DNA of 55,867 nt. Source: Opitutales bacterium (GTDB lineage: Bacteria; Verrucomicrobiota; Verrucomicrobiia; Opitutales; Coraliomargaritaceae). This document shows positions 1 to 55,867 of the stretch, in pieces. The notes under the pieces are model-generated. The model searched no databases. It saw only the letters and a program-made list of their open reading frames with translations, and had not been told where the DNA came from. The stretch spans positions 1 to 55,867 of the forward strand of contig JANQXM010000062.1 of the NCBI GenBank assembly GCA_030729385.1, written 5' to 3'. The translations under genes were made by a program, and so were the position numbers. Each line of letters starts with the position of its first letter. Position 1 is the first letter of the stretch.

Positions 1-1
1 C

Positions 2-406
2 GATCAGGAGTGGGACTATTTCGATCAAGATGACGATGGTGACATCATGTCCGATGCCTTTGAAACGACACACGGGTTTGATCCGTTAAATGCCTCGGAT
101 GCATTAGAGAATGCAGACGGCGACTCGATGAATAATCTTTCTGAATACATCGCGGGGACCTTGCCACACGATGCGAGTTCGGTGTTTGCGATCGAGCAGT
201 TGGTGCCGCTTGAAAATGGTCATGTCCAAATTCAATGGCTTGGAGTGCCCGGGCGACTGTATACGGTCTGGGGCACCGATAATTTGAGTTTCGATTTCGT
301 GAAGTTGAGAGAACCCGAGGAGAGTCTTGGTGCGGTGGAATCGTATGTCGACATGCGGAGCAATATTACTGAATCCTTTTACAAAGTCGAAGTGGGACTG
401 CCTTAA
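2..406 (+). CDS. C-terminal end of a secreted protein with calcium-binding (thrombospondin type 3-like) repeat
   Basis: The reading frame is open from the left edge of the window, so the gene starts outside it and only about 134 residues are visible. The visible part opens with an acidic stretch (DQDDDGDIMSDAFE, then NADGDSMNNLSEY) with regular Asp spacing, as in thrombospondin type 3 or EF-hand-like calcium-binding repeats. Such repeats are common near the C-terminus of large secreted proteins in Verrucomicrobiota and Planctomycetota. After it comes a roughly 70-residue beta-rich tail ending in KVEVGLP. The catalytic or binding domain lies outside the window, so no function is assigned. Calcium binding is inferred from the repeat only. 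Confidence 0.7.
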   Translation, partial: DQEWDYFDQDDDGDIMSDAFETTHGFDPLNASDALENADGDSMNNLSEYIAGTLPHDASSVFAIEQLVPLENGHVQIQWLGVPGRLYTVWGTDNLSFDFVKLREPEESLGAVESYVDMRSNITESFYKVEVGLP

Positions 407-518
407 GCGCATAGACTTTTCTAGGCTAGCGTTAGTGTTGGAGTCGACGATTCGAAGAATTGATTTGGTTGTCGAATAAATGACCACATTGATCTTCAAT
501 GACTCTGGTCACCCGAAA

Positions 519-1412
519 ATGAGTTTAAATAAATTAAGCGATAAGAAGTATGCTGTTTGCGGCATCGGAGAGTTGCTTTGGGATGTTTTCCCAAGCCACA
601 AACGTGTAGGCGGTGCTCCTGCCAATTTTGCGTATCACGCGCAACAGCTTGGCGCGAAGAGCTGGCCAGTCAGTTGTATCGGTGCGGATCCGTTGGGCGA
701 AGAGCTACGCGAGCACTTAAAAGAGGTTGGCGTGGACGATTGCTACGTGAAGGAAAGTGTAACTTATCTGACAGGCACTGTAGATGTTGTGCTGCGCTCG
801 GGAAAGCCCTCCTACGATATTCATGAGAATGTCGCATGGGACCACATTCCATTCACCGAGGACCTTCAGCGTCTCGCTGGCAAACTCGATGCCGTTTGCT
901 TTGGTTCACTCTCGCAGCGTTGGCAAGAGTCGAGGCAAAGCATTCATTCATTTCTTGATGCAATGCCGGCGCATGCATTGAAGATTTTTGATGTGAATCT
1001 GCGTCAGTCTTTCTACTCGAAGTTGCTGATCCGTCGTTCACTTGAGCTCGCCAATGTCTTGAAGCTCAGCGATGAGGAGCTGCCGGTCATGCTCGATATG
1101 TTTGACTTGGAAGGCGGACCTGATGATCAACTGCGTCAACTTTTGGAGCTGTTTGATCTACGGCTAGTGGCTTACACCCGTGGCGCACAGGGTAGCTTGT
1201 TGGTCGGAGTGGATGCCATGCACGACTTTCCCGGGCGGGAAAGTGAGGTTGTCGACACGGTAGGTGCCGGCGATTCGTTTACTGCAGCTTTGTGTATGGG
1301 CTTATTGCACGGATGGCCTCTTAGTGAGGTAAATCTTTTTGCGAATAAGGTCGCGGACTATGTCTGTTCACAATTAGGCGCGACGCCTAAGCTGCCTACT
1401 GAACTGACTTAA
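519..1412 (+). CDS. PfkB-family sugar kinase (fructokinase-like)
   Basis: This is a ribokinase/PfkB-fold kinase that transfers phosphate from ATP to a sugar in the cytoplasm. The N-terminal part carries the family pattern GGAPANFAYHAQQLG. The C-terminal signature DTVGAGDSFTAA holds the catalytic Asp and the anion hole. At 297 residues it is full length for the family. An in-frame ATG at 480 would add 13 residues without family similarity, so 519 is preferred. The GGAPANF pattern is typical of fructokinases, but PfkB substrates cannot be read reliably from motifs. No sugar transporter or hydrolase lies beside it. The next gene, a Tat-exported oxidoreductase, starts 65 bp later and may be co-transcribed. 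Confidence 0.85.
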   Translation: MSLNKLSDKKYAVCGIGELLWDVFPSHKRVGGAPANFAYHAQQLGAKSWPVSCIGADPLGEELREHLKEVGVDDCYVKESVTYLTGTVDVVLRSGKPSYDIHENVAWDHIPFTEDLQRLAGKLDAVCFGSLSQRWQESRQSIHSFLDAMPAHALKIFDVNLRQSFYSKLLIRRSLELANVLKLSDEELPVMLDMFDLEGGPDDQLRQLLELFDLRLVAYTRGAQGSLLVGVDAMHDFPGRESEVVDTVGAGDSFTAALCMGLLHGWPLSEVNLFANKVADYVCSQLGATPKLPTELT

Positions 1413-1477
1413 TCTGGATCTGGTTTTGATCAAATAAGCATTGAGGCGGAGCATAAATGATGATCGCATGCGAATAG

Positions 1478-2947
1478 ATGAAAAACACCCCTACATCTCG
1501 TCGCACATTTATTAAATACGCTGGTTTGGCGGTAGTTGCCTCTTCCCTTAAAGGCCAGTCGATTATCGGCGCCAATGAGCGTGTGCGTATTGCGTTGATT
1601 GGTTGCGGCAGGCAGGGCTCTGACCTCTCCCGATATTTTACTCAAGTTCCCGGAGCCCAACTGGTCGCGATTTGCGATCCGGATACCGCGCAGATGGATA
1701 CCTTGGCGGATAAGTTAGCGAACCCAAAAGCGTATAATGGGCAGCCTGCTCGCGAGAAGGTTGTTGTTGAGACGATACAGGACTACCGTAAAGTTCTTGA
1801 ACGATCGGATATCGATGCGGTCATTATCGCGAGCCCGACCTATTGGCACACACTGCAGGCTATTCAGGCGATGGAGGCAGGGAAGCATGTCTACGTGGAG
1901 AAACCGGTTTGTTTTACGCCTTGGGAAGCTCATCAGTTAGAGGCTGCGGAGCGTAAGTATGGTAAAATCATTGCAGCGGGTTATCAAAACCGTTCCGACC
2001 CGGGACCTCAGGTGGGCATTCGTTATGTGCAGGATGGTAAGCTTGGGAAAATTAAGAATATTCGTTCACTGTGTTTCCGTAACCGTGCTTCGATCGGTCG
2101 TCGTGAGTCGCCATTGAAACCACCTGCTACGATGGACTACGATCTGTGGCTGGGACCCGCACAGGATATGCCAATCATGCGACCGGAGTTACACTACGAT
2201 TGGCACTGGGATTATAACACAGGGCAAGGGGATATCGGCAATCAAGGCGTGCATGAAATCGATTTGGTTTGCTGGCTACTCGGAGAGCCTGCACTGCCGA
2301 AACAAATACAATCGTTTGGCAACCGCTTCGCTTGGAATGATGGAGGTGACACGCCCAATTTGCAGTCTTCTTGGTATCAAGTGGATGGTGTAGATGTCAT
2401 TATCGAAGCGAATGATTTGACGCTAGCGCCTGATCGTAATGTTGCGAAGAACCGATTCGGCACGCGCACAGGTCTTATTGTCGAATGTGAAAACGGAATA
2501 CTTAAAGGTGGACGTTATGGCATGATGGCAACGGAGCTGGACGGTAAAACAGTCATCGAGCGTTTCAAAGGCAATGGTGGCAAGGGGCACCAACAGAATT
2601 TTATCGATGCCATTCGCGCGAATGATGCCAGTATACTGAGAGCAAGAATCGGGACTTCCACCAACTCGGCGATATTGGCGAGTGCGAGCAATATCAGTTA
2701 TCGCAGCGGTGAGTTGGTCAGTAATCAGGAGCTGCTTAAGATAGTAGGTGGACGCCAAGAATTGACTGAGATTTTAAACGAAGAGCAAGCGCAGCTCGAG
2801 ACATGGGGTATCAAAGACCCCAGTTATAATTTGGGCAAAGTCATCGAGATCGACCCGGCAAGTCGGACGATTTCCAATCCATCGATTGGCCCGGAGCTGA
2901 AAGGTCCGCATTATCGAAAAGGCTACGAATTGAAGGCGCTCGTTTAG
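1478..2947 (+). CDS. Tat-exported Gfo/Idh/MocA-family oxidoreductase
   Basis: This is an NAD(P)-dependent sugar or polyol dehydrogenase-type protein of 489 residues. Residues 7-30 form a twin-arginine signal (SRRTFIKYAG followed by a hydrophobic stretch), so it is probably exported folded with its cofactor. The Rossmann motif follows (LIGCGRQGSDL), and the family EKPV motif appears in VYVEKPVC. The length suits the long exported subgroup, which is abundant in Verrucomicrobiota and Planctomycetota and usually acts on carbohydrates. The substrate cannot be inferred. The PfkB kinase lies just upstream on the same strand. A weak hairpin follows the stop at about 2951-2976. Confidence 0.85.
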   Translation: MKNTPTSRRTFIKYAGLAVVASSLKGQSIIGANERVRIALIGCGRQGSDLSRYFTQVPGAQLVAICDPDTAQMDTLADKLANPKAYNGQPAREKVVVETIQDYRKVLERSDIDAVIIASPTYWHTLQAIQAMEAGKHVYVEKPVCFTPWEAHQLEAAERKYGKIIAAGYQNRSDPGPQVGIRYVQDGKLGKIKNIRSLCFRNRASIGRRESPLKPPATMDYDLWLGPAQDMPIMRPELHYDWHWDYNTGQGDIGNQGVHEIDLVCWLLGEPALPKQIQSFGNRFAWNDGGDTPNLQSSWYQVDGVDVIIEANDLTLAPDRNVAKNRFGTRTGLIVECENGILKGGRYGMMATELDGKTVIERFKGNGGKGHQQNFIDAIRANDASILRARIGTSTNSAILASASNISYRSGELVSNQELLKIVGGRQELTEILNEEQAQLETWGIKDPSYNLGKVIEIDPASRTISNPSIGPELKGPHYRKGYELKALV

Positions 2948-3011
2948 AAATAGCGGATAGGATTTTTCCTGGTCGCTAATTCCAAGCTAATTTTTTTGGA
3001 TACGAAGGGTT

Positions 3012-3104
3012 CTCACAAAGTCACTAAGACACGGAGGATCAAAGGTTAGATCGTATACCTTTAAATCCTCCGTGCCTTGAAGTCGCACCGCGACTGGGTG
3101 AGAT
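3012..3104. repeat. Imperfect inverted repeat forming a long hairpin between convergent genes
   Basis: CACGGAGGAT (3030-3039) is repeated exactly inverted at 3065-3074, and AAAGGT (3041-3046) pairs with ACCTTT (3057-3062). Together they form a stem of about 16 bp with a 10-nt loop. The outer ends (CTCAC near 3012, GTGAG near 3098) are also weakly inverted. It lies between the stops of the oxidoreductase and the efflux pump. There is no T-tract next to the stem, so it resembles a dispersed palindromic repeat more than an intrinsic terminator. Confidence 0.55.
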
Positions 3105-3122
3105 GTCTTACCGAAGTGAAGC

Positions 3123-6100
3123 TTAATTGGATGCGCTTTCGGCAGCTTCCTTTGATCGGTCTTTTGCGATGAGCATATAGATCGATGGGAGGAATAGGAC
3201 AGTGAAGATGGTGCCAATGGCCATGCCGCCGACGAGGACGAGACCGATGGAGTTCCGGGCTTCGGCACCAGCACCTGTCACAAGTGTGAGCGGGAAGTGA
3301 CCGGCGACGGTCGCGACTGTTGTCATGAGAATCGGGCGTAGGCGCACTTCGGCGGCTTCTTGAATCGCATCGAGTTTACTCCGACCTTCGCGTTGGAGCT
3401 GGTTCGCGAACTCAACAATCAAAATGCCGTTCTTCGCGACGAGGCCAATCAATGTAACGAGACCAACTTGCGAATAGATATTCAAGGTCGTGGTCCAAGC
3501 GCTGGTCCAGTGCGGGAGATTGGGATCCATCATTTTCAAGAAAGTGAAAATGAGTGCCCCGAACATTGCGAGTGGCACCGAGCCGAGCAAAATAATGAAG
3601 GGGTCGCGGAAGCTATTGAACTGCGCCGAGAGCACCAGAAAGATCAGCACGATCGCGAGACTGAATGCTGGCAGGAATTTGTTACCTTCTGTGCGTAGCT
3701 GGCGTGACTCGCCGTCGTAATCGACGCGGTAGCCATCAGGTAAGATCTCCGCGGCGGTGTCTTCGAGGAACTTCAATCCTTGATCGAGTGGGCCGCCGAT
3801 ATACACGCCGCTCATTTTTACTGAGTTGAATTGCTGGAAGCGATTGAGTGCGCGTGGTTGCACGCTTTCCTCTAGAGTGGCTACGGTGCTGAGTTGAATG
3901 AGCTGACCGTCGGGACCTTTGACGTAGATGTCTTCGAGCTGCTCTGGATTGAGGCGCTCGCTACGTTTGATTTGTGGAATCACTTTGTAACTGCGGCCGC
4001 CGATGTTGAAGCGGTTCACATAAGCACCGCCGACGAGTGATCCAAGGTCGGCACCGATATCGCGTTGGTCGAGCCCGAGCGAGCTGACTAGATCACGATC
4101 AATTACAAATTTCGTCTGTGGCTGGTCGATTTTGGTATCAATGACTAAGAAGGCAAAGGTGCCACTTGCCATCGCTTTTGCGTAGATTTTGTTCGCAAAT
4201 TCAAGGATTTGTTCGGGCTCCGCGGTCGATGCGACGATGAAGTCCACAGGGAATTGACTGCCGCCGGGGAGGGCGGGAGGTGCGACTGGAAAGATGTTGA
4301 TGCCGCTGATTTGTCCAAGCCCCATCATCGCTTCAGGCACGATATCTAAGGTTGTCCGTTCGCGTTCATTCCAAGGACTAAGGAGCATGCCGCTAAAGCC
4401 AGCATTTGGGAAAGTGAGTTGAAATGTGTAGTCTGTTTCTGGGAAGCTGAAGAAGACATCGTTGGCGGCATCGGCAAAACGCGAGGTCTCTTCGATTGCA
4501 TAATTTGCGGGCGCATCAACGATGCCGAAGATCACTCCTTGGTCTTCGGTGGGTGCCAATTCTTTAGGCGATAGCATGAACATCGGCGCGCAGCAAAGTG
4601 TAAGAACAATCCATGCGAGGTAAGTCACCCAGCGAGTTTGCAGTGCTACTCGGAGGATGCGACCGTAGGTTTTACGCAAGCGGTCGAAGCCATTGTTAAT
4701 GAGCAGTGCGAGCCCGGTGTGTTTGCCGCTCTTTAGCACCTTTGAGGAGAGCATCGGGCTGAGCGTTAAAGCGACGATCGTGGATACGACCACTGCGCCA
4801 GTCAGGGTGAGCGCGAATTCGCGGAAGAGTGAACCGGTCAAGCCACCTTGGAAGGCAATCGGCACATAGACGGCCACTAGCACTAGCGTGGTTGCGATGA
4901 CTGGACCGATCAGTTCGCGCACGCCGAGTAGGGCGGCCTGCTTCGATTCCATGCCTGCTTCCAAGTGGCGCTCAATATTTTCAACCACAATGATCGCATC
5001 ATCCACCACGATCCCGACGGAAAGAACCACGGCGAGGAGCGTCAGTAAGTTGATACTGAATCCGAACATCTGCATCAGGAAGACTGCACCAATCAATGAG
5101 ATCGGGATCGTAATAATTGGCACCAATACCGTGCGGATACGCCCCATGAAGAGGAAGATCACGAACATCACAATGGCCAGTGTTTCCATCAGCGTTTTTA
5201 CCACCTCACTGATGGACTGCTCGATATAGACTGTTGAATCGTAAGCCATATCGGCGATGACCCCGACAGGGAGCTCTTTCTTAATCGCTTCGAGCTCTGT
5301 TCGCACGTCGCTGATCACGTCAACCGTGTTGGCATTTGGCAGGACAAACATCCCCATGAATACCGCCTTCTTTCCGGAAAAACGCACCTCCGCATTGTAG
5401 TCTTCACCGCCGAGTTCAACGGTGGCGATATCTTTAATGCGCACAATGGTGTCGCCTTGATTGAGAATCGCCAACTGCTCAAAGTCTTCGACTGTGTTGA
5501 GGTCGGTGTTGGTCGTCAGGTTGACGGTGACTAAGTTGCCCTTGGTTTGTCCGACTGCGGAGAGATAGTTGTTTGAGGCAAGCGCTTCGCGCACTTGTGC
5601 CGGGTAGATGCCGAGCGATGCCATCCGTGCGGGGTCGAGCCAGATGCGCATCGCGTAGGTGCGACCGCCGAGGATTTCAGCCTCTTTGACGCCGTTGATC
5701 GCTGTGAGACGTGGCTGAATGACACGCACCAAATAGTCGGTGATCTCATTGGCTTCTAGAATGTCGGACGAGAAGGAGAGATAGGCGGATGCGAATTCAC
5801 TGTCGGCCGACTGAACTGAAATAATCGGTATCTCCGCTTCAGGTGGGAGATCGCCGCGCACTTGGTCAACCTTTGAGCTGATCTCTGCCAACGCTTTGGT
5901 GGAATCGTAGTTCAACTCCAAGCGCACCGTGATAGTAGACATCCCGAGTTTACTCTCGGATGAAATGTAATTTATCCCGTCTGCTGTGGCGACTGAACGC
6001 TCCAAGGGTGTGGTGATGAAGCCGCGAACCAAATCCGCATCGGCACCAATGTAGAACGTGGTGATTGTGACCTTGGCATTCTCGTTGCGCGGATACTGGC

Positions 6101-6209
6101 GCACGGTGAGTGAGGAGATTGCTTGGAGTCCCGCCAGCACGATGATCAGGCTGACAACGATCGACAGCACCGGGCGTTTTACAAAGATATCGGTAAAAGC
6201 GGTATTCAT
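3123..6209 (-). CDS. RND-family multidrug efflux pump, inner-membrane subunit (HAE1 type)
   Basis: This is a proton-driven inner-membrane exporter of the AcrB/MexB type, 1028 residues, the usual length. The order is a first transmembrane helix (residues 10-30), a large periplasmic porter loop, a block of helices containing the paired Asp proton-relay motif VGIVVDDAIIVVENI near residue 405, a second periplasmic loop, and a C-terminal helix block. The membrane fusion protein gene ends 46 bp upstream on the same strand, so the two form an operon. No TolC-like outer-membrane channel or TetR regulator is adjacent, so the channel is presumably encoded elsewhere. Substrates cannot be predicted. Confidence 0.95.
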   Translation of the reverse strand: MNTAFTDIFVKRPVLSIVVSLIIVLAGLQAISSLTVRQYPRNENAKVTITTFYIGADADLVRGFITTPLERSVATADGINYISSESKLGMSTITVRLELNYDSTKALAEISSKVDQVRGDLPPEAEIPIISVQSADSEFASAYLSFSSDILEANEITDYLVRVIQPRLTAINGVKEAEILGGRTYAMRIWLDPARMASLGIYPAQVREALASNNYLSAVGQTKGNLVTVNLTTNTDLNTVEDFEQLAILNQGDTIVRIKDIATVELGGEDYNAEVRFSGKKAVFMGMFVLPNANTVDVISDVRTELEAIKKELPVGVIADMAYDSTVYIEQSISEVVKTLMETLAIVMFVIFLFMGRIRTVLVPIITIPISLIGAVFLMQMFGFSINLLTLLAVVLSVGIVVDDAIIVVENIERHLEAGMESKQAALLGVRELIGPVIATTLVLVAVYVPIAFQGGLTGSLFREFALTLTGAVVVSTIVALTLSPMLSSKVLKSGKHTGLALLINNGFDRLRKTYGRILRVALQTRWVTYLAWIVLTLCCAPMFMLSPKELAPTEDQGVIFGIVDAPANYAIEETSRFADAANDVFFSFPETDYTFQLTFPNAGFSGMLLSPWNERERTTLDIVPEAMMGLGQISGINIFPVAPPALPGGSQFPVDFIVASTAEPEQILEFANKIYAKAMASGTFAFLVIDTKIDQPQTKFVIDRDLVSSLGLDQRDIGADLGSLVGGAYVNRFNIGGRSYKVIPQIKRSERLNPEQLEDIYVKGPDGQLIQLSTVATLEESVQPRALNRFQQFNSVKMSGVYIGGPLDQGLKFLEDTAAEILPDGYRVDYDGESRQLRTEGNKFLPAFSLAIVLIFLVLSAQFNSFRDPFIILLGSVPLAMFGALIFTFLKMMDPNLPHWTSAWTTTLNIYSQVGLVTLIGLVAKNGILIVEFANQLQREGRSKLDAIQEAAEVRLRPILMTTVATVAGHFPLTLVTGAGAEARNSIGLVLVGGMAIGTIFTVLFLPSIYMLIAKDRSKEAAESASN

Positions 6210-6255
6210 TCTATGTTCCGTTTCGAAAGTGGTCGATTCAAGGAAGGCGGTGCGA

Positions 6256-7395
6256 TTAGGTGTTGTCCGGATTCGGATTCAACTCGGCGGTTGGTTTTAA
6301 ATCATTGTTGATCATGACCGTGGCACCGTTTTGCAGTTTGAAGGCACCGGCAGAGACGACTTCATCTCCCTTGTTCATACCATCGACGACACTGACGAAA
6401 TCGCCTTTGTGTTTACCAATTCGAATGAAATGTTGCTCCGCGATGAGTTGGCTCTCTCCGCTGGCTTCATCGACTTTTTCTATGACCTTGTAGATCGAGT
6501 TGCCGTAGGGCGCATAATTAATGGCGGTGGACGGGACGACGAGCACAGTCTGTTTGGTGGGGAGCTTGGCTTCAACACGGACGAATAGACCCGCGCGGAG
6601 CAAGCCGTCCGGATTATCGAGTGTGCCTTGCAATTGAATGGTTCGCGTGCGCGAATCGATTTGCGGGCTGATTGCGGTGATCGCTCCTGTAAAAGTTTTG
6701 TCCGGGTAAGCATCGCTTTTGAGCGCTATCTCCATGCCAGTAGAGAGTTTCGAGAGTGCGTGTTGGGGGAGGGTGAAATTGACGAAGACTTGCTCGTCGG
6801 CTTGTAGGGTGACGATCGATGCGCCCTGCGCCACGTATTGACCTAGGTTTATCTGGCGAATGCCGACTTTGCCGCTAAAGGGCGCACGTATGGTCTTACG
6901 GCTGATGATTGCTTTAAAATTGTCCACCTCGGCATTTGCCTTTTCGACATCGGCGCTGGAACTGTCGAGTTGCGACTGAGGCACTGAGCCGCTCTCGCGG
7001 AGTTTCTTGGCGCGTTCGTTCTCCAGAACTGCCAGCCTCGCTGAAGCCTCGGCAGCTCGTAGCTGTGCTTGTTCGACCTTGATGTCGAGTTGCACCATTA
7101 GGTCACCCGCATTGACGAATTGTCCGTTCTCGAAATTGATCATACTCACGATGCCTGGGATTTCCGCTTCCAATGCAACGCCTTGAACTGGCTCGATCGA
7201 ACCAATCGCCTGTAAGCTTTCCTCCCAGACTTGTTCGCTTGCAATGAAAGTTGAAACGCTGACCGGTGGTGGCACCATGGACGCACCTGCTTCTGCCATC
7301 GCTGCGAATTGAGCCTTCTTCGTGCTAAAGATGAAGAGCAGCGCTAGCGCCACTCCAAGAAGTATGATTGCTCCAAAAATTAGTTTTTTCTTCAT
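6256..7395 (-). CDS. RND efflux membrane fusion protein (periplasmic adaptor)
   Basis: This protein of 379 residues links the inner-membrane pump encoded next to it to an outer-membrane channel. It begins with MKKKLIFGAIILLGVALALL, a membrane anchor or signal. A lipoyl/barrel-sandwich hybrid domain follows (AEIPGIVSMINFENGQFV and later RAPFSGKVGIRQINLGQYV), split by an alpha-helical hairpin rich in Ala and Glu. A beta-barrel and a membrane-proximal domain ending near residue 360 complete the HlyD/AcrA plan. The frame is open for 50 more codons upstream, but the lysine-rich start followed by a hydrophobic segment fixes the ATG at 7395. Confidence 0.93.
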   Translation of the reverse strand: MKKKLIFGAIILLGVALALLFIFSTKKAQFAAMAEAGASMVPPPVSVSTFIASEQVWEESLQAIGSIEPVQGVALEAEIPGIVSMINFENGQFVNAGDLMVQLDIKVEQAQLRAAEASARLAVLENERAKKLRESGSVPQSQLDSSSADVEKANAEVDNFKAIISRKTIRAPFSGKVGIRQINLGQYVAQGASIVTLQADEQVFVNFTLPQHALSKLSTGMEIALKSDAYPDKTFTGAITAISPQIDSRTRTIQLQGTLDNPDGLLRAGLFVRVEAKLPTKQTVLVVPSTAINYAPYGNSIYKVIEKVDEASGESQLIAEQHFIRIGKHKGDFVSVVDGMNKGDEVVSAGAFKLQNGATVMINNDLKPTAELNPNPDNT

Positions 7396-7537
7396 GATTC
7401 CGCTGTGTGTTGGGAGTCGCGTATAGATTGACGCACGCACACTAATGGAGGCAATTGAATGAAAGACAAACGCTTGTTTGAATTTTTTAATATAATGGGC
7501 GAGCGGTGCGCGGTGAGGGTGCCCCATATTAAAGTGT

Positions 7538-7598
7538 AGACCCAAAAAAACCGAACGTTTCCGTCCGGTTTTAAAAGTGGTGGTCGAAGGGGGACTTG
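7538..7598. repeat. Second, perfect copy of the tRNA-Leu 3' end and its terminator (direct repeat copy 1)
   Basis: These 61 bp are identical to 7702-7762. They contain the last 21 nt of the tRNA-Leu gene (minus strand, including CCA) plus the whole downstream terminator. The copy lies 164 bp downstream of the intact gene in the sense of tRNA transcription. The layout resembles an attachment-site duplication left by an element that inserted at a tRNA 3' end, or a local duplication. The 103 bp between the copies have no gene; they contain a hairpin core (GAGCTTGTCGAAAGGC region near 7610-7625) and a second hairpin CTTCG...CGAAG near 7640-7655. Confidence 0.8.
7544..7571 (-). terminator. Rho-independent terminator (duplicated copy)
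   Basis: On the minus strand ACCGGACG - GAAA - CGTTCGGT forms an 8-bp stem with a tetraloop and one G-T pair, followed by seven T. It is the copy inside the duplicated tRNA tail and could also stop any transcript that passes the first terminator. Confidence 0.75.
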
Positions 7599-7701
7599 TT
7601 CCGAGCCTTGAGCTTGTCGAAAGGCGACATGACCGGGCACTTCGCTTGGCGAAGGGAACCGGACCACCGTAGGTTAAAGTCCCCAGTTCGATCAGCCCAC
7701 C

Positions 7702-7762
7702 AGACCCAAAAAAACCGAACGTTTCCGTCCGGTTTTAAAAGTGGTGGTCGAAGGGGGACTTG
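7702..7762. repeat. Native tRNA-Leu 3' end plus terminator (direct repeat copy 2)
   Basis: This is the partner of the 61-bp direct repeat at 7538-7598. It overlaps the functional tRNA-Leu gene (last 21 nt) and the 40 bp that follow it. The identity is complete over 61 bp and stops at both flanks, which suggests a recent event. Confidence 0.8.
7708..7735 (-). terminator. Rho-independent terminator of tRNA-Leu
   Basis: On the minus strand an 8-bp stem with a GAAA loop is followed by seven T, a few bases after the encoded CCA end of tRNA-Leu. Confidence 0.85.
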
Positions 7763-7826
7763 AACCCCCACGCCTTGCGGCACCAGTCCCTTAAACTGGC
7801 GTGTCTGCCGATTCCACCATTCGACC
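7742..7826 (-). tRNA. tRNA-Leu with anticodon AAG
   Basis: On the minus strand the gene folds as a class II tRNA: acceptor GGTCGAA/TTCGACC, D stem GTG/CAC, anticodon stem CCAGT/ACTGG with loop TTAAGGG, a long variable arm (TGCCGCAAGGCGT), T arm GGGGG TTCAAGT CCCCC, discriminator A and encoded CCA. The loop places A34 A35 G36 (7792-7790), which reads Leu codon CTT. Most bacteria use GAG here; A34 is normally confined to tRNA-Arg(ACG), where TadA converts it to inosine. All stems pair fully, so a decayed gene is unlikely. Confidence 0.9.
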
Positions 7827-8034
7827 AAAATTCCAACGCTTTCGCGTGGTGAAGTTGGAAGGTGATAGGCAGCTTTTTTTCGAGATCAACATAAATATTC
7901 AAAAAAATTAAATTGTGCCTATAAATAGTGACGTCAGGCTTGTATCTTCCTTCGCGTTCAACTAACACTTTTTATTCTCACTAACTCACACCCACGTGGC
8001 CGCGCAAAGCGGTTGCGTTTTTATTCATAAGTCC

Positions 8035-9936
8035 ATGGCTGATAAAGCATCTGATTCTTCTAAACCTGCCTCCAAGCAGGCACTCGACCTTAATGCGCTT
8101 TCAGGTCTTGATTTCGGGCCTAATTGGGCCGACGAAACCAAGAAGCAAAGTCGCCCAAAAAACTACGATCAAAAGGGAGATACCCGTGGTGGTGATCGTC
8201 GCTCTGGTGGTGGTTCGCGTGATCGCCGTCCCAGTGGTGGGGCTCGTCCACCGCGCCATGATGGAGGTGAAGGTCGTCCGCCACGTCGAGATGACCGTGG
8301 AGATCGCGGCGGAGATCGCCGTCGCCAGGCACCTGTGATTTTCCAACCTACGGTGCACGTCGATATTTATCCGCAGGATGAAGCCTTTGAAGCTTTGGTG
8401 AAGCGACTGCGCGCGACTGCTCGCACATATCAGTTATTCGAGATCGCCCACCTGCTCTTGGAAAAGCCAGAGCGTTATGTCGTGGTGGTCACCAATTTGC
8501 CAACAGGCGGTGTGACGCCACCTTTGCATTTTTCAGTGCCAGGGCATCTGCCTTTTGAAACCGAAGAGGCCGCGATCAGCCATGTGCTTTCAAATAATCT
8601 TGATTTGTTTTTCGATGTTGAAGAAATCGAAGTAGAGCCACCAAAGGGCAACTTTCAAATGGTCAATCGTTGCACTGTGACTGGTGAGTTACTCGGGCCG
8701 CCGAATTACCATCGTTATCAAGAGTTTTTGCAGAAACATTATGCCGCACGGATTTCCTGTATGTCGTTTGAGCGTTTTCAGTCGAAGATCGAAACGGTGA
8801 AAGAACAGGAGCAGATTGATGCTTGGCTCGAATCGATGAAGAAGGGTGCACGTTACACGGTTAAAGATCATCAAGAAGGTGAGCCTGAGTCGTTGGAATC
8901 GCTCGAAGCCGTTCGCCACTTCCTCTTACAGCATCGTAAGGACAAAGTTGTTGGATCCGGCGAGCATGTTCGTTTCGCAGGTCGCGACATACTGAATTTG
9001 CCAGTAGGTGATATCCGCCGTTCTGTTGAAGCGTATGTAGAGAAACAACTGCATTTCCCACTCGAAGCGGCTAACAATATTCGCGGTCGCTTACGCCGTC
9101 ATAAATTCACCGTTTATAAAAAGGGTTCCAAGGGCGTTTCTTATGTCTGTGCGGTTAAACGTAAGTTCCGTGACAGCAAGACTGTCTTCACTGATTCCAT
9201 CAGCAACCTGATTGATTTCATTGAGAAGCATCCGGATTTACCTGCTTCTAAATTGCCGAAACTCTATATCGATATCGATACCGAGAAGCAAAAACCAGTG
9301 GAGTTGAAAGTATCTGAGGCTGAAGTCGCAGCTGCGGCAGAAGCTAAAAAAGCTGCGAAGGAAGCTGCAGAAGCAGCAGCTGAGTCTACTGAGACAACCG
9401 AAGTTGCAAGCGAAGCGCCTGTTGAAGCTGCAACCGTTGAAGCCATAGTCGCTCCCGATGCGGAGGCCTCTACAGAAGCCACCCCTGTGGTCGAACTGAC
9501 TGCCGAGGAGCAAGCTAAACTGAATCAGCTTATGTTAGATTTGCGTTGGTTGATCACTGAAGGTTATGTCACAGAGTATGGTGATGGTAAATTGTATGCC
9601 GCGCCGACATTGCCCGAGGCTAAGCCAAAAGAGCCTAAAGCAAAGGTAGAGGCACCTAACGAAGCAGTTGCTGCTGAGGTTGCCTCGAAAGAGGCAGCTG
9701 CTGTAGAAGAACCAGCACCAGCAGAGCCCGAGGTAACTGCCGAAGTGGCAAAGGAAGTCGTGGAAGAATCCGCACACGTCGAGCCCGCTCCTGAAGTCGT
9801 AGTCGCAACCGAAGAGGCTGCCGCCGAAGCTGTAGCACCAGAGCCAGAGGAAGCGCCAAAGAAGGCTGCTTCTGATGAGGTTGATGCCGAAGCGCCGGCT
9901 GATGCTACGCCCGAAGCTGGAGAGCCTAAAGCTTAG
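8035..9936 (+). CDS. Uncharacterised protein with Arg/Gly-rich tail-like region, conserved core and Ala/Glu-rich C-terminus
   Basis: I do not recognise a named family. With ATG 8035 the protein has 633 residues; a GTG at 7996 would add 13 unlikely residues. Residues about 35-95 are very rich in Arg, Gly and Asp (repeats such as RGGDRR and DRGDRGGDRRR), resembling RGG-type RNA-binding regions. Residues about 100-420 form a folded core with FQPTVHVDIYPQDEAFEAL, a pair-like CTVTGELLG segment and a basic block (RGRLRRHKFTVYKKG). The rest is low-complexity Ala/Glu/Pro/Val, interrupted near residue 500 by a helical segment (KLNQLMLDLRWLITEGYV) that looks like a small winged-helix fragment. A role with RNA or ribosomes is an inference from composition. 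A strong terminator follows, so it is probably monocistronic. Confidence 0.8.
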   Translation: MADKASDSSKPASKQALDLNALSGLDFGPNWADETKKQSRPKNYDQKGDTRGGDRRSGGGSRDRRPSGGARPPRHDGGEGRPPRRDDRGDRGGDRRRQAPVIFQPTVHVDIYPQDEAFEALVKRLRATARTYQLFEIAHLLLEKPERYVVVVTNLPTGGVTPPLHFSVPGHLPFETEEAAISHVLSNNLDLFFDVEEIEVEPPKGNFQMVNRCTVTGELLGPPNYHRYQEFLQKHYAARISCMSFERFQSKIETVKEQEQIDAWLESMKKGARYTVKDHQEGEPESLESLEAVRHFLLQHRKDKVVGSGEHVRFAGRDILNLPVGDIRRSVEAYVEKQLHFPLEAANNIRGRLRRHKFTVYKKGSKGVSYVCAVKRKFRDSKTVFTDSISNLIDFIEKHPDLPASKLPKLYIDIDTEKQKPVELKVSEAEVAAAAEAKKAAKEAAEAAAESTETTEVASEAPVEAATVEAIVAPDAEASTEATPVVELTAEEQAKLNQLMLDLRWLITEGYVTEYGDGKLYAAPTLPEAKPKEPKAKVEAPNEAVAAEVASKEAAAVEEPAPAEPEVTAEVAKEVVEESAHVEPAPEVVVATEEAAAEAVAPEPEEAPKKAASDEVDAEAPADATPEAGEPKA

Positions 9937-9955
9937 TATATAAAGTAAGTTTCCT

Positions 9956-9989
9956 GACCACGCATGGCTTGCCCGTGCGTGGTCTTTTT
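9956..9989 (+). terminator. Rho-independent terminator
   Basis: GACCACGCA (9956-9964) pairs perfectly with TGCGTGGTC (9976-9984) and five T follow. It lies 20 bp after the stop of the 633-residue protein gene. Confidence 0.9.
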
Positions 9990-10032
9990 GTCGCTGCGGG
10001 TAGCGCTGCGCTATCTATCTTACTTCTTCGAT

Positions 10033-11832
10033 CTAATCACGTTCCATCGATTCTTCGATGGCGTTTTGCTGCCGGGCAATGTCGTGCAAGGTCACGATGC
10101 CTAGTAGCTTCGTGGTATCCTTGCGGCTCACGACTGGCGCTTGAAGCACGTCTTTGATGACTAAAGTATTGGCCACGTCGCGAATGGAATCATCTGGATA
10201 CACGCTAATGATCTTATGCTCGGCAATCCACTCGTCGATAAGACTCGAATCGTTGTCGGCTATCATCTCCTCGATTTCGTGGTGAGTGATCACTCCGAGA
10301 AGGGTCGGTTCGCTTTCACTTTGTATCACCGGATAACCATGGTGTTTATAACCATCGGCGATAATGCGCTCCATGTTAGCTTCTGCGGTCAGCGAGCCCA
10401 AGATGGTGCGACTGTCGTGAGTCATGATCGTGCTGATGGGCAAATTACGCCAGTCCTGTTCGCCACGATAAGCCGGCAGCTTTTTGAGGCTGATACCATC
10501 TTGTAGTAATAGGGCGTCGTAGATTGGAATTTGGCGCAGTTTGACCGATATCAAGTAAGCCAAAAAGTTGCCGATCATGAGTGGCAAAATGAGCGAGTAG
10601 TTTTGCGTCATTTCGAAAATGATGAGCACCGAAGTCAGTGGGCATCGAATCACCGCCGCAAAGAAAGCACCTGTGCCGAGTAGGGCGGCCGCTGCCGCGA
10701 CGGATGGGTCTAGTCCGAATGTATTGACGGCAATCATACCGAACAGACCGCCGAGCATGCTACCGATAAAGAGCACTGGGGCGAAAATACCACCACTGGC
10801 ACCTGAGGCGTAGCAGACTGCGGTGGCGACAAATTTACCGACTAAGAGTAAGAGCAGCACTTGCCATGCGAGTCGTCCGTTCAGCGCAGAACTTAAATCC
10901 TCGTAGCCGATGCTAAAAACACCGTGGTGGCCATCGTTCAGTCCGCCGCTAAAGTGCCAAACTGTGATGCCCATGAGTCCGACGCTTAATCCACCGATGG
11001 CAGGTTTCATCCAAGAAGGAAATTGCTGCCATTGTTTGAAGCGCTCGCGGAGGCTGAGCAGGAGGGATGTAAAAAGGTGACCCAGTAGTCCCGCCGTTGG
11101 ACCTAGCGCGAGGCAGAGCAGCATCCACCAAGAAGTTTCAAAGATTTCGCGAGTCGCATGAAGTGCGCTATGCTCACCTAATAAGCTACGTTCCACCACT
11201 GCCGCCACCACGACGGCAATCAAGATCCCGCCTAGTGCTTTACTGCTGAAGTTGTTGTCGAACAATTCTTCGAATACGAAAGTGATCGCCGAGATCGGGG
11301 CATTGAATGCTGCCGAAATACCAGCGCCCATGCCGACCGGCACCATAGCTTGAACGCGTAGTTTACCTAAGCCGAAGAGGCGACCAAGCTTTGAGGAGAA
11401 GGCGCTACAGATGTGCACGGTTGGTCCTTCGCGCCCTAGACTGTTGCCCATGCCGACAGAGATAGTGCCGATGATAAAGCGCCAGCAGGCCTCCGAAGTC
11501 TTAATTACGCCAAAATTCTGGTAGTAGGCTGCCTTGGTTTGTGGAATTCCCGAACCGCTGGCAGTGGGGGACACATAGCGAATCATCAAGCCCACGATCA
11601 ATCCCGCGAAGGCGGGCGACAGGACCATCGCCGGGTAGGCCCAGATGCCGAGGTTCGCGTAGAGCCCAAATAGACCGTCGAAAACGGTGGTAATCGCGAG
11701 ATGGAAGCTCACCCCGACTAGACCGCACAACACACCTGCACAGACGCACAACATAAGGAAGCGCTGGGCATCATCAAAGCGCCCCCGCATCCAATTGGGC
11801 AGGTTGTTCAGGCTAAAGCGGTCGCCGTTCAT
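10033..11832 (-). CDS. ClC-family chloride/proton antiporter with C-terminal CBS domains
   Basis: This is an inner-membrane ClC protein of 599 residues. The three anion-selectivity motifs are present: GSGIP, GREGPT (its Glu is the external gating glutamate) and GGIFAP. The segment ITFVFEELFD aligns with the Glu-Glu pair that holds the internal proton-transfer glutamate of the E. coli antiporter, which argues for H+/Cl- exchange and not a passive channel. After about residue 440 come two CBS repeats (ISTIMTHDSRTIL and a second one near residue 530), which in this family bind adenine nucleotides and regulate transport. It stands alone between two unrelated transcription units. Confidence 0.93.
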   Translation of the reverse strand: MNGDRFSLNNLPNWMRGRFDDAQRFLMLCVCAGVLCGLVGVSFHLAITTVFDGLFGLYANLGIWAYPAMVLSPAFAGLIVGLMIRYVSPTASGSGIPQTKAAYYQNFGVIKTSEACWRFIIGTISVGMGNSLGREGPTVHICSAFSSKLGRLFGLGKLRVQAMVPVGMGAGISAAFNAPISAITFVFEELFDNNFSSKALGGILIAVVVAAVVERSLLGEHSALHATREIFETSWWMLLCLALGPTAGLLGHLFTSLLLSLRERFKQWQQFPSWMKPAIGGLSVGLMGITVWHFSGGLNDGHHGVFSIGYEDLSSALNGRLAWQVLLLLLVGKFVATAVCYASGASGGIFAPVLFIGSMLGGLFGMIAVNTFGLDPSVAAAAALLGTGAFFAAVIRCPLTSVLIIFEMTQNYSLILPLMIGNFLAYLISVKLRQIPIYDALLLQDGISLKKLPAYRGEQDWRNLPISTIMTHDSRTILGSLTAEANMERIIADGYKHHGYPVIQSESEPTLLGVITHHEIEEMIADNDSSLIDEWIAEHKIISVYPDDSIRDVANTLVIKDVLQAPVVSRKDTTKLLGIVTLHDIARQQNAIEESMERD

Positions 11833-11981
11833 GTCTGGATCTGAAAAATAAAAAAGCCACGGAGGAAGATTCCTTGCGGCTAAATTTGTATTACAGAAGG
11901 CGTAAATGAATGCACGTAAGAAATTTTAAAAAATTACTTGGCATCGACGAACTTACTCCTACAGTCCACGCCTTTCCCCTT

Positions 11982-12067
<86 letters not shown>

Positions 12068-12072
12068 CTTTT

Positions 12073-12101
12073 AAAACCCGCTCGAAAGAGCGGGTTTTTT
12101 T
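12073..12101 (+). terminator. Rho-independent terminator of tRNA-Tyr
   Basis: AAACCCGCTC - GAAA - GAGCGGGTTT forms a 10-bp stem closed by a tetraloop and runs into seven T. Confidence 0.92.
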
Positions 12102-12219
12102 GTGTTGCGAGACGGCTGAAGACTTAGCGCAGGTTTTATGGAGTTTCGATCGCGAGACGTAGTGGGGGATCGCCTGTACGCGAATTCAAGGGACTGATCC
12201 GAAGGGTGCCCCAATTGGT

Positions 12220-12256
12220 CTCTCATCGCCATTTTGCAAACTAACTCGAAAGAGCG
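12220..12256. repeat. Degenerate copy of the tRNA-Tyr 3' end and terminator
   Basis: These 37 bp align without gaps to 12056-12092 (tRNA-Tyr 3' end, CCA and terminator stem) with 29 identities; the last 12 bases, CTCGAAAGAGCG region, are identical. The offset is exactly 164 bp, the same as that of the tRNA-Leu tail duplication at 7538/7702. The terminator stem is lost, so the copy is an eroded remnant. Confidence 0.6.
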
Positions 12257-12310
12257 TCTTTGGGTGAACGATGGTAGGTGCCGTGGGGTGTTATTTCCAG
12301 TTGATAGAAA

Positions 12311-12343
12311 CAAAAAAGGCCGCCTCGAATGAGACGACCTTTT
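12311..12343 (-). terminator. Rho-independent terminator of the initiator tRNA
   Basis: On the minus strand AAAGGTCGTCTC - ATTC - GAGGCGGCCTTT forms a 12-bp stem with two G-T pairs followed by a T run. It starts 5 bp after the tRNA CCA end. Confidence 0.88.
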
Positions 12344-12347
12344 AGAA

Positions 12348-12431
<84 letters not shown>

Positions 12432-12648
12432 TGAAGGCGGGAATAAATGTGGAAAGCTCGCGCCTGTAAAGGGATTTCTTTCATAAAAGTAACATTTAGT
12501 CAAAGTATCTATCAATCAAAAGGTTAGGGTGTTTCTATGGGCGGAATGTTTGTGTTCTGCCTTCTTTGTATGACTACAGAGTTGTCATTGTAATTTGTTT
12601 GCTGCATTTTATGACCTTTAAACATTCAGAATTACACAAGTACATGAG

Positions 12649-13149
12649 ATGAATATCCTCTTTATTGAAGACGAAAAAGAACTGATGGATATTGCGGCGG
12701 AGCAATTGAGAGTTCACGGGCGGGTTTTTCCAGTTGCGGGTCTTGATGAAGCGCGAACTGTTCTCTTGGATGAATCTAAAGAGATTGATCTTGTGATTAC
12801 AGATCATCGTTTGATGGATGGTATGGGTATTCAATTCGCCATCGAGTTGAAGCAGTCTTATCCGAACATGAAGTGTGCGATTGTTTCTGGTTGTTTGACG
12901 AGTAGTGACATCGAGCAGATGAAGAAACATGAATTGCTTTATTTTCATAAGCCTCTGCTTTACGGCAAGGTCGTGGATACATTGCGCAAGCACTATGCGC
13001 TAAAGGCGACTGTTCGAACAGAACCTGAGCCCGAGGCTGAACCCGTTGTAGATGAGATTCCTGAAATTAAGGTCGCACCGCCCAAAAAGAGATTTTTTGG
13101 TTTGTTCGGAGGGAAATTACCTGTGACGAAGCCTACTGAAGGCGAATAG
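12649..13149 (+). CDS. Single-domain response regulator with charged C-terminal tail
   Basis: The protein has 166 residues. Residues 1-118 form a CheY-like receiver with acidic pocket EDE (7-9), phospho-acceptor D52 in VITDHRLMDG, S80 and conserved K101 in YFHKPLL. No DNA-binding or output domain follows. The tail (about 120-166) is Glu/Pro-rich, then basic (PPKKRFFGLFGG). It may act by protein contact. No histidine kinase is adjacent; the nearest kinases are 6 kb away. Its partner is therefore unknown. Confidence 0.88.
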   Translation: MNILFIEDEKELMDIAAEQLRVHGRVFPVAGLDEARTVLLDESKEIDLVITDHRLMDGMGIQFAIELKQSYPNMKCAIVSGCLTSSDIEQMKKHELLYFHKPLLYGKVVDTLRKHYALKATVRTEPEPEAEPVVDEIPEIKVAPPKKRFFGLFGGKLPVTKPTEGE

Positions 13150-13277
13150 CACTGCCGATGGTGGAGTGTTTGCGTTTCGCCTTTACTGTTGGGCGTATTG
13201 TCTATGGCAATGATCCGTTTTGATCTGAGCGTTTTTGTAGTATGCTTAGTCACCTAGTCGCAGATCGATAATTTTAC

Positions 13278-14102
13278 ATGCAAATTAATATAGAAGACAA
13301 TTTTGATGATGTACTGCGAAAGTCTGCCGTTGGGCAGCGTCTCGGGCATGGTGCATTGGCAGTAAGGTCGAATTTAAGTATTCAAGAAGTCCGCGCACTG
13401 TTGTCAGGTGCCTTTAATGAAAAGCATTTACGAGCCGTTGGCTCGGTTTTGAAATTGGATGCCGATAAACTGGTTTCAATGGCCAAGGCTGAGTGGTATC
13501 CGGAGATTCGACAGATCCAAGGTTTGAAGTTTTTGAACACGCCTTTTCCTGCCGCAGCTTATGAGGGCGCGAGCGTGAATTGTTTTATTGTGACGGTGCC
13601 GCAAACATCTGAGGCGATTCTTTTCGATACGGGTGCTTGTCCTGGGACTGTCTTAAATTACTTAGAGACAAATCAGCTTAACTTGAAGGCTCTGTTTTTG
13701 ACGCATACGCATCGCGATCATGTTGCTGCGTATGATGCCATTCTTGAGACCACTGGTTGTGCTCAAGTTTATGCGCCTGAGTTAGAGCCTTACAAGGACG
13801 CGACTGCGGTTCGCGTGGGTGAAGTATTCCAATTTGGTTCTTTGTCCGTCGAGGCTCGGCTGACGAACGGACATTCGCGTGGCGGTATGACCTATGTGCT
13901 GAGTGGTCTGGAAAAGCCTGTTGCCGTGGTGGGGGACTCGCTGTTTTGCCTCTCCCAGGGAGGGACACAGCAAGGATATCGCGCGGCATTGAAGAATAAC
14001 CGTGAACAAATCCTGAGTTTGCCTGCAGAGACAGTTTTATGCCCTGGCCATGGACCGATGTCCACTGTGGGAGAAGAGTTGGCGCACAACCCTTTTTTCT
14101 AG
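13278..14102 (+). CDS. Metallo-beta-lactamase-fold hydrolase with an N-terminal helical domain
   Basis: The protein has 274 residues. Residues about 90-270 carry the zinc-binding pattern of the superfamily: THTHRDH (HxHxDH), GHSRGG, VVGDSLF and CPGHGP, as in glyoxalase II-like enzymes. Residues 1-80 are helical and resemble a helix-turn-helix module (RSNLSIQEVRALLSG, then LRAVGSVLKLDADKL). That layout is uncommon for simple hydrolases and could serve DNA or protein binding. The substrate is unknown. The cupin gene ends 6 bp from its stop on the opposite strand. Confidence 0.85.
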   Translation: MQINIEDNFDDVLRKSAVGQRLGHGALAVRSNLSIQEVRALLSGAFNEKHLRAVGSVLKLDADKLVSMAKAEWYPEIRQIQGLKFLNTPFPAAAYEGASVNCFIVTVPQTSEAILFDTGACPGTVLNYLETNQLNLKALFLTHTHRDHVAAYDAILETTGCAQVYAPELEPYKDATAVRVGEVFQFGSLSVEARLTNGHSRGGMTYVLSGLEKPVAVVGDSLFCLSQGGTQQGYRAALKNNREQILSLPAETVLCPGHGPMSTVGEELAHNPFF

Positions 14103-14107
14103 GGCGA

Positions 14108-14461
14108 TTATTCTGAAATGTTGGCGACCAGCGCGCCGAGGAACACGAGTTCCGTTTCACCGGTATTACGTATAGCTTGGGTTTCGCCATCGCGGGTGAT
14201 TTGTAATGTGCCCGGAGTGAATGCGTGTTCCACCTCGTTATCGACGACGACACCTGTGCCGGAAATGCAGTAGTAGAAATCTTCATCCCCATGATGTGAG
14301 TGCGCTCCGATAGTTGCACCTGGCTCTAGGCGAACGACGCCCACGCTTTTGATGGCGCTGCCTGGGAAGAAATCTAATAACTTGTGTGCGTAAACAGTGC
14401 CATTGCCTCCGCGTACGGATTCGGCGACTTCAGGAATGATATTGTGAACATTTTTGACCAT
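14108..14461 (-). CDS. Small cupin-domain protein
   Basis: This is a single cupin barrel of 117 residues. Motif 1 is seen as GAHSHHGDEDFYYCISG, with His-His-Glu positions that usually bind a metal, and motif 2 is partial (FTPGTLQITRDG), where the usual second His is missing. It is probably a small metal-binding enzyme or sugar-binding sensor; the family is too broad for a specific assignment. It converges with the hydrolase gene and diverges from the aminotransferase gene, sharing a 132-bp upstream region with it. Confidence 0.82.
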   Translation of the reverse strand: MVKNVHNIIPEVAESVRGGNGTVYAHKLLDFFPGSAIKSVGVVRLEPGATIGAHSHHGDEDFYYCISGTGVVVDNEVEHAFTPGTLQITRDGETQAIRNTGETELVFLGALVANISE

Positions 14462-14593
14462 ACATTTAGTCTATAAATAGTGGGCGACTTGTCATTATAA
14501 AACGATGTGAGTGAGCCATCTGATTCGCAATCTGGGATATGGTGAAAATATGATCGAATTCAATACCACCTATGCTTAGACATACACCATACT

Positions 14594-15703
14594 ATGCCCC
14601 GTATTTATTTATCACCTCCAGATATCAGCGCACTGGACCATTCCAGTGTGAGTGCTGTTTTGACATCGAATTGGGTGGCGCCAGTGGGACCTCATCTCAA
14701 TGAGTTTGAATCGGGGGTTGCGGGGCGCAGCGGGACGAAGCATGCGGTCGCGTTGAACTCCGGGACGGCTGCGCTGCATTTGGCTTTGAAAGTCTTAGGT
14801 GTTGGGGCAGGGGATAAGGTGATTTGTCCGAGTTTAACCTTTGCTGCCAGTGCCAACCCAATCTGTTACTTAGGGGCGGAACCTATCTTTGTGGATAGTG
14901 AGCCGCGAACATGGAACATGGACCCCACGCTTCTCGAGCAAGCCCTTGAGCAGGAGGAGGGGATCAGCGCGGTGATCGTGGTTCATCTTTATGGTCAGTG
15001 CGCCGAAATGGATGCCATTCTGGAGCTTTGCCAACGCTACAAAGTGCCATTGATTGAGGATGCAGCTGAAGCATTGGGTGCTAGCTATCGTGGGCGTCCG
15101 GCTGGTTCAATGGGGGAGCTGAGCTTTTTCTCATTTAATGGAAATAAAATCATCACGACTTCCGCTGGTGGGATGTTGGTTTCGGATGATGAGAAGTTGA
15201 TCAAGGAAGCTGAATACCTTGCGACGCAGGCAAGGGAGCCAGTGGCTCACTATGAACATAAAGCGATTGGTTATAATTACCGAATGAGCAATGTGCTCGC
15301 GGGTTTAGGGATCAGTCAGTTGGCGGACTTGGATCGTCGTATTGCCGTGCGACGTGCACACTTCGAAGCATATGGAGAGTCATTTTCAGATCTTTCTGGT
15401 GTGGTGATGATGCCTATCTCGGAGGAGGCCGATCCGAATTATTGGCTGACCTGCTTGACTATTGATCCCGAGGTGGCTGGCACGGATCGGAACAAAGTGA
15501 TTGCGGCTTTGGGAGATGCAGGAATTGAAGCGCGCCCCATTTGGAAGCCCTTGCACATGCAACCGGTTTTCGAACATAGTCGTGCTTACGGTGGTGCTTG
15601 TGCTGAACGCCTTTATGAGCATGGGATGTGTTTACCCAGTGGTTCTTCGCTTAGTGAGGTCGATCGAGAGGAAGTGATCGCAATCGTGCGTTCCTGTTTT
15701 TAA
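14594..15703 (+). CDS. DegT/DnrJ/EryC1/StrS-family PLP aminotransferase (sugar nucleotide aminotransferase)
   Basis: The protein has 369 residues and places an amino group on a keto sugar nucleotide using PLP. The PLP lysine lies in SFNGNKIITTSAGG, and the substrate and cofactor loops VALNSGTAALHLAL and IEDAAEALGASYRG fit the family. It is followed 28 bp later by a membrane-bound 4,6-dehydratase of the PglF type, so the pair most probably makes a UDP-4-amino-4,6-dideoxy-N-acetylhexosamine as PglF/PglE do. No acetyltransferase or glycosyltransferase is next to them. Confidence 0.92.
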   Translation: MPRIYLSPPDISALDHSSVSAVLTSNWVAPVGPHLNEFESGVAGRSGTKHAVALNSGTAALHLALKVLGVGAGDKVICPSLTFAASANPICYLGAEPIFVDSEPRTWNMDPTLLEQALEQEEGISAVIVVHLYGQCAEMDAILELCQRYKVPLIEDAAEALGASYRGRPAGSMGELSFFSFNGNKIITTSAGGMLVSDDEKLIKEAEYLATQAREPVAHYEHKAIGYNYRMSNVLAGLGISQLADLDRRIAVRRAHFEAYGESFSDLSGVVMMPISEEADPNYWLTCLTIDPEVAGTDRNKVIAALGDAGIEARPIWKPLHMQPVFEHSRAYGGACAERLYEHGMCLPSGSSLSEVDREEVIAIVRSCF

Positions 15704-15731
15704 CGTAAGGTTTCTCTTTAGAATATTGGAC

Positions 15732-17603
15732 ATGAAGCTTGTTTACATCGCACGCTATTTTAATCTCAGGACACTTGCGTTGTTCCTGCTCTATTTGCTG
15801 ATCATGGTTTTCAGCTATGCGCTCGCGTATGAAATGCGTTTTGATTTCAACGTGCCTCCGCACCATGCCTTGGATCGCATAGAAACCTTTTGGTGGGTCG
15901 TGGGTTTACAATTGATGCTCTTGTTCGGTTTTGGACAGTTCGATAGTATTCTTTCGTATTTCCGCTTACCAGATGCGATGCGGCTCTTTTCTTCATTGAT
16001 GGTCAGTGCTTTGATCCTGACATCCATGTGGTATGTTTATCAGGGAGATGGTGTGCCGCCACGTGCTGTTATCCTAACTGATTTCTTGCTCAATTTCTTG
16101 TTGATTGGGGGCTTTCGTGTAGCGATGCGAGTGAAGTCGAGTCGTGGAATAGAAGATTGGTTATCGGTGGATGATGTTGAGAACGTCTTGATTGTTGGAG
16201 CCGGTGAGGTTGGTGCGGGGCTTTGTTCTGATTTGATGAATAAGTCTCGCCTGGGCATGCGGCCGGTGGCATTTCTGGACGACGATGTAAAAAAGATTGG
16301 ACGTTATGTTCACGGTGTTCTTGTTGCGGATGAAGTGGATGAGCTGCAGAAAGTCGCCAAGCGTTTTTCGGCGACGAAGGTGGTGATTGCTTTCCCTTCT
16401 GCATCGGTGAAGCGCCTTCGCAGTGTGGCTGAACTTGCTCGGACTATTGGCCTCGCAGTGGATACGGTTCCCGCGTTGACCGATTTGGTGAGTGGTCATG
16501 CCGAAGTTTCGCAACTACGGCCGATACAGTTGGAAGACTTACTCGGGCGTGACCCTGTGGATCTGCACTCTGAGGAGATCCGTTCGATGTTGGCAGGGAA
16601 ACGTGTTCTCGTGACTGGGGCAGGGGGCAGTATTGGTCGTGAGTTAGTCCAGCAGATATTAGACTATCAACCAGCCAGTGTGCTCTGTGTTGATCAGGCA
16701 GAGCTCGCCATTTTTAACTTACAGCAAGAGGTTTTACTCGGGCGTGATCAGAAAGGCATTTCAGTGGAAACACATGTTTTGGATATTTCTTCAACTAGTG
16801 ATATGGCGGCTTTATTTGCGTGTAGTCAACCTCAGGTGGTTTTTCACGCGGCTGCGCACAAGCATGTAAACTTGATGGAAAACCAACCCGCAGAAGCGCT
16901 TAAGAATAATTTTTTCGCAACGGCTGGATTGGCTAAAGTCGCAAGTGAATCAAATGCAGAACGGTTTATTTTTATCTCAACGGATAAGGCGATTAATCCG
17001 ACCAGCGTGATGGGGGCGAGTAAACGGCTCGCGGAGCTTGCATTGATGGAGCAGCAACGTGCTGAAGGAAATGCCACGCAGTTCATGTCGGTAAGGTTTG
17101 GCAACGTATTAGGTTCATCCGGCAGTGTGATCCCGATCTTTCGCCGCCAAATTGCTGAGGGTGGACCACTAACGGTGACAGATCCTGAAGTGACGCGTTT
17201 CTTTATGACTGTTGAGGAGGCCGTTGGACTTGTGTTGGAAAGTGCGACGCAGGGTTTAGGTGGTGAGATCTTCGTGCTGAATATGGGAGAGTCGGTAAAG
17301 ATAATCGATGTTGCTCGCCAGATGATAGCTTTGAGTGGCTTACGTGAAAGCGTGGATATCGATATCGTATTCACAGGTCTTCAGCCGGGCGAAAAGTTGT
17401 ATGAGGAAGTGCAGCATTTAAGTGAGGAGCTGCATGCCACTTCGCATGAGCGAGTTTTGCGATTTGTTGCGCCGACAGCTCAAGGGCAATCTGTTGAAGT
17501 CGCATTTGTGCGTCTACAGGCTGCGATCACTAAAGGTTCGGTAGCCGAAGTGAAAGAAATGATACGAGAATTCGTCCCCGAGTATCAGCCATCGTTGCCT
17601 TGA
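15732..17603 (+). CDS. Membrane-bound nucleotide sugar 4,6-dehydratase (PglF/CapD/WbpM type)
   Basis: The protein has 623 residues. Residues 1-115 contain four predicted transmembrane helices. A first Rossmann-like domain follows (VLIVGAGEVGAGLCSDL near residue 155), then the catalytic SDR domain with VLVTGAGGSIGRELVQQI near 295 and the motif STDKAINPTSVMGASKR, where Met replaces the usual Tyr of YxxxK, as in PglF-type dehydratases. It would convert UDP-GlcNAc to the 4-keto-6-deoxy sugar for the aminotransferase upstream. A TTG at 15726 is two codons upstream; ATG 15732 is chosen. The product probably feeds surface polysaccharide or glycoprotein synthesis. Confidence 0.93.
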   Translation: MKLVYIARYFNLRTLALFLLYLLIMVFSYALAYEMRFDFNVPPHHALDRIETFWWVVGLQLMLLFGFGQFDSILSYFRLPDAMRLFSSLMVSALILTSMWYVYQGDGVPPRAVILTDFLLNFLLIGGFRVAMRVKSSRGIEDWLSVDDVENVLIVGAGEVGAGLCSDLMNKSRLGMRPVAFLDDDVKKIGRYVHGVLVADEVDELQKVAKRFSATKVVIAFPSASVKRLRSVAELARTIGLAVDTVPALTDLVSGHAEVSQLRPIQLEDLLGRDPVDLHSEEIRSMLAGKRVLVTGAGGSIGRELVQQILDYQPASVLCVDQAELAIFNLQQEVLLGRDQKGISVETHVLDISSTSDMAALFACSQPQVVFHAAAHKHVNLMENQPAEALKNNFFATAGLAKVASESNAERFIFISTDKAINPTSVMGASKRLAELALMEQQRAEGNATQFMSVRFGNVLGSSGSVIPIFRRQIAEGGPLTVTDPEVTRFFMTVEEAVGLVLESATQGLGGEIFVLNMGESVKIIDVARQMIALSGLRESVDIDIVFTGLQPGEKLYEEVQHLSEELHATSHERVLRFVAPTAQGQSVEVAFVRLQAAITKGSVAEVKEMIREFVPEYQPSLP

Positions 17604-17622
17604 GTTGCTGTGGGCCAGCGAT

Positions 17623-19017
17623 CTATCGCTTGTATTGCCTGCGCACCATTTCGAGCGCAGCTTCGGGTATCCAATTCTCCCATCCTTCAGCTCCAGATTC
17701 AATTAAGGCCAATGTCTTTCGGCTGGTCATTGATAGTAGTGAAGGATCACCTACACCCACTGCATGGATGCGCTTATTTTCAATTAAGTGCTGATAGAAG
17801 TGCTGCCAATTTTTCGGCGCTTTAAAGTTGTCGGCTGTGACGAGCTCTTTGCTCTTCGTGTTGTGCCAGGGATAGACGAAAAGTTGGACGCTATTTTTAA
17901 AGAGTCTTCCGAACGATTCCAGAATGCCGCCTGGTAAATTGGCTGACCACTTGTCTTTAAAGAGTTCATTGAGTAAGCCGATGCTGAGAATGATGGCGAT
18001 TGGCTCTTCCGTATATCGGCTCAAATAGGTCGCGATGCGGTGGAATTCGGCGCTGCGAGAAATGAGTACGGTTTTATCCAGAGCTTGAAGTGCATCTGCG
18101 CGATTGATGAAGTCTTCGTGGTCGACTGTGCCGTCGCGTAATAAATTGTTCGTGCTAATTTCACAGAGTTCCATCGAACGCGACATTTGCTCGCCTGAAA
18201 GCACATTAGAAAATACCGATCTAGCTTGCTCGATCATATCGAGATGCAATTTGAGCACTGGATTGAAACTGCCGCGCAGGAGCATGATAGGGCGTTTATA
18301 GAGTGCGTCGGCCGCTTGCACGACTTCACCGTCTTTATTGAACATGGCGGCATCAGATAGCCCACTTTGCACCAGCTGCAGTGCGCAGAGGCGATTGTCT
18401 ACATAGCGGAAGCCTTCTCCTGAAAAGCGCAACATGTCGACTTCTACGCGGCCGTTGATCAGTCCATCGTTCAGTGTTTCGACGAATGTCTGAAGACTGT
18501 CGCGATGATAAAATGCGGCATAGATCAGATTAACGCCGACTTTGCCGAGCGCATCCATCTGGTCGGCATTTGTTTCATCGAGCAAGCGAAGGTGGAGGAC
18601 GATTTCGCATGGTGGGGTGTTGGGTTTTAGTTGGAAACGCACTCCCAGCCAGCCATGGCATTCGCCGGAGTCTTGATAGCCTCGGGCACGGACGGTATTA
18701 CAAAACGAAAAGAATGTCGTGTCGTCGGCCCGTGCCGCCGAAAGTCGTTGATCCAGTAAGTCGTATTCATACTGAAGCATTGCCTGTAAGCGATCTTCAG
18801 AAACGTAACGACTCGCTTTGCCGTATAGGGCATCGCTCATCGTCATATCATAGGCTGAAATCGTTTTAGCTACAGTCCCGGCGCTCCCAGAGACTCTGAA
18901 GAACCAGTTGGCAGTTTCCTGTCCGGCTCCGATTTCGGCGAAGACGCCATATTTCCCTAAGTCCAAATTAATGGCTAGGGCTTTTTCGTAGGTGCTGAGT
19001 TCTTTTTTAGCAGTCAT
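17623..19017 (-). CDS. Conserved uncharacterised cytoplasmic protein, 464 residues
   Basis: The sequence is soluble, with no signal peptide and no membrane segment. The N-terminal part has a striking conserved-looking block: YGVFAEIGAGQETANWFFR, then SAYDMTMSDALYGKASRYV. From memory, relatives of this protein occur in many bacteria and are sometimes mislabelled as TonB-dependent receptors, a label that does not fit the absence of a signal peptide and barrel. No catalytic motif is evident. It converges with the dehydratase gene, 19 bp apart, and its function is unknown. Confidence 0.8.
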   Translation of the reverse strand: MTAKKELSTYEKALAINLDLGKYGVFAEIGAGQETANWFFRVSGSAGTVAKTISAYDMTMSDALYGKASRYVSEDRLQAMLQYEYDLLDQRLSAARADDTTFFSFCNTVRARGYQDSGECHGWLGVRFQLKPNTPPCEIVLHLRLLDETNADQMDALGKVGVNLIYAAFYHRDSLQTFVETLNDGLINGRVEVDMLRFSGEGFRYVDNRLCALQLVQSGLSDAAMFNKDGEVVQAADALYKRPIMLLRGSFNPVLKLHLDMIEQARSVFSNVLSGEQMSRSMELCEISTNNLLRDGTVDHEDFINRADALQALDKTVLISRSAEFHRIATYLSRYTEEPIAIILSIGLLNELFKDKWSANLPGGILESFGRLFKNSVQLFVYPWHNTKSKELVTADNFKAPKNWQHFYQHLIENKRIHAVGVGDPSLLSMTSRKTLALIESGAEGWENWIPEAALEMVRRQYKR

Positions 19018-19083
19018 AGCGGTTAATGTGCGTCAGACCTTAGGGAAAAGGTCTTTTTAGCAATACCGCAAGCATGTTGCGTG

Positions 19084-19476
19084 CTAACCTAGAACTCGTG
19101 AAATGGCATCGATCAAAAGGTCGGAATTCACGGGCTTGGCGAGGAAGTATTCGCCGCCACTTTGATACAGCCCTTTGTTGGACTCTTTTCGGGAAACCAT
19201 GGCTGAAACGAAAATAATAGGTATGTGCTTGGTCGCGTCGCCTGCACGCAGCATAGCTGCCACGTCGCCACCATCGGCTTCTGGCATGACGACATCCAGT
19301 AGAATGATATCAGGTTTAAACGCTTTGGCTACGATTCGGGCCTGCGGACTCTCGTTTAAGGTTTCAACGAGATAGTTGCCGGCGTTTTGCAGGTTTAATT
19401 TAACCATGCGAGTGAAGGGAGCTTCATCGTCGATGATTAAAACTCGGATGGGGGTATTATTAGTTGTTTCGCTCAT
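19084..19476 (-). CDS. Single-domain response regulator, partner of the adjacent PAS kinase
   Basis: The protein has 130 residues, all receiver domain: acidic pocket IIDDE (14-18), phospho-acceptor D61 in ILLDVVMPEADGG, S91 and K114 in FLAKPVN. No output domain is present. Its ATG (19476-19474) overlaps the TGA of the kinase gene by 4 bp (ATGA), which implies translational coupling and a cognate pair. A longer frame with an in-frame start at 19512 lies inside the kinase gene and is not preferred. Confidence 0.92.
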   Translation of the reverse strand: MSETTNNTPIRVLIIDDEAPFTRMVKLNLQNAGNYLVETLNESPQARIVAKAFKPDIILLDVVMPEADGGDVAAMLRAGDATKHIPIIFVSAMVSRKESNKGLYQSGGEYFLAKPVNSDLLIDAISRVLG

Positions 19477-21452
19477 TTTTGTTCTGCTGTAGGAAATAGA
19501 AGGCGAGCACAAGCGCCCTGCGTATCCTCTCGATTTTCCAGTGTGATCATTCCACGGTGCATGTCCACAATACTACGCGTGACAGATAATCCTAGTCCAG
19601 TGCCATCTTCTGTTGATTTGGTTGAATAGAATGGGTCAAAAAGCTTGGGTGCGTCCTTCTTGTTGATGCCTGTTCCAGTATCTAGGATCTCGACAATGAC
19701 AATAGAGTCGCCGATGCGAAAGAGCTCGGTCATGCCGCTGGAGACATTAGACCCTGTTTTGCTCATGCGCTGTTTATAAGTCCTGATCGTGATTTGACCG
19801 CCATTTTTCATTACGGAGATGGCGTTGAGTATTAGGTTGATGAAGACTTGGTCGATTTTTGATGCATCGATGAGGACATCGGGTAGATCTGGGCTGCATT
19901 CATCAATCAGTTCGATTTGAGCTTCACGTATATTGTGCCTCATGAGTGCGAGTACTCTTTGTATGGCAGTATTGATGGATGAAGGCACTAAACTGACTTT
20001 ATGTGGTGACGAATAGTCTAGGAGTTCAAACACGACATCATTGGCCTTGTTTACGGCTTGATGCATGTCCTCTAGCATCTCTCTTAATTCAGTATTATCA
20101 GCCAACTGACTTTTTAAGAAATCGACACCTAAGAGAACCACAGCAAGGGGGTTTTTGACTTCATGGGCGATGCCAGCTGCTAGTCGCCCGACGGTTTTTA
20201 ATTTTTCGGCCTCAATTAGTTGGAGCTTGGTTTCTTCCAAGGTTTGGATGGTCGACTTAAGTTGTAATTCGATATTCTTCTGTAGCGTGATGTCTTGAGA
20301 GATGCCAACTAAGCCAATGCAATTGCCGGATTCGTCATGGAAGGGGACCTTACTTGTTAGAAGCCAAATGGTCTTGCCGTCCTTAATCCTGCGTTCATCG
20401 ATCATGTTCTCCATACCTTGATCTTTTTCCATGATGGTTTCGTCTAGCGCGTTGATTCGGCTGGCCTCTTCATGTGGAAAGAAATCAAAGAGTTGTTTAT
20501 TGTGAACTGCAGCTGGATTTGGGGCACCAAGATAAGTGGCATGGCGTTTGTTCACTATGAGGTAGCGCCCTTCGCGATCTTTGACGTATATGCCTGCTAG
20601 CGCATGATCAATGATGGTGTTGAGTAAGGCAGATTCGCGGGATAGTGCTTCTTGAGTTTCCTTGAGCTCTGTAACCGTGCGGGAGATACCCATCGTTCCG
20701 ATAATTTCGTCATGCTCGTTGCGAAGGGGTAGTTTGGTCGTGGTCACCCAATTTATTTTACCATTTGGTAGTGTCTCTTTCTCAATTTTACCAATCAGTG
20801 GATCACCTGTTTGTATGATGCACTGTTCATCATCATAGGCCGGTTGTGCGTGTTCTTTGGTGAATAAATCGAAATCTGATTTTCCAATCAATTCATGTGG
20901 TTTGTTATGACCATATTGCTTAGCCATAGCTGAATTCACTTTAAGGAAACGGCTATTCCTGTCTTTGAAGTATATCGCATCAGGAATATTATCTAACAAT
21001 GCTTTCAATAGATTCTGCTCGGAGAGCAATTGAAACTCCGTCTGGCAGCGGCGGATCGCGTGTGAGATGCGGGTGGGGAGTTCACCTTCTGTTAGTGATT
21101 CTGCCAGAATATAATCGTCGATTAGGTGAATGACGTCGATATAGTCGCGCAATTGCTTATGATTGCGGCATAGGCAGATGAGTGCGACTGGGCCTTTTTT
21201 ACTCGCTAAGTATTCAATTGCTTTAATGACATCAGAGCGTTCGATCTGCATATCTAAAAGCACCGCGTCGCACATAGTGCTTAATTCAAACTCCTTTAAT
21301 TTGTGTAGGTGTGAAATACGCTGCAGCGTGTAGTTGTCGATTTTAGCATCTTGGATGTATTGATTTAAAATTAATTCTTCCTCTGGGTCTGGGCTCAGTA
21401 GGAGTAATTTACGGGGTAACATCATAGACTGATCTTGGGGTATTGCAGACAC
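19473..21452 (-). CDS. PAS-domain sensor histidine kinase with N-terminal receiver-like domain
   Basis: The protein has 659 residues from GTG 21452; ATGs at 21425 and 21422 are alternative starts. Residues about 12-130 resemble a receiver domain (AVLLDMQIERSD keeps an Asp). Two PAS domains follow (NIPDAIYFKDRNSRFLKVN and HALAGIYVKDREGRYLIVN), then a dimerisation domain with H430 in AGIAHEVKNPLAV, and an ATPase domain with the N box (INLILNAISVMKNGG) and G boxes (DTGTGINKKD, GTGLGLSV). No transmembrane helix is visible, so it senses a cytoplasmic signal. Its regulator follows with a 4-bp overlap. Confidence 0.93.
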   Translation of the reverse strand: MSAIPQDQSMMLPRKLLLLSPDPEEELILNQYIQDAKIDNYTLQRISHLHKLKEFELSTMCDAVLLDMQIERSDVIKAIEYLASKKGPVALICLCRNHKQLRDYIDVIHLIDDYILAESLTEGELPTRISHAIRRCQTEFQLLSEQNLLKALLDNIPDAIYFKDRNSRFLKVNSAMAKQYGHNKPHELIGKSDFDLFTKEHAQPAYDDEQCIIQTGDPLIGKIEKETLPNGKINWVTTTKLPLRNEHDEIIGTMGISRTVTELKETQEALSRESALLNTIIDHALAGIYVKDREGRYLIVNKRHATYLGAPNPAAVHNKQLFDFFPHEEASRINALDETIMEKDQGMENMIDERRIKDGKTIWLLTSKVPFHDESGNCIGLVGISQDITLQKNIELQLKSTIQTLEETKLQLIEAEKLKTVGRLAAGIAHEVKNPLAVVLLGVDFLKSQLADNTELREMLEDMHQAVNKANDVVFELLDYSSPHKVSLVPSSINTAIQRVLALMRHNIREAQIELIDECSPDLPDVLIDASKIDQVFINLILNAISVMKNGGQITIRTYKQRMSKTGSNVSSGMTELFRIGDSIVIVEILDTGTGINKKDAPKLFDPFYSTKSTEDGTGLGLSVTRSIVDMHRGMITLENREDTQGACARLLFPTAEQK

Positions 21453-21637
21453 GTCTATAGTTATGTTTGTGGTGGGGTCTAGGACAAGGTATTTATTGAG
21501 CGTTTGACTATCTTAGGTGAGCTAAAAAACGGGTTTAATTACTGAGAAGAGACAGGTTGCATGTTGTCTTTACAATGCTAGCATTGCGCTATTCCCATGC
21601 TTGGGATGTGAGTTATTATCTATTAATCAGTAAGCAA

Positions 21638-22246
21638 ATGGCATCAGTAAATACAGACATACAGCGGCTCGCTCTATATGGCGGCGGGTTCGACCCTGTC
21701 CATAATGCTCATTTGACGATTGCTCGCTATGCATTGAAGCAAGTGGGTTTGGATCGTCTTATCTTTATTCCCTCGGCGCAATCGCCGCTGAAAGAGAACT
21801 TGCCGATGGCCACCGCCGAGGAACGAGTTGAGATGCTGGAGCTTGCGACTGATGGTGAGCAGCGTTTCAAGGTGGATACCTATGAAGTGGAGAAAGGTGG
21901 CATCAGTTATTCTGTCGATACAGTCCGCTATTTTAAGGCGCATTATGTGAACGCTGAAGTGTTTTGGATGATTGGAGCCGACCAATTTGAGCAGCTTGAT
22001 CGCTGGCGAGAAATTGAGGTGATGGCAGAAATGGTCACATTTTTGGTTTTCGGGCGCCCAGGTTCGAATTTGAAGGCTCCCACGGTAGAAGGTTTGAACT
22101 ATTTTGAGGTGGATGCGCCGATGATGGAGGAGAGTTCTACTGAGATACGCCGTCGCTGTCAGGAGGGATTATCAATTGAAGGACTGGTTCCCGATGCAGT
22201 TGAGGCTTTCATTTCTGAGAGCGGTCTTTATACCAAGGCGCTTTAA
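21638..22246 (+). CDS. nadD: Nicotinate-nucleotide adenylyltransferase
   Basis: The enzyme joins nicotinate mononucleotide to AMP from ATP in NAD synthesis. The protein of 202 residues has the nucleotidyltransferase motif GGGFDPVHNAHL, the mid-domain WMIGADQFEQLDRW and the C-terminal SSTEIRRRC (SSTxIR motif). An ATG at 21557 would add 27 residues with no family counterpart, so 21638 is chosen. rsfS follows 8 bp downstream, the usual nadD-rsfS arrangement. Confidence 0.95.
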   Translation: MASVNTDIQRLALYGGGFDPVHNAHLTIARYALKQVGLDRLIFIPSAQSPLKENLPMATAEERVEMLELATDGEQRFKVDTYEVEKGGISYSVDTVRYFKAHYVNAEVFWMIGADQFEQLDRWREIEVMAEMVTFLVFGRPGSNLKAPTVEGLNYFEVDAPMMEESSTEIRRRCQEGLSIEGLVPDAVEAFISESGLYTKAL

Positions 22247-22254
22247 ACATACTT

Positions 22255-22620
22255 ATGCCGACTACCAAGAAACAAACTAAACGCTCTACACTGGACGAAA
22301 TCCGTATGGCTGTTACTGCCATTGAGGACAAAAAGGGGGAATCGATTCGAGTTCTTGACGTCCGGGGCAAGTCTTCGATTACAGATTATTTAGTCTTATC
22401 GACTGGCACTTCGGAGCCTCACTTGAAGGCACTGAAAGGTGCATTGGATAAAGTTTTGAAAGAAGCAGGAGTTCATCTTATAGGCGAAGACCGTGAGGTG
22501 GGCAGCGGCTGGTTGATTGTGGATGCCTTTGACTTTATGGTGCATTTACAGACCCAAGAGATGCGGGAGTTGTATCAGTTGGACCGACTTTGGGCAGATG
22601 CTCTTGAGGTGACCCTTTAA
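22255..22620 (+). CDS. rsfS: Ribosomal silencing factor RsfS
   Basis: The 121-residue protein binds uL14 on the 50S subunit and blocks subunit joining in starvation. It shows the family core: ITDYLVLSTGTSEPHLKAL, then GSGWLIVDAFDFMVHLQTQEMRELYQLDRLWADA, given here in part. It lies 8 bp after nadD, so the two are co-transcribed. Confidence 0.95.
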   Translation: MPTTKKQTKRSTLDEIRMAVTAIEDKKGESIRVLDVRGKSSITDYLVLSTGTSEPHLKALKGALDKVLKEAGVHLIGEDREVGSGWLIVDAFDFMVHLQTQEMRELYQLDRLWADALEVTL

Positions 22621-22689
22621 TGTTGTGAGTAACGTAGCGGTGATAGCCGTTGCGTTGTAAATTTTCGTTGCTACTACTCCCTCCTAGTT

Positions 22690-22723
22690 ACTTATTGTCT
22701 AGGTATAGTTACCTAGAATAAGT
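22690..22723. promoter_or_regulatory. Long palindrome upstream of the PAS sensor/hybrid kinase operon
   Basis: TCTAGGTA (22698-22705) and TACCTAGA (22710-22717) are perfect inverted repeats around TAGT. The flanks ACTTAT (22690-22695) and ATAAGT (22718-22723) continue the symmetry with a 2-nt bulge. It ends 17 bp before the first start codon of the operon. There is no T run, so a regulator binding site or a leader hairpin is more likely than a terminator. Confidence 0.5.
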
Positions 22724-22740
22724 TTAGTTAACGACCCCCT

Positions 22741-23559
22741 ATGCCACCTCGTCAAAGATCAGAGACCGTTCGCTCACACCAAAGCGCCAGCATCATGGTA
22801 GCGGCATTCGTTGCGACTGTTGTGGCGCTGATATTTTGGCTGGTGCTGCCTTTGTTTAATGAAGCAGATGGAGGACTTATATATGCCGCAAGTCTTGTCG
22901 GGATTTTTGTGGGTGCCTATGTGTATAGAGAGCGAGCATTGGTGCGCAGTTTGCAAGCGATGGAAAAACTGTATTTGGATAAAGCGAGTGAGCATAATGC
23001 CCGTCTAGAGCACTTATATATGCAGTCTTTGGCCTGCCTCGTAGAGTTTGATGCGAGCACTTTGAAAATCGACCGTGCTAGTATCGGTTTCTTTGACTTG
23101 CTAGGGATTGGTTCTGATGTGGATCTTCATGGAGACAATCTAGAACAAGTTTTAGGAGTTGAGACCGCAGGCTTGGAATCATTGGTGGGGCATATCTCAA
23201 AGGGATCTAGAGGGCTACGCCAGACGATATAATGTCGACGCCCCGACGGTAAGCAGATTGATTTGTTAATGAGTGCATATTATTTGGAAGAGTCTGATCG
23301 TGTTGAAGCGGCTTTTTTTGTATCGAATCTAAAAGTAGATGAGTTCGAGGAGATTGAGCAAATAAGTGACGATCTGGAGCGTTTCCGTAAAGGCATGGTC
23401 CGTCGTGAAGAACGGATACTAGAGTTGAAAGCGGAGGTGAATGAACTGATGGCGGCGGCCAAGGAAAGTCCACGTTATCGCGTAGATGCTAATTCGGATG
23501 ACACTAAGTATAGCGTTAAACTGGAACGTCAAAAAAAAGGGAATTTGATCATTGAGTAG
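22741..23559 (+). pseudogene. Membrane-anchored PAS sensor protein interrupted by an in-frame stop
   Basis: The first part (22741-23232, 163 residues) has two transmembrane helices (about residues 18-38 and 41-60) and the first half of a PAS domain. A TAA at 23230-23232 interrupts it. The same frame continues at once with CRRPDGKQIDLLMSAYYLEE, the normal second half of a PAS domain, then a coiled coil to 23559. With one sense codon in place of TAA, this would be a single protein of 272 residues. A TTG (23263) or ATG (23269) could restart the second half. The following kinase gene overlaps it by 8 bp. Nonsense mutation, sequencing error and readthrough cannot be distinguished here. Confidence 0.75.
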
Positions 23560-25432
23560 GCCGAGACAGTCGATTCGCCGGATGTTGAATTTACACGCCG
23601 GATTACCTGTTGCGCTGGTGATGTTGCTGGTCGTTGGTTGGTTGACCACGTCTAAGGTGAATGATTATGTTGAAGCTCGGGACCAAGTTCAGCGTCAGAT
23701 GGACAGCTTGATGGCTAGCGGGGATTATTCGTACATGGCAGAGATTGACCTGATCCGGTCGGAGCGTGTGCAGGGCATCAATCGTCAACTTGTTCAAGAT
23801 CTTACGCTGGCTTTCGTTATCTGTGTGATCGGCATTTCAGTGCCGATTCTGGTCTCAAGGCACGTTTCTGCGATTGTTCAGAAGAATTTGGATTTATTGG
23901 ATGAGCGTTTGGCAAGTAGCGGCCGTGAAGGTTCGGCGCTGATGCCTCAAACGTTCGACTTGATCGAGTTTGACGATATCGTGGAGACGATGCGGCATAC
24001 TGTGCGTATTCGTAATGAAACGGAACAACGCTGGCGGCGTGCAGAAGTCGAACTGGTCAGTGCCAATGAGCATTTGATGCGTCGTGCGAATGAGCTGAAA
24101 CAGGGTCGTAAATTAGCCTTGAGTATGATGGAGGACGCTGAGATCGCGCGAAACCAACTGGAGTTAGTGAATACTCGGTTGAACGAAGTCATTCAGCAGG
24201 CTGAACAGTCTGCTCGATCAGCGGACTTTGCGAATAAAGCGAAAAGTGATTTCCTCGCCACAATGAGTCATGAAATTCGTACCCCATTGAACGGGGTTAT
24301 TGGATTCATGGAAATGCTCTTGGGCACAGAGCTAAACGAGGAGCAACGAGAGTATGCGGAAACTGTGCGCAGCAGTGGCGAGGCGTTAATGGCTTTGATC
24401 AACGATGTGCTCGACTTCTCGAAGATTGAATCTGGGCATTTGAACCTGGAGGTCCGTGACTTTCATTTGACACGTATGTTACGCGATACGACGTCTGTAT
24501 TCTTTAGCGATGCCGCAAAGAAGGGTATTAACCTACAGGTAGACATCGATGAACGTATTCCACGGCAAGTGCTTGGTGATGAAAACCGGATGAGACAGAT
24601 CATCACTAATCTATTAGCCAATGCGGTGAAGTTTACCCAGGAAGGCACTGTATTATTGAATGTGGATTGCTATTCAATATCCGAAGAAGAAGGTGTCTGC
24701 GAAATCGAGTTTGAGGTCCGTGACACGGGTATCGGTATGAATAAGCAGCAACTGCAAAGGTTGTTTCGCCCGTTTTCGCAAGGGGACACTTCGACCACCC
24801 GAAAATATGGCGGTACCGGCTTAGGGTTGGCGATTTGCAAGCGCTTGGCTGAGGCCATGGGTGGACGTATTTGGGCAACTAGTAAGGAAGGGGAGGGCGC
24901 TAGTTTCTTTACTCGTTTGCCTCTAGAAATTTCCACTCAAGTTGAACCGGAAATGTCGGCTAAGGAAGTGAAAGTAGTGAAAGTCTTGGATGCCGGGGAT
25001 TCTGATGCGAAGCCTGGCGAGCATTACCCTCTGAATATCGCTGTTGCTGAAGATAATGCCGCTAATCAGCGTGTATTAATGATTATGCTTAAACGCTTGG
25101 GATGGCAGGCTGCATTTTCAGAAAACGGGGCTCAGTTGATTGATCACCTTAAGGGCAATCCAGTTGACTTGGTCTTCATGGATTTACAGATGCCTGTTAT
25201 GGATGGTATTGAGGCGACTGCGCGGATCCGTGAAGGAGAGGCGGGCGAAGCGCTTAAAGATGTAAAGATTATCGCTTTAACTGCGAATGCCCTGCAGGGG
25301 GATGAAGAGCGATGCCTTGAAGCAGGAATGAATGCTTACATGAGTAAGCCGATCAAACTGGAGGTTCTGCGTAAGACCATATTAAGCCTTGCTGCTGAAA
25401 TGGACATTAGTCCTGCGGAAGAGTCAGTCTAA
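23552..25432 (+). CDS. Membrane-bound hybrid sensor histidine kinase
   Basis: The protein has 626 residues from TTG 23552, which is preceded at 10 bp by AAGGG; an ATG at 23582 lacks such a site. The order is a transmembrane helix (residues 16-32), a short extracytoplasmic loop of about 60 residues, a second helix (about 86-106), a long coiled coil, a HisKA domain with H240 in ATMSHEIRTPLNG, an ATPase domain (NRMRQIITNLLANAVKF, DTGIGMNK, GGTGLGLAIC) and a C-terminal receiver with D544 in LVFMDLQMPVMDG and its Lys in MSKPIK. It overlaps the interrupted PAS gene upstream, so the two probably formed one signalling system. Its stop lies inside the convergent truC gene. Confidence 0.92.
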   Translation: MSRPRQSIRRMLNLHAGLPVALVMLLVVGWLTTSKVNDYVEARDQVQRQMDSLMASGDYSYMAEIDLIRSERVQGINRQLVQDLTLAFVICVIGISVPILVSRHVSAIVQKNLDLLDERLASSGREGSALMPQTFDLIEFDDIVETMRHTVRIRNETEQRWRRAEVELVSANEHLMRRANELKQGRKLALSMMEDAEIARNQLELVNTRLNEVIQQAEQSARSADFANKAKSDFLATMSHEIRTPLNGVIGFMEMLLGTELNEEQREYAETVRSSGEALMALINDVLDFSKIESGHLNLEVRDFHLTRMLRDTTSVFFSDAAKKGINLQVDIDERIPRQVLGDENRMRQIITNLLANAVKFTQEGTVLLNVDCYSISEEEGVCEIEFEVRDTGIGMNKQQLQRLFRPFSQGDTSTTRKYGGTGLGLAICKRLAEAMGGRIWATSKEGEGASFFTRLPLEISTQVEPEMSAKEVKVVKVLDAGDSDAKPGEHYPLNIAVAEDNAANQRVLMIMLKRLGWQAAFSENGAQLIDHLKGNPVDLVFMDLQMPVMDGIEATARIREGEAGEALKDVKIIALTANALQGDEERCLEAGMNAYMSKPIKLEVLRKTILSLAAEMDISPAEESV

Positions 25433-26108
25433 GACGGCGTGAGACTGATTCAAACGAGTCATCTGCGCTGGCGACTATTTCACATAAATGATTTGAGCTA
25501 GGTAACTTGAAGCAAAGTCGAGTGGCATGTAGTAGCAGTCGGTTACAGTCAAAATGCTCTCGGATAAAGCGATTTTGAACGCCATCTCCGTGGCGAGTGT
25601 CTCCGATGATTGGGTGCCGTATGTGGGCTAGGTGTCGGCGTAGCTGATGCTTACGTCCAGTCGTAGGGATCAATTCTAGCAGGGCGTAGCGGGCAGCAGA
25701 GTAGCGCCCAATTGGAAGGTCGATTTCGCTTTTTGCTAAACAGCGAAATTCCGTCACAGCGTTTTGTATGAGTTCTCGATTTTCTTCACTTCTAAGGTCG
25801 TAGTTTATGGTGCCTGTCCCTTCTGGCCAGCCGCGCACGATAGCGTGGTATGTTTTTTCGACTCGGCGCTCTGCGAATTCCTTTTGGGCATATTTCAGTG
25901 CTTCTGGGTTGAGCGCGAAGAGGAGAATGCCGCTGGTTGGCCGATCCAGTCGATGGCATGGGTGCACATTCAGACCGATCTGGTCTCGGAGTATTTGAAG
26001 CGCAAATTCGGTGGCTTGCGTGTCTAGGCTAGTTCGATGGACGAGGAGCCCCGATGGCTTGTCGATTGCGATGAAATTCTCGTCTCTATAAATGATGCTT
26101 AGCTCCAT
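25407..26108 (-). CDS. truC: RluA-family pseudouridine synthase, TruC-like
   Basis: The protein has 233 residues. The catalytic motif HRLDRPTSGILLF has the active Asp in the form typical of TruC, which makes pseudouridine 65 in some tRNAs. The rest of the RluA core is present (EKTYHAIVRG, TGRKHQLRRHLAHI, PIIGDTRHG). There is no S4 domain, as in TruC. A start at 26171 would add 21 residues before MELSIIYRDENF; the shorter form matches the family. The last 26 bp overlap the end of the convergent hybrid kinase gene. Confidence 0.88.
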   Translation of the reverse strand: MELSIIYRDENFIAIDKPSGLLVHRTSLDTQATEFALQILRDQIGLNVHPCHRLDRPTSGILLFALNPEALKYAQKEFAERRVEKTYHAIVRGWPEGTGTINYDLRSEENRELIQNAVTEFRCLAKSEIDLPIGRYSAARYALLELIPTTGRKHQLRRHLAHIRHPIIGDTRHGDGVQNRFIREHFDCNRLLLHATRLCFKLPSSNHLCEIVASADDSFESVSRRLRLTLPQD

Positions 26109-26187
26109 AACACTACGCGATCCAAGCTTATGAAAGAACAAGGTCGATTCAATTTTACATTTATGAGTCAAGAGCCTAACTTAAGGC

Positions 26188-26601
26188 GTGAAACTTTCCC
26201 ATAAACTTGAATATGCCTGCCGTGTGCTCGCTCAATTGGCGCGGACATTCGGGCAAGAGAAAATGTCCCGCATCGATGCCTTGGCAGATGCCGAGCAGAT
26301 TCCAGCTAACTATCTAGTGCAGATTTTGAATGAGTTGCGCAATGCGGGGCTCATCGTCAGTAAGCGAGGGAAGCAAGGCGGCTATGCGCTCGCCATGCCG
26401 CCCGAGCGAATCCGACTAGATGCAATCGTGAAGGCTGTTGAAGGCGAGCTCTTGGAGGGGAATTTCCAAGATGAAGGTCATTCAGGTGGTCGCGTAGCAG
26501 AAATCTGGGATGAGATCGGCGCCGATTTTGAAAAGACAATAAAGACTTATACGCTAGATCGTTTCATCGTCGCGGATCCGGGCGAGATGTATTATATCTA
26601 G
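26188..26601 (+). CDS. Rrf2-family transcriptional regulator without cluster cysteines
   Basis: The protein has 137 residues and begins at GTG. The winged helix is clear: YACRVLAQLARTF, then IPANYLVQILNELRNAGLIVSKRG (a few residues shown) and GGYALA. The region where IscR and NsrR have three cysteines for an iron-sulfur cluster (after VEGELL) has none, so it probably does not sense through a cluster and is closer to CymR-type members. Its stop is 1 bp from the stop of the SLC13 permease gene. Targets are not visible. Confidence 0.88.
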   Translation: MKLSHKLEYACRVLAQLARTFGQEKMSRIDALADAEQIPANYLVQILNELRNAGLIVSKRGKQGGYALAMPPERIRLDAIVKAVEGELLEGNFQDEGHSGGRVAEIWDEIGADFEKTIKTYTLDRFIVADPGEMYYI

Positions 26602-26602
26602 C

Positions 26603-28420
26603 TTAGAATTCCCAGAACATGGGAACGACAAATACTGTTACGATAAAGCAGATAATATTGAGTGGCAGTCCGACTTTGGTGAAGTCGGCGAATTTATAAC
26701 CACCGACACCATACACGTAGGTATTGGTTTGGTATCCGATCGGAGTTGCAAAGCTTGCTGATGCAGCAATACAGCTACCGACGACAAAAGGGCGAGGATC
26801 AACGCCGAGTGTTGCCGCGATCCCTAGCGCGATCGGCACCATTAGGGCCACGGCAGCATTATTCGAGAGGAACTCCGTGAACGTGGATGTGATAATGTAT
26901 ATGAATGCGAGCATCATCACGTTTTGTAAATGCTCCGGGGCAATGCTTTTGACTAGATCAGTCATGTTGCCGGCAATCAATAGGCTCGCTCCGGTTGAGT
27001 CCATTGCTTGGCCAAGTGCCAGCATGCCGAAAATGATAATTAGAATGCTCCATTCCACCGAGGCATAAGCATCCTTCGGCTTCATACAGCCAGTGAGTAG
27101 AAGTAATGCGACGCCAAGTGCGACTGCAGATACAATAGGAACCACATTTAAGGTCGCCAACGTGACGATGCCGATGGTGGTGCCGATCGCGATGGGCATT
27201 TTTACTCGCAGACTGCGTGCAGGAACCCGCGGGCGGTCCAAGATGATAATCTCCTCACTGTTCGCGAGGGAATTGATGGCATCGGTCGACCCCATCATGA
27301 GTAGTGTGTCACCTTCCACTAGACGCAGGCTGCCTAGGCGCTCCCGCTGATTGGTTCCCTTGCGGTGGACGGCGACCACGACCATACGGAAACGTTGGCG
27401 GAAATTTATTTCCTGGAGAGTTCTCCCTGCAATGGATGCATGAGGCGCAACGATACCCTCGACGATGGCACCTTCGTCGGTGGCGATCGTTTCGAGCCCT
27501 TCAGTGAGCTCGGCTTGTATAGTGATACCTTTCATCGAATGCGCTTCGGCGACACCGGACGGGCGACAGGCGAGGACCAAGCGGTCGCCATATTGCAACT
27601 TTATGTCCTTCGGGTTTCCTTGCGCAGCCACACCATGGCGAACGATTTCGAGGAGGCGAATGCCGCGACCTTTAAGCATCCCACTCTCTTTCGCGGTTTG
27701 ACCGTGCAAGTCTGATCCAGCACGAACGAAGGCTTCCGTGATAAATTCTTTGCGTTCTTCGGCGCTCAGTATCGAAGTGAGTGTTTCGCGATGCGGTAGT
27801 AGTTTATTGCCGAAAAGAACGAGATAGATAGTGCCGAATGCTAAAATAGGTAAGCCGACAGCAGCCAGTTCGAACATGCCGATCGGTGCATGCCCTGCAT
27901 CTCTGAGGATGCCGCTGGCTAAGAGATTTGTGCTGGTGCCGAGTAGTGTGCACGTGCCACCAAAAATAGAGGCGTATGATAGCGGAATGAGGAGTTTCGA
28001 CGAGGCGACGCCCATTTCACGCGACAGCGATAAGATGACTGGCATCAATGCAATGACGACGGGCGTGTTGTTGACGAAAGCTGAAACCGCCGCGACGCCG
28101 ATTACCATGACAAAGATGAACCCTTTGTATGGGAGTTTAACCAGTTTGCGTAAATACGAAGTGATTAGATCGATGGCGCCAGTGCGTTCGAGTGCCCCGC
28201 TGACAATAAACATCGCGGCAATCGTGATGGCTGCGGAATTACTAAAGACACTTAAGGTGGCCTCAAGTGTGGGTAGGTGCTCGCTCTGAGTGGCCATACT
28301 CACAAATAAGAGTATGCCAAAGACCGTCAGTGAGGTCAGATCCGCAGGTATGCGCTCCCATACGAAACTGACAATAGCCAGAATCAGCAGCGTAAACACA
28401 AAGATAATTTCCCAGGTCAT
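26603..28420 (-). CDS. SLC13/DASS-family anion permease with two TrkA-C domains
   Basis: This is an inner-membrane carrier of 605 residues. Transmembrane helices occupy residues 1-200 and 400-605. Between them lie two TrkA-C (RCK-C) domains ([13 protein letters not shown] and [15 protein letters not shown]), as in putative sulfate, thiosulfate or dicarboxylate permeases of this branch. The paired motifs [12 protein letters not shown] and [13 protein letters not shown] match the sodium and substrate hairpins of the family. The substrate cannot be decided. It lies 22 bp after ctaG on the same strand, but this may not reflect a shared function. Confidence 0.88.
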
Positions 28421-28442
28421 TTAATTTGGTTCGTTAATAAAA

Positions 28443-29249
28443 TTAGTGAGCAGGTGCTTCTTCGGTGACTTGTGCGGGGGGAGCTTCTTCACTCTTTGCC
28501 CAAGCATAAAAGGCTGTGCCCAAAATTGTAAGCGAAAATCCCATATTAACGACTTTCATGATGATGCCACCCAGTATTTGGTCGTTGAGTGGATTTAGGT
28601 CAATAATACGGGGCGCCCAGAGGTAGGTTGGGTAAATCGCTTCACCGGCAAAAGTTAAAAAGGCGAAGACCGGTAATTGACCGACCATGAGCAGGAATAT
28701 CGCCACCATACGCAGTCCAAAGGCGCGACGCGGCACTCGCTTGGAGAGGGTGAGGTAGGGCCATAGCATGAGAATACCGAGGCCAAACATCGTCCAGTGC
28801 TCTAGTATATGGATTCGTTTATCGTGCAGAGCCAATTCATAGAGCACAGGCACGTGCCAAGCAGTATAGACAAATGTGAAGACAAAGCCGCCGAAAAGAG
28901 GATGCGTGAGCACCGACATGACTTTGCGGATGGCTTCTGGCTTGAGCAGCCAATCAATTAGCCAAGCAGGTGTGCCGAAGATGAACAGTGTCGGGGCTAG
29001 GTATATCAACAGCATGTGCTGGGTCATGTGCGCACAGAATAGAAATTGCTCCCCAATTTGATCGAGTGGAGAGCCGACTGCCAGATAAGTGATGATGAGA
29101 CCGCAGTAAAAGAGCACAGCCTTGCCAGTGGGGAAGGCTTCACCCAACGCGATACGACTGCGTAATGGCCCTGTGCCCAACGCGTAGAGCCACCCGACCA
29201 GCAAAAGCGAAATCAGTAGTAGCGGCTCGGTATGCCAGTGTAATTGCAT
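28443..29249 (-). CDS. ctaG: Cytochrome c oxidase assembly factor CtaG (caa3 type)
   Basis: The 268-residue protein is a polytopic membrane protein with about seven helices. It matches the caa3_CtaG family: [20 protein letters not shown] at the N-terminus, then [17 protein letters not shown] with paired His residues, and [13 protein letters not shown] and [10 protein letters not shown] with further His. The family assists assembly of the copper centre of caa3 oxidases. It is last in the ctaCDEFG order, and a terminator-like hairpin separates it from ctaF. Confidence 0.9.
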
Positions 29250-29250
29250 G

Positions 29251-29292
29251 ATAGAAAAAAGAAAGGACGACGAATTTACTCCGTCGTCCTTT
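29251..29292 (-). terminator. Terminator-like hairpin between ctaF and ctaG
   Basis: On the minus strand AAAGGACGACG pairs perfectly with CGTCGTCCTTT (29262-29292) around a 9-nt loop, followed by CTTTTTTC. It lies 20 bp after the ctaF stop and just before the ctaG start, so it should reduce ctaG expression relative to the oxidase subunits. Confidence 0.8.
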
Positions 29293-29312
29293 AAAAGCTA
29301 GAATTTTATGCC

Positions 29313-29684
29313 TTACATGCCCGGCGGTATTATGCCCGGTATTTCATGTGGTGCGACGTAATCCGTAGAAAACAAGAACAGGAGTGCAGTGTAGGTGCCT
29401 GCAGCAATCACCAATCCTGTCCCGAATGCAAGCGTGAGCATCAATTTGTCGTAGATCAGGTGCATGAACCATGCGATAACGGCCACGAACTTAAACATTG
29501 AGAGCGAAACCAGTACGGTAAAGATGAAGGCTTTGTTAAAAGGTAGGTATACCAGCACCAACTCAACACCGGTGATCGCGGCCAGCACGAGTGCGAGGTT
29601 AACGAAAACGTGATATTTCTCGTTTTCACCGCTGTGGTCGACTGCGGGGGAAACTGGTAGAGGATTATAATCAGCTTGTGACAT
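29313..29684 (-). CDS. ctaF: Cytochrome c oxidase subunit IV family protein
   Basis: The 123-residue protein has three transmembrane helices (about residues 27-48, 53-75, 80-110) and matches prokaryotic COX4-type small subunits. It is encoded right after subunit III, the usual place. It has no cofactor of its own and helps assembly or stability of the oxidase. Confidence 0.88.
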
Positions 29685-29714
29685 AGTGATATGGCTAATG
29701 ATTAATAAGGTGGG

Positions 29715-30329
29715 TTACTTGCCGATAAATTCGATTAGATAAACGACGGTGAAAATGATAATCCAGACGATGTCGACAAAGTGCCAATACAAGCCGGCGA
29801 CTTCCACATCCACTGCGCTTTCATGTGCATCCATTTTACCTGTGTAGGAGTAAAAATACATGCAGATCAGCCAGAATATACCGATGGCAACGTGCACACC
29901 GTGTGTGCCGGTCATTAAGTAGAAGGTCGACCCAAAGGTGCCGGTGTCTAGCTTGAGGCCAAGGTGCACGAACTCGGTGAACTCATAAACTTGGCAGCCG
30001 AGGAAAATCAAACCGAAGAAGATCACGCCGATTACATTTCGACGGAAACTCTTGATTTGCCCCTTGTGCATCGCGGATACCGCTAGCGCCATTAGGAACG
30101 AACTCATCAACAGGATGAAGGTCGAAAACGAAGTGAGCTCTAGGCTGAACAAGTTGACCGTTGGGTCGATTTCTGTCGGGTTGATCTTCCGATAGATCAA
30201 GTGGGTCGAAATCAATGTTCCGAAGAACATACAGTCGGAGCCGAGGAAAAGCCACATGAGTAGCTTCTTGTTGTCGATGATCAGACTTTTATGTCCGTCT
30301 TCGTGGTGTGCTGTGGCAGTGTCGCTCAT
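29715..30329 (-). CDS. ctaE: Cytochrome c oxidase subunit III
   Basis: The 204-residue membrane protein has five helices, the short form found with caa3 oxidases. Family segments include LWLFLGSDCMFFGTLISTHL near the start (modified here as MWLFLGSDCMFFG), TGTHGVHVAIGIFWL, and YWHFVDIVWIIIF at the end. It is encoded 32 bp after subunit I and binds subunit I in the membrane. Confidence 0.93.
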   Translation of the reverse strand: MSDTATAHHEDGHKSLIIDNKKLLMWLFLGSDCMFFGTLISTHLIYRKINPTEIDPTVNLFSLELTSFSTFILLMSSFLMALAVSAMHKGQIKSFRRNVIGVIFFGLIFLGCQVYEFTEFVHLGLKLDTGTFGSTFYLMTGTHGVHVAIGIFWLICMYFYSYTGKMDAHESAVDVEVAGLYWHFVDIVWIIIFTVVYLIEFIGK

Positions 30330-30361
30330 TGCAAAAATAACTTAATAATGATGGAAAAGGT

Positions 30362-32344
30362 TTAGTTCTCTTCTTCTGGGTGTAGGTGGTAGCCGCCCGG
30401 ACCTTCGAGTGCCCAGAGGGCTACACCCAATGAGATCATAAGAAGACCAAAGATAGCGACATAGCCCATGTAAGCGACTCCGGCTTGCATCATTGAAAGC
30501 CCAAGTCCGAGTGGCACGAAACCGAGTGAAGCGATCATTGGCATCCATGACTGACTTGGCATATGGATGCCATGGCCATCATCTGGCTCGTAAGTGATCT
30601 TACGATTCTCGGGACCATGTTTATGCTCCCAGAGCGCATCACGCGCAGGGATGATGGGATTGCGTGCAAAGTTGTAAACTTGTGGAGGGGAGGTCGTGGT
30701 CCACTCCAGTGTTCGCGCATCCCATGGGTCATCGCCGGCAGGCTCTCCACTTCTGAGGCAGCGGATGATGTCGACGACAAGAAGGAAGATACCGAAAGCT
30801 AGGATGTAGGCACCGATGGTGCAGACGAGATTGTAAGTTTCCCAGCCAAAGCCTTCAAGGTAGGTATGTGTGCGGCGAGGCATGCCCAGTAAGCCGAGGA
30901 AGTGCATGGGGAAGAAAGTAACATTTAGTCCAACGGTGGAGAAAATTGCGACCCATAGGCTGAGATTTCCTTTCCACATTTTTCCGCAAATCTTAGGCAA
31001 CCAGAAGTAAATGCCGGAAACCACCGCCAGAAAGATGCCGCCGATCGCGACATAGTGGAAGTGGGCGATCACGAAATAACTATCTTGTTGCTGCGCATCT
31101 GCTGGTGCAGAGGAGTGCATAATTCCGGAGAATCCGCCCATCATAAACATCCAGACGAAACCGAGTGCAAAAATCATCGGTGCGGAGAAACGCACACGAC
31201 CGCCCCAAAGCGTGCCGACCCAGTTGAAAATCTTTACCCCCGTTGGCACCGCAATTGCCATAGTTAAGAGTGAGAACGCAGCTGTGGCTACTTTACCGAG
31301 ACCTGTTGTAAACATGTGGTGCGACCAAACCGCAAACCCGAGGAAGCCGATCACCGCACCGGAAAAGACAACGATCGCATAACCGAACAGTGGCTTCTTG
31401 GAGAAGGCTGGTAGCACTTCAGAGACAATACCCATCGCTGGCAGCACAAGGATGTAAACTTCTGGGTGACCAAAGATCCAGAAAAGGTGTTGCCAGAGGA
31501 TCGGCTGACCGCCACCCGCGGTTACGAAGAAATTGGTGCCAAACACACGGTCAAACATGAGCTCTGCGAGCGCGATGGTGATCGCAGGGAAAGCGAAGAC
31601 GATCAACAGCGAAACAATCAGCGTCATCCATGTGAAGACAGGCAGACGCATCATCTTCATGCCAACGGCACGCATGTTGATAATCGTGACCACGAAGTTC
31701 ATCGCGGCGGAAAGTGAAGCGATACCGAGTATCTGCAGGCCCATAATCCAGAAGTCTGTGCCTGCGCCGGTGAATTCTATGCCGGTAATCGGCGCATAGC
31801 CGAACCAACCCATTGATGGCACTAAATCGTTCATTCCGGCAGTTGGACCGGAAGCGGTGAAAAGGCCCATCACTTCAAGCAACTGGAGGAACCAACCGAA
31901 GTTAATGACGAGTGCACCGGCGACAAATGCCCAAAGGCTGAAGCTATTGATTCGAGGGAAGGCCACGTCGCGCGCACCGATTTGCAGGGGCACGAGGAAA
32001 TTGAAAAAGGCAGCATTGAGCGGCATGATGGCGAGGAAGATCATCGTCGTGCCATGCATTGTGAAGAGCTGGTTGTAGCGCTGCGCCGAAATCAAATCGT
32101 TTTCGGGGAAGGCTAGCTGTGTGCGAATAACCAAGGCCTCAACACCACCGACAAGGAGGAAGAAGAGGGCAATTACGCCATACATGATGCCGATTTTCTT
32201 GTGGTCGACCGTAGTCAACCAGTCGATTAACACGCTTTTGCCGTGGTCGGGTCGCATCAATCCAAGATTGCTGCGCTCGGGTTTGAGGACATGCGACCCA
32301 TAATGGGTCGAAGTTTCGTGTGTTTCTGTAACCGTTGTGCTCAT
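30362..32344 (-). CDS. ctaD: Cytochrome c oxidase subunit I (heme-copper oxidase, A1 type)
   Basis: This is the catalytic subunit of 660 residues, with 12 or more helices. The low-spin heme His is in FTMHGTTMIF, the CuB ligand and cross-linked Tyr in WIFGHPEVYILVLP, further CuB His pair in WSHHMFTTG, and the heme a3 and a ligand pair in AHFHYVAIGG. The GHPEV form with Glu places it in the A1 group, with the D proton channel. It oxidises cytochrome c and reduces oxygen while pumping protons. It follows ctaC by 9 bp and precedes ctaE. Confidence 0.97.
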   Translation of the reverse strand: MSTTVTETHETSTHYGSHVLKPERSNLGLMRPDHGKSVLIDWLTTVDHKKIGIMYGVIALFFLLVGGVEALVIRTQLAFPENDLISAQRYNQLFTMHGTTMIFLAIMPLNAAFFNFLVPLQIGARDVAFPRINSFSLWAFVAGALVINFGWFLQLLEVMGLFTASGPTAGMNDLVPSMGWFGYAPITGIEFTGAGTDFWIMGLQILGIASLSAAMNFVVTIINMRAVGMKMMRLPVFTWMTLIVSLLIVFAFPAITIALAELMFDRVFGTNFFVTAGGGQPILWQHLFWIFGHPEVYILVLPAMGIVSEVLPAFSKKPLFGYAIVVFSGAVIGFLGFAVWSHHMFTTGLGKVATAAFSLLTMAIAVPTGVKIFNWVGTLWGGRVRFSAPMIFALGFVWMFMMGGFSGIMHSSAPADAQQQDSYFVIAHFHYVAIGGIFLAVVSGIYFWLPKICGKMWKGNLSLWVAIFSTVGLNVTFFPMHFLGLLGMPRRTHTYLEGFGWETYNLVCTIGAYILAFGIFLLVVDIIRCLRSGEPAGDDPWDARTLEWTTTSPPQVYNFARNPIIPARDALWEHKHGPENRKITYEPDDGHGIHMPSQSWMPMIASLGFVPLGLGLSMMQAGVAYMGYVAIFGLLMISLGVALWALEGPGGYHLHPEEEN

Positions 32345-32353
32345 GTTGAAAGC

Positions 32354-33676
32354 TTACTTAAGAGTTTGCAGGTAAAGGGAGATCTTGCGGACTTCGTCGT
32401 CGGTCAAGAGTTTGATTTTATCAGGATCCTCAGGGTCGGTTAATTCACCGATACCATTGCCGTTCGATTTCCACATCAAGTTGCCAGGCTTTACGACATC
32501 GGGCTCTTTGATCCATTTGAAGAAATTCTCATATTGTTTCTCAGTATCGATGGAGCCGTCTTCTGCGCGGTGATTCAACCAACCAGCTGCGAGTGATTGG
32601 CGTGAGGCGACCATTGTCAAATCAGGGCCTGCGACACCGAGTGCGCGTGGGTTGCCTTGAACTGAGTGGCAGGCGATGCATTTGCCGCGACCAACAAATA
32701 ATTTGAGGCCTTCGTTGACATCGCCGGAGAGCGATTCGGGGTGACTGTCGTAGGTTTTATACCATTCATCCCAACTTTTATCTTCCGGTGCGGTATGACC
32801 TGTCTTTTGGCTGGCTACCCAATCAGCAAATTCGTCATCACCCACGACTGTGGTGCGGAAAAGCATGCGAGCGTGCGAGTCCCCACAATACTCAGCGCAT
32901 TGTCCATAGTAGTAGTTGTGGATCTCTGTCTTTAAATAATTGGCGTAGGCTGTTTGCAGTTCGACTTCGCCGCCTTCGATGCCGTTTTTTTCGACCCATG
33001 TATCAAAGTCATCGCCGGCTTGTATCCACATGCTGTTGGCGCGACCAGGGATCAAATCGACCTTACCTGCGATACGTGGCAGCCAGAATGAGTGAATCAC
33101 GTCGACGGAGCGTAGTTCCAAGTGAACTGCTTTACCCGCGGGAATGATCATCTCATTACCTGTGTTGATACCAAATTGTGGGTATTCAAATTCCCACCAC
33201 CACTGGTAGCCGATCACGCGGATCACGAGGATTTCCTCTTCGGCTTCGGCTGCTAAGTCATCGCCTTCATACCAGGTGCCGAGTTGGCTATAAGTATTGT
33301 TGGGTGTCGTATGTGTATACCAGATCCCCTTGAGTGTGGGGACTGCAATGATCACCAGTAGCAATACCGACGCACCGATCAAGCCGATCTCGACTAGAGG
33401 GTTGCCGTGTCCCTGAGAGGGCAATGGGCGATCGTCATTGGGCCTTTCGCGGAATTTGATAACGGCGAACACATAGACGCCGCCGACCACGAGAAAAATG
33501 AATCCTGTGACCCAGACAGTTAACATGAAGAGGTCCAACTGCGCTTCGGCGATGGGGCCTTTCGTGTCGAATGTCGACATCCGGGTGTTCAAATCACAAC
33601 CGCTCAAAAAAGTGAGAGCGAGGAGCGCAGTAGCGAAAGAAATAAAACGGCTGTATCCGTTGGAAAGCTTCTTCAC
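32354..33676 (-). CDS. ctaC: Cytochrome c oxidase subunit II fused to cytochrome c (caa3 type)
   Basis: The protein has 440 residues. A lipoprotein signal ends at LTFLSGCD (Cys 27). Two transmembrane helices follow, then the CuA domain: an upstream His in DVIHSFWLPR and the ligand cluster QCAEYCGDSHARM (Cys, Glu, Cys, His, Met). A cytochrome c domain is fused at the C-terminus, with CIACHSVQ near residue 331 and a distal Met probably in NLMWKSN. The fusion identifies a caa3-type oxidase that carries its own electron entry heme. It is the first gene of the oxidase operon. Confidence 0.97.
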   Translation of the reverse strand: MKKLSNGYSRFISFATALLALTFLSGCDLNTRMSTFDTKGPIAEAQLDLFMLTVWVTGFIFLVVGGVYVFAVIKFRERPNDDRPLPSQGHGNPLVEIGLIGASVLLLVIIAVPTLKGIWYTHTTPNNTYSQLGTWYEGDDLAAEAEEEILVIRVIGYQWWWEFEYPQFGINTGNEMIIPAGKAVHLELRSVDVIHSFWLPRIAGKVDLIPGRANSMWIQAGDDFDTWVEKNGIEGGEVELQTAYANYLKTEIHNYYYGQCAEYCGDSHARMLFRTTVVGDDEFADWVASQKTGHTAPEDKSWDEWYKTYDSHPESLSGDVNEGLKLFVGRGKCIACHSVQGNPRALGVAGPDLTMVASRQSLAAGWLNHRAEDGSIDTEKQYENFFKWIKEPDVVKPGNLMWKSNGNGIGELTDPEDPDKIKLLTDDEVRKISLYLQTLK

Positions 33677-33713
33677 GGGTGTTGTTAGTTCGGTGAGTAG
33701 TAGTAGAGAGTAG

Positions 33714-33740
33714 ATACCTATAAGGTATCCAAAAGGTATG
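33714..33740. promoter_or_regulatory. Candidate operator upstream of ctaC: GATACC-TATAA-GGTATC plus a third half-site
   Basis: GATACC (33714-33719) and GGTATC (33725-33730) are a perfect inverted repeat, and another GGTAT lies 11 bp further at 33736-33740. The site starts 38 bp before the ctaC start codon in the 222-bp region between ctaC and the divergent azurin-like gene, a good position to control the oxidase operon or both genes. No regulator can be named. Confidence 0.4.
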
Positions 33741-33898
33741 GATTAAGGGGGGTAATGATGACTGACAAGAATATCTTCAAAATATGACGTCAATCAGTAG
33801 TTCTTAAGCCCCTTATTAGAAACGTTAATTACAGCTTTTTCGTGGTGTGTTTCATATCGAAATTGCAAAGTTCGCCATTTGAACAACTGTTTGTGGGT

Positions 33899-34411
33899 AT
33901 GAAATCGTTCAATATATGCTTAATGGTCGCGCTTGTTTGTTGTTTAGGCTGTCAGCCTGAACAAGGTGATGATACCGCAAGTCAGGGGAATTCGCCGGTT
34001 CCTGCCTCATCTCGTGTTGAGATAGTCGATGGGGTGACGGTGGTCTATTTCACCGGGAATGATCGAATGCGATTTTCGCTGACCGAGTTCACAGTGAAAA
34101 CTGGGCAGCCGGTGCGTATCATTTTTGAGAATACGGGCGAAATGCCCAAAACCGCGATGGGGCACAATGTCGTGCTTTTAAAGCAGGGCGTTGATGCAAA
34201 TGCTTATGCGACGACTGCATCCAGGGCTCGAGATACTGATTTCATTCCCAAAAGTGAGGCAGATTCTGTCATCGCCCATACGAACTTACTGGGTCCGGGC
34301 GAGAAGGATACGATCGAGTTCATTGCACCTGCACCGGGTGATTACATCTATCTATGCACATTTCCGGCCCACTGTTTTGCGGGCATGCGCGGCGTGATGC
34401 GAGTCGAGTGA
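33899..34411 (+). CDS. Azurin/auracyanin-like blue copper lipoprotein
   Basis: The protein has 170 residues from ATG 33899. A signal peptide ends in a probable lipobox (CCLGC, Cys 18), giving a membrane-tethered protein. The cupredoxin fold carries GHNVVLL (first His ligand) and YLCTFPAHCFAGMRG with Cys, His and Met ligands. The spacing His to Met is five residues where azurin has four. It is likely a small electron carrier. Its position between the heme A genes and the oxidase operon suggests that it donates electrons to the caa3 oxidase. It converges with the DUF420 gene, 4 bp apart. Confidence 0.9.
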   Translation: MKSFNICLMVALVCCLGCQPEQGDDTASQGNSPVPASSRVEIVDGVTVVYFTGNDRMRFSLTEFTVKTGQPVRIIFENTGEMPKTAMGHNVVLLKQGVDANAYATTASRARDTDFIPKSEADSVIAHTNLLGPGEKDTIEFIAPAPGDYIYLCTFPAHCFAGMRGVMRVE

Positions 34412-34415
34412 GCGA

Positions 34416-34844
34416 TTACTGGAACCACTGGTAGAGGAACATATAGACCAGCACTCCAGTCACGGAGACGTAATACCAGATCGGGAAGGTCCATCGTGCC
34501 CACGCGCGGTGTTTCTCACGTTTTTCGCGAATGGCATAACTGATCGTTACCAACACTAGGGGGACGATGATCGCCGCAAGAATGATATGGCTGACGAGCA
34601 TGGCGTAGTAAAACTCTCGCCAGAGACCTTCGCCCAGAAAGCTGGTATGCACTCCTTTGACTAGCCACTTATGTAGGACGTAGAAAAATAGGAAGATGAT
34701 GGAAACAGAAAAGGCTGCTACCATGCAGACCCTATGTGCTGTTTCCTTGCCGGTTTTAATGCAGATGAATCCGGCAGTTAGCAACAACGTCGAAGTGCCG
34801 TTTAGGCAGGCGTTGATGGTGGGGAGCGTTTCTGTGAATGACAT
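34416..34844 (-). CDS. DUF420-family membrane protein, oxidase-associated
   Basis: The 142-residue protein has four transmembrane helices (about residues 11-29, 41-61, 78-103, 122-141) and matches the DUF420 family, found almost always with cytochrome oxidase and heme A genes. Conserved His residues lie in HRVCMVAAF, HKWLVKGVHTSF and SHIILA. A role in oxidase assembly is inferred from context. It begins 17 bp after the end of ctaB. Confidence 0.88.
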   Translation of the reverse strand: MSFTETLPTINACLNGTSTLLLTAGFICIKTGKETAHRVCMVAAFSVSIIFLFFYVLHKWLVKGVHTSFLGEGLWREFYYAMLVSHIILAAIIVPLVLVTISYAIREKREKHRAWARWTFPIWYYVSVTGVLVYMFLYQWFQ

Positions 34845-34861
34845 GATTCGTCACCAATAGT

Positions 34862-35785
34862 CTAAATTAACCAAAGATCCAGCACCAAGGGCAGAAGGAG
34901 TGCCGGCAGGTAAAAGATAGAGGCGAAGAATAGTTTCCGTGCTGCGGTGTCGCGTTGCGATTCCTTCAGGAAAGCGATCGAAGGGCGTAAAATATAGATG
35001 CCGGCGACCATTGCTATCACGCCGTAGAACCAACTGGCGTAGCCCAGAATGGTCGGCAGTAGTGTGCTGATGACCAGTGCGAGGCAAAATACGAACGCTT
35101 GTATCGCCACCTTGCGACCATGGGCATCCGCATTGGAAAGCATGACAAAGCCGCCTTGTGCGTAATCTTTACGATGCGTCCAGGCGATGGCAAAGAAGTG
35201 TGGCATTTGCCAGAGAAAGAGAATAGCAAATAGTATCCAACCCAGTGTGCTGATGCGACCTTCGGCCGCAGCCCAACCGATAAGTGGTGGCAAAGCACCA
35301 GGAATGGCACCGACTAAGGTATTCCAAGTCGTGAGTCGCTTCAGCGGTGTGTAGAGTAAAACGTAAGAGGCGATCGTCGCCGCAGTCAAAGTGCCGGCGA
35401 GAAGGTTGGCGCCTGCGTAAAGTATGTAACAACCCAATACACTGAGACCGAGCCCGTAGATAAAGGCGTGCATCGGATGGACACGACCTGCAGGGATGGG
35501 ACGATCTTTCGTCCGCACCATTTTCGCATCAGCTTCGCGTTCGAGCCATTGGTTGAGCACCGCTGCGCCACCCGCGGCAAAAGAAGTGCCGATCAATAAG
35601 CTGAATAACACTCCAAGGTTACGTGAAGGATCGGCGGCAAGATAGCCCACCACGGCTGTGATGACCGAAAGAAAGCTCAAGCGTGGCTTAGTTAACTCGT
35701 AGAAATCCTCTAAGCGCGCGCGCAACGAAACTCCGGATTCGTTGGAATCCGTGAAAGCAGGTGTCTCTATAGGTTGCTGGCTCAA
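34862..35785 (-). CDS. ctaB: Protoheme IX farnesyltransferase (heme O synthase)
   Basis: The enzyme attaches farnesyl to heme B to make heme O, in the membrane. The family motif appears as NQWLEREADAKMVRTKDRP, with Asp/Glu residues for the diphosphate and MxRTxxRP. About nine helices follow. The frame is open far upstream into ctaA, but that part is a shadow of the ctaA sequence. No ATG precedes the conserved LTKPRLSFLSV region, so TTG 35785 (307 residues) is the best start; a good ribosome site is not seen. It follows ctaA by 50 bp. Confidence 0.92.
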   Translation of the reverse strand: MSQQPIETPAFTDSNESGVSLRARLEDFYELTKPRLSFLSVITAVVGYLAADPSRNLGVLFSLLIGTSFAAGGAAVLNQWLEREADAKMVRTKDRPIPAGRVHPMHAFIYGLGLSVLGCYILYAGANLLAGTLTAATIASYVLLYTPLKRLTTWNTLVGAIPGALPPLIGWAAAEGRISTLGWILFAILFLWQMPHFFAIAWTHRKDYAQGGFVMLSNADAHGRKVAIQAFVFCLALVISTLLPTILGYASWFYGVIAMVAGIYILRPSIAFLKESQRDTAARKLFFASIFYLPALLLPLVLDLWLI

Positions 35786-35835
35786 TGAGTGGTTTGTAAG
35801 ATGGAATCGCTCCTTTGCAGATAGAACTGGTAGGC

Positions 35836-36834
35836 TTACTGCATACGAGGGGAACGGTGCGCAAGCAAAGTAAGCGCCCACGTGCTGGCAAGTAGAAAAG
35901 CGCCAATCAGCGCGTGAGCTGTTGCAACATACGGATTCTTCACCGTCCAAATCGTCAGCGCACCTAAATAGATCTGTGCGGTGAGGAGTAGGGTGATGGC
36001 TACGGCAAAGCCGGAAAATGCCTTTCTTGTTGGCACGTGCCCCCATACTTTGCCGAGAAAGCCCAGCAATAAGATAGTCACTACAATGGCGCCGATTCGG
36101 TGTGCAAAGTGGATGCTGATGCCGAAATTCCACTCTGCAGGGAATAGGCTGCCGGGGCGAGACATGGGAAATTGCGCGATGGCAAGACCCGCATTGGCGT
36201 GGCGCATGATCGCACCGACCAAAATTTGTAAGAAAATACCCACGCAAGTGAGCGCGCCCCACGTTTTGATCGATTGAGGCACGGCCATGGTTAAGCCCGC
36301 ATCACGCTCGATCCAGCGTCTCGACGACGTGATGGTTAAGGCTACGAGTAGCCCGAGCACGATTTGTGCACCGCACGCGTGTGCCACCGCAAAGCCTTGG
36401 GCCAGCATGTTGTGCTCCGAAAGTATATTAAGTTGGTCGAAGCGCACACGAGCACCGCCCAGCACACCTTGCAGCACAACCACCAGCACCAGCACGCGCG
36501 CCAAGGTCCTGACTGAGCTGCGCTCCTCTTTCAGCCAAGTCCAAATGAACAGACCGATGGAGAGCAGCCCGATTTTCATGCCCAACAAGCGATGGCTGTG
36601 CTCAGCCATTTTATCGGACTCAGTGAGCCAGCCGTCAGGGTTCACCGAACCATTGGAGAGCGGCCAGTCTAGAAACGCCATGCCTGCGCGAATACTGGTG
36701 GTGAAGCCTCCGGCAAAGAGCAGCAGTGTGATCCAGCAAAGTGCGAAGACACAAAATGCGAATAGAAAAGGCTTATAATTTGCCGTGCGTTTGGAAGTGG
36801 GAGTGGCCATGGTGGTCGTGAAAGTCAGAAACAC
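35836..36834 (-). CDS. ctaA: Heme A synthase (COX15/CtaA)
   Basis: The enzyme oxidises the heme O methyl group to formyl, giving heme A for the oxidase. The protein of 332 residues has eight helices and the conserved His positions in AEHSHRLLGMKIG, SEHNMLAQG, HFAHRIGAIVV and TAHALIGAFLL. ATG 36810 is an alternative start eight codons inside. It is the first gene of the ctaA-ctaB-DUF420 operon, read toward the oxidase genes. Confidence 0.94.
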   Translation of the reverse strand: MFLTFTTTMATPTSKRTANYKPFLFAFCVFALCWITLLLFAGGFTTSIRAGMAFLDWPLSNGSVNPDGWLTESDKMAEHSHRLLGMKIGLLSIGLFIWTWLKEERSSVRTLARVLVLVVVLQGVLGGARVRFDQLNILSEHNMLAQGFAVAHACGAQIVLGLLVALTITSSRRWIERDAGLTMAVPQSIKTWGALTCVGIFLQILVGAIMRHANAGLAIAQFPMSRPGSLFPAEWNFGISIHFAHRIGAIVVTILLLGFLGKVWGHVPTRKAFSGFAVAITLLLTAQIYLGALTIWTVKNPYVATAHALIGAFLLASTWALTLLAHRSPRMQ

Positions 36835-36921
36835 TGCTTAGTTTGCCAGAAGGTTCAAGCGAACTGTAGTAACATTTTCATTTGAAATCTCCGATGAATT
36901 ATAGATTGTGCCCATTACCCC

Positions 36922-37392
36922 ATGAATAAAACGCTCTTTTTTAATACCCTTATCGAGACGCTGCGGCAGGAATTGTTGCATGCGGTAAACGCGTCGAAAG
37001 ATGCTGCCGAGTATGCGACCAATGAGGAATCGAGAGCTGAGTCGCAATGGGACACGCAGGGCTTAGAAGCCTCTTACTTGGCTGCTGGTCAAGCCGGTCA
37101 AGCCAAGCAGTGGGCCGAAGCTATTGAAGAATTGCAGTCGGAGCGTGAAGATTTGTTGAAGCCAAACACCCGCGTTTCCTTAGGTGCGCTCTTTCGCTGT
37201 GATCTTGGCGGTTCTGAAGAAGCATTTTTCTTTGCTGGTGTTGCTGGTGGTCAAGTCATCCAGATGGATGGCATGGAGGTGACAGTGATCACCTCGCATT
37301 CGCCCTTAGCGCACCGCTTGCTCGGGCTCAAAGTTGGTGAAAGCTTCCCTCTGCCCAGCGGTGACCTCTGTCAGGTGCTGCACATCGAGTAG
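36922..37392 (+). CDS. GreA/GreB-like transcription factor domain protein
   Basis: The 156-residue protein has an N-terminal helical region (residues 1-80, rich in Glu, Ala and Gln) and a C-terminal FKBP-like domain with the Gre signature TSHSPLAHRLLGLKVGESF. Gre factors enter the RNA polymerase secondary channel with an acidic tip on a coiled coil; here the N-terminal tip is not clearly conserved, so it may be a Gre-like regulator and not a cleavage factor. It diverges from ctaA. Confidence 0.82.
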   Translation: MNKTLFFNTLIETLRQELLHAVNASKDAAEYATNEESRAESQWDTQGLEASYLAAGQAGQAKQWAEAIEELQSEREDLLKPNTRVSLGALFRCDLGGSEEAFFFAGVAGGQVIQMDGMEVTVITSHSPLAHRLLGLKVGESFPLPSGDLCQVLHIE

Positions 37393-37467
37393 TCGCACAA
37401 AAAAGTTCATCGTCGCTTGCCGGGATTAGTTGTGATGAATACTCGGCTCATCTTTTATCGGAGGCAC

Positions 37468-37560
37468 GTTGTAGCCACGTCACTCTGTGACGTGCCACGC
37501 ATCAAAAGCCAACTCTGAGGCAGCATAATGAAACACGCCACAGAGTGGCATGGCTACAAC
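37468..37560. repeat. Pair of inverted palindromic repeats (REP/BIME-like)
   Basis: Two 27-bp arms (37468-37494 and 37534-37560) are inverted copies with 24 matches. Each arm is also a hairpin: CACGTCAC-TCT-GTGACGTG in the first and CACGCCAC-AGA-GTGGCATG in the second. One stem pair changes from T-A to C-G on both sides, so the fold is kept. The element lies in the gap between the Gre-like gene and the desaturase terminator. It resembles repetitive extragenic palindromes; no REP transposase is in the window. Confidence 0.75.
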
Positions 37561-37632
37561 CATCGCAACGTTCTTTTCTTAGTTAATCCAGTCAGCAGCA
37601 AGAGCTTCCCGGCTATTCGACGATTAACACAC

Positions 37633-37664
37633 AAAAAAGCCCCCGTCGTTGTGACGGAGGCTTT
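37633..37664 (-). terminator. Rho-independent terminator of the desaturase gene
   Basis: On the minus strand AAAGCCTCCGTC pairs with GACGGGGGCTTT (12 bp, one G-T) around a 5-nt loop and runs into six T, 20 bp after the stop. Confidence 0.9.
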
Positions 37665-37684
37665 AGAAAGTTTAGGCACTGTAA

Positions 37685-38794
37685 TTAGTGCACGTGTCCG
37701 AAGTCGAATTGCTTCGTTGCTTGGCGAGTGAGGGCGACCCACTCATCCCATGTTTCTTTGAGGGATGCACGGAGTGCTTTGATCTCTTTCTCTAAGTTAG
37801 CTTTCTGATCTTCGGAAGCTTGTTTGAGCTCGCGAACCTTCACCATAACGGCTGCGGCTTTTTCTTCAAAAATAGCAGATAGTTCTTCGAGCTTTGCTTT
37901 GAGCTCTGCTGCAAGTTCGCCTGCTTCGTCTTCGAGGTGCTCGATCATCATCTTCTTATCTTTCATGACGAGAGACTTTTGCACGGTCACATCATTGATC
38001 ACGCGTAGGCTGGAAACCATGCCGAGCTTTGAGGCCACCCAGATCGTCCACTTTGATGGGTCGAAGTGATACCAGCGGATACCGTTGCGATAGTCCGCGG
38101 CGAAGGCGTGGTGATAGTTGTGGTAACCTTCACCGAATGTAAGGACGGCCATGATCGCATTGTCGACGGCACTGAGCTCACGGGCATAAGTCTTTGCGCC
38201 ATAAGTATGGCAAAGTGAGTTGATGAACCATGTGCAGTGGTGAATCATCGCCATACGCATAAGGAAGCCCATGTAGAATGAGGCGAGTGCGCTACCGGTG
38301 ATTGCCCATCCGAGGAAAAAGACCGCGAGATTTACACCGAGCAGGAACTTCCCGTAGTGCTTGTCTTGCAGCATCACACGTGGGTTCTTCTTGAGGTCGG
38401 CCACAAGTGATTCGTCGTAGTCGCGCTGGTAGTCGAATAACCAAAGCACGTGCGCATACCAGAAACCCTTCTTGATGGAGTAGGGGTCTTTGTTGGTATC
38501 CACGTGATTGTGGTGGATGCGGTGGTCGTGCGACCACATGAGCGCTGACATTTCAAAGGCCAGTGCCGAACTTAGTAGCACACACCATTCGAAGAATGGA
38601 TTCGCAGAGTAAGATTTGTGCGCATACAGGCGGTGGTAGCCCACCGTGATGGACATGCCCCCTAGTATGTAGGTAATCAGGAAGAATATGACTGCCGTCC
38701 ACGAGAATACATTAATAAAGGCAGGTAGAAGCGCGATGAGCGCAATGTGGTAGGCGACCACGAAGGAAAACATGTCCCAATTTTTGATTTTCAT
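37685..38794 (-). CDS. Acyl-CoA/acyl-lipid fatty acid desaturase with C-terminal coiled coil
   Basis: This is a membrane di-iron desaturase of 369 residues. The three His boxes are HRLYAH (54-59), HDHRIHH (89-95) and HNYHH (225-229). Four helices flank them. It should introduce a double bond, probably delta-9, into saturated acyl chains using oxygen. Residues about 278-350 form a long charged coiled coil (HLEDEAGELAAELKAKLEEL), an extension beyond the catalytic core. It is monocistronic, with a strong terminator. The upstream region carries a tandem two-hairpin element that probably controls it, for example in response to temperature or membrane state. Confidence 0.93.
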   Translation of the reverse strand: MKIKNWDMFSFVVAYHIALIALLPAFINVFSWTAVIFFLITYILGGMSITVGYHRLYAHKSYSANPFFEWCVLLSSALAFEMSALMWSHDHRIHHNHVDTNKDPYSIKKGFWYAHVLWLFDYQRDYDESLVADLKKNPRVMLQDKHYGKFLLGVNLAVFFLGWAITGSALASFYMGFLMRMAMIHHCTWFINSLCHTYGAKTYARELSAVDNAIMAVLTFGEGYHNYHHAFAADYRNGIRWYHFDPSKWTIWVASKLGMVSSLRVINDVTVQKSLVMKDKKMMIEHLEDEAGELAAELKAKLEELSAIFEEKAAAVMVKVRELKQASEDQKANLEKEIKALRASLKETWDEWVALTRQATKQFDFGHVH

Positions 38795-38826
38795 ATAATA
38801 GAAAGGTTTGTTGTGTATGTGAGGGT

Positions 38827-38946
38827 GGTCCGTGGTTTACAGGGACCGGGTGTAATCCTAGTCAGATTACTGTATTTGTTGTATTGTGCCCGTGGTTTAC
38901 AGGGGCGAGAAGTCATCTGGAGTAGATCACTCAGGTGTCGCGACAG
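38827..38946 (-). promoter_or_regulatory. Tandem 60-bp two-hairpin element upstream of the desaturase
   Basis: Two units (38827-38886 and 38887-38946) share the layout. Hairpin 1 has an identical 11-nt loop (plus-strand GTGGTTTACAG) closed by GGTCC/GGACC in unit 1 and by GCCC/GGGC in unit 2; the third pair changes from T-A to C-G on both sides. Exactly 25 bp into each unit begins hairpin 2: GTAATC...GATTAC in unit 1, GTCATC...GATCAC in unit 2 (one mismatch). The rest of the units has diverged. Unit 1 ends its first hairpin 33 bp before the desaturase ATG. It may be a structured leader RNA on the minus strand or a double operator in DNA. A palindrome, TGTCGCGACA, lies at 38936-38945. Confidence 0.6.
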
Positions 38947-39273
38947 TTCTTAGAGGTAGCTTATTTGATCAAAAAGTTCATCCAGAAATATCGTTGACCT
39001 GTGCGCGCAGTAGATATGCGATATTCTTAAATTGTCAAGGCTATTCAATGTCGATGAAGCGTCTTCTGTGGGTATTGTAGTAATTTAAGATGCTTATTAT
39101 CAATGGATTAAGACTAGATCTTGGCGTATTAGCAGACCTTAATTAGCTCCGATTCGACATGAAGTCTTCTAAATACATTGGAAATGCTAAGGACTCTCAG
39201 GCACTGGCTTGGGCATATTGTCGTTCAGGGTTCAACGATTGCATTTTGCCGAGACACTTGCCTTTTTGTAGGG

Positions 39274-40278
39274 ATGTATACCACGCCTGAGCCTACTGTA
39301 GCTGACTTCATTCACCGTTTGCCGAAAACAGAGACGCACTTACATATAGAGGGGGCCTTACCATACGAGTTATTGAAACAGCTCGATTCAGCTAAATTTT
39401 CCGAACCGCAGGCTTGCTGGGCACGAGATTTTAAGTGGAAGGATTTTGAGACGTTCGAGGCTCATTTAATTGAGCACGCGATGCAGTGGTTTACGACACC
39501 TGAGCGTTACCATGAGGCCGCTACAGTCATTTTCAACGGGCTACTAAAGCAAAATGTGCGTTACGTGGAGACTTCCTTTCATGCAGGGATGATTGAGTTT
39601 TTAGGCATACCAGGACCGGAGATATTGTCTGCGATCCGTAGTGCCGCTCCTGTGGGAATGGAAGTGCGCGTGTTCATGGGGATGGCGCGGAATTGTTATA
39701 ATGAAACATTGGCGCCAGTGCTGGATAAATGTGTCGAATGGGATGGTCTGGCTGGGATTGATTTGCACGGAGTGGAATATCTGCCGCTTGAGGATTGGAC
39801 GCCGAAACTGTGGGCGAAGGCACGCGCAGCGGGTCTTGAAACGAAAGCCCATACAGGTGAGTTTGGTCCGGCCGCGCATGTGCGTGAAGCGATTGAAGTG
39901 TTGGGCGTGAAACGCATCCAGCATGGAGTCCGTGCGATTGAAGACCCGGCAGTGGTTCAACTGGCAATCGATTCGGGGGTTACATTTGATGTCTGCCCGA
40001 TCAGCAATGTGAAATTGGACGTCATCGAAACACTGGAGCAGCATCCGATCCGCAGCTTCTTTGATCAAGGCTTGCGCTGCACGATCAGCACCGACGACCC
40101 TTTTTCATTTGGTAACACGATCGCTGACGAATACCATGCGTTGAGCTCAGGTTTGAATTTCACTCCCTCCGAACTCGCTCGATTAGCGAAAAATGGTTTC
40201 GAAGTCGCGTTGGTCGATTCCGCTTTACGGGATCAATGGATTGCTGAAGTGGATGGCACCTTAGCTAGCATTCAGTGA
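39274..40278 (+). CDS. add: Adenosine deaminase-family enzyme
   Basis: The protein has 334 residues from ATG 39274. It has the zinc motif THLHIEG, the helix with [14 protein letters not shown] (His and catalytic Glu), RIQHGVRA, and STDDPFSFG (zinc and catalytic Asp). The family deaminates adenosine to inosine, but some members act on adenine or other purines, and that cannot be decided here. An upstream ATG at 39178 would add 32 residues before the family start. No purine gene is adjacent. The 479 bp upstream contain only the desaturase regulatory element and no gene that I can see. Confidence 0.9.
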
Positions 40279-40509
40279 AGTAGGCAACGATTTCGGCTCA
40301 CATCGCTTCAGAAGGTGGACATTGTATGTGGATCCGTCCTGCAAACTAATTGGCTGTCTTTAAGCAATAGAATGCGAATCCTGTAAGCTGAAGGCACCCA
40401 AGGGCTACAACATATATAGTTTGAGCTAGAGGGAGGAGGTGGGGAGTTTTTTGCGCCGATACCTTCTTTACGTGATAGTATATTTTTTTGTAAAATGTTA
40501 ATCTAAAAC

Positions 40510-42054
40510 ATGCGTAATCGAATCCTTCGTCAGGCTATAGCAGCGTCTTTCTTGCTAGGCGCCTTTTCCACACTCTGGGCTCAGCAGGCGTCTTCATCGG
40601 CTGTTAGTCAAGCCGCCGCGAGCAAACCAAACATCATTTTCATCCTCGCCGATGACCTTGGTTGGCAGGATGTGGGTTTCATGGGCAGCAAGTATTTCGA
40701 AACACCCAATCTCGATGCTCTGGCGGCAGAGAGTCTCGTGCTCGAAAACACGTTTATGTATCCGACCTGTTCGCCGTCGCGGGCGGCAATCTTAACTGGG
40801 CAGCAGTCCTTCCGCACCGGTTGCTACACTGTGCCTGTTTTAGAAAAAGGTAGTTCTAAAGATAATATTTTCTCCAAATGGACAGTTGGCGAAGAACACG
40901 CGGTTTTCTCGCAACCACTTAAGGAGGCGGGCTATAAACTGATTCACCTCGGGAAATGGCACATTGTTGGACCAAACCCTGAAAGCGAAACTAGTTTACT
41001 TCCTGAGAAGAAGCTAGCCCAGCCGAACAACGGCAACCTGAGCTGGCTGGCTGCGCATCAAACGCCGGAGATTCAAAAATACTATCCCATCGGTCGCGGC
41101 TTCGATGAGAATGTTGGCGGCACATGGTGGGGGGATCCAGCACGAGGATATCAAAAAGGCTACGGCGCACCCGGCGGTGGTTATGTCGCTCCCTTCAAGA
41201 ATCCCTTCATCGAAGATAAAGCGAATGACGATTGGTTAACCGACCGTTTGACCGATGATGCGATCGATTTCATGGAGCGCCATAAGGACGCGCCTTTCTT
41301 TGTGAACCTGCATTACTATGCACCGCACCGACCATCGATTCCGCGTAGCGAAGAGTTGCAGGCTCACTTTATGAGTAAGAAGGGTGACCCTTCAACTGGG
41401 CAAGGGATGGGCCCTGCTAAAAAGAAAAAAGAGGTCGCGGACTATGCCACTATGATAAAGTCGATCGACGATAACGTGAAGCGTATCCTCGACTATTTGG
41501 ACGGTGCTGGGTTGCGAGAAAATACGGTCATCGTGTTTACTTCTGATAACGGGTTTAACGGGCTGCAAAGCAGCAACAAGAATCTTCGCGGAGCGAAAGG
41601 CAATGTCTACGACGGCGGGCTTCGTGTGCCGGCATTGATCAATTGGTCAAAGCATGTTTCTCCAGGAAAGGTAGATACTGCCGTTCAGGGGCTCGATCTG
41701 TTTCCCACATTTTTGGAGCTGGCTGGAGTCAATGACTACACTGGCACGCTCGATGGCGATAGTCTGGTGCCTTTGATGCAAGGCAAGGCGCTCAAAGACC
41801 GTCCGATCTTCTGGCACGTTGCGAGCACTTATAAAGACCCCCCATGTTCCATTATTCGCAAAGGAGAGTGGAAGTTGATCCAGTATCTGAAAAATGGAAA
41901 CGTGGAGCTCTACAACACGAAGACTGACCTTAAAGAGAGTCAAGACCTCGCCAAGAGTCATCCAGAGATGGCGCAAAGATTATTGTCTGAATTGGTGGCG
42001 TGGAGAAAGGCAAATGCCGTGCCGTTACCGCCTAGTTCATCGCTGAAAAATTAA
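40510..42054 (+). CDS. Secreted S1-family sulfatase
   Basis: The protein has 514 residues with a signal peptide (1-24, ending near LWAQQA). The sulfatase core starts with NIIFILADDLGWQDV (two Asp bind calcium). The formylglycine motif is C87-S-P-S-R91, followed by AAILTGQ; Cys is converted by a formylglycine-generating enzyme encoded elsewhere. The second metal motif is in VFTSDNGFNG. It would hydrolyse sulfate esters of a polysaccharide. It opens the cluster with the fucosidase, GH97 enzyme and second sulfatase, so a sulfated fucan or fucose-containing galactan is a likely substrate. Confidence 0.92.
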   Translation: MRNRILRQAIAASFLLGAFSTLWAQQASSSAVSQAAASKPNIIFILADDLGWQDVGFMGSKYFETPNLDALAAESLVLENTFMYPTCSPSRAAILTGQQSFRTGCYTVPVLEKGSSKDNIFSKWTVGEEHAVFSQPLKEAGYKLIHLGKWHIVGPNPESETSLLPEKKLAQPNNGNLSWLAAHQTPEIQKYYPIGRGFDENVGGTWWGDPARGYQKGYGAPGGGYVAPFKNPFIEDKANDDWLTDRLTDDAIDFMERHKDAPFFVNLHYYAPHRPSIPRSEELQAHFMSKKGDPSTGQGMGPAKKKKEVADYATMIKSIDDNVKRILDYLDGAGLRENTVIVFTSDNGFNGLQSSNKNLRGAKGNVYDGGLRVPALINWSKHVSPGKVDTAVQGLDLFPTFLELAGVNDYTGTLDGDSLVPLMQGKALKDRPIFWHVASTYKDPPCSIIRKGEWKLIQYLKNGNVELYNTKTDLKESQDLAKSHPEMAQRLLSELVAWRKANAVPLPPSSSLKN

Positions 42055-42058
42055 CTGC

Positions 42059-42151
42059 TTATAGGATGCCTTTTTTGTAGGCCTTGCCCACGGCTGCTGG
42101 TGCATTGCTCACGTTAAGTTTTTGGAATATATTCTTCACGTGAAATGCAAT
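42059..42151 (-). pseudogene. Remnant of a LuxR-type regulator (C-terminal helix-turn-helix)
   Basis: On the minus strand about 30 codons before a TAA (42061-42059) read AFHVKNIFQKLNVSNAPAA and continue with a Val-Gly-Lys-Ala-Tyr segment ending in GIL. This is the end of a LuxR/GerE DNA-binding domain (typical HVKNIFxKLxVxNRxxAV). The frame is closed by a stop at about 42181-42179 with no receiver domain, so only the tail survives. Confidence 0.7.
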
Positions 42152-42161
42152 GGGCGGCACG

Positions 42162-42293
42162 ATGCTATTCAATATAGTTTATGATCCGACGGAATCCATA
42201 GACCTAGCTGGCGATTCGGCCTACGACACGATCGAAGCCGACTTGAAAGCCCAGGTCCTCGCATGGGAAGCCACTCTGACAGACCATCGCTAG
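42162..42293 (+). pseudogene. Remnant of a sulfatase C-terminus
   Basis: The frame from ATG 42162 to TAG 42293 reads NIVYDPTESIDLAGDSAYD and continues to LAWEATLTDHR. This matches the C-terminal end of S1 sulfatases (Tyr-Asp...Asp-Pro-x-Glu...Asn-Leu-Ala, then an amphipathic helix with Trp). The catalytic part is missing, so it is the tail of a deleted sulfatase gene, lying between an intact sulfatase and the fucosidase. Confidence 0.65.
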
Positions 42294-42396
42294 TGGCTGC
42301 ATCCACATTGTTTTGATTATTAATAATAAGATAACGTGTTCACTCGATAGTAGAACACATCGCTGTTTGTTAACATCTAAATCTACCAAATACACT

Positions 42397-43848
42397 ATGA
42401 AACTACTCAATAAGACTCTCTGCCTTTTCGTTGCGCTTGTAACGCTTACCTCGACACCTACCTTTGCGGATTCGATCGACGACAGCCACATGGAGTGGTG
42501 GCGCGAAGCGCGCTATGGTATGTTTATCCATTGGGGTCTTTATTCCATTGCCGGTGGTGAGTGGAAGGGGAAGGACTACGGTAAGGAGCAGGGTGGTGCG
42601 AGTGCTGAATGGCTCATGAACAGCGCGAAGATTCACGGTAAGGAATACCGCAATGCGCTGGCTCCTCAGTTTAATCCAACAGACTTTGATGCCGAAGAGT
42701 GGGTCTCCTTGGCTAAAGAATCTGGAATGAAATACATCGTCATCACTTCGAAGCACCATGACGGGTTCTGTCTGTTCGACACCGATGCCACTGACTACAA
42801 CGTGATGGACGCCACTCCTTTCAAGCGTGATATCATCAAGGAACTTGCCGACGAATGTGCGAAGCAGGATATCAAGTTCGGTGTGTATTACTCTCAGTTC
42901 AAGGACTGGTATCACCGTTCGCGTGGTAAAGTAAAAGGCACTTTGAGTAATGATGAGTATCTCAAGCTCGTTGAAAAGAACCTTGAAGAGCTGCTGACCA
43001 ATTACGGCGAAATGGCCGTCCTGTGGTTTGACGTTGGTGGCAACGATGTGATTGAAGCCGATGCGCAAGGTGCGCGTGTTCGTGAGCTCCAGCCCAATTC
43101 TGCGATCTGCAGTCGCCTCTACAGTCGCCGGGTGTCGGTTGATAAACAAAAATACGCCGACTTCAATTCTTTGCCGGATCGCATGCTTCCTTCAGAGCGT
43201 ATGACGGTAGATTCCGAGACCTGTATGACCATGCGTCACAACTGGGGCTATGACCACACCGACGACGCTTGGAAAAGCGAGAAGGACATCGTCGAATTCT
43301 TGGCGCTGTGTGCGGCACGCGGTGTGAATCTGCTACTCAACGTTGGTCCTGACCCGAAAGGAAATATCCTTTCCGAGGAAACTGTTCGCCTGCAAGCAGC
43401 CGGCAAATGGTTGGCTGTTAATGGTGATTCGATCTACGGCACAACTGCATCACCTGTTGATTTTGATTTTTTGTGGGGAGCGATGACACAAAAGGATCAG
43501 ACCATTTACTTGCATGTTCTTGAGTGGAAGAAGGAAGGTGTTGAGTTCAATGGTATTGTCGGCAAGCCAAGCAAAGTTTACTTTCTTGCGGATGAGAAGC
43601 GTGAAGCGCTGCCGGTTTCCTATGACGCCAATGGCCACATCACTAAGATTGATGTGCCCGCAGAAGCGCCGGACTTTAGAAATACAGTCATTGCTGTTGA
43701 ATATGATGCACCGATTGTCACTGATGAGAATGCGAAGGGTAAATACCACTGGTATACCACACGCAGTAAGCGTCATACCGAGATCAAGCACAATCCTCAT
43801 GCAGGACAAACCGAGCTACTTGAAGCAGTTAAAGCAGCACGCCATTAA
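42397..43848 (+). CDS. Secreted alpha-L-fucosidase (GH29)
   Basis: The protein has 483 residues. A signal peptide (1-24, MKLLNKTLCLFVALVTLTST and a few more) leads to the GH29 barrel: MFIHWGLYSIAGGEW near residue 42, TSKHHDGFCLFDT (118-130) and the nucleophile D212 in VLWFDVGGND. It removes terminal alpha-L-fucose with retention. The upstream ATG at 42313 would place the signal 28 residues inside, so it is rejected. Neighbouring sulfatases and GH97 suggest action on sulfated fucan after desulfation. Confidence 0.94.
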   Translation: MKLLNKTLCLFVALVTLTSTPTFADSIDDSHMEWWREARYGMFIHWGLYSIAGGEWKGKDYGKEQGGASAEWLMNSAKIHGKEYRNALAPQFNPTDFDAEEWVSLAKESGMKYIVITSKHHDGFCLFDTDATDYNVMDATPFKRDIIKELADECAKQDIKFGVYYSQFKDWYHRSRGKVKGTLSNDEYLKLVEKNLEELLTNYGEMAVLWFDVGGNDVIEADAQGARVRELQPNSAICSRLYSRRVSVDKQKYADFNSLPDRMLPSERMTVDSETCMTMRHNWGYDHTDDAWKSEKDIVEFLALCAARGVNLLLNVGPDPKGNILSEETVRLQAAGKWLAVNGDSIYGTTASPVDFDFLWGAMTQKDQTIYLHVLEWKKEGVEFNGIVGKPSKVYFLADEKREALPVSYDANGHITKIDVPAEAPDFRNTVIAVEYDAPIVTDENAKGKYHWYTTRSKRHTEIKHNPHAGQTELLEAVKAARH

Positions 43849-44214
43849 GCGATATTAAACATTCATCGAAGGCTCGATAAGTATTTCAGGGAATTGGCTT
43901 TACCGTCAGCGGTTTCACCTGGGCGAGTGTGATTTTACGCACAAACAACCTATGGAACTGTAGAGCAAGGCTTCGCGTCTACCAATGTTTACTTCATCAA
44001 TGGTTCACGTGGAGTAAGCATTTTCTCGCAATCACTTGATGCTAGAACAGGTTTTCTGAGGTAATATGTGAACTTAAATTATGTTACACCGATCTGAGTC
44101 GAGCTTGTCTTCGATGATGGAAGGGGAATACCTTTAAATTGCTAAATTCCAATTGTAGGTGAGAATGACCATCAGCACTTTTCTAAACTTACTGAGACCA
44201 CAAAAAATACATTA
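43849..44214. other. 366-bp gap with no assignable gene
   Basis: No RNA gene, strong terminator or recognisable protein is seen. One plus-strand frame (about 43935-44060) is open for some 38 codons and ends with a segment NVYFINGSRGVSIFSQ, but I cannot match it to a family. It may be another eroded remnant, like those before the fucosidase, and holds the GH97 promoter. Confidence 0.5.
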
Positions 44215-46089
44215 ATGAAGATGAATAAATATACAGGAATATTGTTTGGGGCTGCATTCGCGGTATCTCAGTTGTTTTCGGCACCAGTGGACGTTAAGTC
44301 TCCTGATGAGCAGATTTCTGCATCGTTCGATGTTAAAAACGGGGTGCTCCATTATAAAGTCGCGAAGAATGGAGATCCGGTGGTTGGTGAATCGAAGCTG
44401 GAAATTATTGCTGGTGCGAAGATGGCCTTAGTGAATCAATCGGTTCGAGCCAACGATACAAGTTGGGAGCCGACATGGGGGCAATTCAGCACGGTCCGTG
44501 ATCACCATAATGAGCTGACGCTGGAGCTGACTGCAAATGGTATGCCGGTGAAACTGCTTTGCCGCGTGTTTGATCGCGGTGTCGGCTTGCGCTTTGTGCT
44601 GTCGGAGGCATCGAAGGGGCAGAAACTCACTTTCTATAATGCTTACCGTTTGATCGAAGAGGAGGGCTTTTACTGTCCGAAAGGCGAGCAGGGGGTCGCC
44701 GGACCGCTGTCGCTTAAGCAGCTCAGTTCTGTGAAGGTGCCTACTGTTGTCGAGCGTGCGGATGGCAGTGCATTGGCCTTACACGAGTCAGATATTTATT
44801 CCGCCGTCGGCTTCGGGGCAATGAAGCTGAGCTATAACTCTGAGATCCAGTCCTTTATTTCATCTAGCTCGGCGACATCAAGCGGTGCGGGGCAAATTAC
44901 ACCATGGCGAGTGATCCTTTTGGATAACAGCATCGGCGAACTCACCGTAAATATGGTGACCATGAATCTTGCTGCTCCTCTGGCTTTAGAAGACGACAGT
45001 TGGATCGTGCCAGGCAAGGGACTTTGGGACTGGCGGGTCCATGGCTACAATAACGGTGACTTCGTTTACGGTATCGATACTCGTAGCTACTTCCGCTATA
45101 TCGATTTTTGCTCCGATCAGGGCATCGAATATTTCACTGTGGACGACCACTGGTTCAAGAGCGCGAAGGATGGAAAAATGGTTGTCGCGCCGGAGGTCGA
45201 CATCGAAAAGGTGATGGCTTACGCCAAGGAAAAGGGCGTGAAAATCAAGCTCTACTATGACCGTAAGAAGGGTGACTTTGGTGACGAAACCCTGTTTAGC
45301 TACTACGCTGGATTGGGTGCTTCGGGTATGAAATATGGTTTCATGGGTAGTAAAGTGGATTTTACCCGAGCTGCAATGGAGGCGGCTGCAGAGCATGAGA
45401 TGGTGATAAACTTCCACGATGGTCCTGTGCCAATGACGGGGGTGGAACGCACTTTGCCGAACTTGATTAGCCGTGAGTATTGCCATGCGCAGCAGGACAG
45501 TCGCCGTGCTTTTACGCCAGAAACTTTCCTGAAAATGGTCATGGTCAACGGGTTGGTTGGACCGCTCGACATGGCCAATGGTAATTTCGGACTGAACAGT
45601 ATCAATGCCGGTGAGCGTCAGAAAGGTCCTCGAAAGAAGAACAGCTACGTATCAACCGTAGTGAGTGAGGTGGCCCGCACATTGGTCGTTTACTCCGGCC
45701 TCATCACTCTGCCCGATGCACCTGAAGAATATTTGAAGAAGGCTGACCTGTTTGAATTCCTGAAGCGCATGCCAGCAACATGGGATGATTCCCGAGTTCT
45801 TGATGCGAATATCGACAGCTACATTAGCATCGCACGCCGCACTGGCGACACTTGGTTTGTCGGCTCTGTTAACAACAGTCACGAGCGCACCTTGGATGTG
45901 TCGCTCGACTTCTTGGACGCGAACAAGACTTACAAGGCGACTTTTTATCAAGATGCACCGGACACGCACGGCGGAACAAATGCCGAATCTTATGAAATCA
46001 AAACAGCTAGTGTGAAGCGCGGCGATGTCATTAAGGCGAAGATGGCCGTTGGTGGTGGGCACGCTATGATTTTGGAACCTATCAACTAA
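44215..46089 (+). CDS. Secreted GH97-family glycoside hydrolase, retaining alpha-galactosidase-like
   Basis: The protein has 624 residues with a signal peptide (1-22, ending FSAP). The N-terminal beta-sandwich (VKSPDEQISASFDVKNGVL) is followed by a TIM barrel with DDHWFKSAKDG, GFMGSKVDFTR (D382, the nucleophile position of retaining GH97 members), NFHDGPVPMTGVERTLPN and SREYCHAQ with the probable acid/base Glu. A C-terminal beta domain ends the protein. Retaining GH97 enzymes are alpha-galactosidases or related; inverting ones lack the Asp. The next gene starts 16 bp later, so it is co-transcribed with the second sulfatase. Confidence 0.9.
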   Translation: MKMNKYTGILFGAAFAVSQLFSAPVDVKSPDEQISASFDVKNGVLHYKVAKNGDPVVGESKLEIIAGAKMALVNQSVRANDTSWEPTWGQFSTVRDHHNELTLELTANGMPVKLLCRVFDRGVGLRFVLSEASKGQKLTFYNAYRLIEEEGFYCPKGEQGVAGPLSLKQLSSVKVPTVVERADGSALALHESDIYSAVGFGAMKLSYNSEIQSFISSSSATSSGAGQITPWRVILLDNSIGELTVNMVTMNLAAPLALEDDSWIVPGKGLWDWRVHGYNNGDFVYGIDTRSYFRYIDFCSDQGIEYFTVDDHWFKSAKDGKMVVAPEVDIEKVMAYAKEKGVKIKLYYDRKKGDFGDETLFSYYAGLGASGMKYGFMGSKVDFTRAAMEAAAEHEMVINFHDGPVPMTGVERTLPNLISREYCHAQQDSRRAFTPETFLKMVMVNGLVGPLDMANGNFGLNSINAGERQKGPRKKNSYVSTVVSEVARTLVVYSGLITLPDAPEEYLKKADLFEFLKRMPATWDDSRVLDANIDSYISIARRTGDTWFVGSVNNSHERTLDVSLDFLDANKTYKATFYQDAPDTHGGTNAESYEIKTASVKRGDVIKAKMAVGGGHAMILEPIN

Positions 46090-46105
46090 TTACTGAAATA
46101 TTTTT

Positions 46106-47602
46106 ATGAAACGATATTTGTTCACAGTTCTGTCTGCTTGTCTGGGTTTGATTTCATCCGTTTCGGCGGCGAAACCAAATATAATTTTCATACTCGCTGA
46201 CGACTTGGGATATGGTGACGTGCAATGCCTGAATCCAGAGCAGGGCAAAATTGCCACGCCTCACATGGATCAATTGGCAGCGCAAGGCATGATGTTTACT
46301 GATGCGCACACTAGCTCTTCAGTCTGCACTCCGACCCGCTATGGTATTTTGACTGGTCGCTATAACTGGCGCAGTCGAATGCAGAGTGGCGTGTTGTTTG
46401 GTTTTGATCAGCCACTGATTGCTCCGGATCGCTTAACTGTTGCTGGGGTGTTAAAAGAGCAGGGCTACAAGACGGCCATGGTCGGTAAATGGCATTTGGG
46501 CTTGGGGCTTCGTAATCCTGATGGGAAACCTACGAAAGGGAAAATGGCTCAAGTCAATGGTGTGGATTGGAGCGCCCGTATTACTGGTGGACCTGTTGAT
46601 CTAGGCTTTGACTATTGGTATGGCATAGCTGCGTCGTTGGACATGCCTCCATATATTTATATCGAGAATGATCGCTTTATTGGTGAGTGCACCACAATGA
46701 AAGCTTTTCATCGCAATGGACCGGCTCATGCCGACTTTGAGGCGGTGGATGTGTTACCTGAGATCGGTCGTAAATCAGCCGAATACATTCAGCAGCAAAA
46801 AGCAGATCAACCCTTTTTCATGTATATACCGCTGACATCGCCACATGCGCCGATTGTTCCAACCGATGAATGGAAGGGTAAAAGCGAGTTGGGGACATAT
46901 GGTGATTTTGTGATGAACACCGATGCGGTGGTTGGTCAGATTGTGGACGCCGTCGATGCTGCAGGTCTCGCGGACAATACGCTGATCATTGTCACTAGTG
47001 ATAACGGCTGTTCGAAGGTCGCTGATATTCCTGCTTTGAAAGCGCAGGGACATTATCCCAACGCGAATTTCCGTGGATCGAAATCGGATATTTGGGACGG
47101 CGGTCATCGCGTGCCATTCATCGTGCGTTGGCCTGCGACAGTGCAACCAGGTTCATCGAGTAGCGAAATCATTTGCACGACTGACTTGATGGCAACCTGC
47201 GCTGAATTGTCTGGTTCCAAGCTGCCTGAGAATGCCGGTGAAGACAGTGTAAGTTTTGCTCCAGCATTCAAAGGTGAGTCCATTGTCTCGACTCGTAAGG
47301 GTGTTATTCATCATTCAGTTAGCGGTCAGTTTGCATATCGCGAAGGTAAGTGGAAATTGCTCCTGACTAAAGGCTCTGGCGGTTGGACCAAGGAACCTAT
47401 GTCCGATAATTCGCCTGCGCAGCTCTATGACATGGAGGCGGATCCCAGAGAGCAAAACAATCTATATAGCACACACCCTGAAGTTGTTGATCGCCTGCTT
47501 GCCCAATTGGAATCGGACGTGAACCGCGGTCGCAGCACTGCAGGTCAAAAGCAAAGCAATGATGTTAAGAGCGTTAACTTTAAGAGATCTTTTAAGAAAT
47601 AA
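46106..47602 (+). CDS. Secreted S1-family sulfatase
   Basis: The protein has 498 residues. A signal peptide (1-21) precedes AKPNIIFILADDLGYGDV. The formylglycine motif is C74-T-P-T-R78, with GILTGRY after it, the Thr variant of CxPxR. VGKWHLG and VTSDNGCS complete the active site. The similarity in length and motifs to the sulfatase at 40510 is general; they are different subfamilies. It is the last gene of the cluster, 16 bp after the GH97 gene. Confidence 0.93.
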   Translation: MKRYLFTVLSACLGLISSVSAAKPNIIFILADDLGYGDVQCLNPEQGKIATPHMDQLAAQGMMFTDAHTSSSVCTPTRYGILTGRYNWRSRMQSGVLFGFDQPLIAPDRLTVAGVLKEQGYKTAMVGKWHLGLGLRNPDGKPTKGKMAQVNGVDWSARITGGPVDLGFDYWYGIAASLDMPPYIYIENDRFIGECTTMKAFHRNGPAHADFEAVDVLPEIGRKSAEYIQQQKADQPFFMYIPLTSPHAPIVPTDEWKGKSELGTYGDFVMNTDAVVGQIVDAVDAAGLADNTLIIVTSDNGCSKVADIPALKAQGHYPNANFRGSKSDIWDGGHRVPFIVRWPATVQPGSSSSEIICTTDLMATCAELSGSKLPENAGEDSVSFAPAFKGESIVSTRKGVIHHSVSGQFAYREGKWKLLLTKGSGGWTKEPMSDNSPAQLYDMEADPREQNNLYSTHPEVVDRLLAQLESDVNRGRSTAGQKQSNDVKSVNFKRSFKK

Positions 47603-47639
47603 AGCTACTTTACAAAGGTGGCGGGGTGCTTTGCTTTGT

Positions 47640-48680
47640 TTACCACAAATTTGAGCTGATCCCGTTTGAAAGAGCATCTTTTGCGTCAAAATTAATCTCT
47701 GGCACGAAGCGCATACCTGTTTGTTTTTCGATTTCATTGATCGAAGTGAGGAATTGCTTAAAGGAGCTGCCCTCTGCCGCGTCTACAGGGATGAGTAGTG
47801 CGAGCGCGCGAAGGCCGCCTGATTCGGTGAGATCAAAGATGATAATGTATACGGCGTCGGGTAAGGGGATCCCAGAGGCTAGCTTGGTTTGTTCTTTGTG
47901 GTAAACTGGTCCGGTGTAGATCCAGATGTCGTCAAAGCGCTTGGGGTAACTGGAAGTAATTTTGTCCATCAGTGGCGTCCAAATGTTATCTGCAAAGTCG
48001 ATCGACATGGGTGCGTAATTAGTAATGAGCTGTGCTTCATCTCTACCTGCGGTGCCATAGGTGCTGGATAATGCTTTTTCGGGCGCGAAGGCAGTGGGAC
48101 CCCATTTGTTCAGTTGCAAATCACTACTTTTCGGGCTGTTCACTCGAGGGTCTTCGTAGAGGTTGCCATCGGATGGGGTGGCCTTCTCTGCCTTTACATT
48201 TGAGAGGCGGAACGCGACGCAGACAGTTTGGCGTTCTTTCTCATCGTAGAAGTTAATGTAAGACTTGTTTTGCAGCACACGCAGCGCTTTACGTGTTTGC
48301 GGCATTCCAGCGAGAATCGGACTATCACCTCGCCCGAGTTCGCCACCGTCGACGATGAAGCCTTCACTGGATGGGATCGTGTCGTATAGACGGTCAAATA
48401 CGCCTGCGATAGGACTGGGCATCCAGCGTGGCTGGCGTATCGAGTTCATGGATTGCATCGCCACTTTATCGATTTTGCCACGGATTTCAAAGGAGCCGAA
48501 GTAGTAGATCGCTCCAATGGCGATTATGAGGATCGCGAAAAAGGCTAGCCCCAAGAGGCAGACCTTCTTGAGATGGCTTGAACTCGACTTTTTATTATTC
48601 GTCTTTCGACGAGTCGGTGCAGATTTGCGCGTCGATTTACGGGCAGTGGTTTTCTTGGTCGCGCGCTTTTTTACAGCCAT
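47640..48680 (-). CDS. Membrane-anchored endonuclease-like (NUC1 fold) protein lacking the catalytic His
   Basis: The protein has 346 residues from ATG 48680. Residues 1-40 are strongly basic (KKRATKKTTARKSTRKSAP), residues 41-65 form a transmembrane helix, and the rest is extracytoplasmic. The C-terminal half follows the DNA/RNA non-specific endonuclease pattern: Asn and Trp in ADNIWTPLMDKI, then IWIYTGPVY and GIPLPDAVYIIIFD. The place of the catalytic DRGH motif reads GRDEAQLITNYAPMS, with Gln in place of His. The enzyme may be inactive or have another role. It stands alone, with the sulfatase convergent and msrA 27 bp away on the same strand. Confidence 0.7.
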   Translation of the reverse strand: MAVKKRATKKTTARKSTRKSAPTRRKTNNKKSSSSHLKKVCLLGLAFFAILIIAIGAIYYFGSFEIRGKIDKVAMQSMNSIRQPRWMPSPIAGVFDRLYDTIPSSEGFIVDGGELGRGDSPILAGMPQTRKALRVLQNKSYINFYDEKERQTVCVAFRLSNVKAEKATPSDGNLYEDPRVNSPKSSDLQLNKWGPTAFAPEKALSSTYGTAGRDEAQLITNYAPMSIDFADNIWTPLMDKITSSYPKRFDDIWIYTGPVYHKEQTKLASGIPLPDAVYIIIFDLTESGGLRALALLIPVDAAEGSSFKQFLTSINEIEKQTGMRFVPEINFDAKDALSNGISSNLW

Positions 48681-48707
48681 GCGCACATACAAACCAAGAC
48701 TCTGCGT

Positions 48708-49328
48708 TTATTCAAGATCGAGCTTCTTCAATTTTGGAGCGATCACCATCTGACAGTAGGGTGCCGTCTTATTCAGGCGGTAGTAGTCTTGATGGTAGTC
48801 TTCGGCCACATAGAAGGTGCTTGCGGCTGTGATCTCTGTGACAATGGGTTCCTCGAAGCCAGCTTGTGCAGCTGTCTTGGAAGCCTCGGCGGTAACGCGT
48901 TGCGCATCGCTATGGTAGAAAACCGCGGATCGGTATTGTGTGCCGCTGTCCGCGCCTTGTCGGTTCAAAGTGGTGGGGTTATGGGAGCGCCATAGCCAAG
49001 CGAGTAGGGTGTCGAAGGAAATGACTGTAGGCTCAAATTGGATTTGTGTGACCTCCGCATGGCCAGTTGTGCCTGTGCAGATTTCACGATAAGTGGGGTT
49101 TTTCGTTTTGCCGCCCATATATCCAGATGTGACAGAGTGGACGCCGTCGAGGTTTTCAAACACGGCTTCTACGCACCAGAAGCATCCGGCGCCAAATGTT
49201 GCGGTTTCGAGTGCGGTATTTTCTGTGTCAGGCATAGTGGTTTCTTTAGTTTCCGATTTTTCTGCTGTGCAGGCAACTGCAGTGAGAAGTGAAATGAGAA
49301 TGGAGAGGACAGTTAAACGTGGTTTCAT
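48708..49328 (-). CDS. msrA: Peptide methionine sulfoxide reductase MsrA, lipoprotein
   Basis: The protein has 206 residues. A lipoprotein signal ends at TAVACT (Cys 20), so it is anchored outside the cytoplasm and repairs oxidised methionine in exported proteins. The active Cys is in FGAGCFWCVEAVF, followed by the family segments VTSGYMGG, HAEVTQIQF and AEDYHQDYY. The C-terminal recycling Cys is probably CQMVIAPK. The gene is followed by the endonuclease-like gene on the same strand. Confidence 0.95.
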   Translation of the reverse strand: MKPRLTVLSILISLLTAVACTAEKSETKETTMPDTENTALETATFGAGCFWCVEAVFENLDGVHSVTSGYMGGKTKNPTYREICTGTTGHAEVTQIQFEPTVISFDTLLAWLWRSHNPTTLNRQGADSGTQYRSAVFYHSDAQRVTAEASKTAAQAGFEEPIVTEITAASTFYVAEDYHQDYYRLNKTAPYCQMVIAPKLKKLDLE

Positions 49329-49445
49329 AATTGGAATGCGGGATGCGCGATGGGGGATTAGCTTCTTTGTGATTAGATTCTGTGGCAGCGAAATTATTCC
49401 CGAAAGATTGATTGCTTAGATTTCCCTCCCGAATCGCGTCTGACG

Positions 49446-49712
49446 TTACAACGAGATCACACCAGGGACTTGGGCAACGCGTTGGTAGATGGCGATCACT
49501 TCGTCGGAAGAGTGCATGTGCATTTCCATTGTATATGCAATGAAACGCCCAGAGGAAGACTCGTTAGCACGAACCGGATCGTCCGCAAAAAGCGCGAGGA
49601 CAGTTTCGGTCTGGTCTTTTGGGACGATAAACTTGAACGGGTAGAGGCATGGCCAATCGTAGTTGGCATCCAACGAGGAACGGAAGGAGTCGAGTGATTC
49701 ATCTTCTTTCAT
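49446..49712 (-). CDS. DUF493 (YbeD-like) family protein
   Basis: The 88-residue protein matches the small DUF493/YbeD ACT-like fold: YPFKFIVPKDQTETVLALF near the start, SSSGRFIAYTMEMHM and a C-terminal IYQRVAQVPGVISL. It may be an allosteric regulator; the E. coli relative lies beside lipoate genes. Here lpdA, a lipoyl-dependent enzyme gene, is the divergent neighbour, which may not be chance. An upstream start at 49835 is rejected since it adds 41 residues absent from the family. Confidence 0.8.
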   Translation of the reverse strand: MKEDESLDSFRSSLDANYDWPCLYPFKFIVPKDQTETVLALFADDPVRANESSSGRFIAYTMEMHMHSSDEVIAIYQRVAQVPGVISL

Positions 49713-49881
49713 AAGGTGAGGTAGTATAACAGACACATCGCGTCCTGTCCAAAACCGAGTGATCTTTTTAACAGAATCCGTTCTTGAGTGCCTCCTGGCA
49801 TTGACGCGCCCCATCTCAAGTGTTTGTCTGACCAATTCGTTTCAGAGGCTCTAGTCCTTAAAAATCTACGATCTATACATC

Positions 49882-51279
49882 ATGGCTAATACTACTAAAT
49901 ACGATCTCGTCGTCATCGGCGGAGGACCTGCTGGCTACGCTGCAGCGATTCGCGCGGGGCAACTCGGCAAAAAAGTCGCTTGTGTTGAGCAAGAGCGCCC
50001 TGGTGGCACTTGCTTGAATTGGGGCTGTATCCCTTCCAAAGCACTTCTCAAGAGTGCGGAGTTGTTCAATAAAATCAATCATTGTGAAGATTTCGGTCTG
50101 AGTGTGAAGGGTGCGAGTTTTGATTTCACAAAAATCATTCAGCGCTCCCGCGGTGTTTCTGAAAACATGGCCAAGGGTATCGAATTTCTTTTTAAAAAGA
50201 ACAAGGTCGAATATATCAAAGGTGTGGGCACGATCTCTGTGCCAGGCATGGTGGAAGTGACTGAGGGACCAGATAAGGGCAAAATCCTTTCCGCTGAGAA
50301 AATCTTGATCGCGACTGGCTGTAAGCCTCGCCAATTACCTGACATTGAAGTCGACGGTGAGCGCATCATGACATCCCGCCAAGCTTTGGAAATGAAGACC
50401 CAGCCCAAGTCCATCGTGATCGTCGGCGCGGGCGCAATTGGTGCTGAGTTTGCATATTTCTTAAATGCTTTTGGCACTAAAGTGACACTGGTCGAAATGC
50501 TCGATCAAGTATTGCCAGTAGAAGACCACGAAGTGGCTGCTGTCGTAGCCAAAGAGTTCAAAGCCCAAGGCATTGATTGCCGCACTTCGACTGCAGTTCA
50601 GAACATCAAGGTTGCTAAAAACAATGTGAAGATGGACCTCGTGAAAGGTGATAAGACTGAGTCTGTGACTGCCGATAGCGTGCTGGTTGCGATCGGCGTG
50701 GTTGCGAACACTGCAGGTCTTCTTTCCCCGCGTGTGAAGCTCGCTCAAGATCGCGGCTATATCAAAGTGGATGACAACTATGAATCTTCCGTTAAGGGAA
50801 TCTACGCAGCTGGCGACATCATTGGGCCACCATGGCTCGCGCACGTAGCCACATACGAAGCCGTCCAAGCCGTCCAAGGTATGTTTGGCCATAGTAAGGC
50901 TAAGCAGGTTAAGAGCTTCCCCGGTTGCACATACTGTCTTCCTCAAGTGGCTTCCATCGGTAAGACCGAGAAGAAACTTAAGGAAGAAGGCATCGCCTAT
51001 AAAGTCGGTAAGTTCCCATTCATGGCATCCGGCAAAGCAGTGGCATCCAATGCTTCAGTTGGTTTCGTAAAATTGCTTGTCGGTGAAAAGTATGGCGAAA
51101 TTCTCGGCGCTCATATCGTCGGCGGTGAGGCGACTGAAATGATCGCAGAATATGGTCTCGGTATCCAACTCGAAGCCACTGCTGAAGACATTCATCATAC
51201 CATCCACGCGCACCCAACCATGAGTGAAGCGATGATGGAAGCTGCGGCCGCCGTCTTCGGTGAAGCGATTCACATCTAA
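49882..51279 (+). CDS. lpdA: Dihydrolipoyl dehydrogenase (E3)
   Basis: The 465-residue flavoprotein oxidises dihydrolipoyl groups of 2-oxoacid dehydrogenase complexes or the glycine cleavage system with NAD. It has FAD motif GGGPAGYAAAIRAG, redox disulfide GGTCLNWGCIPSK, NAD motif IVGAGAIGAEFAYF, and the catalytic His of HAHPTMSEAMMEAA. No E1 or E2 gene is adjacent, so it is an unlinked E3 shared by complexes. A strong terminator follows. Confidence 0.96.
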   Translation: MANTTKYDLVVIGGGPAGYAAAIRAGQLGKKVACVEQERPGGTCLNWGCIPSKALLKSAELFNKINHCEDFGLSVKGASFDFTKIIQRSRGVSENMAKGIEFLFKKNKVEYIKGVGTISVPGMVEVTEGPDKGKILSAEKILIATGCKPRQLPDIEVDGERIMTSRQALEMKTQPKSIVIVGAGAIGAEFAYFLNAFGTKVTLVEMLDQVLPVEDHEVAAVVAKEFKAQGIDCRTSTAVQNIKVAKNNVKMDLVKGDKTESVTADSVLVAIGVVANTAGLLSPRVKLAQDRGYIKVDDNYESSVKGIYAAGDIIGPPWLAHVATYEAVQAVQGMFGHSKAKQVKSFPGCTYCLPQVASIGKTEKKLKEEGIAYKVGKFPFMASGKAVASNASVGFVKLLVGEKYGEILGAHIVGGEATEMIAEYGLGIQLEATAEDIHHTIHAHPTMSEAMMEAAAAVFGEAIHI

Positions 51280-51297
51280 GTGAACGATTTTTAAGAA

Positions 51298-51329
51298 CAA
51301 AGGCCGGGCGGTTGCGTCCGGCCTTTTTT
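51298..51329 (+). terminator. Rho-independent terminator of lpdA
   Basis: AGGCCGG (51301-51307) pairs with CCGGCCT (51318-51324) around a 10-nt loop and runs into six T. Confidence 0.92.
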
Positions 51330-51350
51330 GTGTCTTGTATCTGATAACAC

Positions 51351-52325
51351 ATGCTCAAGCCAATCGATAGAGGCGGCCTCCTGCTGCCGGACTTAGGCCT
51401 ATGGTTCGATCCTCGCAAGCGTCGACCATTTGCGATCGTCTCGCATGCGCATGGGGACCACGTCGGTCGGCATGAGTGTTATATTGCCACGCCCGAAACG
51501 ATTGCACTCATCCGTGTGCGGATGGGAGATGCGCTGGCTCAACGCGGCGTGGCTTTAGCCTACGGTGAGGTTTATGAGGGCAAGGGCTATAGCCTGAAGC
51601 TCTATCCGGCAGGTCATGTGCTGGGTTCGGCGATGGCATATGTCGAAACGGACGGGGGAGAAACGTTTCTCTACACGGGCGATTTTAAAACCCGCAAAGG
51701 CCTTGCGGCTGAAGCCATTGAAATCCCCCAGGCAGACACTCTGGTCATGGAGACCACCTTTGGTCGTCCAAGTTATGTGTTTCCATCGTTCGATAAAACT
51801 TGCGAGCAGCTGCACGCTTTTTGCGATGAGGCAGAAGCGATGGGAAAGACACCAGTTCTTCTGGCCTACTCGCTAGGCAAAGCGCAGGAGGTATTAAAGA
51901 TTTTAGAGAGTCGTTCGCAGTCAATCATGGTGCATCGAACCATTGGTGAGCTGAACCAAGTGTATGCTCACTTCGGTGTGGAGCTTCCGAAAACTAGGCC
52001 CTTGGACTTCTTAAATATGGAGGGCAGCGTCGTTGTCATGCCTCCCAGTATGCTGAAAAAGCTGCCGCGCAAGGATTGTGTGGTGGCGATGGTCAGCGGG
52101 TGGGGCGCAGATGGTTCTGCTCGGTTTCGATTTGGTGTGGATGACGTGATCCCGCTTTCAGATCACGCCGACTACCCGGACTTATTGAAATTCGTCGAAG
52201 CGGTGAAGCCGAAGCAGGTCTACACGACCCATGGTTATGATGCAGACTTTGCTGCCGACCTGCGCCGTCAGGGGCTGGAGGCTTGGTCTTTGAACGGTAA
52301 AGACCAACTGGAATTAATGCTTTAA
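51351..52325 (+). CDS. MBL-fold exonuclease of the ligase-associated DNA repair type
   Basis: The protein has 324 residues with the beta-CASP/metallo-beta-lactamase plan: SHAHGDHVGRH (HxHxDH), YPAGHVLGSAMAYVE, LYTGDFKTR, METTFGRPSY and SDHADYPDLL. This family is usually encoded with an ATP-dependent DNA ligase and an Lhr-like helicase as a repair set. Here neither partner is adjacent; a DUF4202 gene follows by 56 bp. The assignment rests on motif layout and length. Confidence 0.85.
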   Translation: MLKPIDRGGLLLPDLGLWFDPRKRRPFAIVSHAHGDHVGRHECYIATPETIALIRVRMGDALAQRGVALAYGEVYEGKGYSLKLYPAGHVLGSAMAYVETDGGETFLYTGDFKTRKGLAAEAIEIPQADTLVMETTFGRPSYVFPSFDKTCEQLHAFCDEAEAMGKTPVLLAYSLGKAQEVLKILESRSQSIMVHRTIGELNQVYAHFGVELPKTRPLDFLNMEGSVVVMPPSMLKKLPRKDCVVAMVSGWGADGSARFRFGVDDVIPLSDHADYPDLLKFVEAVKPKQVYTTHGYDADFAADLRRQGLEAWSLNGKDQLELML

Positions 52326-52381
52326 GAATGTTTGAATAAACTCCGACTTGCTCTGACCGGAATTGGTGCAATCATTGGCGC

Positions 52382-52963
52382 ATGTCTTTCCAAACAGATG
52401 AACGCTTCAAGCAAGCAATTGACAAATTTGATGCGCTCAATGCGCAAGATACAAACCTAGTCGGTGATGTTCCAAAAGAGCTGCACGATGCTTTAGCGAT
52501 GACACGTTGGCTTGAGGCGCTTTATCCAGATGCGGGGGAAGTCCCGCACTTGGCGGCTCGTTGCCAGCATCTATGCCGTTGGGAAAGACCGCGCAGTGAG
52601 TATCCGGAAGGTCGCACCGCTTATCTGCAGTGGCGCAGTGATTTGAAGAAGATGCACGCCGAAAAAAGTGCATCAGTTCTTAAGTCCGTTGGCTATACCA
52701 CTGATGTGATCGATGCGGTAGTGGCGGTGAATCTTAAGCAGGGGCTCAAATCAAATGCGGATGTGCAGATGATTGAAGATGCGCTCTGTTTGGTTTTTTT
52801 GGAAAACCAATTTGAAGGCTACATTGGAAAATGGGAGGACGATAAAATCGTTCGTATCTTGCAAAAGACCTGGGGGAAAATGAGCGAGGTCGGGCACGGA
52901 GCTGCGCTGAGATTACCTTTATCAGATAAGGCTTTGAGCCTCGTGCAGCAGGCTTTGGCTTAG
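52382..52963 (+). CDS. DUF4202-family protein
   Basis: The 193-residue soluble protein matches the DUF4202 family: [17 protein letters not shown] at the start, [10 protein letters not shown]-like segment ([17 protein letters not shown]), and [14 protein letters not shown]. The pattern of His and Asp residues suggests a helical metal-binding fold, but no activity is established. Its last 4 bp overlap the end of the convergent YkgJ gene. Confidence 0.85.
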
Positions 52964-53268
52964 TTGCCGATTCCCTTGCGCGCACGCGCTTCGATACATT
53001 GTTCGCTGCCCGCTTCAAAACGTCGGCATACTTGCGGCCTTGTCTCATAGATTTGGCAGAGCTGATCTTCTTTAAGGAAGGCGCACTGTTCGTGAAACGG
53101 CAGTGGATACATGAGGTATGCTTTATCGTCTGTCTGCAAGTGAGGTTCCAGGTGCTTGGTCTCTCGTTTGATCCGTGGTTCTAGCTCGGCATCTTGCGCA
53201 CTAGCGAAAATAGGAAAGCACCGACAGCAAGCGCCACAGTTCATGCAGTCATAGGTATTGGCATCCAT
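52960..53268 (-). CDS. YkgJ-family cysteine cluster protein
   Basis: The 102-residue protein has eight cysteines in the family arrangement: [12 protein letters not shown] near the start, then [19 protein letters not shown] and CIEARARKG. It is predicted to bind a zinc or iron-sulfur centre; the function is unknown. ATG 53268 is chosen over 53298. An upstream terminator (53273-53306) separates it from the Cys-rich repeat gene on the same strand, so its promoter is either within that region or it depends on readthrough. Confidence 0.88.
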
Positions 53269-53272
53269 ATAT

Positions 53273-53306
53273 AAAAAGAGTCCCGTCGTCATTGACAACG
53301 GGACTC
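53273..53306 (-). terminator. Rho-independent terminator of the cysteine-rich repeat gene
   Basis: On the minus strand GAGTCCCGTTGTC pairs with GACGACGGGACTC (13 bp, one G-T) around AAT and runs into five T. It ends 5 bp before the YkgJ start. Confidence 0.92.
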
Positions 53307-53329
53307 ATGTAAAAGCAGTTTAGCTAAGA

Positions 53330-53809
53330 CTAAACAATCGCTGAGTCAGCGCTGAAGAGTTCTTCTGTGCTTGTGTCGGCTGCGTCTTTCTTGTCGCAAG
53401 ATTTTTTGCAGGCAAATTCAGTTGAAACTTCGGAAAGCTCTTCTGTGCTTGTGTCAGCAGAGTCTTTCTTGTCGCCACAAGTTTTGGCGCAAGCAAGTTC
53501 TGTAGATACTGAAGTGAGTTCCTCTGTGCTAGTGTCAGCAGCGTCACCTTTTTTGTCGCAAGATTTCTTGCAGGCGAATTCAGCGGATACTGAAGTGAGT
53601 TCTTCTGTGCTTGTGTCAGCAGCGTCTTCCTTCTTGTCGCAAGATTTCTTGCAGGCAAGTTCAGTGGAGGCTGCAGTGAGCTCTTCAGTGGTAGTGATGG
53701 TCTCTGTGGAGTCCTTCTTTTTATCACAGGATTTTTTGCTGCAATCAGAGCCTGCGTAAGAAAGGGAAGCGGCGAGCGCGAGGATGGAGATAACTAGTAG
53801 TTTTTTCAT
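53330..53809 (-). CDS. Secreted cysteine-rich protein of four tandem 27-residue repeats
   Basis: The protein has 159 residues. A signal peptide (1-19, MKKLLVISILALAASLSYA) is cleaved before GSDC. Residues 41-147 are four repeats of about 27 residues (TEELTSVSAEFACKKSCDKK and an acidic DAADTS link). The ten Cys are in five pairs: 23/28, then 53/57, 80/84, 107/111, 134/138, spaced exactly 27. The repeats alternate acidic and Lys/Cys blocks. Metal binding or a disulfide-linked envelope protein is possible; I do not recognise a family. The frame at 53920 adds 37 residues before the signal and is rejected. Confidence 0.85.
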   Translation of the reverse strand: MKKLLVISILALAASLSYAGSDCSKKSCDKKKDSTETITTTEELTAASTELACKKSCDKKEDAADTSTEELTSVSAEFACKKSCDKKGDAADTSTEELTSVSTELACAKTCGDKKDSADTSTEELSEVSTEFACKKSCDKKDAADTSTEELFSADSAIV

Positions 53810-53929
53810 ATGTATTTTTTTATGGTTAAATTGTATTGGGGAGATCGAAGCTAAATGCAGAAAGTTTCGAATTTCAACAGGAGATGTATGATTAATTCGT
53901 AAATTTCGCCCTCTTGGCATCGATTTGGG

Positions 53930-54880
53930 CTAAATTTGCCTCAAGATCTGTAGCTGACTGCGTTTAGAGAGCAGTGATTCGATCGCTTCTGCTGATGCGA
54001 AGGACAAGCCTGTAGACAGCGCATCGGCTTCTGTTGCCGTTGGTGCGATCACGCTGAGGCTTTTCCAGCGTGTGCTTGGAAGTCCAGTTTTGGGGTGAAT
54101 CAGATGGTGGTAGCGCCCATCTTTGGAAAAACTGCTGCCGTAGCTGCCACTGGTGGCGAGGGCCTGATTGTCTAGCTCGACGACTTCCTTAATGGTTTCC
54201 GGCGAGTTAGCGTCTTTGATGCCCATGTTCCAAGGTCGCTGTTCGGGGTGGGGGCCAATGGCACGTGTTTCGCCCAGCTCGACTAAGACGTTTGTATAGC
54301 CAGCACTGCGCAGCATGTCAGTGATGTGGTCGGTGATGAAACCTTGTGCAATCCCGTTGAGCGTGAGTTGCATTTCGGGTCGATTGAACTGGATCGAATG
54401 CCTGTCGTGTTGCACGTGTTCCCAGCCAGTTTTGGCCCTAGCTGCGTCGATTAGATCTTCGGCAGGTTCAGTATTCGGGTTTTTTTCGAAGTGAGACGCA
54501 TACGCTTTCCAGAGTGGTTGAACGGTCGGGTCAAACAGTCCGCCAGTCGCCGAGTGTGCTTCATCTGCGGCATTCAATAAAGCATTCCACTCTGCGGAAG
54601 GGGCGGTTAGGCAACGATCGCGATTGAGTTTCGATAGCTCAGAATCGTGTTGATAAAGGCTAAAGATTGTTTCGAGCCGGCGAATTTCTGCGAAACAGTG
54701 CTTTAAGATCTTCTGCGCGGTCGCGCGGTTGTCGGTATACAAAGTAAAGCGACCCTCTGCGCCGAGAGTGTAGCCGCTCCATCGAACAGGTTCGAGGCTT
54801 GGGCTCGCTGAAGCCATCCGGCTTATATTTAGCCCCGCGACACTGGTCGCTAAGATGGTGATGAATCGACGGCGTTGCAT
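53930..54880 (-). CDS. apbE: FAD:protein FMN transferase ApbE, Tat-exported
   Basis: The 316-residue enzyme moves FMN from FAD to a Thr of a target protein outside the cytoplasm. The N-terminus RRRFITILATSVAGL is a Tat-type signal. The family core follows: FSLYQHDSELSKLNR, GGLFDPTVQPLW, ITLNGIAQGF-like segment (LTLNGIAQGFITD), HHLIHPKTGLPS and ATEADALSTGL. Its start overlaps the PepSY gene stop by 1 bp (TAATG). The FMN-binding protein two genes upstream is its likely substrate. Confidence 0.94.
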   Translation of the reverse strand: MQRRRFITILATSVAGLNISRMASASPSLEPVRWSGYTLGAEGRFTLYTDNRATAQKILKHCFAEIRRLETIFSLYQHDSELSKLNRDRCLTAPSAEWNALLNAADEAHSATGGLFDPTVQPLWKAYASHFEKNPNTEPAEDLIDAARAKTGWEHVQHDRHSIQFNRPEMQLTLNGIAQGFITDHITDMLRSAGYTNVLVELGETRAIGPHPEQRPWNMGIKDANSPETIKEVVELDNQALATSGSYGSSFSKDGRYHHLIHPKTGLPSTRWKSLSVIAPTATEADALSTGLSFASAEAIESLLSKRSQLQILRQI

Positions 54881-55647
54881 TAGTTGGTAGGCTGCGCAGT
54901 GGAGCGGCGTGACTTACGTAGCCATCCGCCGATGCCGGAGGTGATTAAGAGAATGATGGCCACTGCACTCAGGTCCATCAATGTGCGGCCACCCCAGCCG
55001 AAGAGGCGCCCAGAGTGGAGGTCTAGAAGCACACGATATAGCGAGACTCCGCCGCCTTGGAAATTGTCTAAGATCTTCTGTGCCGCGTCATCATCGAGCT
55101 CTATCTGCAGCATTGGAATGACGTTGTAGCCGCCATCGTATTTTTGGAACTCGAGCCAATTTTCGTCCGCCGTCCACGCGCCGGATTCAGCCACTAACAC
55201 AGCTTTGCCGCGTGCTGTTATGCCCACTGCGCTGAGGGTGGCATAGGGGAGCTGGCTGTTGCTAACCTTTTCGATGAGCTGACCATCGGGCGTAAAGTAA
55301 ATCAAGGCGTCGGCGGTCGCGACGACTGTGGTTATGCCGTCTTTGATGATGTCGATTGGGGCGCTGGCTTGAATCAGTGGCTCGCCATTGTAGAAAAGTT
55401 GTCCGTCCAGGTGCGCAATCGTATTGGATTCATGAATACGGTATGCCGTGATTTCATTGCCTGCCGCCATGCCATAGCGATCTAGGATCATGCTGTTGCG
55501 AATCGTGATGTCGTCGAGTCCCAGTCGCTCGGTATGATTCAGTAAGAGCCCGGTAACCGAGAGCACGAGTAGAAAGAGGGCGGACGCGAAGCCCATCCAG
55601 CGATGCCAGGCGAGGATCGTGCGCTTACGTGGTAATTGTAGGCTCAT
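54880..55647 (-). CDS. PepSY-associated membrane protein, redox-cluster member
   Basis: The 255-residue protein begins with RTILAWHRWMGFASALFLLV, a helix with the His typical of PepSY-associated membrane proteins, then an extracytoplasmic beta domain, a segment DLHSGRLFGWGGRTLMDLS and a last helix. His residues could bind heme for transmembrane electron transfer, as proposed for this group. It overlaps the FMN-binding gene by 4 bp (ATGA) and ApbE by 1 bp, so the three are translationally coupled. Confidence 0.85.
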   Translation of the reverse strand: MSLQLPRKRTILAWHRWMGFASALFLLVLSVTGLLLNHTERLGLDDITIRNSMILDRYGMAAGNEITAYRIHESNTIAHLDGQLFYNGEPLIQASAPIDIIKDGITTVVATADALIYFTPDGQLIEKVSNSQLPYATLSAVGITARGKAVLVAESGAWTADENWLEFQKYDGGYNVIPMLQIELDDDAAQKILDNFQGGGVSLYRVLLDLHSGRLFGWGGRTLMDLSAVAIILLITSGIGGWLRKSRRSTAQPTN

Positions 55648-55867
55648 AGTTGCATGGCCTCCTTGTGCAGATGCAGGGCCAGTTTGGAGAGGCGGGTTAG
55701 GGCGTTGACAGATAGGGTCGCGCCACTAATTCCGTCGATTTTTCTGTTTAGCGTATTTTCGTTGGTCAGTTCAAGCCCCTCAAATTGATCCGTGAAGAAA
55801 GGGTAGCGCACTTCCCATCCATGGCTTTCGCGGTAGATCAAGACCTGCATTTGGAGCAGTGCATCGT
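55644..55867 (-). CDS. FMN-binding domain protein (C-terminal part)
   Basis: The frame is open to the right edge, so the N-terminus is outside. The visible 74 residues hold YRESHGWEVRYPFF and DGISGATLSVNAL. The latter is the ApbE flavinylation motif (D-x-x-S-G-A-T); its Thr receives FMN by a phosphoester bond. It is probably an exported carrier that takes electrons from the PepSY protein or a membrane donor. An internal ATG at 55850 is not the true start, since the homology begins before it. Confidence 0.88.
   Translation of the reverse strand, partial: DALLQMQVLIYRESHGWEVRYPFFTDQFEGLELTNENTLNRKIDGISGATLSVNALTRLSKLALHLHKEAMQL

Follow-up and report, generated by a model that had tools for sequence, protein, structure and literature searches.

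A tandem hairpin element with a nearly fixed loop in the desaturase leader of one marine Verrucomicrobiota genus

As judged from sequence comparison, the mRNA leader of a fatty acid desaturase gene in one marine genus of Verrucomicrobiota very probably contains an undescribed RNA control element. The window, a stretch of 55,867 nucleotides, is contig C62 of an Opitutales genome of 2.59 Mb (G000), the relatives of which are labelled Coraliomargarita and Puniceicoccaceae. An earlier note on this DNA had described, at 38827-38946, two adjacent 60-bp units that share an 11-nt loop and in which pair 3 of the first stem is T-A in one unit and C-G in the other. All of this was found there: two copies lie 60 bp apart, with an identical loop (GTGGTTTACAG on the plus strand and CTGTAAACCAC on the minus strand). 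The second hairpin, placed by the note 25 bp into each plus-strand unit, was likewise present, with one G-G mismatch in unit 2 as counted on that strand. Read on the minus strand, each unit is about 42 nt long and consists of a hairpin A, a spacer of 4 to 5 nt, and a hairpin B that carries the loop CUGUAAACCAC (Table 1). The hairpin B stems have 4 to 6 pairs in seven of the eight units known and 3 pairs in the eighth; at least four pairs can be formed around an 11-nt loop at 2.4% of window positions, or at 0.43% if only Watson-Crick pairs are counted.

Table 1. Features of the desaturase gene and its leader in G000, in order of window position
Feature	Position	Strand	Description
Fatty acid desaturase (PF00487)	37685..38794	-	369 aa; ATG at 38794; leader carries the element
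Linker from last hairpin to start codon	38795..38826	-	32 nt; no G; no Shine-Dalgarno; begins ACCCTCACATACAC
Unit 2 (proximal) hairpin B	38827..38847	-	GGTCC CTGTAAACCAC GGACC; loop 38832-38842
Unit 2 (proximal) hairpin A	38852..38870	-	GTAATC TGACTAG GATTAC
Inter-unit linker	38871..38887	-	no G
Unit 1 (distal) hairpin B	38888..38906	-	GCCC CTGTAAACCAC GGGC; loop 38892-38902
Unit 1 (distal) hairpin A	38912..38930	-	GTGATC TACTCCA GATGAC; one G-G mismatch
TTGACA, -35-like hexamer of a putative promoter	39033..39038	-	ACTGCGC about 20 nt further on

Orthologous leaders and covariation

Desaturase relatives were drawn from 57 related genomes, 80 loci of named genomes, and nine viral contigs, and among them the element was found only in G000 and in two genomes of the same genus, at the orthologous place. 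These two genomes, G001 (L010/L097) and G002 (L011/L052), encode desaturases that are 82% and 80% identical, respectively, to that of the window, and each carries three units. Upstream of the desaturase, the gene content varies (G000 has a divergent adenosine deaminase, G001 and G002 other genes), while the desaturase is constant, which links the element to the desaturase and not to its neighbors. Unit spacings are 60 in G000, 68 and 53 in G001, and 72 and 57 in G002. The loop and the pairing were kept in all three genomes, with the surrounding upstream sequence largely diverged.

Hairpin B was present in all eight units, and hairpin A, which is variable in sequence, folds in seven of them. 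The loop CUGUAAACCAC is unchanged in six of the eight units, the deviant forms being CUGCAAAUCAC in unit 0 of G001 and CGGUAAACCAC in unit 1 of G002. The stems that hold it are GCCC/GGGC, GGTCC/GGACC, GCTC/GAGC, AAGCCC/GGGCTT, AGCCC/GGGCT, and GTCC/GGAC, with CCC/GGG in unit 1 of G002. The linkers of the three leaders contain 2 G and 58 C in 204 nt, as if they were held free of pairing. The last hairpin ends 32 nt upstream of the start codon in G000 and 32 to 34 nt upstream across the three genomes, a distance that is kept while the linker sequence is partly changed; the sequence ACCCTCACATACAC that opens this linker is largely conserved in the genus.

The three orthologous leaders were aligned with MAFFT, which is blind to structure, and RNAalifold recovered from that alignment all four hairpins that make up units 1 and 2, with seven pairs in which both sides had changed while still pairing. 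When the named structure was imposed on the three-leader alignment, 88.9% of cells were paired and six pairs were double changes, compared to 2.3 in shuffles (1 of 500 was as high) and 0 to 1 in slid versions. The stem of hairpin A in unit 1 is UGAUCU/AGAUGA, UGAUCC/GGAUCA, or a quite different, G+C-rich CUGCCC/GGCCAG, depending on the genome, and all three fold. Hairpin A has weak spots, in that it is not formed in unit 0 of G001 and is weak in unit 2 of G002. An alignment of all eight units also showed covariation, units within one genome being related by duplication. Moreover, on the minus strand the leaders folded better than dinucleotide shuffles (z of -2.3, -3.7, and -4.9 in the three genomes), and in the family's other genera most leaders of desaturase genes folded no better than shuffles. 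What decides the case for selection on structure is that the stems covary at orthologous sites across the three genomes. The proposal that selection acts on both the fold and the loop was thus borne out by this covariation together with the fixed loop, and two more genomes have the loop with covarying stems, so that the refuting outcome named in the earlier note did not arise.

Past the Pfam domain, the desaturase itself continues at its C terminus for about 120 aa that are rich in K, E, and A and likely form a coiled coil; alignment coverage suggests that this extension is common to the family. Desaturases that are 38 to 47% identical over most of the query were seen in genomes of Chlamydiae, Bacteroidota, and Rhodothermales (L098-L118), and gene transfer may be the reason for this patchy distribution. 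Nine IMG/VR contigs (L121-L129) encode desaturases 67 to 71% identical to that of the window, and either viruses carry these genes or the contigs are bacterial ones that were assigned to viruses. The hairpin element was absent from all nine.

Strand, leader signals, and distribution

The element is best read on the minus strand, which is its natural reading because the desaturase that it precedes lies on that strand. The association with the desaturase, as the earlier note had it, stood, and the orientation had to be turned. A TTGACA hexamer, followed about 20 nt on by ACTGCGC, lies upstream of the first unit in G000, G001, and G002. A promoter scan accepted the TTGACA site in G002 only and rejected it in G000. 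If this site is the promoter, all units would lie inside the transcribed leader. Unit 0 of G001 and of G002 is a hairpin followed by a U6-U7 tail and by its sequence resembles an intrinsic terminator; a scan accepted it in G002 only. Since the terminator-like tail is missing in G000, termination cannot be the sole mechanism. The U run that follows unit 0 makes sense only on the minus strand, and hairpin A contains minus-strand G-U pairs that would be A-C on the plus strand. One outer pair is a wobble on the plus strand only, so that pairing alone does not prove the strand; the location within the leader of the desaturase, the U run in two genomes, and the minus-strand G-U pairs carry more weight than this hint, which the earlier note had raised. 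No Shine-Dalgarno sequence was found before any of the 29 desaturases checked. With no such sequence present and with the hairpins ending well before the start codon, the leader does not have the form of an RNA thermometer that hides a ribosome-binding site.

Searched for by itself, the exact loop 11-mer has no occurrence in G000 outside the two units and none in G002 outside two of its three units; G001 has it at two units and at one further site. A covariance model built on the unit (R1) gave significant matches in the three genomes at the eight units only, with two further matches above an E value of 2. Among 44 genomes of the family, the model identified none beyond G000, G001, and G002, and nothing credible was found among 373 genomes of the order. 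The two weak matches at the order level (L140, E of 0.002; L141, E of 0.0125) lie inside protein-coding frames, are at chance level over 373 genomes, and were set aside. The element was not found near the desaturases of other genera, and the exact tandem word was found in G000 only among 388 genomes of the phylum. Five viral contigs (L142-L146) with two loop words 35 to 65 nt apart were also rejected, as their surroundings are unrelated and mostly repetitive. One of these, L142, contains at about 7600-8500 numerous imperfect repeats in tandem, each about 66 nt long, that match the model weakly; the region looks repeat-rich and coding or structural, and is unrelated to the element. With one locus per genome, and the same locus in all three, the element is neither a dispersed repeat nor the mark of a visible regulon.

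A search of the whole window against Rfam 15 at the gathering score gave no match except three tRNAs, and a search of 38700-39200 at lax E values, up to an E of 5, gave none. The literature search returned no relevant paper on a desaturase leader RNA or on such a motif in Verrucomicrobia. The element, without an Rfam match, is a new motif among structured leader RNAs, the general kind being a known one.

Candidate mechanisms and alternatives

We lean, tentatively and at a chance approaching even, toward a cis-acting leader RNA whose loops may serve as repeated sites for a trans-acting ligand, which would probably be a protein. The element would be transcribed together with the desaturase and would resemble beads on a string, each unit being a hairpin A, with its structure kept and its sequence free, a short spacer, and a hairpin B that presents the nearly fixed 11-nt loop, with almost G-free, single-stranded linkers joining the units. 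One ligand, most likely an RNA-binding protein, might recognize the repeated loops and adjust synthesis of the desaturase by way of transcription through the leader, as the terminator-like unit 0 of G001 and G002 would permit. It might also, or instead, act on translation or mRNA stability, given the near-constant distance between the last hairpin and a start codon that lacks a Shine-Dalgarno sequence. A protein partner is favored because the core is tiny, the copy number varies, and a single gene carries the element.

Tandem arrays in which RNA-binding proteins recognize loops are known from the CsrA/RsmA sites of bacteria and the U1A boxes of eukaryotes. The element shares with both the repeated hairpins and a single fixed loop on free stems. 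It differs from a leader bound by CsrA/RsmA in that the loop lacks GGA and in that no CsrA was detected in the genome; a search for CsrA gave no match in the six genomes searched and did give matches in the controls. Hfq was not detected either. Each of the three genomes encodes two RRM proteins, those of G000 being C55:10927 and C11:33779. Since RRM proteins are also encoded in genera without the element, they are candidates only, and no partner is indicated. RbpB, an RRM protein of Bacteroides, is a global RNA binder, although it was found mainly on single-stranded regions (PMC11697453).

Three further partners or resemblances of the loops were considered and rejected. The anticodon loop of the tRNA-Tyr at 11982-12067 of the window, CUGUAAA, equals the first seven bases of the B loop; however, U33 or the anticodon is altered in two of the units, and the B loop is longer by four bases, so that this is taken as a coincidence. 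Pairing between loop A and loop B was dismissed because loop A is not conserved, and a trans-acting RNA perfectly complementary to the loop was dismissed because the 11-mer is nowhere else in G000.

As an alternative that we regard as unlikely, the leader might be purely structural: its hairpins and its linkers, poor in G, would have no specific partner and would govern mRNA stability, pausing of RNA polymerase, or termination, whether Rho-dependent or intrinsic, possibly as temperature varies. Desaturases are classic cold-response genes, the linkers are fairly C-rich as well as poor in G, and unit 0 is terminator-like in two genomes, all of which such a structural leader would accommodate. 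Yet it leaves unexplained why an 11-nt loop is conserved amid changing stems, there is no Shine-Dalgarno sequence to hide, and the terminator-like tail is absent in G000.

A tandem riboswitch, in which the B loops, perhaps through docking of two B hairpins as in guanidine-II, would bind a small molecule or ion and alter termination or translation, is distinctly unlikely, even though it is the best known analogue of the element. A riboswitch calls, among other things, for structure that is conserved and covaries in a gene's leader, and such structure was found, transcription of this leader being predicted from the putative promoter. Guanidine-II (mini-ykkC) RNAs are defined by two G+C-rich hairpins with ACGR loops, and like the element they occur in a leader as two or more small hairpins that share one loop and are connected by a variable linker (PMC5486947). 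In contrast to them, the element has the loop CUGUAAACCAC, which is neither an ACGR tetraloop nor self-complementary, and an extra, variable hairpin A in each unit; it occurs as two or three units before a desaturase gene and has no Rfam match. Similarly, the HMP-PP (thiS) class has an unusually conserved loop in a terminator-like hairpin (PMC6478431), as does unit 0 of G001 and G002, but the tail is missing in the other units and in G000, the units are in tandem, the gene is a different one, and again Rfam gives no match. The very narrow distribution, the single target gene, and the lack of any hint of a ligand also speak against a riboswitch; nor did anything point to a ligand for the lipid or temperature sensor that the earlier note had thought plausible.

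The put RNA of phage HK022, for comparison, is composed of two adjacent hairpins. Active in cis while transcription is under way, it is part of a leader RNA (PMC9378689), and in this respect the element here may be alike; put, however, serves phage antitermination and the element has repeated units.

The earlier note had also raised a double operator, and a DNA-level site of that kind, in which the inverted repeats are bound as such or as a cruciform recognized as single-stranded DNA, is very improbable. The repeats lie near the gene and both strands fold better than shuffles. Both hairpins, however, keep complementarity and not stem sequence, and the complementarity of hairpin A with unrelated stem sequences would be needless for a double-stranded operator. 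In addition, the 11-mer core is not palindromic, the spacings of 53 to 72 keep no helical phase, and the location is downstream of the putative promoter. There is equally little reason to favor a small or mobile repeat without function for the gene, whether REP-like or a duplicated terminator. Variable copy number and spacing and the terminator-like unit 0 of two genomes would fit such a repeat, whereas its confinement to the same single locus in each of the three genomes, and the retention of loop and pairing amid diverged flanks, would not. Finally, a leader peptide with the loops as in-frame repeats (CKPR) is almost certainly wrong: in G000 a minus-strand frame (38780-38930) does open with an ATG where hairpin A of unit 1 ends and run through both loops to an ATGA overlap with the desaturase start, but the spacings of 53 and 68 nt in G001 and the stops that break the frames in G001 and G002 speak against it, and the stem covariation would be left unexplained.

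Returning to recognition of the loops by a trans-acting ligand, a bolder version is possible but doubtful, namely, that the element represents a new modular class of leader RNA, built of tandem A and B units, the fixed loop of which would be read by an RNA-binding protein or ligand reporting on the state of the membrane. Such a class would give dedicated post-transcriptional control of desaturation in the absence of detectable CsrA or Hfq. The element is a well-supported structured RNA tied to one gene, the product of which sets membrane fluidity. If it is bound by a protein or by a lipid-related signal, desaturation would be under post-transcriptional control in a phylum with little-studied RNA regulators. 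With the unit so short and the loop fixed, the element lends itself to fishing for its binding partner.
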